Notes under the pieces: model-generated
Told to the model about the DNA's origin: nothing
What the model saw: the letters and a program-made list of their open reading frames with translations, nothing else
The model's database searches: none
Made by a program: the position numbers and the translations under genes
Source of the DNA: an uncultured Clostridia bacterium
GTDB lineage: Bacteria > Bacillota > Clostridia > TANB77 > CAG-508
NCBI GenBank assembly: GCA_947629045.1
Contig: CANRCF010000008.1
Span: 1-50,652 of the forward strand
DNA: 50,652 bases
Reading direction: 5' to 3'
Shown: piece after piece, positions 1 through 50,652 of the stretch
Numbering within the stretch: the first letter of the stretch is position 1
Layout of the letters: each line of letters opens with the position of its first letter

Positions 1-489
1 CAAAATCAAGATACTAATATTATGCCCGAAGAAAAAGAAATAAGTAATTTTTCTACAAAAATTCTTATTGATGATGATAACAGAGATACAAATTTAAAGT
101 TAACTGCTTCTAAAATAAATGGAACTGTTATTAATCCAAATGAAACTTTTTCTTTTAATGAAATTGCTGGAAACCCCACACCTGATAAAGGTTATGAAAA
201 AGCTGGTATATTTGTAAATGGCAAAAAGGAAAAAGGCTATGGTGGTGGAAATTGTCAAGTGAGTACCACTATTTATGATGCTGTTCTAAAAGTAAAAGGT
301 TTAGAAGTAACTGAAAGGCATGAACATGGGAAAGAAGTTGGATATGTTAAGCAAGGAAAAGATGCAACAGTTGTCTATGATGAATTAGATTTAAAATTTA
401 AAAACAATTTAGAGAACGCAATTAAATTGTATGTTGATGTTACAGAAGAAAAAATAAATGTTAAAATTGTAGAGCTAATAAATAGCTAA
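1..489 (+). CDS. VanW-domain protein, 5'-truncated by the window edge
   Basis: The reading frame is open from base 1, so only the C-terminal part is present; the first ATG at 22 is probably internal. The piece shows the VanW-family signature: a stretch beginning FSTKI, an 'NPNETFSFNE' motif, and the hallmark GGGNCQVSTTIYDAV near residue 75 of the visible part. VanW proteins are cell-envelope proteins of unproven biochemistry, often found with peptidoglycan genes in Clostridia and named after an accessory gene of VanB-type vancomycin resistance clusters. The downstream carboxypeptidase fits an envelope role. No other van genes are seen, so resistance should not be inferred. Confidence 0.85.
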   Translation, partial: QNQDTNIMPEEKEISNFSTKILIDDDNRDTNLKLTASKINGTVINPNETFSFNEIAGNPTPDKGYEKAGIFVNGKKEKGYGGGNCQVSTTIYDAVLKVKGLEVTERHEHGKEVGYVKQGKDATVVYDELDLKFKNNLENAIKLYVDVTEEKINVKIVELINS

Positions 490-514
490 TCTATTAAAAT
501 TTGGTCTAAAATTG

Positions 515-558
515 AACTTCCATAAATAAGATTTAATAACATCTTATTTATGGAGGTT
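515..558 (+). promoter_or_regulatory. Hairpin that buries the dacF Shine-Dalgarno sequence; also terminator-like
   Basis: Bases 515-532 pair with 541-558: 18 bp with one G-U in RNA, 13 of them an uninterrupted perfect inverted repeat (520-532 with 541-553), and an 8-nt loop. The 3' arm contains the GGAGG at 552-556 that serves the next gene, and is followed by a short T-run. The same hairpin can therefore end the VanW transcript and, on any read-through transcript, hide the ribosome-binding site of the next gene. Confidence 0.6.
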
Positions 559-561
559 TTT

Positions 562-1863
562 ATGTTGAAAAAATCCACTTTTATGCACAAAAACAATAAT
601 ATTTTTCTAAAAAATTATAAAATAATAACTATAATGCTTTTATTTTTATTTATATTTTCTCCAATTATATATGCTCAAGATAGTGTCTATGTGTGGTCTT
701 CCGAATCATCAGAATTAAAAACAAATAATGAGGTTTCATCTTCGATTTCATCAAGTAATGAAACTCATCAAACTTCCACTTCTCCTACTGATTTAAGTTT
801 AGAATCAGGTGGTGCTGTTTTAATTGAACAGAATTCTGGAAAAGTTTTATATGATCATAATATGCACGAGCAATTAAGGCCTGCAAGTGTAACAAAAGTA
901 ATGACAATTTTGCTTATAATGGAAGCTATTGATTCTGGCACTATTTCATACACTGATAAAATTCCTTGCTCTGAAAATGCAGCTAGTATGGGTGGCTCAC
1001 AAATTTGGTTAGATGTACGAGAAGAATTAACTGTTGATGAAATGCTAAAAGCTATTTGTGTAGTTTCAGCAAATGATTGCACTGTTGCAATGGCAGAATA
1101 CTTGGCAGGCTCAGAAGAAGCTTTTGTTCAAAAAATGAACGAAAAGGCAAAAAGCCTTGGTATGAATGATACTACATTCAAAAACTGTCATGGTATTGAT
1201 GAAGATGGTCATGTAACTTCGCCTTATGATATTGCACTAATGTCTAGAGAGCTTTTGACTAAACACCCTGATATTACTAAATATACTACTATTTGGATGG
1301 ATTCTTTAAGAGATGGTAAATCAGAATTAGTTAATACTAATAAATTAATTCGTAATTATAAAGGTGCAACTGGTTTAAAAACTGGCTCAACTTCTGTTGC
1401 TTTATATAATTTATCTGCTAGTGCTACTCGTGATGACTTATCTTTAATTGCTGTTATAATGAAAGCTCCAAGCACCAAAGTTCGTTTTGCAGAGGCTCAA
1501 AAGTTATTAGATTATGGATTTAATCATTATGAATATAAAAAGCTTGCTAGCAAAGGTGAAGCTGTAAAATCTATTATTGTTAATAAAGGTATTGAGTCAC
1601 AAGTAAATGGAATTTTGGAAACTGATAGTGGTGTTTTAATTGAAAAAGGTCAAAACAAAGACATAGAGCAAATTATAGAGTTACCTGATATTGTTTCTAG
1701 TCCTATTACTAAAGGAGATATTCTTGGAAATATTACATACACTCTAAATGGAGAAGAAATTGGAAAAGTAAATGTTATAGCGGAAAATTCTATTGAAAGA
1801 ATTGGCTTAGTTTCTATGATTGAGCATGTTTATTTAAAGTGGTTCACACTTTTCAGAGTCTAA
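562..1863 (+). CDS. dacF: D-alanyl-D-alanine carboxypeptidase (DacF/PBP5-like)
   Basis: This penicillin-binding protein trims the terminal D-Ala from peptidoglycan pentapeptides outside the membrane. The three active-site motifs of the S11 peptidase family are present: SVTK (residues 109-112 from the ATG at 562), SAND, and KTGS in a 'GLKTGST' context. An N-terminal hydrophobic segment (about 22-38) precedes a Ser/Thr-rich linker. The C-terminal part looks like the beta-rich PBP5 tail, ending in an amphipathic membrane-binding helix. The ATG at 562 is preferred over the one at 550 because GGAGG at 552-556 lies 5 nt before it and overlaps the upstream ATG. In sporulating clostridia such enzymes act in vegetative wall or cortex modification; which applies here is not visible. 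Confidence 0.92.
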   Translation: MLKKSTFMHKNNNIFLKNYKIITIMLLFLFIFSPIIYAQDSVYVWSSESSELKTNNEVSSSISSSNETHQTSTSPTDLSLESGGAVLIEQNSGKVLYDHNMHEQLRPASVTKVMTILLIMEAIDSGTISYTDKIPCSENAASMGGSQIWLDVREELTVDEMLKAICVVSANDCTVAMAEYLAGSEEAFVQKMNEKAKSLGMNDTTFKNCHGIDEDGHVTSPYDIALMSRELLTKHPDITKYTTIWMDSLRDGKSELVNTNKLIRNYKGATGLKTGSTSVALYNLSASATRDDLSLIAVIMKAPSTKVRFAEAQKLLDYGFNHYEYKKLASKGEAVKSIIVNKGIESQVNGILETDSGVLIEKGQNKDIEQIIELPDIVSSPITKGDILGNITYTLNGEEIGKVNVIAENSIERIGLVSMIEHVYLKWFTLFRV

Positions 1864-1968
1864 ACACTTGAAGAACATAGATATCACAAATACAAATATT
1901 AGAAAAATGCTAAAAGTATAAATTTGAAAAAACAAATATTAAAAATCATAATTTTTTTAAACATAAAT

Positions 1969-2015
1969 AAAAGAAGTATAATTAAGCTCATATCAAGCTT
2001 TTTTATACTTCTTTT
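1969..2015. terminator. Bidirectional terminator between dacF and mscL
   Basis: AAAAGAAGTATAA (1969-1981) pairs perfectly with 2003-2015. A smaller AAGCT/AGCTT hairpin lies in the loop, and T-runs follow on both strands. It sits between two converging genes and can serve both. Confidence 0.75.
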
Positions 2016-2042
2016 TTAGTTTTATTTTTCTAAAAAATTAAT

Positions 2043-2480
2043 TTATTTTACTTCTTGTTTTTCTTTTAATAAATCTCTTATTTCTTCTAGTAGAACTGTA
2101 TTTGGCTCTTTTACAGGCTCTGGAGCTGGCTCTTCTTCTTTCTTAGTAAATTTTTTCATAATTTTTACAATAAAGAATATACAAACAGCTATAATTAAAA
2201 AGTCTATTACATTTTGTAAGAAGTTTCCATAAGTTATTGTTGCTTCTCCTATTTTAATATTTAAGTTTGAAAAGTTTATTCCTCCAATTATTACACCAAT
2301 TATTGGCATTAATATATCATCTACTATTGATGATACTATTTTCCCAAATGCTGAACCTATAATTACACCAACTGCTAAGTCCATTACATTCCCTTTAGCT
2401 ATAAATTTTTTAAACTCTGAAAATGTTTTGCTACCTTTTTTTAATATCTCTTCTTTCTTTTCTTCAATATTTTTGTCCAT
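2043..2480 (-). CDS. mscL: Large-conductance mechanosensitive channel MscL
   Basis: MscL forms a homopentameric membrane pore that opens under high membrane tension and releases solutes during hypo-osmotic shock. The 145-aa length is normal. Visible features are the conserved first transmembrane helix ([20 protein letters not shown], following [10 protein letters not shown]), a periplasm-side loop, the second helix (about residues 88-108), and a charged C-terminal helix ending in a conserved-looking LLEEIRDLL bundle after a Pro/Glu-rich linker. A GGAG lies about 11 nt before the ATG. It appears monocistronic. Confidence 0.95.
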
Positions 2481-2615
2481 ATTTTATTATTCTCCTTTTT
2501 AGTTTTTGTTATTATATCATGTTTTTTCGACTAATGGTAGCTTTTTTAAATATTTTATGTGAATTTCTTATTTCGTTACAGAGTTTATCTTGCTCTTCTA
2601 AATTATAAAAACAAA

Positions 2616-2873
2616 TTAGTCTACTTTTTCTTTTACATCATTCAACTTTTCTAGGCATTTTTCACAAATTAGTTTTCCCTTATATTCATACAAATTTTTA
2701 GTATTTCCACAAAATGTACAATTAGGCTCATGTTTTCTTAAAATAATTGAAGCTCCATCAACATAAATCTCTAACTCTGTTTTCTCCTCAATTCCAAATT
2801 TGTTTCTTAGTTCCATTGGTAAAACAATTCTGCCTAGCTCGTCTATTTTTCTTACTATTCCTATGCTTTTCAT
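2616..2873 (-). CDS. AbrB/SpoVT-type transition-state regulator with C-terminal Cys pairs
   Basis: Residues 1-50 match the swapped-hairpin AbrB DNA-binding domain (GIVRKIDELGRIVLPMELR), as in AbrB, Abh and SpoVT, which act as dimers or tetramers on AT-rich promoters during growth transitions. The C-terminus differs from B. subtilis AbrB in having two CxxC pairs (Cys52/55 and Cys70/73) that could bind zinc. The ATG is preceded by AAAGGGGG. No operon partner is close. The targets cannot be told from sequence. Confidence 0.85.
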   Translation of the reverse strand: MKSIGIVRKIDELGRIVLPMELRNKFGIEEKTELEIYVDGASIILRKHEPNCTFCGNTKNLYEYKGKLICEKCLEKLNDVKEKVD

Positions 2874-2992
2874 AAATATCCCCCTTTAATAATTATTTTT
2901 TCCATAATTCTACATATTATTATATTTTTTATTTTCAAAAAAATCAACCCTTATAGTAGTTAAATTATATCTTTTTTATTAGATATAAATAA

Positions 2993-3025
2993 ACCCTAAT
3001 TGTTTAACTCTTTAACAATTAGGGT
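2993..3025 (-). terminator. Hairpin terminator after the tandem RHH-like gene
   Basis: ACCCTAATTGTT (from 2993) pairs with AACAATTAGGGT ending at 3025, with a short A/T loop. It lies just 3' of the minus-strand gene that ends at 3039. The T-tract on that strand is weak, so efficiency is uncertain. Confidence 0.5.
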
Positions 3026-3038
3026 ATCATACTATTGT

Positions 3039-3368
3039 TTAAATATTTACAGCATTATAAATAGCAATATTAATTAATTTGAAAATTGATAAGCCATATT
3101 TTTCTTTCATTTTTTCTAGTTCTTTGTAAGAACTTTCTCTAATAAGAAAATTATGTGGTTCTGTTTTTTCGTTTTCTGGTCTTGGATAAATTCTAACATC
3201 TTCATTTTTTATTAATTCTATTATTGAAACATTAACCATTTTATTTATTGATGCTTCATAATTTTTTGAAAGTTCCTCTAGTTTCTTATACAATGTCGAA
3301 TCCACTATTATTCTCCTTCTAACACCATTATCCTTTTTCAATAAATACTGTTCAAATATATTCACCAT
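3039..3368 (-). CDS. Small protein with two tandem ribbon-helix-helix-like repeats, function unknown
   Basis: I do not recognise a named family. The 109-aa protein has two similar halves, about residues 17-52 and 72-107. Each starts with a short beta-like stretch (RRIIVDSTLYKKLEEL; HNFLIRESSYKELEKM) followed by two helices (KMVNVSIIELI; KLINIAIYNAV). This is the pattern of ribbon-helix-helix DNA-binding domains, here as an internal duplication that could fold as a pseudo-dimer. The start at 3368 is chosen because GGAGG lies 5 nt upstream; a GTG twelve bases earlier overlaps that site. Regulation of its neighbours is possible but unproven. Confidence 0.55.
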   Translation of the reverse strand: MVNIFEQYLLKKDNGVRRRIIVDSTLYKKLEELSKNYEASINKMVNVSIIELIKNEDVRIYPRPENEKTEPHNFLIRESSYKELEKMKEKYGLSIFKLINIAIYNAVNI

Positions 3369-3667
3369 TTTTACCTCCACCTTTCTCTTTTTCTCCTCTA
3401 TTTATAAAGATATCTTTTCTTTGAAAAAAGTTGCAAAAAATATAAAAAAAATTTTTTTTATTAGAATTTTTATCTATAAAAGTAATTTTTCTTTATTTTT
3501 GAGTAATTATTTTGTTGTTTAGGTAAAAATTTGTATTGTTTACGTAATATTGTTGGATTTTTTTGGTAAATTCTTGAATTTTTTGGTATTTGGTGTTAAA
3601 ATTTCGTCAAGAGTTTTATTACTCTCGTTCTTATTTAAGAGCATTATTTGCTCTTATTATAGGATAT
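3369..3667. other. AT-rich non-coding region upstream of the secreted-protein gene
   Basis: No gene is seen here. It contains several T-rich repeats of the form TTTTTTGGTA (around 3560 and 3579) and a TAAGAGC/GCTCTTA hairpin at about 3638-3658. It probably holds the promoter of the gene at 3731, but no clear -35/-10 pair could be assigned. Confidence 0.4.
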
Positions 3668-4233
3668 ATTACAAGGTCATAGAAAAGGTCAAAAAGCAAA
3701 GCAAACAAGCAACTTAAGGAGGTATTCTTTATGAAAAAAACTTTGCGGAAAGTTTTAACACTCGTCTTGGTGTTAGTAGTTACTTTGAGTTTTACTAGCA
3801 CCGTCTATGCCGAAGGCCGCATTATGCCGCTTGCAGGAAGAGAAACATGGGACGCTGGAGGAAGATATGTTGGAAGTTTTACTCTTGAAGGTGGCAATAT
3901 CACTCCAGTAAAAACAATGGGTGCAAATGGTAAGCTTCGTGTATATGGATTTGCCAATGCAGAAAATAACGGCAATCCATGGTGGATTAGAGTTCAAATA
4001 ATCGATTATAGTACCGGAGGAGTTATTGCTGAAACTACTACTACTCCTCGTACCAGTAGTCAACAAGCTTACTCTGTTTCACTTGATGTTGTTAAGGGAC
4101 AGCAAATACAAATATATATGTCATATGTAACTTTTCCTGTTAATGATGCTAATGTAAGTATCTATTATCTATTATCAACTTAATATATCTCTAATTTTTT
4201 GTTTTAACTTACTATTTTTTATGACCTTGTAAT
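3668..4233. repeat. 14-bp perfect inverted repeat flanking the secreted-protein gene
   Basis: ATTACAAGGTCATA at 3668-3681 recurs as its exact reverse complement at 4220-4233. The two enclose the gene at 3731-4183 and about 50 nt on either side. It may be the end of a small mobile cassette or a long-range 5'/3' pairing in the mRNA. No clear target-site duplication is visible outside the arms. Confidence 0.5.
3731..4183 (+). CDS. Small secreted protein of unknown function
   Basis: The protein is 150 aa with a textbook signal peptide: MKKTLRK, a hydrophobic core (about residues 8-22), and a probable cleavage after VYA around residue 27. The mature part is about 120 aa, Gly/Thr/Asn/Tyr-rich and likely all-beta (alternating patterns such as WWIRVQIIDYS and QIQIYMSYVTF), without cysteines. 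I recognise no family. A very strong AAGGAGG lies 8-9 nt before the ATG, suggesting high expression. Its base composition is visibly richer in G/C than its neighbours, and it lies between inverted repeats, so transfer is possible. It stands next to, but opposite in strand from, a sigma/anti-sigma pair. Confidence 0.7.
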   Translation: MKKTLRKVLTLVLVLVVTLSFTSTVYAEGRIMPLAGRETWDAGGRYVGSFTLEGGNITPVKTMGANGKLRVYGFANAENNGNPWWIRVQIIDYSTGGVIAETTTTPRTSSQQAYSVSLDVVKGQQIQIYMSYVTFPVNDANVSIYYLLST

Positions 4234-4248
4234 TAAATTTCTTTTAAA

Positions 4249-4282
4249 CTAAGGGGGGGTTCAAAATAGAACACCCTCTTAG
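4249..4282 (+). terminator. Strong intrinsic terminator after the secreted-protein gene
   Basis: Bases 4249-4262 (with a run of seven G) pair with 4269-4282, 13 of 14 positions including one G-U, with a 6-nt loop, followed by CTTTTTATCTTTTT. It ends the plus-strand transcript and lies 5 nt beyond the stop of the converging anti-sigma gene. Confidence 0.8.
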
Positions 4283-4286
4283 CTTT

Positions 4287-5495
4287 TTATCTTTTTAATT
4301 TAATATTATATTCTTTTTCATTATATATAAAATGTATTTTAATTTCATCTGTGTAATCATATAAAGTCATATCTACAATATTATAATATATAATTTTATT
4401 TTCATCTTTTACTATATATTCTTCTCCATTTTCATTCAGACTGTTTGTTACATAAAATTTGGTTCCATTTGAATTTTCAATATATATATCTTTGAATATT
4501 TTATATGTATCATCTGACTCATTAATTAATTTAGTTATTAGTTCATTTGTATAACTTTTTGATTCATTTAAATTTTCATTCGTAGCTTGTTTTTCTATCT
4601 CATCTAATATTTTCTGCAAATTTTTTTCATTACTTATTTTTTCATTAAATAACATAGTTATAGATATATTGGTTCCTGTTTCATATGTTGTCACTTCTAT
4701 ATTTTCAATATCATTATTTTCTTTATATTCATAAGAATAATAAATGCTTTTTCTATTATAAATCTTTTCTTCAATTTTCTGTTTTATTTGCCATTTTCCA
4801 TTAATTTTATCAATATCATTTAAAATCATATTTTCTGCATAAATTATAATTTCCTTACTTCTCGGATATTCAATGTCATTTGTTGATAAATTATATATTA
4901 AATCTAATTGATTATTTTGCTGATTTCTTACTTTAAATCCTGCACTTGTGTTAATATTGTTATCGCTAAATTCTTTTACGTTAATATCTAATTTATTACT
5001 TTCTATAAAATCATTTAGAACCTCTTTTCCTCTAGTATGAAATAAAATTCTATTTTCTTCGTCAAGAATAATTATCTTTTCAAATTGTAATAATTTTATA
5101 TTTTCTACCTCTTGTCCATTATCAAACTTAACATTAAAACTAATGTCTAAATTATAATCATCAATAAGCATATTATTTATTTTTACTGCTATACCATTAG
5201 ATTCTTGATAAGACTCTAATCCATCCATTATATAATTATTGCTAATTGCTGTATCAACGCCTTTTCTATTATTAAATACATTCTGAATTATGGAATAACC
5301 TGCATAAACAATGCCTGATAATAAAATTAAACTACAACAAATTGCCGCAATCATTTTATAAACATAAGTATTTTTCATTTTTTTATCATTTGCATATAAA
5401 GCTTTTTCAATTGCAATTTTGTACTCTTTTGGTTCATAAATTTTGCCTGAAATTACTCTTGAAATTTCTTTTTCTATGTCGTTGTTATCATTCAT
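4287..5495 (-). CDS. Membrane-anchored anti-sigma-factor-like protein (DUF4179-type)
   Basis: This 402-aa protein has a short cytoplasmic N-terminus (about 1-47, the expected sigma-binding part), one transmembrane helix (about 48-70) and a large extracytoplasmic region rich in Asn, Ile and Glu. The layout fits DUF4179-type proteins encoded after ECF sigma genes in Firmicutes, which are regarded as anti-sigma factors. The start codon overlaps the sigma gene's stop by 4 bp (ATGA), so the two are translationally coupled. The sensed signal is unknown. No close match to RsiW or RsiV catalytic features is visible, so mechanism by analogy only. Confidence 0.72.
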   Translation of the reverse strand: MNDNNDIEKEISRVISGKIYEPKEYKIAIEKALYANDKKMKNTYVYKMIAAICCSLILLSGIVYAGYSIIQNVFNNRKGVDTAISNNYIMDGLESYQESNGIAVKINNMLIDDYNLDISFNVKFDNGQEVENIKLLQFEKIIILDEENRILFHTRGKEVLNDFIESNKLDINVKEFSDNNINTSAGFKVRNQQNNQLDLIYNLSTNDIEYPRSKEIIIYAENMILNDIDKINGKWQIKQKIEEKIYNRKSIYYSYEYKENNDIENIEVTTYETGTNISITMLFNEKISNEKNLQKILDEIEKQATNENLNESKSYTNELITKLINESDDTYKIFKDIYIENSNGTKFYVTNSLNENGEEYIVKDENKIIYYNIVDMTLYDYTDEIKIHFIYNEKEYNIKLKR

Positions 5496-6022
5496 GCCTT
5501 TATCCCTCCTTTATAATTCATTTTTATATTCTTTCTTGCTCTTGAAAGTTTACTTTTTACTGTATTTTCTTTCATATTTAATATTTTACTTATTTCCTTA
5601 GTAGTATAATTTTCGTTATAAGATAAAATTATGACCATTCTTTCTTCATAGCTTAAATCTTTAATCATTTCATTAAAATCTAAAGTATTGTTAATTGCAT
5701 CTATATCATTCTCTTCTGTTATATACGCATACGATTCATCAAAATCTTCATGCGTTTCATTTTCTTTTTTCTTCTTTTTGTATTTTTTATTGCAATTATT
5801 AATTAATATTTTTGATATCCAAGGTTTAAACTTTGACGGATCTTTTAACTGTTTTATATTTCTATAAGCTTCTATCATTGTTTCTTGTATTACATCCTGT
5901 ATATCTTCTTCTATTGATAATCTAGATTTTGCTATTTTATATAAGTCATTTCTTATCTCTAGAATTAGGTTTGTAAAAGCTTCTTTATCTCCTTTCTTAG
6001 CCTTTAGCACTAATTCATCCAA
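5492..6022 (-). CDS. ECF-type RNA polymerase sigma factor (sigma-70 family)
   Basis: The 176-aa protein has region 2 at about residues 20-65 (DIQDVIQETMIEAYRNIKQL, the core-binding/-10 part) and region 4 at about 118-168 (EERMVIILSYNENYTTKEIS then a helix-turn-helix and KSKLSRARKNIK). Region 3 is absent, as in extracytoplasmic-function sigmas. It resembles the SigV/SigW group of Firmicutes. The frame starts at a TTG at 6022 with GGAG 10 nt upstream; no in-frame ATG fits. It is co-transcribed and overlapping with the membrane anti-sigma gene, so its activity is probably released by an envelope signal. Confidence 0.88.
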   Translation of the reverse strand: MDELVLKAKKGDKEAFTNLILEIRNDLYKIAKSRLSIEEDIQDVIQETMIEAYRNIKQLKDPSKFKPWISKILINNCNKKYKKKKKENETHEDFDESYAYITEENDIDAINNTLDFNEMIKDLSYEERMVIILSYNENYTTKEISKILNMKENTVKSKLSRARKNIKMNYKGGIKA

Positions 6023-6222
6023 ACGAACTCATCTCCTTATATTACTACTTTTTATTCTACATATTTTTGCAAGTTCAAATTAACACTTAAATTATATATT
6101 GTTTTTTAAATTTATACAATACTATTTTACATTTTATGGTAATTTTATAACATTAAGTGAAATTATTATTTTTAAATATAAGTTAATATTTTTGTTTATA
6201 TATAAGCCTTTATGCACTTTTC

Positions 6223-6238
6223 ACACTAGTGTTAACAC
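6223..6238. promoter_or_regulatory. Two overlapping palindromes upstream of the XRE gene, possible operator
   Basis: ACACTAGTGT (6223-6232) and GTGTTAACAC (6229-6238) are each perfect 10-bp palindromes sharing GTGT. They lie 65-80 bp before the XRE regulator's ATG in an otherwise AT-rich 281-bp gap (6023-6303) that also holds the divergent sigma-operon upstream region. An autoregulatory operator is a plausible reading but is not demonstrated. Confidence 0.35.
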
Positions 6239-6303
6239 GGTATCGACATATTTTATATATAATTTTTATGAAATATATAGATTAAAAAAAGAAGGTTTGA
6301 TTC

Positions 6304-6570
6304 ATGAAAAATTGTGGTAAATATGAAGACAATCTAAATGTTATTGGATCTATTTTGAGGGAAAAACGTAAAGAAAAAAAAATATCCCTTGAAGTCCTTT
6401 CTACAAAGTTACTTTTACTAGGTGTTAATATACCCGTAACTTGTTTACATAGAATAGAAAACAATCAAAGGACTGTCAGGGATTATGAAATTTGTGCACT
6501 TGCTGTTGCATTAAATATTGATGTAATGGAATTTCTTGGTCCTATGACAAATAGATTCAAAGTATCTTAA
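6304..6570 (+). CDS. XRE-family helix-turn-helix regulator
   Basis: The 88-aa protein is essentially one Cro/CI-type DNA-binding domain: IGSILREKRKEKKISLEVLSTKL..., a recognition-helix region around VTCLHRIENNQR, and a final helix 'ALAVALNIDVMEFLG'. No ligand or dimerisation domain follows. The nearest ribosome-binding site is AGAAGG, 9-10 nt upstream. It is monocistronic, ending at a strong hairpin, and is divergent from the sigma operon. Similar single-domain proteins occur both on the chromosome and on mobile elements; the target is unknown. Confidence 0.8.
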   Translation: MKNCGKYEDNLNVIGSILREKRKEKKISLEVLSTKLLLLGVNIPVTCLHRIENNQRTVRDYEICALAVALNIDVMEFLGPMTNRFKVS

Positions 6571-6596
6571 TATAATTTATAAATTTTATAACAAAA

Positions 6597-6646
6597 AAAT
6601 GTAGTAAATAAATGGACAAATATTCTCTCTATTATTTACTACATTT
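6597..6646. terminator. Bidirectional terminator between the XRE gene and gerW
   Basis: AAATGTAGTAAATAA (6597-6611) pairs perfectly (15 bp) with 6632-6646 across a 20-nt loop. A-rich sequence lies on the left and T-rich on the right. The two flanking genes converge on it. Confidence 0.7.
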
Positions 6647-6654
6647 ATTTTTAA

Positions 6655-7302
6655 TTATTCATCATAATCGCCTGAATCTACATCTTCAGTTTCGTCGTAT
6701 TCATAATCATATATTGGTGTAGTTTCTGGTCTTAGTATTTTTGTGCGTTTTGGCCTTGTTTTTGTTATAACGCTGTTATAAGCTTCATTATCTTCTTGCA
6801 TATCCTCTAAAGTTTCTTTAACTTCCCTTCTTATTTTATCTTTGCTTCTTTGTTCTTCTTTTCTTTCTTCTCTCTTTTCCTCTTTCTTATTTTGCATTGT
6901 TTTGTTAAGCATTGCATTTGCTTTTTCTAATAAGTCTGGTACATAATCTAATAGCTTGTCTATAGATGAACAATGCTCTACTGGTAATAATTTTACGTTA
7001 TTTTGTTGTACCACTAAAAATGCAACTGGAGAAATTGACACACCTGCTCCGCTACCACCACCAAATGGAAGTCTGTACTGAATTGCTTCCTCTTTTTCCT
7101 TTTTAGTATATTCGTCAATAGTTTCTCCTTTAAATTCACTTCCACCTGCTGCAAATCCGAATCCGACTTTTGAAATTGGTATGATAACAATATTATTGCT
7201 AGTTTCTATTGGTTCTCCTATAATAGTATTTACATCTATCATGTCTTGAATACTATTCATAGCTGTAACCATAAGATTTTCTATTGGATGTTGTTCGTTC
7301 AT
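6655..7302 (-). CDS. gerW: GerW-family sporulation protein (YtfJ)
   Basis: The conserved YtfJ/GerW core covers about residues 1-115: an N-terminal helix (HPIENLMVTAMNSIQDMID), 'IIPISKVGFGFAAGG', and the Gly-rich LPFGGGSGAGVSISPVAFLVV. In B. subtilis this forespore-expressed protein contributes to L-alanine germination. Unusually, a long Lys/Glu-rich segment and an acidic tail (ending SGDYDE) follow the core. I prefer the ATG at 7302 by family N-terminus; a GTG at 7311 is also possible, and the spacing to AAAGGAAG is imperfect for both. It overlaps the DUF2953 gene, as its ytfI-ytfJ relatives adjoin. Confidence 0.88.
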   Translation of the reverse strand: MNEQHPIENLMVTAMNSIQDMIDVNTIIGEPIETSNNIVIIPISKVGFGFAAGGSEFKGETIDEYTKKEKEEAIQYRLPFGGGSGAGVSISPVAFLVVQQNNVKLLPVEHCSSIDKLLDYVPDLLEKANAMLNKTMQNKKEEKREERKEEQRSKDKIRREVKETLEDMQEDNEAYNSVITKTRPKRTKILRPETTPIYDYEYDETEDVDSGDYDE

Positions 7303-7888
7303 TTTTATCACTTCTTCCTTTCTTTGAAAAGATATATATTACATTTATAATATGTACCATTTTTAACTGAATTATACAATTTAAGTTAATTTTGTATAAA
7401 TTTTTATTTTGGAATATTGGATTTATTTGGTACTTATAACTATTTTGTAATTTTTCTGATTTTGGAATAATGTTCGGAAGTATTATAGAAATAATAGATG
7501 CAACTAAAGCTACTGTAAATGCTGTGGTTATAGGGCTTTCTAGTCCTATTTCTGCATATAAATTTAAGTATGAAACTTCTGGTACTAATTTTTTTAGTAC
7601 TTTAAGATCTTCTAATTTAAAATCTTTTTCAAATTTTTTAAGGTCTATCTTTGCTAGTGGTTTTTCTAATAATTTTTTAACTTTTTCTTCATTTAAAGAT
7701 ATTTTTAACCACTTAATGTATTTAAAAGCTTTTAGTGAAATTTCTATTTTATAATGTGTTTTTTGCTTTTCTGGAATATTGCTTGCTAAAAGTTCTTTTA
7801 CATTTATTACTAGAGATGAATTAATTATTAAAAATACTACTAATAATAGTAAAATTAGTACTGCTAAAAAAATAAAAACTAATACCAT
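7253..7888 (-). CDS. DUF2953 protein (YtfI-like)
   Basis: The 211-aa protein has an N-terminal transmembrane helix (about 2-26), a beta-rich middle, a second hydrophobic stretch (about 122-142) and a C-terminal part resembling DUF2953. Such proteins are normally encoded directly before ytfJ/gerW in Firmicutes, as here, and are of unknown function, presumably in the sporulation mother-cell or forespore envelope. AAAGGAGG lies 5 nt before the ATG. Its 3' end overlaps the gerW start by about 50 nt, an unusually long overlap that makes coupled translation likely. The 187-bp gap before it (7889-8075) contains no gene. Confidence 0.72.
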   Translation of the reverse strand: MVLVFIFLAVLILLLLVVFLIINSSLVINVKELLASNIPEKQKTHYKIEISLKAFKYIKWLKISLNEEKVKKLLEKPLAKIDLKKFEKDFKLEDLKVLKKLVPEVSYLNLYAEIGLESPITTAFTVALVASIISIILPNIIPKSEKLQNSYKYQINPIFQNKNLYKINLNCIIQLKMVHIINVIYIFSKKGRSDKNERTTSNRKSYGYSYE

Positions 7889-8075
7889 AATAACCTCCTT
7901 TGCTCTAAATTTTTGAGCTTTTTAAGCTTTTGTTTAGGCTTTTGTTTTGTAAAGTTATTTTGATATTAGTTTTACCATTTTATTGAAATTTTAAACATAT
8001 TTTACTTTTTATTTTTAAGCTTATTACTTTTTTAACTATTTTGCTTTGCTATTTTGAGTTTAACCTTTTCTTTTA

Positions 8076-8831
8076 TTATTGCCCTCTTTTTATTTTCTCT
8101 ACGGTAATGTCACCAAATAATTTTTCTTGACTTGTTGTCACTTTGCTTCTTCTAGATAATTCTAAAAGTCCTGTAAATGCAGTAACTACTTCTTGATTAT
8201 TACATTTGTTAAGTGAAAATAGCTTGTTAAATATAAATTTCTTTTTACGAATTAGCTCTTTAAACATTACTTTTACTTTGCTTTCTACTGTATATGTATC
8301 TACTATTGCTATTTTTTCAATATTTTTTGCGTTTTCATTTATCTTTTCTTCATTTGCAGTTACTATATTTTGATATACTTCTATAATTTGCTCTTTTGTA
8401 TAAGTTGGCTCTAACTTTTGTTTTGGAAGTTCTATTACTTCTGGATTTTTAAATACTTTATTTTCATTTTTTTCTAACATATCTTTAAATGCTTTTGTAA
8501 TTTCTTTATACTTTTTATACTCTATAATTCTTCTTAACAATTCCTCTTCTGTCAGTTCTTTTTCGTCTTCAACTTCATTAGGCAAAAGATTTTTAGATTT
8601 TAAGTATAATAAAGTAGATGCCATTACTAAAAATTCACTTGCTATTTCTAAATTTAACTCCTCCATAGCATTTAAATAACTTATATATTGATCTGCTATA
8701 TCACTTATCTTTATATCATAAATATCCATTTTGTTCTTGTCTATTAAGTGACATAGTAAATCTAATGGTCCTTCAAAATTATCTATTTTTACACTATATT
8801 TGTTTGTTTCTAATGTTAGTATGTTTGGCAT
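8076..8831 (-). CDS. scpA: Segregation and condensation protein ScpA
   Basis: ScpA is the kleisin subunit that bridges the SMC heads and, with ScpB, forms bacterial condensin for chromosome compaction and segregation. The 251-aa protein begins with the conserved '[20 protein letters not shown]' element and an N-terminal helical domain that binds the SMC neck. A charged middle and a winged-helix C-terminus ([19 protein letters not shown]) follow. GGAGG lies 11 nt before the ATG, and the gene overlaps the end of recX by 38 nt. The scpB gene usually found directly downstream is missing here. Confidence 0.93.
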
Positions 8832-9435
8832 AAATATTTATTTCCTCCGTTATATTTTCAAATGCAAGTTTAATATTTTCTTGTTTATAGCCTTTCTTAT
8901 ATAAAAAGCTTTCTATGTCTTCATCTTCCATTTGTTGTCTCTTTTTAATTATTATTTTTTTAGCACAAGCTATTTCATATTCTTCTAACTGTTCTTGGTG
9001 ATTAGAAAAATATGCATCTATTGTATCACTATCAATTCCTTTTGCATATAGTTTCATTCTTATTTCTTTTATTGAAAGTGTTTTTATTGCCAAGAATTCA
9101 TTTACTGCCCTTTCAATATAATTTTCATCACTAATATAGCCATTATCTATTAAATTTTGTATAACATCTTCTAATAAATTTTCATCTATTGTTGAAGAAA
9201 ATTTTTGCCTTACTTCTTGCTCTGTCCTTTTTTTATACAAAACATATCTTAGTACTTTCGTTTTTGCTACATCAAATTCTTCTAGCTCTTTATATTTCTC
9301 TGTATTATACCTCTCTGTATTTACTTTTTGATTTGATGTTTTTTTTACTTCTTGCTTTGTGCATATTTCTTGGCTTTTTTTATCATTTAGTCCATCTATC
9401 CCATGTTCCTTCATGAAATCTTCAAGGTTTTTCAT
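8794..9435 (-). CDS. recX: Recombination regulatory protein RecX
   Basis: RecX binds RecA filaments and modulates strand exchange. After a ~50-residue charged N-terminal extension, the typical three-helix repeats are seen: '[20 protein letters not shown]', a repeat around [19 protein letters not shown], and '[16 protein letters not shown]' at the end. The 213-aa length is within the Firmicute range. GGGAG lies about 9 nt before the ATG. Its position just after recA supports the call. The 105-bp gap between recA and recX contains no gene. Confidence 0.88.
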
Positions 9436-9540
9436 TCAAGAATTACTCCCTTATTTTTAAGTTCTTCTACTCATTTTTCAAAGCTTTTATTCTTCTTTTT
9501 TTGCTTTTTAGTTCTAGCTTTTTATTATTATAATTCTATT

Positions 9541-10602
9541 TTACTCTTCTGGCTCTGTTTCTTGCTCTGGGTCTACTTCTTCATTGTCACCTAAACTTTT
9601 TTCAAAAGCTGTTTCATAATTGTCTCTAATTTTCTTTTCTACTTCTTCTAATATTTTAGGATTTTCTAATAAATATGCTTTTGCATTTTCTCTACCTTGT
9701 CCAATTCTTTCACCATTATAGTTAAACCATGAACCACTCTTTTCTATAATATTTAGGTTAACTGCTATGTCTAATATGTTGCCTTCTTTTGATACACCTT
9801 TACCATAAATAATATCAAATTCTGCCTCTCTAAATGGTGGTGCAACTTTGTTTTTTACTACTTTTACTCTTGTACGATTTCCTATAACTTCACCATCTTG
9901 TTTAATGCTTTCTATTCTTCTAATATCTAATCTAACAGATGCATAGAATTTTAATGCTCTACCACCTGGTGTTGTTTCTGGGTTACCAAACATAACACCA
10001 ACTTTTTCTCTTAATTGGTTTATGAATACTATAACACATTTTGATTTGTTTATTACACCGGCTAATTTTCTTAAAGCTTGTGACATTAATCTGGCTTGTA
10101 AACCAACATGGCTATCTCCCATATCTCCATCAATTTCTGCTTTTGGTACTAATGCTGCAACAGAGTCTACAACTATAATATCTAATGCACCGCTTCTAAC
10201 TAAAGCTTCTGCTATTTCTAATGCTTGCTCACCTGTATCTGGTTGAGATACTATTAAATTATCAATATCAACACCTAAGTGTTTTGCATATACTGGGTCT
10301 AATGCATGCTCTGCATCTATAAATGCCGCTTCTCCACCCATTTTTTGTGCTTCCGCAATCATATGAAGTGCTATTGTTGTTTTTCCAGATGATTCTGGAC
10401 CAAATACCTCTATTATTCTTCCTCTAGGAATACCACCTATTCCTAAAGCTATATCTAAGCTTAATGCTCCTGTTGGAATTGCTTCTACATTCATTGCTGT
10501 AAAGTCTCCTAGTTTCATTACAGAACCTTTTCCAAATTGTTTTTCAATTTGACCAAGTGCTGCTTCTAATGCTTTCATTTTTTCTGGATTTTCATTATTC
10601 AT
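9541..10602 (-). CDS. recA: Recombinase RecA
   Basis: RecA is the ATP-dependent strand-exchange protein and SOS co-protease. The 353-aa protein is complete: Walker A GPESSGKT (residues 68-75), Walker B region [13 protein letters not shown], the DNA-binding loop stretch [20 protein letters not shown], and '[22 protein letters not shown]'. It ends with the usual acidic tail. GGAGGAG lies 6-8 nt before the ATG. A sigma-A promoter and a LexA-like box lie directly upstream, so SOS control is likely. Confidence 0.98.
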
Positions 10603-10625
10603 TATTTTCTCCTCCTATTAATTCA

Positions 10626-10671
10626 AAACGTATGTTTGTATTTATTATATACTAATAAAATTTATTGTCAA
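10626..10671 (-). promoter_or_regulatory. recA promoter with LexA-type SOS box
   Basis: On the minus strand TTGACA (10671-10666) and TATAAT (10649-10644) are separated by 16 nt. Immediately downstream lies the palindrome AAACATACGTTT (10626-10637), close to the Gram-positive SOS consensus GAACNNNNGTTC, positioned to block initiation. This is the expected arrangement for LexA repression of recA. Confidence 0.75.
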
Positions 10672-10704
10672 GACTTTTTTAAAAATTTTTTTATTTAATT
10701 TTAA

Positions 10705-10841
10705 TTGAAAAATATTATAGTTTGTAGCACCGCGCAGCGTTCAAGCGAAGCGTAAGCGAAGTGCGCTTGGAGCAACCTTCTTATAATTTATTTATATTGA
10801 AGGTTGCGACAGCAAGGTGCAAAAACTATGGTATTTTTCAA
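10705..10841. repeat. Fold-back element, family A, copy 1
   Basis: The outer arms (TTGAAAAATA... from 10705 and the complementary ...TATTTTTCAA ending at 10841) pair almost completely down to GCACC/GGTGC. The GC-rich core contains CGAAGCGTAAGCGAAG and GTGCGCTTGGAGC. An inner hairpin GCAACCTTC (10772-10780) / GAAGGTTGC (10799-10807) follows. The core is about 90% identical to the element at 35171-35404 while the arms differ in sequence but keep pairing. It lies between recA and the solute-binding-protein gene, in a 301-bp gap with no gene. Confidence 0.7.
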
Positions 10842-10903
10842 TATTAAGTTATAAATGATATTGTTTATTTTATCAAACCAATTTTGAAAAAACAATACCA
10901 AAA

Positions 10904-12472
10904 TTAATTTTGTATATACCATTCATTTATATTATAATAAATGCCATAATTGTTCGGTGTAATTTCTCCTCTAAGGTTACTTGAATATGCTATCAAATTT
11001 TTATTACGATATAGTCCTATATATGGTATATCCTTATTATAAAGTTCTATTATTTTACTATATTTTTGTTTAATTAATTTTTTATCTTTAATATTTTTCA
11101 ATTCACTTAATATACTACTTATTTCGTCATTTTTATAATTAGCTAAATTGCCATCTCCAAAAAAGTATGTTAAATCAGGTGATAATGAACTATATATACC
11201 TGTTAATAATATTTCATAATTATGATTTTCTAAATAGTTTTTATATTGTGCTTCTGATACTTCTTCTACTACTATATTAATTCCTATTTCTTTTAATTGC
11301 ATAGCTATTTCTTTCGCAACATCTATTCTCTGTTTGTTATTAGAATTCACTGATAATTTTATATTTAATCTTTCTATTTTTCCATTTATCTCTTTTTTCC
11401 AATCACCATTTTCGTAATCCCATCCTGCTGAATCTAATACTTTTTTAGCTTTTTCAGTATTTTCTTCATATTGAAAATTGGTTGTGTTTCCTATTAAATA
11501 ATTGTTTTCTTCCAAAGGGAAATACGCTGTATATGCTTTACTCTCCAATACAGAATTTACTATTTTTTCTGGCTGTAATCCTAAAAGTATAGCTTGCCTT
11601 ACTTCAATATTTTTTAAAATACTATTTTCTAAATTAAATGCTATATAATCATATTCCCTTCCTGGATATTCTTTTTTCTCATAACCTATACTTCCTATAT
11701 ATTCTTCTATATTTGTATTTTGAGTATATATTAAATCAATATCTTCATTTTTGAAAGCATTATATAACTCTCCCATTGAGTTATATAAATATACAGTAAT
11801 TGTATTTTTATATTCTTTGCTTATCTCTCTATAATTCTCATTTAAACATATTTCTATTTTATTATTATCTATTTGATTAATTTTATATCTTCCTGTTCCT
11901 ATCGGTATATTGTTTTCTTCTTGATTCACACAAATTATTGGAAAAATTAAGTTATATTCAAAAAATGGAATTTCTTTATTTAGTTCAATTCTTATTGTAT
12001 GTGCATCTATAAGTTCTACTTTTTCTATATCCTTCACATTTTCATAATATGGGCTATCATTATTTTGTTTTAATTCATTTATAGAAAAATCTATATCCTT
12101 TGAAGACAAACTTGTCCCATCAGACCACATAACATCTTCTTTTAATTTTATTATATATACTTTACTATCTATTTTGGAAATTTCATTAGCTAGACAATTT
12201 TCAATATTATAATCGCTTGAAATCGTTAATAATGGCTCATATATTAATTGATCTAAGTAAAGAATATATTTATTTTTTGTAGTGTATGGATTAATATCGT
12301 CATATTCTGAAATTCCAAGTTTAATATTTGAATTTACGCTTATTGTTTCATATTTTATATTTGAATCTGTTGTTTCACCTTTAGAATAGTTTTGAACTAA
12401 AAAATATATTACACCTGATACAATTAGTAGAACAAAAATACTGACTAAAATTTCTAATCTGTCTTTTTTCAT
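10904..12472 (-). CDS. Solute-binding protein, family 5 (peptide/nickel ABC-type), membrane-anchored
   Basis: The 522-aa protein resembles OppA/DppA-type extracytoplasmic binding proteins: 'YEPLLTISSDYNI', 'MWSDGTSLSSKDIDFSINEL', 'IPIGTGRYKI', 'REYDYIAFNLENSI' and a C-terminal 'NNYGIYYNINEWY'. The N-terminus has an uncleaved-looking hydrophobic anchor (about residues 8-26) with no lipobox cysteine, unlike most Gram-positive binding proteins. No permease or ATPase genes lie next to it, so its transporter partner, if any, is elsewhere. Ligand class (peptides most likely) cannot be told. The ribosome-binding site is weak (AAAGAAG). Confidence 0.82.
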   Translation of the reverse strand: MKKDRLEILVSIFVLLIVSGVIYFLVQNYSKGETTDSNIKYETISVNSNIKLGISEYDDINPYTTKNKYILYLDQLIYEPLLTISSDYNIENCLANEISKIDSKVYIIKLKEDVMWSDGTSLSSKDIDFSINELKQNNDSPYYENVKDIEKVELIDAHTIRIELNKEIPFFEYNLIFPIICVNQEENNIPIGTGRYKINQIDNNKIEICLNENYREISKEYKNTITVYLYNSMGELYNAFKNEDIDLIYTQNTNIEEYIGSIGYEKKEYPGREYDYIAFNLENSILKNIEVRQAILLGLQPEKIVNSVLESKAYTAYFPLEENNYLIGNTTNFQYEENTEKAKKVLDSAGWDYENGDWKKEINGKIERLNIKLSVNSNNKQRIDVAKEIAMQLKEIGINIVVEEVSEAQYKNYLENHNYEILLTGIYSSLSPDLTYFFGDGNLANYKNDEISSILSELKNIKDKKLIKQKYSKIIELYNKDIPYIGLYRNKNLIAYSSNLRGEITPNNYGIYYNINEWYIQN

Positions 12473-12842
12473 ATGCTTCTTTTTATAAAATAGTTTAATT
12501 TGGCATCTCTCCTTTCTTATTTACTTATATTATTTTCATCTTTTAATTTGATATACAATTTTTAGTAAAATTTAGCAAATGATTATTTCTTTAGTTTGAC
12601 ATACTTACTTATTCTTATAATTCACGCACTTACTTAGCTTTATATTATTAAGCTTTATATTATTAAGCTTTAAATTGCTACCATTTACTAAAACTAATGG
12701 GGACACAAAAATAGATTTATTTTCTATTTTTATGCCCCCTATATTAAATTTTAAACTAGTTTCAAAATATTTTTTTGCTACCATCTTTTATTGTAGCATT
12801 TTTATTGTAGAATTTTATTTTACCACTATCATTATTGTATTT
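12473..12842. other. Non-coding gap between the binding-protein gene and spoVS
   Basis: No gene is supported here. It holds 2.5 tandem copies of the 15-bp unit AGCTTTATATTATTA (12636-12672), a hairpin listed separately, and the upstream region of the binding-protein gene, including AAAGGAGAG followed by a three-codon ATG frame that ends at once. Confidence 0.5.
12699..12738 (-). terminator. Hairpin downstream of spoVS
   Basis: GGGG and AAAAATAGA on the left pair with TCTATTTTT and CCCC on the right (12699-12738) with small internal mismatches. It lies about 100 bp 3' of the spoVS stop. The T-run on that strand is weak. Confidence 0.45.
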
Positions 12843-13106
12843 CTATTTTCTGCTTTCTACTATGAGTTTAATACCTGTTCTGTCCTCGCCTTCTACCTCT
12901 ACTTCTGCAAAGGCTGGTATACATACCAAATCTACTCCTGCTGGTGCTACAAAGCCCCTTGCTATTGCAATAGCCTTTACTGCTTGATTTAGTGCTCCTG
13001 CTCCGATTGCTTGCATTTCTGCCTTATTAGATTCCTTTACCAAACCAGCTATCGCTCCTGCTACTGAATTTGGATTTGATTTTGATGAGATTTTTAAAAC
13101 TTCCAT
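12843..13106 (-). CDS. spoVS: Stage V sporulation protein S
   Basis: The 87-aa protein is a near-textbook SpoVS: 'LKISSKSNPNSVAGAIAGLV', 'AIGAGALNQAVKAIAIARGF' and 'GIKLIVESRK'. SpoVS is a small Alba-like protein; in B. subtilis it affects sporulation at stage V and septation control. AGGAGG lies 6-7 nt before the ATG. It follows ymdB, the same pairing as in B. subtilis, with a 139-bp gap that may hold its own promoter (TAGACA-N17-TATAAC on the minus strand). Confidence 0.95.
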   Translation of the reverse strand: MEVLKISSKSNPNSVAGAIAGLVKESNKAEMQAIGAGALNQAVKAIAIARGFVAPAGVDLVCIPAFAEVEVEGEDRTGIKLIVESRK

Positions 13107-13245
13107 TTTTGCCTCCTATAATTTATTTTTTTGTTCAAGAACATTTATAGTTATAATACATTTTTTAAAATTTGTCTACTGTTTTTTGGAAAAAAGTGGA
13201 AGTTTTTATCGAGCTTTTTTTACATTTTTTGTCATTTATTTTAAT

Positions 13246-14019
13246 TTACTTCAAATATATTCTTTCTATTTTCTCTACTTTACAATTTTCGTCATTTATT
13301 TCAAACATGCAACCATTAAATATACATTCACCTTCTGCTAATTTATATCTTTCTGGAAGTGAGGTCAAAAATCTTTTTATAGATGCTTCTACCTCCATAC
13401 CAATTATTGATTTTTTTGGACCTGTCATTCCTAAATCTGTAATATACCCCATTCCATTTTCAGTAATTTCTTCATCTGCTGTCTGAACATGAGTATGTGT
13501 TCCTACTAATGCTGTTACCTTGCCATCTAAAAAATATTTCATAGCAATTTTTTCTGCTGTTGCTTCTGCGTGGAAATCTACTAATATTATATCTACATCA
13601 TTTTTAATTTTCTCAATTAATTCTTCTATCACTGTAAATGGATTTTCAGATAGTACGCTCATATCTGTTCTACCAATTAAGTTTATAACCGCAATTTTCT
13701 TATTGTTGCACTCATATATGCCATATCCTTTTCCCGGCACACCTTTTGAATAGTTTGCTGGTCTTATTAGCTTTGGATGATCTATAAATGTAAATATATC
13801 TTTTTTTGCCCAAGTATGATTTCCCATTGTTACAGAATCTACTGGTAATTTTAATATGTCATTCCAGTTCTTTAAACCAATTCCCATACCTTGTGATACA
13901 TTTTCAGCGTTTACTATAACAAAATCTATCTTTAATTCTTCTTTTAATTTTGGTAATACTTGCTTCAATTTGTCTAAGCCGTTTTCTCCTACAAGATCTC
14001 CTACTGCTAGTATTTTCAT
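13246..14019 (-). CDS. ymdB: YmdB-type metallophosphoesterase (cyclic-nucleotide phosphodiesterase)
   Basis: This 257-aa calcineurin-like phosphoesterase belongs to the TIGR00282/YmdB family. Metal-ligand motifs are visible: GDLVGENG near the N-terminus, 'VNAENVSQG', GNHTW, 'VDFHAEATAEK' and GTHTHVQTADE. In B. subtilis YmdB is a 2',3'/3',5'-cyclic-nucleotide phosphodiesterase that influences the choice between motility, biofilm formation and sporulation. It lies directly upstream of spoVS as in Bacillus. The usual partner rny (RNase Y) is not adjacent here. Confidence 0.93.
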   Translation of the reverse strand: MKILAVGDLVGENGLDKLKQVLPKLKEELKIDFVIVNAENVSQGMGIGLKNWNDILKLPVDSVTMGNHTWAKKDIFTFIDHPKLIRPANYSKGVPGKGYGIYECNNKKIAVINLIGRTDMSVLSENPFTVIEELIEKIKNDVDIILVDFHAEATAEKIAMKYFLDGKVTALVGTHTHVQTADEEITENGMGYITDLGMTGPKKSIIGMEVEASIKRFLTSLPERYKLAEGECIFNGCMFEINDENCKVEKIERIYLK

Positions 14020-14135
14020 ATTAAAATCATTCCTTTCTTGCTTTTAACTTAAATTACTACTTTCTTTTATTCTAATTTACTGTTTTTTAAATGTCAACAT
14101 TAAGCAATAATAAATTTAAATAAATATAAAACTTC

Positions 14136-14243
14136 TTGTGCTTTATGTAAATATGTGTTAGAATATATATATAAGTTAGTTGGTGTCCCCAATATTTGAT
14201 ATTCGGGGGCAATGCCTCCGGAAAATTTTAAGGAGGTAAACTT
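14136..14243 (+). promoter_or_regulatory. Promoter and switch-like 5' leader of the zinc-ribbon gene
   Basis: TTGTGC (14136-14141) and TAGAAT (14159-14164) are 17 nt apart. The ~70-nt leader has four segments: TCCCC near 14186-14190, GGGGG near 14205-14209, GCCTCC (14214-14219), and the Shine-Dalgarno AAGGAGG ending at 14236. Segment 2 can pair with 1 or with 3, and segment 3 with 2 or with the Shine-Dalgarno. The leader can thus switch between hidden and free ribosome-binding site. No known riboswitch class is recognised. Confidence 0.5.
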
Positions 14244-14537
14244 ATGTATTGTTCTGCAAAAACAAGGTGTCCAAGCTGTGGTTCTTTGAAAACTCATAAA
14301 TTTCTTTCTGAGTTAGGATTTTTAGAATCTGAAAATAGAACTACAAAGTGCGATTGTTGTGGATTTACATATTCAATTCGTGACAATTGTACTGAATTTT
14401 CTGCTTCTCCTCCAGATTCGCCACAGTCAGGATCGCTTTCCAAGAAGTATCTATATGAATTTTCTAATGAAGAACTTATAGATGAACTTACGAAGCGTGG
14501 ATACAAAGTTAAAAGGCGGAAATATAAAAAAGAGTAA
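14244..14537 (+). CDS. Zinc-ribbon protein of unknown function
   Basis: The 97-aa protein has two cysteine pairs, CPSC (Cys9/12) and CDCC (Cys36/39), spaced like a zinc ribbon. A Ser/Pro-rich linker (SASPPDSPQSGS) follows, then a C-terminal helix 'SNEELIDELTKRGYKVKRR' with a basic tail that could bind nucleic acid. I know no named family. A strong AAGGAGG lies 7 nt before the ATG but is buried in a leader hairpin. It is transcribed alone, divergent from ymdB and convergent with the large coiled-coil gene, sharing a terminator that overlaps both stop codons. Confidence 0.7.
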   Translation: MYCSAKTRCPSCGSLKTHKFLSELGFLESENRTTKCDCCGFTYSIRDNCTEFSASPPDSPQSGSLSKKYLYEFSNEELIDELTKRGYKVKRRKYKKE

Positions 14538-14556
14538 GATTTTCTTACTCTTTTTT
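14526..14556. terminator. Bidirectional terminator overlapping two stop codons
   Basis: AAAAAAGAGTAAGA (14526-14539) and TCTTACTCTTTTTT (14543-14556) form a perfect 14-bp hairpin with a 3-nt loop and A/T tracts on both sides. It contains the stop codons of both converging genes. Confidence 0.85.
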
Positions 14557-17127
14557 ATTCTGATTTTCTACTTTATACTCATATACATTTATTTTAATAA
14601 TCTTATTTGTATATTCATCTACAACATAATTTAAGTTAAATTCTTCTTGTAAAGTTTTTTCTAGTTTTAAACTATCTAAATCTACTGCAACTTCATCTGA
14701 TAAATCCATTCCTGAAGGCAAAGTTTGATTAAAGTTATCAAAAAATATGATGTTTGAGTAATATAAAATTTTAGTATCTTCTGGTAAAGTTATTTTATAT
14801 AAATATAATTCTTTTACATCTTTTAATTTTACATTGTCTTTTTTTTCTTTATTGAATTCAATGTTCGTTCCTAATTCTTCGTCAAACTTCTCTTTTAGTT
14901 GTAACTGTTTTTCGACTGCATTTGCTTCGCTTAAATGAAATATTTGTAAATTATCTAATTCTATTTCTTTTGGGCTTGCTAAATAAATATTAGTTTCATA
15001 TGGTGATTTGATTTTGCAAAAGGCTTCTTTTATTAGTTTCAAATAATTTCTTAAATTATCTATATATATGCTTTCTTCTGTTTGAGGGGTTATGCTAAGT
15101 ACATTATATTTGTCTTTTTCTACCTCTCTATGTTTTTGATTATTTATCATTTTTATTTTTGTTTTATCTTCTGACATTCCACCAAAAATGTCAAAGTCTT
15201 TTGCCTTTATTAAGTCTATATCATTTTCATAAGATTTTTTTAAATTTTCTAGCTCTGCATTTATTTTTTCTTCTTGCTCTTTATTTAGCTCATTACTTTT
15301 AGTATGATTTAATATTTGAATAGATGGAAGAACTTGCTTCATTGCGAAAATACCATCTGTTTCATTTTTAGAAAGTTTCCTTTTTTGAAGTTCATCTACC
15401 TGTTTTCCTAAGTCTTCAAAATCTTCTTCATAGTCAAAGGTTTTGCCTATCTTTTCTTTGTTTTGTTCGTCTTGTTCCTCTCCTTCATTTAAGCTAGGTA
15501 ATTCATCTTTATTAGTAAATTTCCAAAATTCAAAAATACTTTTTTTATGAAGTTCAATTTCATTTAAATAAGTATTTGCATTTTTTATTTTTCTTTCTAA
15601 ATTGATTTTTTTAAGTTCTTGAGCTTTAACATCAGATTTTAAGTCTTTTACTAGTTTTCTTCTTCCGTCTAACTTTGTACATATTTCAATTAAATCTTCT
15701 ATTGTGTATGGGCCATTATTTTGATTTAAAAGTTCTTGTTTTAATTCCGCTTCATTTGATAATTTGCTTACATCTTTGTTATTATCTTCTTCATTTGTTT
15801 TTAATTTTGCTTCCATATCTTCTGCTTGCTTTTTAGCAGATTTTTGCATACGTTTTTTATTTGCATTTTTAAAATCTTTTTTTCTATTAGAAAAATAATA
15901 TTTGACTTTTCCAATAAAACTTTTTTTGCACTCTAAAAATGTAGAGATTTGCCTTTCTCTATTTAAGTATTCTTGTGTTTGCTCTTGCACTTCTTCTTTT
16001 AAAACTTTTAATTTTTCTTGTTCTTCTGTAATTTTCTTATCTTCTAAGCCTATTAATAATCGTTTTTTGCTCATTTCATTTTGAATAAAATATATTAGAT
16101 TAGAATACGTAATTATGTTCTCAGCTTGTTTAAATTCTTTTTCATCAATATCTTGTGATTGTTCTGCTTTATCATCTTCTACATTAAGTTTATCTTTTTT
16201 ATTATCATTTATTTTAAGTTCTTTTTTATTATTTGTTTTTAACACATCTTTTAGTAAAAAGTTAAGCTCTCCATTTTCGCTAATTTCTGCCTTAAATTTA
16301 TAATCCTCTGGAAGCCCTGTTGCTATAATAAATAGGGCTTTTATAAGTTTATATAATTCTAATGCTTCATCTTTATTTTCTAATGATATAACATATGTGC
16401 TTTCTAGCTTTTCGTATACTTTTGTTTCACCTACTATTTTTAAAGTCATGTTTTTTCTTAAGTCATATACTTCAAAAATATTAGGCCACTGTTTTGTAAA
16501 GTACCATAAATAATTTTCTAAATCTGCTATCTGGCTTTTTAAAAGATATTCCCCTGAATATTCTTGGTGACTTATAGGAACAAATACATATTCTTTTCTT
16601 CTTGTTTTTTGAGCTTCTATTTGTTTTTTTAGTATATAAAATAAAGCAGAATTGTTATATTCATTAGTTGGTACTAACATGAAATATTTATTTGAAATAT
16701 CTGAATAATAAATTTGCCATATATAATTGTTTGCATATTTTACTTCATATGGAATTTGTTTTTTTAATTTTTCTTGCTCGTCTTCTAAGTCCCTTATTTC
16801 CTCTATTTCTGTGTTACTTAACATACTAAGAAATGTGTTATATCTTTCTATATTTTCTTCACTTTCTGAATCTAAATAATTTGAAATATGTGCTGATAAT
16901 TTATATTTTTCGTTTAAGTTTGTCAATCTATCTGTTGGAGTAAGTAGTATTTCAATATCTGTAACATCTACATATTGATATACTTTATAGCCCATGTCAT
17001 CATAAGATTTTAAAGGTCTGAAAGAAAAAGGAGTAAATTCCTTTAAAAATTTAGGTATTTTCTCCAAATTCAAACCTATATAATCTAGCTTTTCTTTTAA
17101 TTTATCTTCTGCAATTTCTTTAGGCAT
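14545..17127 (-). CDS. Large charged coiled-coil protein, function unknown
   Basis: I do not recognise this 860-aa protein. It has no signal peptide or transmembrane helix. An N-terminal region (about 1-300) has mixed alpha/beta character with many aromatic residues, for example 'YIWQIYYSDISNKYFMLVP'. A long Lys/Glu-rich coiled-coil centre (about 300-640) follows, then a C-terminal mixed domain (about 690-850) with 'LYLYKITLPEDTKILYYSN'. The first and last parts look globular, joined by the coiled coil. GGAGG lies 6 nt before the ATG. It follows pyk in the same direction but is separated from it by a GC-rich repeat. Confidence 0.75.
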   Translation of the reverse strand: MPKEIAEDKLKEKLDYIGLNLEKIPKFLKEFTPFSFRPLKSYDDMGYKVYQYVDVTDIEILLTPTDRLTNLNEKYKLSAHISNYLDSESEENIERYNTFLSMLSNTEIEEIRDLEDEQEKLKKQIPYEVKYANNYIWQIYYSDISNKYFMLVPTNEYNNSALFYILKKQIEAQKTRRKEYVFVPISHQEYSGEYLLKSQIADLENYLWYFTKQWPNIFEVYDLRKNMTLKIVGETKVYEKLESTYVISLENKDEALELYKLIKALFIIATGLPEDYKFKAEISENGELNFLLKDVLKTNNKKELKINDNKKDKLNVEDDKAEQSQDIDEKEFKQAENIITYSNLIYFIQNEMSKKRLLIGLEDKKITEEQEKLKVLKEEVQEQTQEYLNRERQISTFLECKKSFIGKVKYYFSNRKKDFKNANKKRMQKSAKKQAEDMEAKLKTNEEDNNKDVSKLSNEAELKQELLNQNNGPYTIEDLIEICTKLDGRRKLVKDLKSDVKAQELKKINLERKIKNANTYLNEIELHKKSIFEFWKFTNKDELPSLNEGEEQDEQNKEKIGKTFDYEEDFEDLGKQVDELQKRKLSKNETDGIFAMKQVLPSIQILNHTKSNELNKEQEEKINAELENLKKSYENDIDLIKAKDFDIFGGMSEDKTKIKMINNQKHREVEKDKYNVLSITPQTEESIYIDNLRNYLKLIKEAFCKIKSPYETNIYLASPKEIELDNLQIFHLSEANAVEKQLQLKEKFDEELGTNIEFNKEKKDNVKLKDVKELYLYKITLPEDTKILYYSNIIFFDNFNQTLPSGMDLSDEVAVDLDSLKLEKTLQEEFNLNYVVDEYTNKIIKINVYEYKVENQNKKE

Positions 17128-17146
17128 TATTTTCCTCCTATATGAA

Positions 17147-17201
17147 CCTTATGCTGACCTGTCCCAACTACCCCAAAAATGGGAAAGCGGACCTGGTCCC
17201 T
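17147..17201. repeat. REP-like GC-rich palindromic sequence after pyk
   Basis: In an otherwise AT-rich region this stretch contains GGACCTGGTCC-type and TGACCTGTCCC motifs around a CCCA/TGGG hairpin. It touches the pyk stop codon. The motif style resembles extragenic palindromes seen in several bacterial lineages; copy number in this genome cannot be judged from one window. Confidence 0.4.
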
Positions 17202-18635
17202 TTACACCTTTAAAACTCCGCCGATAGTTTTGTTTAATTTAGCGTGCTTGTGTCCTGCTAAGATTGATGCTCCACCTGCAATTACAACAATATCTCCTTC
17301 TGTAATGTAGCCTTCTTCTTTTGCTTTTTGTATTCCGTCATCTATCATTTCATCAATGCTTTCTTTTTGTTCTACTAATATTGTATAAACATTCCATACT
17401 AATGATAATTGTTTTTCTATTTCTTTATTTGCTGTTATTACATATATTGGGCATTCTGGCATAAAACCTGCTATCATTTTAGCTGTTCTTCCCGTATCTG
17501 TGTATGCAAATATTGCTTTTGCATTTAAGTCCATTGCTGTAGAACATGTAGAATAATTTAAGTTACATTCATAATCTTCTACTGTGCAATCTCTTTCCAT
17601 CTTCTTAAATCTATTCCAATATCTAATAGAACCTTCTATTGCTTCGCATATTCTAACCATTGTTTTTACGCATTCTATTGGATATTCTCCCATTGCAGAT
17701 TCGCCTGATAGCATGATGCAGCTTGCCATATCATAAACAGCATTTGCAACATCACTAACCTCTGCTCTTGTTGGTCTAGGGTTGTGAATCATTGATTCTA
17801 GCATTTGTGTTGCAATTACAACTGGCTTTCCTGCTTTATTACATTTTTTAATAAATTCTTTTTGCCTAATTGGAACTTCTTCCATAGGAATCTCTACACC
17901 TAGGTCTCCTCTTGCAACCATTATTCCGTCTGATACTTCTAGAATGCTATCAAAATTATCAATTCCTTGTCTATTTTCAATTTTAGAAATAATTTTAATA
18001 TGTGTTCCGTTATTTTCTTCTAAAACTTTTCTAATATTTAATACATCTTGTGCACTTCTAACAAATGATGCGGCGATATAGTCAAAACCTGCTTTAATAC
18101 CAAATATAATGTCTTCTATGTCTTTTTCAGTTGGGCTTGGTAAGTTTATTATTTTTCCTGGAATGTTAATACTCTTAGTATTTGTTAATTCTCCACCATT
18201 TATTACTTTACAAACAATATTTGTTCCCTCTATTCTTAAAACTTCTATTCTAATAAGTCCATCATTTATTAATATATTAGTTCCAGGTGTTACTTCATTA
18301 TATAAATTTTTATACGTAATAGATACTTTTTCTTTGTTTCCTAAACTATCATCATTTACTAATGTAAAGATGTCTCCTTCATTTAGCTCTATTCTGCCTT
18401 CTTCAAATTTACCAATTCTAATTTCTGGTCCCTTTGTGTCTAATAGTAGGGCTACTGATTTACCTACATTTTCTCTTGCTTTTTTTACATTTTCAATTCT
18501 TTCTTCTTGGTCTTGATAATTTCCATGTGAAAAGTTTATTCTAGCGACATCCATTCCTGCTAAGATTAAATCTTCCAATACTTTTACATCATCAACTGCT
18601 GGACCTAATGTACAAATGATTTTGGTTTTTTTCAT
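17202..18635 (-). CDS. pyk: Pyruvate kinase
   Basis: Pyruvate kinase converts phosphoenolpyruvate and ADP to pyruvate and ATP, the last glycolytic step. The 477-aa protein shows 'KIICTLGPAVDD', 'ARINFSHG', 'LLDTKGPEIRIG', the catalytic lysine region 'IKIISKIENRQGIDNFD', 'MVARGDLGVEIP', 'VVIATQMLESM' and 'RPTRAEVSDVANAVYD'. It lacks the extra C-terminal PEP-utiliser-type domain of Bacillus enzymes. Together with the adjacent glucan phosphorylase it fits mobilisation of stored or imported glucans into glycolysis. The 152-bp gap to the phosphorylase may hold its own promoter. Confidence 0.98.
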   Translation of the reverse strand: MKKTKIICTLGPAVDDVKVLEDLILAGMDVARINFSHGNYQDQEERIENVKKARENVGKSVALLLDTKGPEIRIGKFEEGRIELNEGDIFTLVNDDSLGNKEKVSITYKNLYNEVTPGTNILINDGLIRIEVLRIEGTNIVCKVINGGELTNTKSINIPGKIINLPSPTEKDIEDIIFGIKAGFDYIAASFVRSAQDVLNIRKVLEENNGTHIKIISKIENRQGIDNFDSILEVSDGIMVARGDLGVEIPMEEVPIRQKEFIKKCNKAGKPVVIATQMLESMIHNPRPTRAEVSDVANAVYDMASCIMLSGESAMGEYPIECVKTMVRICEAIEGSIRYWNRFKKMERDCTVEDYECNLNYSTCSTAMDLNAKAIFAYTDTGRTAKMIAGFMPECPIYVITANKEIEKQLSLVWNVYTILVEQKESIDEMIDDGIQKAKEEGYITEGDIVVIAGGASILAGHKHAKLNKTIGGVLKV

Positions 18636-18787
18636 TATAATTCCATTCCTTTCTGCTTTAACTTTAATTTAAAGCACAACTCTGTATTTTAAAATGTTAT
18701 TCCAAATTCAATATATTCTATTACTCTAAATATTTATATTTGCAAGTTTTATTTCGTTTTTTATTTTATATTTTTATTATATTAATT

Positions 18788-21352
18788 TTATTTCGTAATC
18801 CACTTTACTAAGTTTAAATTTTCAGAATCTAATAGCATTTCATGTTTTGGCATTACTCTAAATGTATAACCATAGTTTCCACCATTTACTAAATTTACCT
18901 TTGCCTTATAAGTATATGTTCTACTTTCTTCATCTTTTCCTTCTAAATCCATTGGAATAATAGTAATATCATCTACTACACCATTTTCATCTATTTTGCC
19001 ATAATATACTTGTGCCTCAATATTTTCTTCTTTAATATTTGGTAATTTAACTTTGCATTTTACTTCTATATTATTACCGGCATCAATCGTAATATTATCT
19101 ATATTATGCTCTTGTGTAATTTCTATTTGATCCCATTCATTATATAATGCTTCTTTCCATTCATTATATCTTGCTACTTTTTCTAGGTCTGTATAATGCT
19201 CATTATATAAATTGCATAATGGCATATAAAGTTTATCTACATAGTCTGTAAGCATTCTTGATGTACTAAACCTACCACCTGTAGAAATGATAGATTCTTT
19301 CATATATTGCATCCATTTCTCTGAAATTCCATTATTATTCTTGTCGTAGTACATTGGTATAATTTTATTTTCTAATGTTTCATAAATACTTTGACTATCA
19401 GCTCTATCTTGTGCTTCATAATCTATATATTCTGCATTACTTCCAATATACCAACCATTTTTTGAATTGTATCCTTCTGCCCACCAACCGTCTAAAACAC
19501 TGAAGTTTATTACACCATTAACTGATGCCTTTTGTCCACTTGTACCAGATGCTTCCATTGGTCTTCTTGGTGTGTTAAGCCATACATCAACACCACTTAT
19601 TAAATATCTTGACATAGCAATATTGTAGTTTTCTAACACAAATATTTTACCTTTGAATTGTGGTTTCATTGATATTTCATGTATGTATTTTATTAAGTCC
19701 TGACCTTCTTTATCAGCTGGATGTGCTTTTCCTGCAAAAATAATTTGTACTTTTCTATTTTTGTTATTTAATATTTGTGTAATTCTTTCTAAATCTTTAA
19801 ATATTAAAGTTGCCCTTTTATATGTAGCAAATCTTCTTGCAAATCCTATTGTTAATGCCTCTGGGTCTAGGTTAGAAACAATATTCATTATTTCTTCATA
19901 TGGATATCCGCTTCTTCTTAAACGCTCAATGGTATTTTCTTTTACCATTTGAAGCATTCTTTGTTTTCTCTCTTGATGAGCTTTCCAAAGCTCTTTATCT
20001 GGTATATCAGCAATTTTCTTCCATACTTCATCATCATAAATTCTATCTTGCCAATATGGAATTAAATATTTGTTATATAACCTTTTAAGTGTTGGTGCAA
20101 GCCATGAGCAAGTATGTATACCATTTGTTACATATGTAATTGGAGATTCATTTGCAGCTATTTCTGGCCATACCTCTCCAAATAGCTCTCTTGAAACAGC
20201 ACCATGTAACTTACTTACACCATTCTTCTTACCTGCTACTTTTAATGCTAAAATTCCCATGTTAAATCCATTATCAAGTGGTGCTTCTGGCTTCATTCCC
20301 ATTTGGAAAAATTCTTGCTTTGTAATTCCAAGTTTATCCCAAAAGCCTTTAAAATATTTTTCTACCAATGCTAGTGGGAAAATATCATTACCTGCTGGAA
20401 CTGGTGTATGAGTCGTAAATACTGTTTTTGAAGATACAATGTCTCTTGCCATTTGGAATGAAATTTTCTTTTCTTTCATTAGAGTATATATAAGTTCTAA
20501 GATTAAGAAGGATGAGTGTCCTTCATTCATGTGGTATACTGTTGGATCTAACTTTAATGCTTTTAAAAGTGCTACACCACCTTGACCTAAAACTATCTCT
20601 TGCATAATTCTCATTTCTTGGTCGCCACCATAAAGTGTTTTTGTAATTTCTTTATATTCTGGTGGATTTTCTTCTATATCAGAGTCTAATAAATATAACT
20701 TAATTCTACCTACATTTAAGCACCAAGCATTTAAGTGTAAGTTTCTTCTAGGAAGTCTAAGCATTACAGTTAAGTTCTTTCCTTCTTCATCTGTTACTTT
20801 TTTAAGTGGTAAGTTAGATATATTAATATTGCGGTATTCTGTTTCTTGTACACCACTTCCATTTATTTTTTGATGGAAATATCCATTTTTATACAATAAA
20901 CCTACTGCTACTAGTGGTACACCTAAATCACTTGCAGATTTTAAATGATCACCTGATAAAATGCCAAGACCACCTGAATAAATTGGTAATATTTGATCTA
21001 AACCATATTCTGCTGAAAAATATGCTATCAAATCATTTGTATTTGATGGATATTTTTTAGCAAACCATGTATTTTTACTTTTCATATAATCATCAAAATT
21101 TTCTACTACTTTATCGTATGCTTTTAAAAACTCATTATCTTGAGCTGCTTTTTCAAGCTTTTCCTGAGTTACTAATTTCAAAAATTCAATAGGATTTTTA
21201 TCTACTTTTTCCCATAAATCAATATCTAATTGTTTAAATAATCTTAAAAATTCAGTATTCCAAGACCACCATAGGTTATATCCTATTTCTGATAGTCTTT
21301 CAATTCTTTTTGGTAATTGTGGATTTACTGTGATATGGTTAAATACGTACAT
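18788..21352 (-). CDS. glgP: Alpha-glucan (glycogen/maltodextrin) phosphorylase
   Basis: This PLP enzyme releases glucose-1-phosphate from alpha-1,4-glucans. The N-terminus 'RIERLSEIGYNLWWSWN' is the DUF3417 extension of the compact TIGR02094 group. The phosphorylase core follows: 'FSAEYGLDQILPIYSGGLG', 'HMNEGHSSF', 'FTTHTPVPAGNDIF', and 'EASGTSGQKASVNG' with the PLP-binding lysine. A small beta-rich domain (about 745-850) ends the protein. Length 854 aa is usual for this group. AGGAGG lies 9 nt before the ATG. No glgC/glgA neighbours are in view, so storage-glycogen versus maltodextrin use cannot be decided. Confidence 0.93.
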   Translation of the reverse strand: MYVFNHITVNPQLPKRIERLSEIGYNLWWSWNTEFLRLFKQLDIDLWEKVDKNPIEFLKLVTQEKLEKAAQDNEFLKAYDKVVENFDDYMKSKNTWFAKKYPSNTNDLIAYFSAEYGLDQILPIYSGGLGILSGDHLKSASDLGVPLVAVGLLYKNGYFHQKINGSGVQETEYRNINISNLPLKKVTDEEGKNLTVMLRLPRRNLHLNAWCLNVGRIKLYLLDSDIEENPPEYKEITKTLYGGDQEMRIMQEIVLGQGGVALLKALKLDPTVYHMNEGHSSFLILELIYTLMKEKKISFQMARDIVSSKTVFTTHTPVPAGNDIFPLALVEKYFKGFWDKLGITKQEFFQMGMKPEAPLDNGFNMGILALKVAGKKNGVSKLHGAVSRELFGEVWPEIAANESPITYVTNGIHTCSWLAPTLKRLYNKYLIPYWQDRIYDDEVWKKIADIPDKELWKAHQERKQRMLQMVKENTIERLRRSGYPYEEIMNIVSNLDPEALTIGFARRFATYKRATLIFKDLERITQILNNKNRKVQIIFAGKAHPADKEGQDLIKYIHEISMKPQFKGKIFVLENYNIAMSRYLISGVDVWLNTPRRPMEASGTSGQKASVNGVINFSVLDGWWAEGYNSKNGWYIGSNAEYIDYEAQDRADSQSIYETLENKIIPMYYDKNNNGISEKWMQYMKESIISTGGRFSTSRMLTDYVDKLYMPLCNLYNEHYTDLEKVARYNEWKEALYNEWDQIEITQEHNIDNITIDAGNNIEVKCKVKLPNIKEENIEAQVYYGKIDENGVVDDITIIPMDLEGKDEESRTYTYKAKVNLVNGGNYGYTFRVMPKHEMLLDSENLNLVKWITK

Positions 21353-21418
21353 AATTCTATTTCCTCCTTGGTAATTCTTATTTTCAATATACTTTTGTTT
21401 ACTATTTTTTCTTTTTAT

Positions 21419-21447
21419 ATTATCTATTAATCTGTATAATTTGTCAA
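21419..21447 (-). promoter_or_regulatory. Sigma-A promoter of the glucan phosphorylase gene
   Basis: On the minus strand TTGACA (21447-21442) and GATAAT (21424-21419) are separated by 17 nt, about 65-70 bp before the ATG. This is a near-consensus housekeeping promoter. Confidence 0.65.
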
Positions 21448-21557
21448 TCGATTTTTAAATTAAAATTTTAGCTTAAATTGTATTTAATTGTTCTTTTGCA
21501 TTTGCTTTTTCATAATTGCATTTCATATTTTAATTTACACTTATTTTTAACTGCGTG

Positions 21558-22829
21558 CTACTTAATTTCTGTAAATTCTATTTCTTCCTTTTTATACTGC
21601 TCTGGTTTTAAACCAACTCTAGTTCTCATTCTGTCTAGTAATAAAACAAAAGCAATTGTAGTAATACATCCTAATACTAATAATGCTCCTGAAGACGTTG
21701 TGATTCTTAATAAGAATGATGATAAAAGTGCTATTAAAGTTCTTGCTATACTTTCTATTAAATTATATGATGATGAAATTTTATTTCTTATTGTATGTGT
21801 TGTAAAGTTATTTAAATACCTTCTTATTAATGTATAAAATGGACCTCTAGCTATAAACTGAACTAGATACATTAACAAAATAACTGCTACTAAAGCCCCA
21901 TAAGGTAAATTAAATGCTACTACAAAGCCAATAATAATGCATGAAATAGCTACTGGCATAGCTAATACTGCAAGTGTTTTATTTCTTAATCTATTATGAA
22001 ATCTTGCTTCATTTTTTGCTGAAATTCCTGAGATAACTCCTAAAACAGCAAATATTACGCCAAAGTATTGCTCTGGCATTTTAATTTGTTCTAGTACACC
22101 ACTTCTTAGACTTACTAATACAGATAAAAATCCTGAAAATATAGCACCAAATATTATCAAATATCTTAATCTTTTTGATTGCAATATGTATTTAAAAGAA
22201 TGTCTCAAATTTCTAATGTATTCTCTAGTATTAGTATTTTTTAATTCTTTAGTTCTTTCTGTTTCTTTAAATTTAAATGAAATAAGTACAGATATTAGGC
22301 AACATACAAAGCATAATATTAGTGGTAAATAACCATTTATAACATATAAAAAGCCAGACGCTATGGAGGTAATTGCATCTATATAGTAATACCAAGAAGT
22401 TGCCATCCCATCTATTTTTGAAAATTGTGAACCTCTTCCTTCTCCTCTTGGTAAATTATCATATAGCATATTAGTCTCTGCTATTCCTTTGATGACAAAT
22501 GCTATAGCTGCGAAAAATTGTCCTACTAAAACATAAGTGAAATTTTGTGCTATTATATAACATAGAATTGAAATTGCGTTTGCCGAATTAGCTAGAATTA
22601 AACTTTTTCTCTTGCCTATTTTTTCTATAAGTGCTGTCATTGGCATTAAAAGTATAAATTTAAAGAATGGGTAAAAAGCTTCGCCTAAAAGCACATCTGC
22701 AGGGCTGATGTGCTTTATTTGAACTAAGAAAATAAATATTATGGAATAATAAAATAGTAAGTCCCATGATAACATTTTATATATGGGATATAGTTTAATA
22801 TTACTCTTCTCTTCTTCTGTGCTTTCCAT
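21558..22829 (-). CDS. Major facilitator superfamily transporter
   Basis: The 423-aa protein has about 12 hydrophobic segments. Between the second and third is a loop with 'IEKIGKRKSLILANSANAIS', the place of the MFS signature GxxxDRxGRR. A long cytoplasmic loop (about residues 185-215) separates the two six-helix halves. The substrate is not evident; similar clostridial proteins are annotated only as MFS transporters, sometimes of the drug-efflux type. AGGTG lies 8 nt before the ATG. Its own promoter TTGCAT-N17-TATAAT lies about 110-135 bp upstream. Confidence 0.82.
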   Translation of the reverse strand: MESTEEEKSNIKLYPIYKMLSWDLLFYYSIIFIFLVQIKHISPADVLLGEAFYPFFKFILLMPMTALIEKIGKRKSLILANSANAISILCYIIAQNFTYVLVGQFFAAIAFVIKGIAETNMLYDNLPRGEGRGSQFSKIDGMATSWYYYIDAITSIASGFLYVINGYLPLILCFVCCLISVLISFKFKETERTKELKNTNTREYIRNLRHSFKYILQSKRLRYLIIFGAIFSGFLSVLVSLRSGVLEQIKMPEQYFGVIFAVLGVISGISAKNEARFHNRLRNKTLAVLAMPVAISCIIIGFVVAFNLPYGALVAVILLMYLVQFIARGPFYTLIRRYLNNFTTHTIRNKISSSYNLIESIARTLIALLSSFLLRITTSSGALLVLGCITTIAFVLLLDRMRTRVGLKPEQYKKEEIEFTEIK

Positions 22830-23157
22830 TTTTTATCACCTATATATCTTTTATTTGTTTGCAATTTTGATTAGTTTATAAATTTTGCTTTGTAATTTTG
22901 TTAATTTATAATTTTCTTAAAAATTTTACTATAAGAATTATATAGATAATGATTAAAAAATGCAAGATAAAAGTGTATTTTTTTGTTTATTTTAATACAC
23001 TATATCTTTTTATATCTGCTTACTATAATTACCTGCATTTTAACTAAAATTTCATATGATACCTAATATGCTGTCAAATTAAGAATTTTTTCATCAATAT
23101 AAATTCAAAAATTGACAGCATTAATATAGTTTAACGTGTATAACAAGTATTTTATTT
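22830..23157. other. Non-coding region with the MFS promoter and two hairpins
   Basis: No gene is seen. On the minus strand TTGCAT (22965-22960) and TATAAT (22942-22937), 17 nt apart, form the likely promoter of the MFS gene. A GTGTATT/AATACAC hairpin (22973-23000) and a larger hairpin (23069-23120) lie between the prepilin gene's stop and this promoter and probably insulate the two genes. Confidence 0.6.
23069..23120 (-). terminator. Hairpin downstream of the LamG prepilin-like gene
   Basis: TGCTGTCAA (23069-23077) pairs with TTGACAGCA (23112-23120), with further pairing of GAATTT/AAATTC inside. It lies about 40 bp past the stop of the minus-strand gene. There is no good T-tract, so it may be a processing or stability element. 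Confidence 0.45.
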
Positions 23158-24726
23158 TTACTTACTTTCTAACAAAGAATGATATTCTACTGATTTTTCA
23201 TAATTTTCATTTAATTCTTCATCTGTTAATGCTCTACTATATAATCTCATTGCATAAACTTTCATATTAGGGTAAATCCAACTACCGGCGCCATTCATAC
23301 TCGTACGTCCTATACAAATCTTATTTAAACTATCAATTCTATTTTTTAAATTATCCCAATATCTTTTATAATACCAACCATTTCCGATGTATTTTCCATT
23401 TACATATAGTTTTATTTCAAAAACTGTTTCATTGTTTAACTGTTTTTCTATTTTAGGATTGAACGTAACACTTACATAGAAATCACCTTCCCTTTCTAAT
23501 CTAGCTACGGCCGTTGCGTTCCATCCCAAACCGACTACCGTCACTATTACCTGATACTCCCCACACTTCTCTATCACTAGGCCCTATTTCAGGGTATCTT
23601 TCATTCCCCTTCACACCAGCTGTCCACACAACACCTAATTCATTACCATTTCGGAGCAAATTAAAATGCAAATCGGCATAATCCTTCTCATCACCATTCC
23701 ACCAACCAAATCCACCACCAGTACTCGTAGTTTTCTTTTCCACTTCACCGTTCCCAACATCATACACGAAAAGAGCTTTTGTGGTATCTCCATAAAATTC
23801 AAAAGTAAAGCCCTTTTCAATTAACTCATCTTTTCTTTCCTTATTATAATAATTAACTTCAATCCAGTCATCTTCCCCATCAAAATTAAATGATTTATTA
23901 GTTAAACCACTATTTTCACTTGGATTTTCTAAGTCGAAACCATGTAATTCTACACCTTCTCCAAATTGTTTTTCAAGATTTTCTTTGGTTGGTTCAATGT
24001 CTGTGTCTACTATTGATGAATCTATATTTATTATTAAACTATCATCTTTTACTGCTAACATATCTCCTGCTGATAAACGTATATAATTATCTTCTTCTAA
24101 TTGTTTTATTTCTCCTGTTTCATAATTTATTAAAAAACTATGTTCTGCTTTTCCATAACCTTTTAATTCCGTTCCTTTTTCTAAAAAATTCCATCCTGTA
24201 CCATAAGAATTTTTATCTCCTGTTTTTTCTACTACTATATCCCATGTACTGCTATTTTTTAATTCTTTATCTAGTAGGCTCTTTCCTAAAAGTTCCTCTT
24301 TATTTCCTGAAAATTTTCCCAGTTGATAAGATGCTACAGAAACTTGTAATACTTCTTTTTCACTTGTAAGTTTTGTCTTCTCTCCTGCTTCTTTGGCTAA
24401 TTGTAATATTCCATTATCTCCAAACACTACTGTTATACTTACCGATGCCAAAATCAAAAGCACTACAATTGTTACTACTAAGGCTATTAGTGTTATTCCT
24501 GAAACTGCATTTAATGTACTTTTCATGCTATTATCTTTTCTAATACTTTGCATTTTTAGTATATTGCTTGCATTATCATTTACACTTCTACCTTGCGTAA
24601 GCTTTGTAGTGCATATAAATAACGGTCTATTTAAGTTATATAAACCTTTCCTTTCTTCTATTTTTCTTAAATTACGGCTCTCTCTCTCTCTCTCTCTCTA
24701 GAGCCACAAGCGTTTTTAGTTTTCAT
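23158..24726 (-). pseudogene. Prepilin-like surface protein with LamG domain; reading frame broken twice
   Basis: The intact pieces are 24553-23501 (350 aa) and 23577-23158 (139 aa). The first contains a type IV prepilin-type N-terminus, SGITLIALVVTIVVLLIL, with Gly before the hydrophobic helix as for prepilin peptidase. A linker and the first half of a LamG/concanavalin-A-like domain ('FDGEDDWIEVNYYN') follow. The second piece carries the rest of that domain, ending 'MRLYSRALTDEELNENYEKS'. The switch lies near 23520, where one extra base (or two missing) separates GSRFG from WNATAV. The only strong ribosome-binding site (AAGGAGG) serves the ATG at 24726, which is separated from the pilin frame by an (AG)11 tract. 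Frame restoration at the tract would add a 57-codon leader. Either mutation, phase variation or assembly error is possible. Confidence 0.7.
24678..24699 (-). repeat. (AG)11 dinucleotide tract in the 5' end of the prepilin gene
   Basis: Eleven CT units on the plus strand, (AG)11 in the coding direction, lie 27 nt into the frame that starts at 24726 and are enclosed by GGCTCT and CC. With 11 units the frame stops two codons after the tract (GCC GTA ATT TAA). With 10 or 13 units it continues without stops into the prepilin frame. Confidence 0.9.
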
Positions 24727-24894
24727 GTGTTCTCCTCCTTCTTTTAGATAATATTTTGTAATTATATGTTTTTAGTTTCATAACACTAAATTACATTATA
24801 TTATCTATTCCTTTTTTCTTATTTAGTATTATGAGTGTTATTTTTTATTCTATTCGTTAATTGCAATTATTTTCGCACTCATGTGTATAATTTA

Positions 24895-24923
24895 TTTATA
24901 ATATAAATCGTTTTTATTGTCAA
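24895..24923 (-). promoter_or_regulatory. Promoter of the LamG prepilin-like gene
   Basis: On the minus strand TTGACA (24923-24918) is 17 nt from TATAAA (24900-24895). The start would lie about 160 nt before the ATG at 24726, leaving a long structured leader. The same elements occur in the second copy. Confidence 0.65.
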
Positions 24924-24942
24924 TACACATTTTTTTATTTTC

Positions 24943-24973
24943 TGAATATTTTTTCATTTTATGGAAAATAATA
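24943..24973 (+). promoter_or_regulatory. Possible forespore (sigma-G-like) promoter of the gerA operon
   Basis: TGAATA (24943-24948) and AATAATA (24967-24973, consensus CATAATA) are 18 nt apart and about 35 nt before gerAA. This fits the sigma-G/F pattern expected for a germinant receptor, but AT-rich sequence makes chance matches likely. Confidence 0.4.
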
Positions 24974-25007
24974 TAAACAAGTATAAATATAAAGGATTGA
25001 TAATAAA

Positions 25008-26859
25008 ATGAGTCTTTCAAATACTGAAAATAAGCAAAATAAAGACAATTCTAATTTCAAGCAAATACTAACTGAAAAATTAGAATATATTTTTGATTCT
25101 TCTAAGAGACATGATTATAACTTTACTCTTAATGAGCCTTCTAAGAAGAATAACAACAATAGCGATTCTAATTCCTATAACAATAGCAGTAAAAATGGCA
25201 ACAATAATAACAGTAGCGATAATTCTAGCAATAGTAATTATGCTAATACCTCAAATAATGGCAAACCTCAAAACGAAAATAGTTTTGAAGCAAAAAATAT
25301 TTTTGACAATCTTGATGTTAGCTTAGAATATATAAAAGAAAAATATAATACTTCAATTAATAGTGACATTATTACTCGTGAGTTTACTCTAACTGCTAGA
25401 AATAGGCAATATAAAGCTCTACTATTTTTTATAGATGGTATGGTTGATTCTGAGCTTATAAATGATAATGTTTTAGAAGCTTTGATGATGAGAAATAGAG
25501 CTAATATGTTTAACAGAGATCAAGACCAAGTAATATCAGAAGCTAAAACTAATAATATTACTGTAAGAAAAGTAAAAAAGTTTAATTTAGAGGATTATAT
25601 TTTTGATAGCTTGCTTCCTCAAAACAATGTTAAAAAAGTTTCTACCTTTTCAAAAGCTTTTGAAGGTGTAAATATTGGAAACTGTCTTCTTTTTGTAGAT
25701 ACACTTAGCGTTGCATTTGACATTGATGTAAAAGGTTTTAAGCAAAGAGAAGTAAGTACACCTAATAATGAAATTATTATTAAAGGTCCACAAGAAGCAT
25801 TTGTGGAAAACATTAGGACTAACACTTCTTTATTAAGAAGGCTTGTTAATAGTGAGCACTTAATTATTGAAAACGTGGAGGTTGGAAAAATAAGCAAAAC
25901 TAAATGTGCCATTTGTTACATTGATAATATTGCAAATAGCGATTTAGTTTCTGAAGTAAAATATAGAATAAATAACTTAGACATTGATTCACTTCTTTCT
26001 TCTGGAGAGTTAGAGCAATTAATTGAGGAAAATAATAAATATAGTATTCCTCAAATGTTATCTACTGAAAGACCTGATAAAACAACAAAATATTTGTATA
26101 GCGGTAGAGTTGCTGTTTTAATTAGTGGAAACCCTTATTGTTTAATTATGCCTGCTACTTTAATTGATTTTATTGCTTCTCCTGAAGATACAAATTTAAA
26201 GTTCCAGTTTTCTAACTTTTTGAAGTTTTTGCGTTTACTTGCAATTTTTATTACTTTGTTTTTACCTGCACTTTATGTTGCAGTTACTGACTTTCATCAA
26301 GAGTTACTTCCGACCGAACTGCTCTTTGCCCTAATGGCTTCTAGGGAAAATGTACCTTTTCCAGTTATATTTGAAATTTTGATTATGGAAATTTCTTTTG
26401 AGCTTATTCGTGAAGCTGGAATTAGGGTTCCATCCCCTCTTGGCTCTACCATTGGTATTGTTGGCGCATTAGTTATCCGGACAAGCTGCAGTTAGTGCAA
26501 GTATAGTAAGTCCTATTTTAGTAATTGTTGTTGCTATTACTGCTGTTGCATCATTTGCTATTCCAGACTTTTCTTTTGGTTTTCATTTAAGACTTATGAG
26601 ATTTATTTTTATAATACTCGGTTATATTGCAGGTTTTTTTGGAATTGGTTTAGGTATTTTTGTTTATTTATGTATTTTGACAAGCCTAAAGTCTTTTGGT
26701 GTTCCATATATGGTGCCTTATGCGCCTGTTACTCATGTAAATCACAATGGATATTTCTTAGACCCAGTTTGGAGGCGTGAAGAAAGACCGGATTATTTAA
26801 ATACTAAAAAGGAAAAATCCCAAGCACATATTAGTATGAAGTGGAGATATAAAACTTAA
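25008..26859 (+). pseudogene. gerAA: Spore germination receptor subunit A (GerAA family), single-base frameshift
   Basis: GerAA-type proteins are the membrane A subunit of germinant receptors in the spore inner membrane. The open frame 25008-26495 (495 aa) has the soluble N-terminal domain and the membrane part with 'EISFELIREAGIRVPSPLGSTIGIVGALVI'. It then breaks. Deleting one C at 26477-26478 restores the family sequence GQAAVSASIVSPI and runs on to 26859, for a total of about 616 aa. The N-terminus has a striking Asn/Ser-rich stretch (about residues 45-85). The operon continues with gerAB and gerAC. Whether the shift is real or a sequencing error is open. Confidence 0.88.
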
Positions 26860-26947
26860 AAAATTAGTATTATTTCTTTAAACAATATTAAAGGAAAAAT
26901 TTAAAGACAGAGTATAGATTTTTATAAGCTTAAAAGGAGGATTAACT

Positions 26948-28072
26948 ATGTCAGAGAGCAAAATTGGAAGTTTTGAAGCAATTGCACTTGTGCTTACAGT
27001 TATGGTAAATCATGTCGTTTTAAATTTGCCTAAAAGCATTATTGCTTCAACTTCTTCTGGAAGTATTGTAAATGTTATATTTATTAGTATTGTTGCATTA
27101 TTAATTGTTTTTATTATAAGTAAATTATTAGAAAGATTTCCTAGCTTAGACATCTTAGATATTTCAGAGTTTTTAGGTGGTAAATGGCTTAAAAATATAA
27201 CTGGCATATTATTTTTAGCATATTTTCTTTTTACTGTTAGCATTATACTTAGAAGCTTTTGTGAGGGGTTAAAAATTATCTTCTTTCCCAGAAGTACTGT
27301 TGCAATTATTATTATACTTTTCTTGCTAACTATTGTCATTACAAACAAATTAGGATTTAATGCAATTATTCGTTCTAATTTATTTATGATGCCAATTTTT
27401 CTATTTACAATATTCTTTATTTTCTTTGCAAATATTGGAAATTTTACATTAGAACGCTGTCTTCCTTTACTTGGAAATGGCATTTACACTACGCTATTTT
27501 CTGGTTTAAGTAATTTATTTGCATTTAGTGGAATTTGCTATTTATATTTTATTCCACCATATTTAAAAGACAGTAAATCTCAAAAAAGAGTAGGTCTTAT
27601 TTCCATTGGTTTATCTGCTATCTGCCTTCTAATTAGCGTAGCTACTCTACTTTTTATAGCCCCTAGCGTTATTACTACTGAAGAAGTTTTCCCTCTTTAC
27701 TTAGCTTCACGTAATATTCAATTTGGTAGATTTTTTCAAAGGCTAGATGCAGTATTTTTACTAATTTGGATTATTTCGCTTACAGCATATTTAAGTATTT
27801 CATTTTTCTTTGCAACTAAAGTATTTCAAAAAATGTTAAACTTTAAATACACTAAGTGGTATACTGCCCTATTTACTTTATTTATATTTACTGTTTCAAT
27901 ACTTCCGGAAAATATGTACCAAATTATTTTTATTGAAAACACAGTTTATCAATATGTTGTTTTGAGTTTAATATTCGTTCTTGCCCTTGCACTTCTTGTG
28001 TTTGCAAATATTAAATATATTATTTTAGAAAAAAGGAAAGGAGTAGTTTCGATTGATAAAGCATCTATATAA
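26948..28072 (+). CDS. gerAB: Spore germination receptor subunit B (GerAB family)
   Basis: The 374-aa protein has about ten transmembrane helices and belongs to the amino acid/polyamine/organocation-like GerAB family, the subunit thought to sense the germinant. Typical sequence includes 'IGSFEAIALVLTVMVNHVVL', 'FPSLDILDISEFLGGKW' and 'EEVFPLYLASRNIQFGRFFQRLDAVFLLIW'. AAAAGGAGG lies 7-8 nt before the ATG. It lies 88 bp after the end of gerAA and overlaps the start of gerAC by 20 nt. Confidence 0.93.
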   Translation: MSESKIGSFEAIALVLTVMVNHVVLNLPKSIIASTSSGSIVNVIFISIVALLIVFIISKLLERFPSLDILDISEFLGGKWLKNITGILFLAYFLFTVSIILRSFCEGLKIIFFPRSTVAIIIILFLLTIVITNKLGFNAIIRSNLFMMPIFLFTIFFIFFANIGNFTLERCLPLLGNGIYTTLFSGLSNLFAFSGICYLYFIPPYLKDSKSQKRVGLISIGLSAICLLISVATLLFIAPSVITTEEVFPLYLASRNIQFGRFFQRLDAVFLLIWIISLTAYLSISFFFATKVFQKMLNFKYTKWYTALFTLFIFTVSILPENMYQIIFIENTVYQYVVLSLIFVLALALLVFANIKYIILEKRKGVVSIDKASI

Positions 28073-29522
28073 ATACATTGCTATTATTGTTATTGCTATA
28101 ATTTTTTCTTCTGGATTTGTTGGAGCTAATAATATTCAAAGTGTAGATGATTTAGCTTATGCTGTTGCTATTGGCATTGATGTTGGAGAAACTGAGCGTA
28201 TAAAAGTTACATTTCAATTTACTATGCCTAATTCTAGTGGTGAAAATAATGCTGGTGAAACTGCACCTGCTGTAATAGATACAGTTGAAGCTGCTTGTAT
28301 AGATTCTGCTGTTAACTTGGTAAATACATTTGTCAGCAAAGAAGTTAATCTTTCACATTGCAAGGTAATTGTTATTTCAGAAGAGCTTGCTAGATCTGGC
28401 ATTAGTAAAGAAATTTATAGTTTAATGAACAAAGTACAAGTAAGACCTGACAGTAATGTTATTATTAGTACTACTACTGCTCAAGAATATATAGAAAGTG
28501 TAAAACCGGGTTTGGAAAATTTAGTTGCTAAGTTCTATGAAATTTTGCCTCGTTCTAGTGAATATACTGGTTTTACATCTGATATTCAGCTAATTGATTT
28601 TTTTAGAAATTTAGAAAGTAAAGCTACTGAGCCTGTTGCAATTTTAGGTCATGCAGTTTCTGCAAGTATTACTGGTACTTCTACTTCTAGTAGTGGTAGT
28701 GGTGGTGGAAATGCATCTAGCGAAGGCTCTGTACCTAGCCAAAGTACAGCAGGTCAAGGCGGTGGTGAAAGCGGAACTCAGCCACAAGGGCAAGCTGGAC
28801 AAAGTGGCCAAGGTGGCACTCAGCAACAAGGTCAAACCGGTCAAACCGGTCAAGGCGGTCAAGGAGGCACTCAGCAACAAGGACAAGGTGGTGCATCTCA
28901 AGGTCAAGGAGATAGCGGCTCTGGCGGACAAGGTGGTGGCTCAGAAGAAAGTGGTTCTGGCAAAAAAGATAACTTGCCAGCAGATAATGGTATTGAAAAT
29001 GTAGGTCTTGCAGTTTTTAAAGATGATAAAATGGTAGGAACACTATCTAAAACAGAAACTTTAAGCCATTTAATTATTACAAATAAACTAAAAAGTTGTA
29101 GACTTTCTATTCCAGACCCAGAGGATGAAACCAAGGCTATTGACTTTTTCTTAACTGCTGATTCTAAGCCTAAAATTAAAGTTAGCATTTTAAATGGTAC
29201 ACCATATATTTCTATTGATGTAAAAATGAACGGAAGGATTTCGTCTATAAATCAAATTTCAGAAGATATATCAGATGAAAGAATTACTGAAATTGAAAGG
29301 TATGCTTCTCACTATTTAGAAACTCATATTAGCAATTATTTATATAAAACTTCAAAGGAATTTAATTCAGATATTTCTGGCTTAGGTCAATATGCTATTG
29401 GTAATTTTAAAACTCGTTCTGAATTTGAAGAATATAACTGGTTAGATAATTTTGATAATGCATTTTTTAACGTAAACACAGAAGTTAAAGTAAGATCTAA
29501 CTTCTTGCTAATTGGTACCTAA
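28053..29522 (+). CDS. gerAC: Spore germination receptor subunit C (Ger(x)C family) with Gly/Gln-rich insert
   Basis: GerAC is the outer-face subunit of the germinant receptor. The N-terminal domain ('SVDDLAYAVAIGIDVGE', 'LSHCKVIVISEELARSG') and the C-terminal domain ('RISSINQISEDISDERITEIERYAS', 'NTEVKVRSNFLLIGT') are typical. Between them, about residues 205-305, is a low-complexity Ser/Gly then Gly/Gln-rich insert with two copies of GGTQQQGQ, not usual for the family. The N-terminal hydrophobic segment (about 8-24) lacks the lipobox Cys common in GerAC, so it may be a plain signal or anchor. Translation begins at TTG 28053 with GGAAAGGAG upstream, inside the gerAB end. Confidence 0.9.
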   Translation: MIKHLYKYIAIIVIAIIFSSGFVGANNIQSVDDLAYAVAIGIDVGETERIKVTFQFTMPNSSGENNAGETAPAVIDTVEAACIDSAVNLVNTFVSKEVNLSHCKVIVISEELARSGISKEIYSLMNKVQVRPDSNVIISTTTAQEYIESVKPGLENLVAKFYEILPRSSEYTGFTSDIQLIDFFRNLESKATEPVAILGHAVSASITGTSTSSSGSGGGNASSEGSVPSQSTAGQGGGESGTQPQGQAGQSGQGGTQQQGQTGQTGQGGQGGTQQQGQGGASQGQGDSGSGGQGGGSEESGSGKKDNLPADNGIENVGLAVFKDDKMVGTLSKTETLSHLIITNKLKSCRLSIPDPEDETKAIDFFLTADSKPKIKVSILNGTPYISIDVKMNGRISSINQISEDISDERITEIERYASHYLETHISNYLYKTSKEFNSDISGLGQYAIGNFKTRSEFEEYNWLDNFDNAFFNVNTEVKVRSNFLLIGT

Positions 29523-29565
29523 TTATAATTGCATTTTTATATTAATTGTTAAGTAACAATAAAAT

Positions 29566-29615
29566 GTTACAATTCACAGCTTTATATTGTTTTATTTTAA
29601 ACTGTGAATTGTAAC
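29566..29615 (+). terminator. Hairpin after the gerA operon
   Basis: GTTACAATTCACAG (29566-29579) pairs perfectly with CTGTGAATTGTAAC (29602-29615). It is 44 bp past the gerAC stop and has only a weak T-tract, so it may be a partial terminator or a stability element ahead of the small downstream gene. Confidence 0.5.
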
Positions 29616-29698
29616 TATAAAATTAATTTTAAATTTAAAGTTATTTATAAAAAATATGTTTATAAATAAAATATATTATATACGGAGGTTTTAAATCT

Positions 29699-29872
29699 AT
29701 GTTTGTTCCAACTATTTTACTTATCATATTTTCCATTTCTGCTTGCTTAGAAAGTGCATCTTATGGTTTATATGAAATTTATTCTAATAATAACAAAGTT
29801 GGTGGGATTATTTTAATTATTCTTTCTGCCATTGCTCTTTTTGTGCCTATTATAGTGTATTCTATGAAATAA
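29699..29872 (+). CDS. Small two-helix membrane protein, 57 aa
   Basis: The ATG at 29699 with GGAGG 10 nt upstream opens a 57-codon frame. It has two hydrophobic helices: residues about 3-18 (FVPTILLIIFSISACL) and 37-55 (VGGIILIILSAIALFVPII). They are separated by a short polar loop containing 'YGLYEIYSNNN'. It is followed by a clean terminator. I have a general memory of similar short hydrophobic proteins in clostridia but no assigned function. It is on the same strand as the gerA operon and 176 bp after it, so a germination link is possible but only by position. Confidence 0.65.
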   Translation: MFVPTILLIIFSISACLESASYGLYEIYSNNNKVGGIILIILSAIALFVPIIVYSMK

Positions 29873-29900
29873 ACTAGAATTTACTTATATTTTATTTTAT

Positions 29901-29936
29901 CGTAAGCAATCAATAAAATCATATCGATTGCTTACG
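29901..29936. terminator. Terminator between the small membrane protein and the second prepilin gene
   Basis: CGTAAGCAATC (29901-29911) pairs perfectly with GATTGCTTACG (29926-29936), followed by TTTATTATGTTTT on the plus strand. The flanking genes converge here. Confidence 0.65.
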
Positions 29937-29964
29937 TTTATTATGTTTTAGAAAAAAATATACG

Positions 29965-31308
29965 TTATTCTTTTACATAAAGTACAATTCTGAACCCAGC
30001 ATCTCGGTAACCAGCGGTCGTGGTATCTGTATCGCCTGCACGCGCACTCGCAGGATAAATATTTCCAGATGCACTTAAATATCCACCTCCGCGCCCAACT
30101 TTATAGGTTTCTGTTGGCATTAAATCATTTTGTGTTTTATGTTTCCCTTCTTCTGTTGTCATTTCCCACATATTTCCCGCAAAGTCGTATATATTCTTTG
30201 CTTTGTTTCTTTCTGTTATTCCGGTCGCTAGTTCATATCCTTTTATGGATTCTCCTCTTTTTATTTCAAAGTATGAATTCTCACTAGTTCTACTATAGTA
30301 TGTTGGATTACTCCATACGTTATTATCAAAAGTAAAGACCGCATATAATCCACTAATCATATAATCTTTTGCTGATATGTTGTTTCCCCAAGATGTACTA
30401 TCTAACACATCTATTCCGTCATTACTTAACCATGTGCATATTGTGTCCCATGCGTATGAGTCTATTAGTCTACTTGTTACTGAATCATTATTCTGATATA
30501 TTTTCTTTGATAATTCTTTTGCATTTATTTGACTTATATAGTTCCATGCTTGTAATCCTTTTCTTGATGCTGGTAAATCTTTTTCTTCTACTTGGTCAGC
30601 TGATTTATTTCTATTTGCTGCGTTTGCTTTATCTGTATATTTAGTAGTTTCATCATAGTTTATACTCTCTGGCACTCCTGCTTCATATCTTCCTACATAA
30701 AAGCCTCCGTATTTCGCTACACTTTCTTCTCTTTTTACAATTTTCTGTTCTTCTTCACTTTCTTCATCTGTCCAATCTGTATATTCATTATATTGCAACG
30801 TTTTATCTTTCCATGTTTCTTGGTCTTGCTTGTATTCTAGACTCACACCATCTGCTGGTATCCATACAAATTGGTTACAATCTGTTCTTGCTCTTTCGAC
30901 ATTTTCATTTGTTACAGATTTTATAACGTCTGTTATTTCATATATTACAAATCCATCTTTTATTGTATTTTCTCCATCTGCTTCAGAACCTACAAATCCT
31001 TTTGGCACTGGCACTATTCCTCCATCTTTTGTTGTTACTGCTGTTACTTTGCTTGAGTCCCAACTTAATGATTTTATATAACTTGTCATATACCCTATAT
31101 TTTCTTTATCACTTTTTACCGCTTCATTTGTTTTTTCCCCTGCTTCTTTTGCAAGCTGTAATATTCCATTATCTCCAAATACCACTGTTATACTTACTGA
31201 TGCCAAAATCAAAAGCACTACAATTGTTACTACTAAGGCTATTAGTGTTATTCCTGACACTGCATTTAATGTACTTCTCATGCTATTATTTTTTCTAATA
31301 CTTTGCAT
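29965..31308 (-). CDS. Prepilin-like surface protein with FGE-sulfatase/C-type-lectin-like domain
   Basis: The 447-aa frame begins with the same prepilin-type N-terminus as the LamG protein (SGITLIALVVTIVVLLIL after a charged leader). A second domain (about 150-447) resembles formylglycine-generating-enzyme folds: 'YGGFYVGRYEAGVP', 'NIYDFAGNMWEMTTE', 'GRGGGYLSASG' and a terminal GYRDAGFRIV. The paired cysteines of active FGE enzymes are absent from that last region, so binding or display is likelier than catalysis. The ATG at 31308 has no ribosome-binding site. The strong site serves an ATG at 31481 in a different frame because of an (AG)11 tract; a shift would add 57 codons. The gene's 3' end is visibly GC-richer than the rest. 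Confidence 0.78.
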   Translation of the reverse strand: MQSIRKNNSMRSTLNAVSGITLIALVVTIVVLLILASVSITVVFGDNGILQLAKEAGEKTNEAVKSDKENIGYMTSYIKSLSWDSSKVTAVTTKDGGIVPVPKGFVGSEADGENTIKDGFVIYEITDVIKSVTNENVERARTDCNQFVWIPADGVSLEYKQDQETWKDKTLQYNEYTDWTDEESEEEQKIVKREESVAKYGGFYVGRYEAGVPESINYDETTKYTDKANAANRNKSADQVEEKDLPASRKGLQAWNYISQINAKELSKKIYQNNDSVTSRLIDSYAWDTICTWLSNDGIDVLDSTSWGNNISAKDYMISGLYAVFTFDNNVWSNPTYYSRTSENSYFEIKRGESIKGYELATGITERNKAKNIYDFAGNMWEMTTEEGKHKTQNDLMPTETYKVGRGGGYLSASGNIYPASARAGDTDTTTAGYRDAGFRIVLYVKE

Positions 31309-31432
31309 TTTTAGTATATTACTTGCATTATCATTTACACTTTTACCTTGTGTAAGCTTTGTAGTGCATATAAATAACGGTCTATTTTTGCTATATAAAC
31401 CTTCCCTTTCTTCTATTTTTACTAAATTACGG

Positions 31433-31454
31433 CTCTCTCTCTCTCTCTCTCTCT
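31433..31454 (-). repeat. (AG)11 dinucleotide tract, second prepilin gene
   Basis: This is the same tract and flanks (GGCTCT ... CC) as at 24678-24699, 27 nt after the ATG at 31481. With 11 units the frame ends at GCC GTA ATT TAG. With 10 or 13 it reads through to the prepilin frame. Confidence 0.9.
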
Positions 31455-31647
31455 AGAGCCACAAGCGTTTTTGTTTTTCATGTGTTCTCCTCCTTCTTTT
31501 AGATAATATTTTACAATTTTTACATAGCTACTTATTATAAGTTAAAATATTTCATATTATCTATCTTTTTTCTTACTTAGTATTATGAGTGTTATTTTTT
31601 ATTCTATTCGTCAATTCAATTATTTTCACACTCATGTATACAACTAA

Positions 31648-31676
31648 TTTATAATATAACTTATTATTTTTGTCAA
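31648..31676 (-). promoter_or_regulatory. Promoter of the second prepilin-like gene
   Basis: TTGACA (31676-31671) and TATAAA (31653-31648) on the minus strand, spacing 17, match the first copy exactly in layout and give a leader of about 160 nt. Confidence 0.65.
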
Positions 31677-31715
31677 TAAAATTTAAGCAATTTTATCTGT
31701 TTTTATCTGTTTAAT

Positions 31716-32543
31716 CTATTTATTTTTAATAATTTCTTCTTTGCTTAATCCTGTAATTTCTATTATTGTCTCTAAAGGAATATTTTTTTCTAACATTTTC
31801 TTTGCATCTTCTAATTTTGCTTCTTTTATTCCCTTGTTATAACTTTCACTTAATCTACTATTTTCATCTAATATCTTCTTTTCTCTTAAATCTGCTATTC
31901 TCTCTAAATATTCATCTTCACTCATTTCTTCTAGTTTATTTACTGCTTCATTTAATTCTTCATTTTCTTTCATTTTTTCCTTCACCCTCTCCGATTTAGG
32001 ATTTTCCAAAAATGATAACCAGTCTATTAACTCACTTCTTGCTTCGTCCTCTATTATCTTTGGCAATTCTATTATAAACAACTCTAACTTATCTGTCAAT
32101 ATTAACTTTCTGTTTTTCTCCTCTATTATTTTCCATTTTGTTATGTATTCTAGCTCTTCTAATCCTTCTACTTTAAAATCTGCTATTAATATTACTATTG
32201 TTTTTTGTAAATTTTCATATTTATTTCCTTTTTTTATTTGCCTACTATATACTCTGCTCCAATAGTATAGTATTCTTTCTTTTATTGTCGTTTCTGACTC
32301 TAACTGCATCTCTATATTACATTTTTCTTTTCCATTTATTGTTGCTATTACATCTAATATTCCTAGCTTGTCTAATACTTTTTCTCTTCTTAATATTTGA
32401 TTTTTACTTAAATCTATACTATCTATCTTTTGTTCTAATATACTTTCTAAAAATCTTTTGGTTATTCTTTCGCTTCCTACTTCTCCAAATAATACTTGAA
32501 ATACTACATCTATTTTTGGAGATAATAATTTCTTTTCGCTCAA
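31716..32543 (-). CDS. Rpn-family recombination-promoting nuclease / PD-(D/E)XK transposase-like
   Basis: The 275-aa protein starts with 'LLSPKIDVVFQVLFGEVGSE' and has the nuclease core 'LGILDVIATINGKEKCNIEMQLE', where D, E and Q fit a PD-(D/E)xK site. 'RILYYWSRVYSRQIKKG' follows, as in the Rpn/PDDEXK_2 family. Family members in E. coli (RpnA) promote RecA-independent recombination, and the family is often multicopy in clostridia. A Glu-rich C-terminus ends 'ITGLSKEEI'. Translation begins at TTG 32543 with GAGG 8 nt upstream. It stands alone beside the repeated prepilin region. No terminal inverted repeats are seen. Confidence 0.85.
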   Translation of the reverse strand: MSEKKLLSPKIDVVFQVLFGEVGSERITKRFLESILEQKIDSIDLSKNQILRREKVLDKLGILDVIATINGKEKCNIEMQLESETTIKERILYYWSRVYSRQIKKGNKYENLQKTIVILIADFKVEGLEELEYITKWKIIEEKNRKLILTDKLELFIIELPKIIEDEARSELIDWLSFLENPKSERVKEKMKENEELNEAVNKLEEMSEDEYLERIADLREKKILDENSRLSESYNKGIKEAKLEDAKKMLEKNIPLETIIEITGLSKEEIIKNK

Positions 32544-33088
32544 ATATTTTTCCTCTCTTTCCTTATTATATTAAACTGCCACTTTGCAATAGATAATAGT
32601 TTAAATTATTGCCTCCCTTCTAATTTGTTTTTCATTTTATTCTTTTTATTTAAATTTGGATTTTTAAAAGAAACTTTTTAAAGAATAAATTTTTAAGATT
32701 TTAAATTTTTACTTTGGATTTTTTCTTTTAAGAATAAATTTAATTTTTAGGATTAAATATAGATAAATAAAATCTTTTTAAATCTAAAAAAATTAAAATG
32801 ATTTTTAAATAAACTTAAATATATAAAATATTAAAATAAATAACTTATTGCAAACTGCAATTTATATTATTAAACCACACAATTTATTAAATAGCAAGAA
32901 AAATCGTTCGTCAAACTTCGAGTAAATTCGACATTTGAGATTTTTTTGCTAAAACGAGCAAAAACTTTTAATTTTTATATACTTTTTGCTGAAATGAGCA
33001 AAAACTTCTAATTTTTATATACTTTTTTGCTGAAATGAGCAAAAACTTCTAAATTTTCGACAGTTTTTGCTCATAATTACATTTTTGT
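32544..33088. other. AT-rich non-coding region ending in tandem hairpins
   Basis: No gene is seen in these 545 bp. The first 340 bp are extremely AT-rich. Around 32905-32935 is TTCGTCAAACTTCG, similar to the TTCGTCTAACTTCG arm of the family B fold-back elements, perhaps a remnant. The tandem hairpins after rnr are listed separately. Confidence 0.5.
32941..33075 (-). repeat. Three tandem ~40-bp units, each a TTTTTGCT/AGCAAAAA hairpin, 3' of rnr
   Basis: Units start at 32941, 32983 and 33023 and share TTTTTGCTGAAATGAGCAAAAA-type hairpins with an AATTTTTATATAC spacer; a further half-copy follows at 33063. On the rnr strand each hairpin is flanked by A and T tracts, so together they look like a triple intrinsic terminator just after the rnr stop. 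Confidence 0.65.
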
Positions 33089-35152
33089 CTAAATTTCCTC
33101 GTATTTGTATTCTATTTTCTTCTTATCTTTCTTTTCACAAATTCTAAAATCAATCTTTCTAGAAAGCTTGTCCGCATATTTTACTTTAATTTTTATTCTA
33201 TCACCTATTTTATATACCTTATTCGTTCTTTCTCCTCGCAAAATTTTATTTTGCTCATCATAGAAAAAGTATTCATCTCCTAAATCTTCAAACCTAATTA
33301 GTCCTTCTACTGTATTTTCTAGCTCTACAAAAATGCCAAATGAAGTTACACTTGATATTATTCCATCATATTCTTCGCCTATTTTACTTTGCATATATTC
33401 TGCTTTCTTCATATCGTCTGCATCTCTTTCTACCTTTTGTGCTATTCTTTCACATTCTGATGAGCTTTCTGCATACCTAGTTGCTTGTTTATAATATTTT
33501 TCTAGCTGACTTTCTTTTATTTGATAATTTGTTTCTAAAAACATAGAAATCATACGGTGTATAAATAAATCTGGATATCTTCTAATTGGTGATGTGAAGT
33601 GACAATAATATTTACTTGCTATTCCAAAGTGTCCCTTATTTTCACTCTCATACCTAGCTATTTTTAAAGTTCGAAGAATCAGATTAGAAACTACTCTTTC
33701 TTCTGGCTTTCCTTTTACAGCATTTATTACTTCTGCAAATGCAGTTGGATGAACAGTATCTTGTGTTATCTTTATTTTATAGCCTAAATTCCATAAAAAT
33801 TGATTTAATTCTTTTACTTTATCTATGTCTGGAACTTCATGGACACGATAAATAAATGGTAGTTCTAGCCAATTATATTTTTCAGCAACAGTTTCGTTTG
33901 CTGTTAACATGAATTGTTCTATTATTTCATTTGAAAAATATAACTCATATTTTTTAACATCTATTGCAACACCATTTTCATCTAATATTATCTTGCTTTC
34001 TGGTATGTCTAAGTTTAAGCTACCTGCTTGATTTCTTTTATTTTTTAAGATTTTAGCAAGCTCTGCCATTCTTTCAAAATGCGCTATATATTTATAACAT
34101 TCTTTTAATAGTTTATCTCTTTTATCTTTTGAATATAGTTCTTCCGCTTCAGTATTTTCTTTCTCGTTATTTTCTTTCTTATTATTTTCTTTTTTTGTAT
34201 ATAATTCTTCTACATCTTGTTCTTCTAGTTGCTCTTTTTCTATTTTATCTTTTTTGCCTTTTTCTTGTGATTTTTTCTCTTCTTTATCTATTTTTTGTTT
34301 TTCCTCACTGCTACTTTGTATCTCATTTAATATAGCTTGTACTTCTTTGTAGCTCATTCTTCTTGTTACATTTATTATACTTTTCTGCACATCTGATGAA
34401 ACTACATTTCCATTTTTATCTATTTCCATTAAAACAGTAATAGCAAACCTATCTTCTTTTTGATTTAAGCTACAAATTCCATTAGATAATTCTTTTGGAA
34501 GCATTGGTATTACTCTATCTAACATATATATACTGGTTCCTCTTAATATTGCTTCTTTATCTATTTTTGAGCCTTCTTTAACATAGTAGCTTACATCTGC
34601 AATAGATACATTTAATAAATAGTTTCCATTTTTTAATTTTTCTACTGCAACTGCATCATCTAAGTCCTTTGCATCTTCTCCATCTATTGTAAAAATTTCT
34701 TTATCTCTTAAATCTAATCTTTTTGGAATATCTTTTTTTGCTATTTCTGGCTTTATTGCCTTTGCTTCTTGAAGCACTTGTTCTGGAAATTCATATGGTA
34801 AGTCATATTCTTTTACTAATGATAAAAGATCTACACCTGCCTCATCAATATTGCCAATGACTTCTACTATTCTTCCTTCTGCTTTTTTGCCGTAAATACT
34901 TGGCTTTGTAATTTCTACTACTACCTTTTGTCTATTTTTTACTTTTTTACATTCTTTTTTTGGTATATAAATATCATTTGTTACTTTTTTGCCGTCAGGC
35001 ACAACAAAACCGAAGTTTCTACTTTTTTGAAAAACTCCTACTATTCGTGTATTTTGCAAATCTTCTTGATTTACAATTTTATTTTTATTTATAGCATTTC
35101 TTTTAGAAGAATTATTTTTTTCTTTAAATACTCTTTTATAATCCTTTTTCAT
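33089..35152 (-). CDS. rnr: Ribonuclease R
   Basis: RNase R is a processive 3'-5' exoribonuclease of RNA decay and quality control. The 687-aa protein has a cold-shock-like domain ('VGVFQKSRNFGFVVPDGKK'), the RNB catalytic motif 'TIDGEDAKDLDDAVAVEKL', 'FTSPIRRYPDLFIHR' and a C-terminal S1 domain ('DGIISSVTSFGIFVELENT'). It lacks the N-terminal helix-turn-helix seen in longer homologues. A Lys/Glu/Asn-rich insertion of about 70 residues lies inside the RNB domain (about 272-345), containing KKENN repeats. It follows secG, a common Firmicute pairing, separated by a fold-back element. Confidence 0.93.
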   Translation of the reverse strand: MKKDYKRVFKEKNNSSKRNAINKNKIVNQEDLQNTRIVGVFQKSRNFGFVVPDGKKVTNDIYIPKKECKKVKNRQKVVVEITKPSIYGKKAEGRIVEVIGNIDEAGVDLLSLVKEYDLPYEFPEQVLQEAKAIKPEIAKKDIPKRLDLRDKEIFTIDGEDAKDLDDAVAVEKLKNGNYLLNVSIADVSYYVKEGSKIDKEAILRGTSIYMLDRVIPMLPKELSNGICSLNQKEDRFAITVLMEIDKNGNVVSSDVQKSIINVTRRMSYKEVQAILNEIQSSSEEKQKIDKEEKKSQEKGKKDKIEKEQLEEQDVEELYTKKENNKKENNEKENTEAEELYSKDKRDKLLKECYKYIAHFERMAELAKILKNKRNQAGSLNLDIPESKIILDENGVAIDVKKYELYFSNEIIEQFMLTANETVAEKYNWLELPFIYRVHEVPDIDKVKELNQFLWNLGYKIKITQDTVHPTAFAEVINAVKGKPEERVVSNLILRTLKIARYESENKGHFGIASKYYCHFTSPIRRYPDLFIHRMISMFLETNYQIKESQLEKYYKQATRYAESSSECERIAQKVERDADDMKKAEYMQSKIGEEYDGIISSVTSFGIFVELENTVEGLIRFEDLGDEYFFYDEQNKILRGERTNKVYKIGDRIKIKVKYADKLSRKIDFRICEKKDKKKIEYKYEEI

Positions 35153-35170
35153 CTTTCATCCTCTCAAGCA

Positions 35171-35404
35171 AATTTTTTCTGTCATTTTTTATTAAATTAT
35201 TTATAGCTTTTAAAAATATAGTAATTCTGAAGCACCGCGTAGCGGCCAAACGAAGCGTAAGCGAAGTGCGCTTGGAGCAGCCTACTTATATTATGTAATA
35301 AATTGCTAAATTTATTACATATTGTGGCTGCGACAACAAGGTGCGAAGAATTACTATATTTTTAAAAGAAGATAACCTTAAATAAAAAAAATGACAGAAA
35401 AAAT
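35171..35404. repeat. Fold-back element, family A, copy 2
   Basis: There are two perfect arm pairs: 35171-35190 with 35385-35404 (20 bp) and 35207-35228 with 35347-35368 (22 bp). They close on a GCACC...GGTGC core with CGAAGCGTAAGCGAAG and an inner hairpin GCAGCC/GGCTGC. In copy 1 the inner pair is GCAACC/GGTTGC, a compensatory change. It fills the secG-rnr gap. Confidence 0.75.
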
Positions 35405-35429
35405 TTCCTGCCACTTTTATTACTACTTT

Positions 35430-35678
35430 TTATACTAAATATAGAATTCCTAAGGCAACTGCTAATACAACAAACAAAACACCTAATGTAATTGTCCATC
35501 TTTTTAGCTTGCCTTCCTTTGTTCTTCCTTTATTTTGCTCATAAAAATTATTGGTTGAAGAACCTGTAATTGTTCCAGATGCTCCTGATTTATCTTTATT
35601 TTGTATAGTTACTAAAATAATTAACGCGATACATACAATACTATATATACCAAATACAATATATTTTGCTATTTCCAT
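35430..35678 (-). CDS. secG: Preprotein translocase subunit SecG
   Basis: SecG is the small subunit of the SecYEG protein-export channel. The 82-aa protein has two transmembrane helices (about 5-22 and 62-80) joined by a Gly/Ser-rich loop with 'GASGTITGSSTNNFYEQNKGRTKEG', the usual SecG pattern. TAGGAG lies about 10 nt before the ATG. It follows rplQ at the end of the alpha cluster and precedes rnr. Confidence 0.9.
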   Translation of the reverse strand: MEIAKYIVFGIYSIVCIALIILVTIQNKDKSGASGTITGSSTNNFYEQNKGRTKEGKLKRWTITLGVLFVVLAVALGILYLV

Positions 35679-35729
35679 ATTCTACACTCTCCTATTTAAT
35701 GTCTTATACCATAATATTTTGAGCAAATT

Positions 35730-36254
35730 TTAAACTAGTTTTAAAATAACTACTTCTGCATTATCTCCTTTTCTTGGACCTTTCTTTAAGATGCTTGTGT
35801 AGCCTCCTACTCTTCCTTCATATTTTGGAGCTATTTCATTAAATAATTTTGCAGTTAAGTCTATGTTATTTCCTTCACTATCTTTTACTTTGTTGATAGT
35901 TTTCATCATTTTTCTTCTAGCATTTAGTCTAGATGGCATATCTTTTTGTCTTTTTTCAGTAGTTACTTCTTTTACTACTTTTAAATATTCTTTACCATTT
36001 TTACTCTTTGCAAGTTCTGTTACTTTATTTCCCTTGCTATCAAGTTTTGCTTTAGATACTTTAACATCTACCATTTCAAAATTGTCTTTTTCTTTTACAG
36101 CTAATGCAATTATACTATCTGCAATTGCTTTAACTTCTTTAGCTCTAGCCTCTGTTGTTTCAATTTTTCCATGTAATATTAAATCTGTTGTTAATGTTTT
36201 AAGCATTGCTAATCTAATATCTGTTGTTCTGCCTAATTTTCTATCTGTAGCCAA
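35730..36254 (-). CDS. rplQ: Ribosomal protein bL17 with an internal insertion
   Basis: bL17 is a large-subunit protein near the peptide exit tunnel. The N-terminus (RKLGRTTDIRLAMLKTLTTDLI) and C-terminus (LFNEIAPKYEGRVGGYTSI, GPRKGDNAEVVILKL) are typical. About 55 extra residues, Lys/Val/Glu-rich, lie between 'IIALAVKEKD' and 'RLNARRKMM', making it 174 aa instead of about 115. I place the start at TTG 36254, with AAAGGAGGG 8 nt upstream. The ATG at 36278 lies before that site. Confidence 0.93.
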   Translation of the reverse strand: MATDRKLGRTTDIRLAMLKTLTTDLILHGKIETTEARAKEVKAIADSIIALAVKEKDNFEMVDVKVSKAKLDSKGNKVTELAKSKNGKEYLKVVKEVTTEKRQKDMPSRLNARRKMMKTINKVKDSEGNNIDLTAKLFNEIAPKYEGRVGGYTSILKKGPRKGDNAEVVILKLV

Positions 36255-36326
36255 TTTATTTCCCTCCTTTATATGCATTTAAGCTTATTCGTGACAAATT
36301 TAAATTCATCACTTATTTTATATGGA

Positions 36327-37274
36327 TTATTCTTCTTCCTTAGCAAAATCTAATCCTAATGAATGTAATTTATTTGTTACTTCATCTAAAGATTTTTTAC
36401 CAAGATTTCTTACCTTCATCATTTCGTCTTCAGTCTTGTTAGTTAAATCTTCTACTGTTGAAATGTTAGCTCTCTTTAAGCAATTGAATGATCTTACTGA
36501 TAATTCTAAGTCTTCAATTGACATTTCAAGAACCTTTTCTTTCTTAGATTCTTCTTTTTCAACCATTACTTGAGTGTTTTTAGTTGCTTCTGATAGGTCT
36601 ATGAATAATTCTAAGTGACCTGTCATAACTTTTGCTGCTAAACTTAAAGCTTCATCTGGTGTTAAAGAACCATTTGTCCAAACTTCTATTGTTAGTTTAT
36701 CATAATCTACCATTTGTCCAACTCTAGTATTTTCTACTGCGTAGTTTACTTTCTTAACAGGTGTATAAATAGAATCTATTGGAAGTACACCTAAAGCTTG
36801 GTCTGGTTTTTTATTCTTTTCAGCATTATTGTAACCTCTACCTTTGTTAGCAGTTAGTTCCATAACTAAATGTCCACCTTCTGCAACAGTTGCTATATGT
36901 AAGTCTGGGTTTAAAACTTCTATTGTGCCATCTGTTATGATGTCACCAGCTTTAACTTCCCCAGGTCCTTTAAAATCTATTCTTAATATTTTTTCTTCAA
37001 CATCCTCTTGTTTTAAGCTAACACCTTTTAAGTTAATGATAATTTCTGGTACATCTTCTACTACGTTTGGAATTGTAGCAAATTCATGTAATACTCCATC
37101 AATTTTTACACTTGTAATTGCACTTCCTGGTAGTGAAGATAATAAAATTCTTCTTAAAGAATTTCCTATTGTAATTCCGTATCCTCTTTCTAATGGTTCA
37201 CATACAAATTTTGCATAGTTCTTTTCTTCGTCCATTTCTAAGCATTTAATGTTTGGCTTTTCAAATTCTATCAT
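36327..37274 (-). CDS. rpoA: RNA polymerase alpha subunit
   Basis: The alpha dimer is the assembly platform of RNA polymerase. The 315-aa protein has the N-terminal dimerisation domain ('[19 protein letters not shown]', '[17 protein letters not shown]') and the C-terminal domain that binds UP elements and activators ('[22 protein letters not shown]', '[16 protein letters not shown]'). The ATG is preceded by AGGAGG. It lies in the usual place between rpsD and rplQ. Confidence 0.98.
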
Positions 37275-37330
37275 TTTTTACCTCCTAATAAATCATAGAA
37301 AAAATTATTTCTATTATAACAATCAAATTA

Positions 37331-37957
37331 TTATTTAGAGTAAAGCTCTACTATTAAATGTTCTTCAACTGGGATATCTACGTCTTCTCTTACTGGTAGT
37401 CTTACTACTTTACCATTTAAGTTATTAGCATCTTTTTGTAACCATTCTGGTACTGGTCTTGCTGAGTTTTCTTCAACATTTAATTTAATTACACCATTAT
37501 CTTTTCTAATTTCTCTTACTGTAACGATATCTCCTTCTTTTAATAAATAAGATGGAATATCAACTTTTTGTCCGTTTACTTCAAAGCATCCATGTGTTAT
37601 TAACATTCTTGCTTGTGCTCTTGAAGAACCGTATCCTAAACGATATACTACGTTATCTAATCTTCTTTCTAAAATTTGTAATAAAACTTCACCTGTTTTT
37701 CCACGAGTAGCAGATGCCATTTCAAAATATTTTCTAAATTGTTTTTCTCCTACACCATAAAAAGATTTTGTTTTTTGTTTTTCTCTAAGCTGTGTACCGT
37801 ATTCAGAAAGTTTCTTTCTTTTTTGACCATTTTGTCCTGGTGCATAATTTCTTCTTGAAATACTGCATTTATCTGTGTAGCATCTTGATCCTTTTAAAAA
37901 CAATTTTTGTCCTTCTCTACGACAAATACGACATTGTTCGTCTTTATATCTTGCCAT
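37331..37957 (-). CDS. rpsD: Ribosomal protein uS4 (zinc-binding form)
   Basis: uS4 starts 30S assembly by binding 16S rRNA and often autoregulates its operon. The 208-aa protein has N-terminal cysteines Cys9/12 and Cys26/31 typical of the zinc-binding form, then the S4 RNA-binding domain ('[22 protein letters not shown]') and 'PVPEWLQKD'. It lies between rpsK and rpoA, its standard Firmicute place. Confidence 0.97.
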
Positions 37958-37986
37958 TTCTTTGTTTCACCTTTCTTTCTATTCTT

Positions 37987-38388
37987 TTATACTCTACGTC
38001 TTTTTGGTGGTCTACAACCATTGTGAGGTATTGGAGTAACATCTTTGATACTACTAATTTCCAATCCTGCTGATTGTAAAGACCTAATTGCTGCTTCACG
38101 ACCAGAACCTGGTCCTTTTACAAATACTTCTACTGTTTTTAAGCCATGTTCCATTGCTGCTTTAGCTGCTGTTTCTGCTGCTTCTCCAGCTGCAAATGGT
38201 GTGCTTTTTCTAGAACCTTTAAATCCAAGTTCTCCAGCACTTGCCCAAGAAATTACATTTCCTTGAACATCTGTAAGTGTAACGATTGTATTATTGAAGC
38301 TAGAATGAATATGTGCTAATCCTTTTTCAATGTTTTTTCTATCTCTTCTTCTAGTTACTGTTTTTTTAGTTACAGTTGCTTTTGCCAT
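37987..38388 (-). CDS. rpsK: Ribosomal protein uS11
   Basis: uS11 forms part of the 30S platform near the E site. The 133-aa protein has '[20 protein letters not shown]', '[20 protein letters not shown]' and the C-terminal '[15 protein letters not shown]'. A lysine/arginine-rich N-terminus ([13 protein letters not shown]) precedes it. It lies 21 bp after rpsM. Confidence 0.98.
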
Positions 38389-38409
38389 TTTTTAATATTC
38401 CCTCCTTAT

Positions 38410-38778
38410 TTAGTCTTTCTTGCTTTTGCTAACTAATTTTCTAGGACCTTTTCTTGTACGGGCATTTGTTTTTGTTCTTTGTCCTCTTACAGGAAGACCA
38501 CGTCTATGTCTAATTCCTCTATAACATCCAATTTCAGTTAGTCTTTTAATATTTAATGCAACTTCTCTACGTAAGTCACCTTCAACTACGTAACCTTCCA
38601 TTGCATTTCTGATTGCTTGTACTTGGTCATCTGTTAAATCTTTAACTCTTATATCTGGATTTACTTTTGCTTTAGCTAATATTTTTTGTGAACTTGCTAA
38701 ACCTATTCCATAGATATATGTTAGACCAATTTCTACTCTTTTTTCTCTAGGTAAATCAACTCCTGCTAAACGAGCCAT
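38410..38778 (-). CDS. rpsM: Ribosomal protein uS13
   Basis: uS13 sits in the 30S head and contacts the large subunit and P-site tRNA. The 122-aa protein begins '[20 protein letters not shown]' and ends in the basic tail '[18 protein letters not shown]'. The start at 38778 is chosen because GGAGGTG lies just upstream; the longer frame begins six codons earlier inside that site. It begins the rpsM-rpsK-rpsD-rpoA-rplQ set. Confidence 0.97.
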
Positions 38779-39114
38779 TTTTATTTGCACCTCCATAGTT
38801 TTTTAATTTGCTGTTTTTTCTTTTTGCTTTTTCTTTTTAGTTTTAAAAATTTTTGATTTTTTACTTTTTAGCTTTTTGTTTATTTTGAATTTTGTAATTA
38901 TAATTTTGCTTTTTGTCTTATTTCTTATTGGTGAAATGCATTGGTTTTTAAAACCAATCAATAAGCTTTTAGACATATATATAAACACAAATCTGAATTA
39001 TAAGGAAACTTTTAATTAATTTTTAATATATAATTTGTTTATATATTTATTATTTTTTCAAGTTTGCCTTACAGCCGCTATTCATATGACTTGTGTTATA
39101 AACTTTTTAAGGTT
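38779..39114. other. Non-coding gap between rpmJ and rpsM
   Basis: No convincing gene lies in these 336 bp. A perfect ATTGGTTTT/AAAACCAAT hairpin (38940-38958) is present. A Lys-rich open frame (38803-38988, minus) lacks a ribosome-binding site and is not accepted. Such a long gap inside the cluster may hold an internal promoter or attenuator for the alpha set. Confidence 0.5.
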
Positions 39115-39228
39115 TTACCCTTGTCTTTGTTTGTGTTTAGGATTTTCACAGATTACTCTGATAACTCCTTTTCTTTTAATAACTTTGCATTTTTCACACA
39201 TTGGCTTTACTGATGGTCTTACTTTCAT
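39115..39228 (-). CDS. rpmJ: Ribosomal protein bL36
   Basis: This 37-aa protein reads '[20 protein letters not shown]' then [17 protein letters not shown]. It is the zinc-binding form, with Cys11, Cys14, Cys27 and His32. AGGTG lies about 6 nt before the ATG. It is in the standard place between infA and rpsM. bL36 binds 23S rRNA and stabilises the large subunit. Confidence 0.96.
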
Positions 39229-39325
39229 TTCTTTCACCTCTCCATTTAGTTATATTTTTACTATTTATATTTAAACCTTAGCAACTTATATTTTTTGCTT
39301 TATAAATATTTTATTTTGCTTTATT

Positions 39326-39544
39326 CTATTTTGCTCTCCATGTAATACGACCTTTGCTTAAGTCATATGGAGATAATTCTACTTTTACTTTGTCTCCAGG
39401 TAAAATTTTAATGTAATTCATTCTTAATTTTCCTGAAATATGTGCTAGAATTTTATGTCCGTTTTCCAATTCAACTTTGAAATTTGTATTTGGTAATGCT
39501 TCAACAACAGTACCTTCTACTTCAATAACATCCTCTTTTGACAT
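39326..39544 (-). CDS. infA: Translation initiation factor IF-1
   Basis: IF-1 binds the A site of the 30S subunit during initiation. The 72-aa OB-fold protein has '[20 protein letters not shown]', '[20 protein letters not shown]' and '[16 protein letters not shown]'. It lies between map and rpmJ as usual. The best ribosome-binding site (AAAGGAG, 39581-39587) is 36 nt upstream, with a perfect 9-bp hairpin (39555-39577) in between. Folding of that hairpin would bring the site to a workable distance. Confidence 0.97.
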
Positions 39545-39554
39545 ATTTTGTCCA

Positions 39555-39577
39555 TGTTAACTTTTTGTAAGTTAACA
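39555..39577 (-). promoter_or_regulatory. Hairpin between the infA Shine-Dalgarno sequence and its start codon
   Basis: TGTTAACTT (39555-39563) and AAGTTAACA (39569-39577) pair perfectly around a 5-nt loop. Directly upstream in the transcript is AAAGGAG, and ten nt downstream is the infA ATG. Removing the 23-nt hairpin leaves about 13 nt of spacing instead of 36. Confidence 0.55.
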
Positions 39578-39625
39578 TATCTCCTTTCTTTTTACGTACA
39601 ATATCTTGTATATTATACTGCAAAT

Positions 39626-40396
39626 TTATAATAATGTCAATATTTCTGGCTTATTTTCTGTAATTAAAATTGTATTTTCATAATGTGCTGATAAAGATTC
39701 ATCCTCTGTTACTATTGTCCATCCATCATCTAATACGCAAATATTAGGTTTTCCAGCCATTACCATTGGTTCTACTGCAAGTGTCATGCCAGGTTCTAGT
39801 CTTATTCCTTTTCCAGCTTTTCCGTAATTTGGAATGCCTGGGTCTTCATGCATTTCTTCTCCTATTCCATGACCTTGAAATTCTTTTACAACATTGAAAC
39901 CATTTTTTTCTACAAATTCACCTATTGCATGTGAAATATCTCCAACACGATTTCCTTTTACAGCATATTTAATTCCTTCATAAAATGCTTGCTTTGTAAC
40001 ATCTACTAACCTTTGTTTTTCAGGTGTAGCTTTTCCTACAATGTAGGTTCTTGCTGCATCTCCATTAAATCCATTTTTATAAACCACCAAATCAATACTT
40101 ACGACATCCCCATCCCTTATAATTCTTCTTGTAGATGGTATGCCGTGTATAATTTCGTCGTTAATAGAAACACATAAAGTACATGGAAAAGCAGGAACTC
40201 CTTTTTGCCCACTTGGATAACCCTTTTGTGCAGGAATTCCTCCTTTTTCTCTAATAATTTTTTCAGCAAATTTATCTAAGTCCATTGTTGTAATTCCTGG
40301 CTTAATAAACTTACCTATTTCTTCATAAACAAAGGCTGTAATCTTACATGCTTCCTTCATTTTTTCAATTTGTTTTTGAGACTTAATTGTTACCAA
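39626..40396 (-). CDS. map: Methionine aminopeptidase, type I
   Basis: This enzyme removes the initiator methionine from new proteins. The 256-aa protein shows metal-binding residues in 'VVSIDLVVYKNGFNGDAART', 'FQGHGIGEEMHEDPGIPN', 'LAVEPMVMAG' and 'SAHYENTILIT'. The start is TTG 40396, with GGAAG 8 nt upstream. It lies between adk and infA, the standard place in the spc cluster. Confidence 0.96.
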   Translation of the reverse strand: MVTIKSQKQIEKMKEACKITAFVYEEIGKFIKPGITTMDLDKFAEKIIREKGGIPAQKGYPSGQKGVPAFPCTLCVSINDEIIHGIPSTRRIIRDGDVVSIDLVVYKNGFNGDAARTYIVGKATPEKQRLVDVTKQAFYEGIKYAVKGNRVGDISHAIGEFVEKNGFNVVKEFQGHGIGEEMHEDPGIPNYGKAGKGIRLEPGMTLAVEPMVMAGKPNICVLDDGWTIVTEDESLSAHYENTILITENKPEILTLL

Positions 40397-40429
40397 TTTT
40401 ATTACTTCCTTTTTAGTCAGTTTTTTATT

Positions 40430-40471
40430 CTAAAATAGTTATTTTGAAGTAACCTAAAAATAACTATTTTA
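40430..40471. repeat. Intercistronic hairpin between adk and map
   Basis: CTAAAATAGTTATTTT (40430-40445) pairs with AAAATAACTATTTTAG (40456-40471): 16 bp, 10-nt loop. It lies 24 bp past the adk stop and has no strong T-tract, so transcript stability or weak termination is more likely than full termination. Confidence 0.6.
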
Positions 40472-40494
40472 GATATAGATAAAGCTTTTGAAAA

Positions 40495-41160
40495 TTATGA
40501 TAATTTTGCTGACAATATTTCTTCTACTGCTTGCTCTGATGCATTTTCTGCTGTTGGGTCCTTTGGTGTAATTTGAGTAAGTACACCTTTTTCTTTATAA
40601 TACTCAATTAAATCTTTTGAGTTTTCACGGTAAACTTCTAGTCTGTTTTTAATTGTTTCTTCGTTATCGTCTGTTCTGCTAGATAATGGAGCACCACATA
40701 CATCACAAACACCTGCTACTTTTGAAGGTTTGTATTTTGTATTATAAATTGCACCACATTCCTTATTTGAACATGTTTGTCTGTTTAAAATTCTATCAAT
40801 AATAATATCATCTGGAATGATTAATTCTGGTACTATATCAACTTTTTTGCCTTGCTCTTTTAATATTTCATCTAAAGCTTCTGCTTGCATTTTTGTTCTT
40901 GGGAAGCCGTCTAAAATAACGCCTTCTTTAGTATCTTCTGAATTTAATCTATCTTTAACAATACCGATAGTTACTTCATCTGGTACTAATTTTCCATTTG
41001 ACATATAGCTTTCAGCTAATTTTCCTAATTCTGTTCCTCTTTTTATTTGTTCTCTGAACATATCTCCTGTAGAAATATGAGGTAAATTTGTTCTCTTTGC
41101 TAAAATCTTTGCTGCTGTTCCTTTTCCACTTCCTGGAGCTCCTAACATAACAATATACAT
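40495..41160 (-). CDS. adk: Adenylate kinase (zinc-binding lid)
   Basis: Adenylate kinase interconverts 2 ADP with ATP and AMP. The 221-aa protein has the P-loop GAPGSGKGT (7-15), 'PHISTGDMFREQIKRGTELG', 'GVILDGFPRTKMQAEAL' and a lid domain with four cysteines in two CxxC-like pairs (CSNKECG and CDVCG), the zinc-stabilised Gram-positive form. AAAAGGAG lies 8 nt before the ATG. It lies in the spc cluster after secY. Confidence 0.97.
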   Translation of the reverse strand: MYIVMLGAPGSGKGTAAKILAKRTNLPHISTGDMFREQIKRGTELGKLAESYMSNGKLVPDEVTIGIVKDRLNSEDTKEGVILDGFPRTKMQAEALDEILKEQGKKVDIVPELIIPDDIIIDRILNRQTCSNKECGAIYNTKYKPSKVAGVCDVCGAPLSSRTDDNEETIKNRLEVYRENSKDLIEYYKEKGVLTQITPKDPTAENASEQAVEEILSAKLS

Positions 41161-41244
41161 AACTTTTTCTCCTTTTCATGCATTTCGGACGGTACTAGCA
41201 TTTTAAAATAAATACTCGTCCGTCCTATTTTGCTTTAATTTATT

Positions 41245-41369
41245 ATTAAAAAAAGAATTGTTATTTGGCTAGGCAGAAATGCTTTGAAAGGCAAGGGCGC
41301 ATACGTTTTGTATGTAACCGCGTTTCAAAGTATTTCTAACGACGCCCAAATGGCAATTATTTTTTTAAT
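41245..41369. repeat. Fold-back element, family C, between secY and adk
   Basis: Three nested stems are present. The outer arm ATTAAAAAAA...ATTTGG (41245-41268) pairs with 41346-41369, allowing two G-U pairs. The middle stem AGAAATGCTTTGAAA (41275-41289) pairs with 41323-41337. The apical stem is CATAC/GTATG. Asymmetric internal loops carry TAGGC and CGACGC. It ends at the secY stop codon. A smaller GGACGG/CCGTCC inverted repeat lies beside it at about 41188-41226. Confidence 0.65.
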
Positions 41370-42697
41370 TAGTCTAAGAATCCTTTGTAATGTCTCATTA
41401 CAAGTAAAGATTCTAATTGTTGTACCATTTCTAGTGCTACACCTACTACGATTAAGATAGATGTCCCACCAAAGGCTAAGTCAAGTCCTGGAATAAATCT
41501 TACAAGCATTGGTAATATTGCAATTACTGCTAAGAAAAGTCCACCAAACCATAATAATTTAGATAATATAGCTGATAAATATTCTGTTGTTGGCTTTCCT
41601 GCTCTTATTCCTGGAATGAATCCACCATTTTTCTTAATATTATTAGATACTTCTGCTGGATTGAATGTTGCGTATGTATAGAAGAATGTAAATCCTACTA
41701 TCAATAATAAATATACTATTGCATTTGCTACTGTGTAACCCCAATGAATTCCTTGTGATGTTGAGGTTGCAATAGAGAATTTATAAATTACTGACCAGAA
41801 GCCTGTTTGAGTTGCTATATTTGGCACAAATATTTGTATAATCATTGCTGGGAAGGTCATAAATGAAGAAGCAAAGATTATTGGCATAACACCTGCCATT
41901 GCAAGCTTAAGTGGTATATGCGTATTTTGTGCTCCTACCATTTTTCTTCCAACTACTTTTTTTGCATATTGTACAGGTACTCTTCTTTCAGCTTCTTGGA
42001 CAAATACAACACCTGCAATTAAAATAATTGCTCCTATTATAATTCCTAATGCTGTAAGTAATCCTGTTGTGCTGAATGCACCTGTTCCCATGATTAAGTT
42101 CCAAATCATGCTTGCTGCTGATGGTAATCCTGAAACGATACCTACAAATATAATTGTTGAAATACCATTTCCGATTCCTTTATCTGTAATTTCATCTCCA
42201 AGCCATGTTAATATTGCTGTTCCTGCCATAAGTGAAATAACTACTAAGAAGCCAGTCATGAAACCATTTCCAACAAATATTCCTGAAGCTCTATATGATA
42301 AATATAATCCTGTACCTTCTATTAATGCAAGAACTACAGTTAATAACTTGGTATATTTGTTCATTTTGTTTCTTCCTTCTTCTCCGCCTTCTTTAATAAG
42401 TCTTTCTAGTGAAGGAATTACCATTCCTAATAATTGAATAACGATTGATGCTGTAATATATGGTGTAATTGACATTGCAAAGATAGAAAATCTTGAAAAA
42501 GCTCCACCTGAAATCAAGTCAATTAGTCCTGCTATTCCATTTGTAGAACTTGACATAGCATCGTTTAATGCTACTGTATCAACACCTGGGATTGTAATAA
42601 AGCATCCAAATCTAAAAATTACAATTAAAAGTAATGTATATAATATTCTTTTTCTTACATCTGGTGTTTTAAATGCATTAATAATAGTTTTTAACAA
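41369..42697 (-). CDS. secY: Preprotein translocase subunit SecY
   Basis: SecY is the protein-conducting pore of the Sec translocon. The 442-aa protein has ten transmembrane helices, with the plug-region sequence 'LIDLISGGAFSRFSIFAMSI', 'TPYITASIVIQLL', 'EAERRVPVQYAKKVVGRKM' and 'NPAEVSNNIKKNGGFIPGIR'. Its start directly abuts the rplO stop codon, so they are translationally coupled. Confidence 0.98.
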   Translation of the reverse strand: MLKTIINAFKTPDVRKRILYTLLLIVIFRFGCFITIPGVDTVALNDAMSSSTNGIAGLIDLISGGAFSRFSIFAMSITPYITASIVIQLLGMVIPSLERLIKEGGEEGRNKMNKYTKLLTVVLALIEGTGLYLSYRASGIFVGNGFMTGFLVVISLMAGTAILTWLGDEITDKGIGNGISTIIFVGIVSGLPSAASMIWNLIMGTGAFSTTGLLTALGIIIGAIILIAGVVFVQEAERRVPVQYAKKVVGRKMVGAQNTHIPLKLAMAGVMPIIFASSFMTFPAMIIQIFVPNIATQTGFWSVIYKFSIATSTSQGIHWGYTVANAIVYLLLIVGFTFFYTYATFNPAEVSNNIKKNGGFIPGIRAGKPTTEYLSAILSKLLWFGGLFLAVIAILPMLVRFIPGLDLAFGGTSILIVVGVALEMVQQLESLLVMRHYKGFLD

Positions 42698-43132
42698 TTA
42701 AATCACCTCTGCCTTTCCTCCTAAAGCTTCAATTTTTTCTTTTGCAGCTTTAGTAAATTTTACAGCTTTTACATTTACTTTTTTGTCTAATTTTCCTGTT
42801 GCTATAATAACTATACCGTCTTTTATTTTACGAATAATACCATCTTTTACTAGGCTTTCTCCTGTAACATCTTCTGTTGTTGCTTTATTAAGCATTGTAA
42901 GTGTTACTTCTGTATAATCTTTAGCATGAACGTTTGTAAAGCCTCTTTTTGGTAATCTTCTATATAAAGGAGTTTGACCACCTTCAAAGCCTCTTCTTAC
43001 TCCACCACCGCTTCTAGCTTTTTGTCCTTTATGTCCTTTTCCTGAAGTTTTTCCAAGACCTGAACCAACTCCACGACCTACTCTAGTTCTTGTTTTTACT
43101 TTTTGTGCTGGTTTTATTTCGTCTAATTTCAT
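42698..43132 (-). CDS. rplO: Ribosomal protein uL15
   Basis: uL15 is a late-assembly 50S protein. The 144-aa protein has the Gly/Lys-rich N-terminal extension '[20 protein letters not shown]', '[15 protein letters not shown]', and the C-terminal globular part ending '[15 protein letters not shown]'. GGAGGTG lies about 9 nt before the ATG. Only 101 bp separate it from rpsE, where rpmD (uL30) would normally lie. Confidence 0.97.
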
Positions 43133-43233
43133 TTATGCGTACACCTCCTATTTTAATTTATTTAATCATATATTGTACTTTTAATATTTAAAATTAATAA
43201 AGTCTATAAATTAGTCTTTTATTTAAGTTAAAA

Positions 43234-43725
43234 TTATAAAATATCTGATACAGCTTTTCCTCTTTTATTTGCTACTTGTTCAATTGTTCTCATGCTCTTT
43301 AATCCTTCTATTGTAGCATAAACAACGTTTCTAGGATTGTTTGTTCCTATAACTTTTGTTCTAATATCTTTGTATCCTGCAAGCTCTAATACTGGTCTTA
43401 CACTACCACCAGCAATAACTCCAGTACCTTCTGCAGCTGGTTTTAACATAACGCTTGCACTTCCAAATTTACCTACATATTCATGAGGAATTGTTGTTCC
43501 TACTACTGGAACTTCTACTAAGTTCTTTTTAGCATCTTCAATAGCTTTCTTAATTGCATCTGGAACTTCAGAAGCTTTACCATTTCCTACACCAATATGA
43601 CCATTTTCATCTCCAACAACAACAACAGCACTAAATCTAAAGGTTCTACCACCTTTTACAACTTTTGCTACTCTGTTAATTGCAACTACTTTTTCTTTTA
43701 ATTCTGATGTATTTTCTGATTGCAC
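43234..43725 (-). CDS. rpsE: Ribosomal protein uS5
   Basis: uS5 lies near the mRNA entry tunnel and affects decoding fidelity. The 163-aa protein has the double-stranded-RNA-binding-type domain ('[20 protein letters not shown]', '[20 protein letters not shown]') and '[18 protein letters not shown]'. It starts at GTG 43725 with GGAGGG 9 nt upstream. Confidence 0.97.
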
Positions 43726-43949
43726 TTTAATTTTCCCTCCTTTTTTATCTGTTAGGGGACACCTTTTAACTCTATTATATTTTTATTCACTAGGGCTAGA
43801 ATCTGTCCCCTACCCTTGTGAACCTTTTTAAGTTCTACTATAAAGGTTTTCTTTAAATATATTTTAAAGAAATAATAAACATTTCTTACTTTAAATACGT
43901 TTTTAAGAAATATAAAAATTTCTTACTTTTTAAGAATTTACCTTTTAGC
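43726..43949. other. Non-coding gap with inverted repeats between rplR and rpsE
   Basis: No gene is present. TAGGGGACA (43753-43761) pairs with TGTCCCCTA (43804-43812), AACCTTT with AAAGGTT (about 43831-43857), and there are two small AAGAAAT/ATTTCTT hairpins. A gap of this size is unusual inside the spc cluster, where these genes normally nearly touch. Confidence 0.6.
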
Positions 43950-44309
43950 TTAGAATGTTAATCCGCCTTCTCTTGCTGCTTCTGCTAATTCTTTTACTAC
44001 ACCATGATAAATGTAGCCACCTCTATCAAAAACAACTTCTTTAATATTTTTTTCAAGAGCTTTCTTAGCAATTAGTGCGCCTACTTCTTTAGCAGCTTCT
44101 TTGTTGCTATGTTTTGTTTTAACTTCTTTATCTAATGTAGAAGCCTGTGCTAAAGTGTTAGCGTTTACATCATCTATAACTTGAACATAAAGATTACTAT
44201 TGCTTCTAAAAACACATAATCTTGGACGTTCTGGTGTTCCTAGAACTTTATTACGTACTCTTTCATGTCTTCTTTCTCTTTCAGCTTTTCTGTCTATTTT
44301 CTTAATCAT
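43950..44309 (-). CDS. rplR: Ribosomal protein uL18
   Basis: uL18 carries 5S rRNA to the large subunit with uL5. The 119-aa protein has '[20 protein letters not shown]', '[20 protein letters not shown]' and '[20 protein letters not shown]'. AGAAAGGAG precedes the ATG. It follows rplF, separated by a fold-back element. Confidence 0.97.
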
Positions 44310-44347
44310 GATTTTCTCCTTTCTACTAAATTTAATTAGTAAATTCT

Positions 44348-44475
44348 AAATTAGGAATTTAAAGCGAGTATAACAAGGCAACCGAGCTAAAATTTTTGAG
44401 ATAGTACGAGTTGTACATCGAAAAAATTTTATGCGAAGGTTAACGAAGTTAGACGAAGCTTAAAATTTCTAATTT
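44348..44475. repeat. Fold-back element, family B, copy 1 (rplF-rplR gap)
   Basis: The outer arms 44348-44365 and 44458-44475 pair over 18 positions. The core is GCGAGTATAACAAGG...AACCGAGC on the left and GCGAAGGTTAACGAAG, TTAGACGAAGC on the right. An inner TAAAATTTTT/AAAAATTTTA stem encloses a small GTAC/GTAC hairpin. The core matches the element at 50422-50543, with TAAC/GTTA here and TAGC/GCTA there. It ends on the rplF stop codon. Confidence 0.75.
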
Positions 44476-45014
44476 TATTTTTTACCAGATTTACCTTCCT
44501 TACGTCTAATATGTTCTTCAGCATATTTAATACCTTTACCTCTATATACTTCTGGTGGTCTTTTTGTTCTTACAACAGCTGCTGTTTGACCAACTAATTC
44601 TTTATCAATACCTCTTACTGTAATGTGGTTTGGATCAGGTACATCAAAAGTAATTCCTTGTGGTGGATCCATCTCTACTGGATGTGAATAACCTAAGTTC
44701 ATTACTAATGTGTTTCCTCTTTTTTGTGCTCTGTAACCAACACCATTGATTTCTAGCTCTCTTTTAAATTCATGAACAACTCCCTCAATCATATTGTTAA
44801 TTAAAGTTCTTGTTAATCCATGTAAACTTCTATTTGCTGGTTCATCATCTGGTCTTGTAACAGTAATAGTATTTTCATTTATATCTACTTTCATATTTTT
44901 ATGAATTTCTTTTGACATTGTTCCTTTTGGACCTTTTACAGTAATCACATTTTCGTTCATTGAAACTTCAACGCCTTCTGGTACTGTAATATGTTTATTG
45001 CCTATTCTTGACAT
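44475..45014 (-). CDS. rplF: Ribosomal protein uL6
   Basis: uL6 is near the GTPase centre of the 50S subunit. From ATG 45014 the protein is 179 aa: 'MSRIGNKHITVPEGVEVSMN', 'GPKGTMSKEIHKNM', 'GVGYRAQKRGNTLVMNLGYS' and 'RPPEVYRGKGIKYAEEHIRR'. The start is chosen for AAGGAGG just upstream; the longer frame adds eight codons that overlap that site. Confidence 0.97.
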   Translation of the reverse strand: MSRIGNKHITVPEGVEVSMNENVITVKGPKGTMSKEIHKNMKVDINENTITVTRPDDEPANRSLHGLTRTLINNMIEGVVHEFKRELEINGVGYRAQKRGNTLVMNLGYSHPVEMDPPQGITFDVPDPNHITVRGIDKELVGQTAAVVRTKRPPEVYRGKGIKYAEEHIRRKEGKSGKK

Positions 45015-45031
45015 TTTTATTTTCCTCCTTT

Positions 45032-45430
45032 CTACCAAACATAAGCTAGAACTTCTCCTCCTAGTCCTTCTGCTCTTGCTTCTTTATCTGTTTTAATTCC
45101 TTTTGAGGTAGAAATTAAAGCGATTCCTAAACCATTTAATACTTGTGGTAATTCATCCTTAGATGCATATACTCTTAGTCCTGGTTTACTAATTCTTCTT
45201 AAACCTTCAATTACTCTACTACCTCTTTCATTATATTTTAAAGTAATGCGAATAACACCTTGGCTATTGTCATTTATCTCTTCATATGAAGCAATATAAC
45301 CTTCTTTGAATAGAATATCTGCAATTGCCTTTTTTACATTTGAACTAGGTATATCTACTGTTTTATGTTTTTGACTATTCGCATTTCTAATTCTTGTTAA
45401 CATATCTGCAATTGGGTCTGTTGTATTCAT
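45032..45430 (-). CDS. rpsH: Ribosomal protein uS8
   Basis: uS8 binds the central domain of 16S rRNA and is a known translational regulator of the spc operon in E. coli. The 132-aa protein has '[20 protein letters not shown]', '[20 protein letters not shown]' and the C-terminal '[20 protein letters not shown]'. AAAGGAGGG lies about 9 nt before the ATG. Confidence 0.98.
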
Positions 45431-45479
45431 TTATTTTTTCCCTCCTTTTTTATTTTTGTGCTGATTTTCAATCAAATTT

Positions 45480-45665
45480 TTACCAGCTTGCCTTCTTAAC
45501 TCCCGGAATTTCTCCCTTATGAGCTAATTCTCTAAAGCAAACACGGCAGATTCCATATTTTCTAATATAAGCATGTGGTCTTCCACATATTTTACAACGA
45601 TTATATTCTCTTGTTTTATATTTTTGTGGTTTTTGTTGTTTTACTTTTAAAGATGTTTTAGCCAT
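45480..45665 (-). CDS. rpsZ: Ribosomal protein uS14, zinc-binding type Z
   Basis: This 61-aa short form of uS14 has two CxxC pairs (CKIC and CRVC) and the typical '[20 protein letters not shown]' and '[11 protein letters not shown]'. It is the zinc-dependent housekeeping form; many Firmicutes carry a longer zinc-free paralogue elsewhere. It lies between rplE and rpsH. Confidence 0.97.
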
Positions 45666-45694
45666 GAATTTCTCCTTTCTTAACTCACTACTAA

Positions 45695-46237
45695 TTAATT
45701 ATTTTGGAATGGCATTCCTAATAATGAAAGCAATTCTTTTGCTTCTTCATCTGTATTAGCAGTAGTAACAAATATAATATCCATACCTCTAATTTTATCA
45801 ATTTTATCATATTCGATTTCAGGGAAAATTAATTGTTCCTTAACACCCATTGAATAGTTTCCTCTACCATCAAATGAATTATTTGAAACTCCTCTAAAAT
45901 CTCTAACTCTTGGTAAAGCTACATTGAATAGTTTGTATGCAAAATCATACATTTTTCCACTTCTTAAAGTAACTTTACATCCAATATTAACACCTTCTCT
46001 AATTTTGAAAGCAGCTATAGCTTTCTTAGCTTTTGTTACTATTGGTTTTTGACCTGTAATAATGCTTAGGTCATTTATTGTATTATCTAATGCTTTTGGA
46101 TTATCTTTCATATCTCCTAAACCAACATTGATAACTATTTTCTCTAATTTTGGAACTTCCATAATTGATTTATAGTTAAATTTTTTCATTAATGCTGGTA
46201 CTACTTCTTTTTCATATTGTTCTCTTAATATTTCCAT
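45695..46237 (-). CDS. rplE: Ribosomal protein uL5
   Basis: uL5 binds 5S rRNA and contacts P-site tRNA. The 180-aa protein has '[20 protein letters not shown]', '[20 protein letters not shown]', '[20 protein letters not shown]' and '[20 protein letters not shown]'. An AAGGAGG lies about 15 nt upstream of the ATG, rather far; AAGGA nearer the start may serve as well. Confidence 0.97.
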
Positions 46238-46261
46238 AAGTCCTTACATAGACCTCCTTTC

Positions 46262-46570
46262 TTATTTTAATTTATTTCCACATCTCTTGCAAACACGCAC
46301 TTTTTTGTCTCCCTCTACTACATATCCAACTCTTGTTGGTTTGTTACATTTTGGGCAAACTACATTTACTTTGCTACTATGTATGCTGCATTCTACTGGA
46401 ATGATTCCGCCTTCTTCTCCTTGTTTTCTTGGTTTAACATGTTTCTTACGAACATTAACACCTTTTACGATTACTTTTTCTGTTTTTGGAATTATTTCTA
46501 AAACTTCTCCTGTTTTTCCTTTATCATTTCCTGATAAAACTTGAACAGTATCACCTTTTCTAATTTTCAT
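46262..46570 (-). CDS. rplX: Ribosomal protein uL24
   Basis: uL24 is an early 50S assembly protein. The 102-aa protein has the KOW motif 'IRKGDTVQVLSGNDKGKTGE', 'VKGVNVRKKHVKPRKQGEEG' and a C-terminal zinc-ribbon-like CPKC ... CKRCG. GAGGTG lies 9 nt before the ATG. It lies between rplN and rplE. Confidence 0.97.
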   Translation of the reverse strand: MKIRKGDTVQVLSGNDKGKTGEVLEIIPKTEKVIVKGVNVRKKHVKPRKQGEEGGIIPVECSIHSSKVNVVCPKCNKPTRVGYVVEGDKKVRVCKRCGNKLK

Positions 46571-46609
46571 TACTTGTTTTCACCTCTTTTTTACTAGTTT
46601 ATCGGTTTT

Positions 46610-46978
46610 TTATAAAACTTCTGGAGCTAATGATAATATTTTCATATAATCTCCGTCTCTTAACTCTCTAGCTACTGGCCCAAAAATACGAGTTCCTCTT
46701 GGTGTTTTATCATCTTTTATAAGAACTGCTGCATTTTCATCAAATCTTACATATGAACCATCTGCTCTTCTAACTGGCTTTTTAGTTCTAACTACAACTG
46801 CTTTTACTACATCACCTTTTTTAACAACGCCACCTGGTATTGCTGTTTTAACAGAAGCAACAATAATGTCACCGATTCCAGCATATCTTCTATATGAGCC
46901 ACCTAAACATCTGATACACATAATTTCTCTTGCACCAGTATTGTCAGCAACTTTTAAAATACTTTGTTGTTGTACCAT
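46610..46978 (-). CDS. rplN: Ribosomal protein uL14
   Basis: uL14 forms inter-subunit bridges with 16S rRNA. The 122-aa protein has '[19 protein letters not shown]', '[20 protein letters not shown]', '[20 protein letters not shown]' and '[20 protein letters not shown]'. AAGGAGG lies 8 nt before the ATG. Confidence 0.98.
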
Positions 46979-47033
46979 TTAAGGTTACCTCCTTCTTTAC
47001 TATTTTAAAGCTTTTATCTAATTTTTTAAATTT

Positions 47034-47297
47034 CTATTTAATAATGGCTTTTTCTACTATTTCTACCACTCTAAATCTCTTGTCTTTAGAAAGTGGTCTT
47101 GTTTCCATTACTTTTACTTTATCGCCTTCTTGGCACTCATTTTTTTCGTCATGAGCTTTTAATTTGTATGTTCTTTTTTGGATTTTTCCATACATTTTGT
47201 TCATAACATTAGTTTCAACAGCTACTACAACTGTTTTATCCATTTTGTTAGAAACAACTGTGCCAACCATTACTTTACGAAGATTTCTTTCTTCCAT
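47034..47297 (-). CDS. rpsQ: Ribosomal protein uS17
   Basis: uS17 is an early 30S assembly protein with an OB fold. From ATG 47297 it is 87 aa: '[20 protein letters not shown]', '[20 protein letters not shown]' and '[17 protein letters not shown]'. The longer frame adds eight codons upstream across the AAAGGGG ribosome-binding site, so the shorter start is used. It follows rpmC with a few-base gap. Confidence 0.96.
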
Positions 47298-47301
47298 TTG
47301 G

Positions 47302-47508
47302 TTAATCCCCTTTCTTCTCAACTAGTTCTCTTTCTCTTAGAACTGTTTTAATTCTTGCTATGTCTTTCTTCACATCTTTTATTTTCATAGGATTGTCTAA
47401 TCCGTTTGTTGCTAAACTAAATCTTAATTTGAATAGCTCATTTTTTAGTTCAACTAATTCCTTTTCTAGATCTGGTGAAGACATTTCTTTAATTTTATTT
47501 ATCTTCAT
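47302..47508 (-). CDS. rpmC: Ribosomal protein uL29
   Basis: uL29 lies at the exit tunnel near the trigger-factor and SRP docking site. The protein is 68 aa from ATG 47508: '[20 protein letters not shown]', '[20 protein letters not shown]' and an arginine-rich tail. Its start lies inside the end of rplP (14-nt overlap), with AGGTG upstream. A GTG three codons earlier is a less likely start. Confidence 0.95.
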
Positions 47509-47938
47509 CACTATCACCTACACTTTCGGTTTCTCTTTTAACAAACTTTGTTGTTATAGATAGCTTGTTACCTGCTAAACGAAGTGCTTCTTTTGCTGCA
47601 TCTTCTGGAACACCAGCAATTTCAAACATTACTCTTCCTGGTTTTACAGGTGCTACCCAAAATTCAACTGCTCCTTTACCTTTACCCATACGAGTACCAA
47701 TAGGTTTTGCAGTCATTGGTTTATCTGGGAAAATTTTAATCCAAACTTTTCCTCCTCTTTTAATGTAACGAGTCATAGCAACACGGGCTGCTTCTATTTG
47801 ATTAGAAGTAATTAAACCGATTTCTTGTGCTTGAAGTCCATATTCTCCATCTGTTACTTTATTTCCTCTTGTTGCTTTTCCTCTAACTCTACCTTTTTGT
47901 TGTTTTCTATATTTTGTTCTTTTTGGTAATAATGGCAT
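47495..47938 (-). CDS. rplP: Ribosomal protein uL16
   Basis: uL16 organises the A-site tRNA region of the 50S subunit. The 147-aa protein has '[20 protein letters not shown]', '[20 protein letters not shown]', '[20 protein letters not shown]' and '[20 protein letters not shown]'. The acidic tail ends DSDEDK. It overlaps rpsC's stop by one base and the rpmC start. Confidence 0.98.
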
Positions 47939-48600
47939 TATTTGTCTCCTCCTTCCATTTGCTTCTTTTTCGCTGGAAGTATTTCTCCTTTATAAATCCA
48001 AACTTTTACACCGATTTTTCCGTATGTTGTATCTGCTTCTGCAAATCCATAGTCAATATCAGCTCTTAAAGTTTGAAGTGGAATTGTTCCTTCTTTATAG
48101 AATTCTGTTCTTGCCATGTCTGCACCACCAAGTCTTCCAGATACAGCAGTTTTAATACCTAATGCACCTGCTTTTAAGGTTTTTTGCATACATTGTTTCA
48201 TAGCCCTTCTAAAAGAAACCCTCTTTTCCAATTGACTAGCAATGTTTTCAGCTACTAATTGAGCATCAACATCAATATTATTTACTTCAACAATATTTAA
48301 GTTTACTGTTTTTCCTATCATTTTTTCTAATTCAGCTTTTAATACTTCAGCTAAGTTTCCACCTTTTCCAATTACTAATCCTGGTTTTGCGGTGTAAACA
48401 TTTACTCTTACAAATTTTGCAGTTCTTTCGATTTCAATTTTTGAAATACCTGCAACATATAATTTTTTCTTAACATATTCACGGATTTTGTGGTCTTCTA
48501 CTAAATAATCACTGAAATTCTTTTTATCTGCATACCACTTTGAATTCCATTCTCTAATAACACCTACTCTTAATCCGTTAGGATTCATTTTTTGTCCCAT
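47938..48600 (-). CDS. rpsC: Ribosomal protein uS3
   Basis: uS3 lies at the mRNA entry site and helps unwind mRNA. The 220-aa protein has '[20 protein letters not shown]', the KH domain '[16 protein letters not shown]'-like motif (here [12 protein letters not shown]), and '[20 protein letters not shown]', '[17 protein letters not shown]'. GGAGGAC precedes the ATG. Confidence 0.98.
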
Positions 48601-48630
48601 TTTGTTAAGTCCTCCTTTCTTACTTTTCTA

Positions 48631-48993
48631 TTAATCTCTTTCTTTTAACACGATTGTTATATGGCTTGTTCTTTTTCTAATTCTTACTGCACTACCTTTT
48701 GCAGCTGGTCTAATTCTTTTTAGAGTTGGACCTTGATTTGCATAAATTTCAGCAACATATAATTTTTCGTGTGACATATGATGATTGTTTTCAGCGTTTG
48801 CGATTGCTGATTTTAATAATTTTTCTATAATAACGCTTGATGCTTTTGGTGCATATTTTACGATAGCTAATGCTTCATCAATATTTTTTCCTCTAATTAA
48901 ATCTGCTACAATTTTAACTTTTCTACTTGAAATTCTAGCATATTTTAATGAAGCTTGTGCTGTTTGAACTAAAGTTTCTTGCTTATCTTCCAC
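48631..48993 (-). CDS. rplV: Ribosomal protein uL22
   Basis: uL22 lines the exit tunnel; its hairpin loop is a site of macrolide-resistance changes in other species. The 120-aa protein has '[20 protein letters not shown]', '[20 protein letters not shown]' and '[20 protein letters not shown]'. It starts at GTG 48993 with GGAGG 8 nt upstream. Confidence 0.97.
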
Positions 48994-49124
48994 TTTCTTT
49001 TCCTCCTATCTACATTATTTTGAGTTTTTTATATTAGGACATAATTTTTATAATTTTCTAATATTATAACTTTGTATTTTTTTATTTAATACTATTACTT
49101 ATAAAATTACTTGTATTTATAAAA

Positions 49125-49409
49125 TTATTTGCTTTCAGTAGTTGTTGCTTTGTCTCCTGAATGTCCTTTAAATGTTCTTGTTGGTGCAAATTCACCTAAT
49201 TTATGTCCAATCATTTCTTCTGTAATGTATACAGGTACATGTTTTCTACCATCATGAACAGCTATTGTATGTCCAACCATTTGTGGGTAAATAGTAGAAG
49301 CTCTAGACCATGTTTTAATTACTTCTTTATTTCCACTTGCATTCATTGCTTCTACTCTCTTTAATAATTCTGGTGCAATAAATGGAGCTTTTTTACTTGA
49401 TCTTGACAT
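49125..49409 (-). CDS. rpsS: Ribosomal protein uS19
   Basis: uS19 is in the 30S head and forms a complex with uS13. The 94-aa protein has '[20 protein letters not shown]', '[20 protein letters not shown]', '[20 protein letters not shown]' and 'GHSGDKATT'. GGAGG lies 9 nt before the ATG. A 131-bp AT-rich gap separates it from rplV. Confidence 0.98.
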
Positions 49410-49533
49410 TTGGTTTTTCCTCCTTTTCTTTTAAGGTATTGTATTTTATCATTTCAAGAACATGATTTGTTCTTATTTTAATTTTTGTTCTTTCTTACCA
49501 TTTTAGGATTTTATCTATTATGCTTATTTTTTA

Positions 49534-50364
49534 TTAAGCCTTAGCTCTCTTTGTTATAAATTTGTTTGTTGATTTATTTTTCTTTCTTGTCTTATATCCT
49601 AATGCTGGTTTGCCCCAAGGTGTCATTGGTCCTGCGTGTCCTACTGGTGCTCTACCTTCACCACCACCATGAGGGTGATCTACTGGGTTCATTACAGAAC
49701 CTCTAACTGTTGGTCTTATACCCATATGTCTTGTTCTTCCTGCTTTACCTAATTTAACATTTTCATGGTCAGTATTTCCTACTGTTCCTATAGTAGCTTT
49801 ACATACAGCCATTACTAATCTCATTTCTCCAGATGGAAGTCTTACATGTGCAAATTTTCCTTCTTTTGCCATTAATTGTGCTTCTTGACCTGCAGCTCTA
49901 ACTGCTTTTCCACCTTGACCTGGATTTAATTCAATATTATGAATCATTGTACCTACTGGAATATTTTCAATTTTCATGCAGTTACCTGGTTTGATATCTG
50001 CTTTATCTCCAGAGATTACTTTATCTCCATTTTTTAAACCAACTGGTGCTAAGATATATGCTTTTTCTCCATCTTCATATTCGATTAAAGCAATATTTGC
50101 ACTTCTGTTTGGATCATATTCAATTCCAAGTACAGTAGCTGGCACATTTTCTTTGTTTCTTTTAAAATCAATTATTCTGTATTTTTGTCTATTTCCGCCA
50201 CCTTGATGTCTTACAGTAATTCTTCCGTAAGAGTTTCTACCTGCATTTTTCTTTTTTGTTGCAAGTAAAGATTTTTCTGGCTCTTTTTTTGTTACTTCAT
50301 CAAATGTAGAAACTGTCATGTTTCTTCTTGATGGTGTATATGGTTTAAATCTTTTTGTTCCCAT
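49534..50364 (-). CDS. rplB: Ribosomal protein uL2
   Basis: uL2 is essential for subunit association and peptidyl-transferase assembly. The 276-aa protein has '[19 protein letters not shown]', '[20 protein letters not shown]', '[20 protein letters not shown]', '[19 protein letters not shown]' with the conserved histidine, and a basic tail. A small CAAGAACA/TGTTCTTA hairpin lies in the gap before rpsS. Confidence 0.98.
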
Positions 50365-50421
50365 TTTAATTCTCCTTTTTAATTTTATTTTCCTAGTTTT
50401 AAAACTAGATATTTATTATCT

Positions 50422-50543
50422 CTTAGAAATTAGAAGCGAGTATAGCGAGGCAACCGAGCAAATTTTTCTGAAACTATACTAATGTATGTTGAAGAAAAAT
50501 TTGTGAAGGTTAACAAAGCTAGACGAAGCTTATAATTTTTAAG
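50422..50543. repeat. Fold-back element, family B, copy 2 (rplW-rplB gap)
   Basis: The outer arms CTTAGAAATTAGAAGC (50422-50437) and 50528-50543 pair at 14 of 16 positions. The core is GCGAGTATAGCGAGGC, AACCGAGC on the left and GTGAAGGTTAACAAAG, CTAGACGAAGC on the right. The inner stem is AAATTTTTCT/AGAAAAATTT. It covers the stop codon of rplW. Core bases match copy 1 at 44348-44475 apart from a few, two of them compensatory. Confidence 0.75.
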
Positions 50544-50652
50544 CCCCCATAAAGTGTTCTATAGAATCTTTATATTTTTTAGATACTTTAGTTTCTTTTC
50601 CACCTTTTGCTAGGTAACTTAATTCTTGTGGGTTAGTTTCAATTGTAACAAT
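50539..50652 (-). CDS. rplW: Ribosomal protein uL23, C-terminal part only
   Basis: The frame runs from the window edge to the stop at 50539, giving 37 residues: 'IVTIETNPQELSYLAKGGKE' and then TKVSKKYKDSIEHFMGA. Position directly before rplB and a C-terminal ending in '(F)xxFxGx' fit uL23, which sits at the tunnel exit. The short fragment itself is weak evidence; the gene order carries the call. Confidence 0.75.
   Translation of the reverse strand: MVTIETNPQELSYLAKGGKETKVSKKYKDSIEHFMGA

Follow-up and report, generated by a model that had tools for sequence, protein, structure and literature searches.

A tract of eleven AG units, (AG)11, that separates a good translation start from the frame of a prepilin-like protein raises the question of whether the gene behind it is switched by changes in repeat number. 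The tract lies on a stretch of 50,652 nucleotides from an uncultured Clostridia bacterium (the window, which here means that whole stretch). Comparison of the sequences suggests, with a probability of about 0.86, that (AG)n lies in the first codons of a leader and acts there as a phase switch through slipped-strand changes, whose output would be a protein fusion, an attenuator or translational coupling. The initial annotation of this DNA had proposed a phase-variable switch at one tract; a second (AG)11 in the window, 21 tracts in the genome, a further break in the frame of the LamG-like gene and terminator-type loci elsewhere have been added to it.

Two AG tracts in the window

The features of the first locus are the following.

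24918..24923, minus strand: -35-like TTGACA, recognized by eye, with a spacing identical to that at locus 2
24895..24900, minus strand: -10-like TATAAA, 17 nt after the -35, recognized by eye
24734..24740, minus strand: AAGGAGG Shine-Dalgarno sequence
24700..24726, minus strand: head of leader 1, start codon (ATG, 24724-24726) and nine codons
24700-24714, minus strand: nucleotide box AACGCTTGTGGCTCT, the last 15 nt of the leader 1 head
24678..24699, minus strand: (AG)11, the candidate switch tract, out of frame as assembled
24667..24669, minus strand: stop codon met at n = 11
23504..24676, minus strand: open frame after the tract, with 59 leader codons up to the G that precedes ITLIALVV and the prepilin-like ORF behind them
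23501-24553, minus strand: prepilin-like ORF (first ATG at 24553, no Shine-Dalgarno sequence)
23158..23577, minus strand: distal LamG-like half of the gene, in another frame, with a PF02973 match

The tract is not a product of chance, since for AGAGAGAGAGAG, an uninterrupted 12-nt AG run, the expected number in the window is 0.00, with occurrences in 0 of 100 dinucleotide-preserving shuffles. The initial annotation had described AAGGAGG and an ATG followed after nine codons by (AG)11, standing between the only good start site and the prepilin frame, and this geometry is indeed found on the minus strand, with the tract at 24678-24699. It had also stated that the frame stops within a few codons at 11 units and is opened by 10 or 13 units: reading from the leader ATG at n = 11 gives 19 codons, up to the stop at 24667-24669, and at n = 1 mod 3 a 57-codon leader opens into the ORF starting at 24553. 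That ORF has no ribosome-binding site of its own, again as claimed. A promoter consensus scan omits the boxes of locus 1, its rule being a T at the last -10 position, and returned fewer promoter-like sites than in shuffles.

The LamG-like gene carries a second frame break: the ORFs 23501-24553 and 23158-23577 overlap in different frames, so that this copy would be truncated even in the productive phase. The break (within 23158-24553) is far downstream of the AG tract, and by eye there is no repeat there. The distal LamG-like half matches PF02973 (sialidase N-terminal) with an E-value of 1.5e-5 and 25 bits, just under the Pfam cut-off of 26.

The same leader is found at a second locus.

31671..31676, minus strand: -35-like TTGACA, recognized by eye
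31648..31653, minus strand: -10-like TATAAA, 17 nt after the -35, recognized by eye
31489..31495, minus strand: AAGGAGG Shine-Dalgarno sequence
31455..31481, minus strand: head of leader 2, start codon and nine codons
31433..31454, minus strand: (AG)11, the candidate switch tract, out of frame as assembled
29968..31431, minus strand: open frame after the tract, leader and then prepilin-like ORF (29965-31308)

The prepilin-like ORF of locus 2 ends in a C-terminal FGE-sulfatase domain (PF03781, E 2.5e-5). A hairpin search gave no terminator within 420 nt after either window tract, nor in 24400-25050; both loci are therefore assigned to the fusion type. Upstream of locus 2, ORF 31716-32543 has by eye the look of the Rpn/PD-(D/E)XK nuclease family; L039 has an ORF like it on the downstream side, and a shorter ORF at L045 resembles its end.

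Paralogous tracts in the same genome

The genome that contains the window (1.36 Mb in 34 contigs) has 21 AG tracts of at least nine units: nine with 11 units, three with 12, two with 13, three with 14, one with 10 and three with 9, two of these last being cut by a contig end and one interrupted. Each stands about nine codons after a ribosome-binding site and start codon. A 351-nt leader query, for which 40 out of 156 candidates were scored, gave at least 31 copies or pieces.

At ten fusion loci the only frame that stays open continues into a prepilin-like ORF; after the tract it measures 391-624 codons, and it is opened by n = 1 mod 3 alone. Unit number varies from 11 to 14 among paralogs with flanks 91.5-94.8% identical. 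One of the ten, L046 (n = 13), is natively in frame and forms one contiguous ORF; the remaining nine, to which both window loci belong, are out of frame. This spread of n over 11, 12, 13 or 14, together with a copy assembled in frame, supports the phase-variable reading of the initial annotation.

It might be objected that the tract is only a neutral remnant of an old microsatellite, carried along when the leader was duplicated, and that the prepilin genes use an internal ATG or are dead. The nine out-of-frame loci of the ten full ones would fit a relic, as would the second frame break of the LamG-like gene and the weak constraint on the leader peptide. In nine fusion leaders, 16 synonymous and 39 nonsynonymous changes were counted where 11.8 synonymous ones are expected (P 0.09). 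Strong purifying selection on the leader peptide was considered and rejected, this synonymous excess being weak; if the leader is cut off by prepilin peptidase, little constraint on it is to be expected. The other observations speak against a relic. In-frame starts between the tract and the prepilin core have no Shine-Dalgarno-like word in any of the ten paralogs, and L048 has no in-frame internal start in this interval. At nine of these loci the leader frame has stayed open for 59 codons, and in L048 for 36; L046 is in frame, and in nine genera the open frames enter hairpins of several different sequences (see below). A relic is thus very unlikely, and a phase switch is preferred.

The locus at the start of contig G000:C4 (L032, n = 12) and that at the start of G000:C16 (L046, n = 13) have a distinctive 47-nt head in common; they could be one locus in two phases or two near-identical loci, the likeness being suggestive only. 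Loss of mismatch repair was also considered as a cause of the long tracts and set aside: a MutS-V search found two MutS-family genes in this genome, which gives no sign of such a loss.

Tracts in relatives

For comparison, 80 stretches were chosen by hand from 18 relatives among the tracts listed, leaving out some high-count genomes (G001, G020, G100, G121 and G191). The resulting set has 100 unique tracts from 19 genomes, after L098 (a duplicate of the same stretch) and L135 (a separate locus) had been dropped for identical 60-nt flanks. The 87 tracts with at least 260 nt downstream enter the frame and hairpin counts; the other 13 have less. The initial annotation had proposed comparing unit number in relatives: a fixed value of 11 is not seen, n ranging from 9 to 21 over the 100 tracts, with 25 at one further contig end, and the minimum of 9 is set by the lower limit of the search pattern.

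A start codon preceded by a Shine-Dalgarno sequence was found for 97 of the 100 tracts, at 23-30 nt in 75 of the 97 (ties broken towards 28 nt). In 75 of the 87 tracts a stop is met within 7 codons in two of the frames, and not before 20 codons in the third (11.9 under the null); 12 break this one-open-frame rule. A repeat placed between the start and the productive frame, one productive frame, and a unit number that varies among relatives and paralogs are, as far as assembled sequences can tell, the marks of an SSR contingency locus.

As assembled, 17 of the 87 tracts are in frame and 67 out of frame, 3 being unscored. The in-frame share (17/84) is below one third, which could reflect selection for mostly silent genes, shared ancestry at n = 11, or errors in the choice of start. 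According to what the open frame runs into, the 87 tracts comprise 16 fusion loci (open frame of at least 200 codons), 57 with a short frame and a hairpin, 10 with a longer hairpin, 2 with coupling and 2 unclassified, L116 (weak hairpin) and L151 (no hairpin).

Among 195 genomes sampled from the family, at least 61, in at least 21 of 39 genera, have tracts of at least nine units, with up to at least 30 tracts per genome. When 143 genomes were sampled at the level of the order, 26 of 88 from the family and 2 of 55 from other families had one. The box pattern described below returned 54 stretches from a contig database, 52 of them titled as uncultured Clostridia or Clostridium MAGs (records of the window's own genome were perhaps omitted). 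Outside Clostridia, the box and AG repeat were seen in a Gastranaerophilales MAG (L201) and a Bacteroidetes MAG (L198), perhaps by chance, contamination or transfer.

Leaders that run into predicted terminators

The most frequent class combines a short open frame with a predicted hairpin of -9 kcal/mol or better and its T run. This attenuator layout, an SSR leader ORF upstream of a predicted intrinsic terminator, is found in relatives and at six loci of the window's own genome. In all 57 leaders with a short frame and a hairpin (15 genomes, nine genera, one family), the stop of the open frame lies beyond the 5′ edge of the hairpin, and in 39 the frame reaches the hairpin end, less 6 nt, or passes it. 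Of the 114 other frames, 112 end before the hairpin, at a distance of 15-154 nt; the two exceptions are an out-of-frame stop beyond the edge in L128 and one exactly on the edge in L112. Under a Markov null, 15.2 of 57 leaders would have any frame open to the hairpin, any frame being counted because the open frame is defined as the longest of the three. With one locus per genome, 15 of 15 enter the hairpin, for a P of about 10^-13.6 if genomes are independent; a hairpin core of the GATAGACTA/TAGNCTGTC type is common to 13 of the 57, spread over five genomes (by a rough pattern), so genomes are not fully independent, and paralogs are not independent of each other. The other loci show several different stems. 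Among twelve re-examined loci, ten fit with longer hairpins.

These hairpins could instead be ordinary terminators of a stand-alone small gene, the genes downstream having their own promoters. A downstream gene with its own Shine-Dalgarno sequence is indeed present after 54 of the 57 leaders (the search required one), 48-492 nt after the open-frame stop in 52 of them. The position of the hairpins does not agree with this: in a control of 286 long stop-to-stop frames from the window and 54 other loci, 53 have a nearby hairpin, which starts after the stop in 46 and overlaps the coding end in 7, whereas in all 57 leaders the open frame ends only after the hairpin has begun. Ordinary termination is for this reason a highly improbable account of these loci, and attenuation controlled by the leader frame is preferred.

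Instead of entering a hairpin, the open frame may end at the next gene. In L119, L113 and L114, the last two also among the 57, it ends on the next start codon, and in L038 it ends just past one. The region of L038 (G000:C6:20000-24000) is phage-like by eye, with weak PHROG support, and has small genes behind AG13, AC14 and AC14 leaders.

AC repeats and interrupted tracts

Some leaders have an AC repeat instead of AG (L050, L052, L054, L055, L057, L058, L272-L274, L306 and L308); they stand before fusion or attenuator genes, and in them the (AC)n tract is followed by a conserved CTTTACAGAATTGGTGGACAGTCTGG, which L308 has in a variant form, and by a few AG units. Of 11 (AC)n tracts with at least eight units, those of L057 and L306 and the second of L038 are natively in frame. 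At six of the 11 the open frame enters a hairpin; at the others it leads to a fusion at two (461 and 490 codons), meets a stretch in which no hairpin was found at two, and stops short of the hairpin at one, the second L038 tract. The other frames close less sharply than in AG leaders, after up to 32 codons.

The AC leaders bear on the possibility that the repeat is kept for its peptide, which would act in stalling or signalling, and not for frame switching. Read from the leader ATG, the AG tracts of the window's own genome do encode Arg-Glu repeats. An AC unit in leaders of similar layout encodes a different peptide, which argues that the repeat peptide is not what is kept; nor is the unit number held to multiples of three, and 67 of the 84 scored tracts are out of frame. 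A function of the Arg-Glu peptide itself is extremely unlikely beside these observations, and frame switching remains the preferred role of the repeat.

A transposon reading of the (AC)n leader was tried and is weakened by two copies with unique host sequence directly upstream and by similar leaders in relatives. Some AG tracts are interrupted by a shared sequence that begins with ACTGTCCGTYRAATAG, at contig ends of the window's own genome (L042, L051, L053, L056 and L059) and of genome G152 (L285 and L286, with L276). The interrupting sequence (ACTGTCCG and following) runs into the contig end in seven of seven contigs, which belong to two species of one genus and carry different leaders. It is possibly an insertion element that lands in AG tracts; its interior was not found. 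A search with its left end against 195 genomes gave matches in 190, nearly all of them short, A/T-rich and without weight; the close matches were restricted to the window's own genome and the two contig ends of G152, from the same genus.

A conserved box before the repeat

The pattern AAMCSSTTGNNGCTST (at most 4 mismatches) directly precedes the repeat in 97 of 100 tracts and in 19 of 19 genomes, against 0.34 per 100 shuffled heads, a figure that measures likeness and is no independent test because the consensus was drawn from the same heads. Aligned in a single register, the box falls in phase 2 in 39 tracts and in phase 0 in 29, and in some leaders similar boxes stand before AC instead of AG. 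This could point to a function as DNA or RNA, or to shared ancestry in the course of which frames have shifted. Among all loci gathered, many of them by means of that pattern, the box is followed by AG in 93 cases and by other sequence in 22; the reversed pattern gave 12. Exact-match scans of viral contigs gave 0 matches for the box pattern, the L038 head and two junction patterns; a loose pattern (AGGA, ATG and eight AG units) gave 39 viral loci.

It may be proposed, with considerable doubt, that the box and the dinucleotide tract directly behind it form a reusable phase-switch cassette. With its box kept at the nucleotide level across genera, this cassette may be copied between genes, be recognized by something that keeps or drives the repeat, and serve as a preferred landing site of the element with the end ACTGTCCGTYRAATAG.

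Products of the candidate switched genes

The label prepilin-like is used because of a hydrophobic G-ITLIALVV start, recognized by eye, weak NCBIfam matches in three relatives, and the presence in the same genome of genes for a prepilin peptidase (PF01478) and a T2SSF-family protein (PF00482). The NCBIfam matches, to GspG or PilA, are under the cut-off (L095, L115 and L138), and the window proteins gave none. A Pfam scan of 20 proteins, one of them the distal LamG-like piece, gave no prepilin match. Over the curated cut-offs it found FGE-sulfatase in window:29968-31431 and in L034, and Big_2, Flg_new, Big-like and one more Ig-like domain in the L036 protein; FGE-sulfatase is below the cut-off in three more of the scanned proteins.

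Proposed mechanism

The model builds on what can be read in the assemblies: the geometry of the leaders, the asymmetry of their frames, the coincidence of open frames with hairpins and the differences in unit number. Ribosomes would start at the AAGGAGG/ATG of the leader, and slippage in vivo would change n. In the fusion mode, which would apply to both window loci, n = 1 mod 3 would let them read through the tract and the leader into the prepilin-like protein, which could then be displayed at the surface by way of a type IV pilus system; with any other n they would stop within a few codons, before later in-frame starts that have no ribosome-binding site. In the attenuator mode, that of most of the relatives compared, an in-frame leader ORF would enter the intrinsic-terminator-like hairpin, and the ribosomes would prevent termination so that the downstream gene is transcribed; out of frame, they would stop short of the hairpin. 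In the coupling mode, at a few loci, the in-frame ORF would end on or just past the next start codon, leading to translational coupling. The same module stands before many genes of the genome and of the family, most of them for surface-type proteins.

In Bacillus, transcription is said to outrun translation, which would weaken antitermination by ribosomes. Streptococcus gallolyticus shows that it can work in a Gram-positive bacterium: experiments on its Pil1 locus found that transcription rises with longer leader peptides, which destabilize a premature terminator (PMC3894217).

Relation to known systems

The phasomes of Neisseria and Campylobacter consist of many loci in which an SSR near the 5′ end of the coding sequence leaves one productive frame out of three, and often concern surface proteins. 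The present loci are similar to these contingency loci in the position of the repeat, the single productive frame in three, the number of loci per genome and the surface proteins. They appear to differ in that one leader module with a dinucleotide tract is reused before different genes, and in that the hosts are uncultured Clostridia, with MutS-family genes in the genome of the window.

The closest likeness is to Pil1 and Pil3 of S. gallolyticus as far as the accessible account goes (PMC3894217): there too, an SSR lies in a short leader ORF with its own Shine-Dalgarno sequence and ATG, the frame sets ribosome access to a premature terminator, and surface (pilus) genes follow; the terminators of the present loci are predicted. 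The same account concerns a cultured species, in which two pilus operons carry GCAGA pentamers, whereas the repeats described here are AG or AC dinucleotides, with up to at least 30 tracts per genome, before prepilin-like, Ig-repeat and phage-like genes. Direct fusion and coupling, proposed here, were not met in those portions of the S. gallolyticus account. In Clostridioides difficile, invertible promoters give phase variation by site-specific inversion, as a review describes (PMC11868660). Phase variation in a clostridial gut organism is the point in common; the C. difficile mechanism is inversion, as opposed to the repeat slippage proposed here.

A search of the open-licence literature, without preprints, found a repeat-switched leader peptide combined with a terminator only in PMC3894217, and nothing on dinucleotide phase variation in such Clostridia, this absence being no proof. 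As far as these searches show, the class of mechanism is known, and the scale, the reuse with three outputs and the host group are new.

Significance for the family

If the proposed mechanism is correct, a little-known family of uncultured Clostridia would have a large repeat-driven network of phase variation, using a mechanism for which the literature searches otherwise gave only one streptococcus and its pilus operons. For annotation, the true starts of many surface genes in these genomes may hide behind out-of-frame tracts. A single leader module with three outputs would make it possible to test in what ways one stochastic switch is put to repeated use within a genome, and the surface proteins of these bacteria would be predicted to vary strongly from cell to cell.
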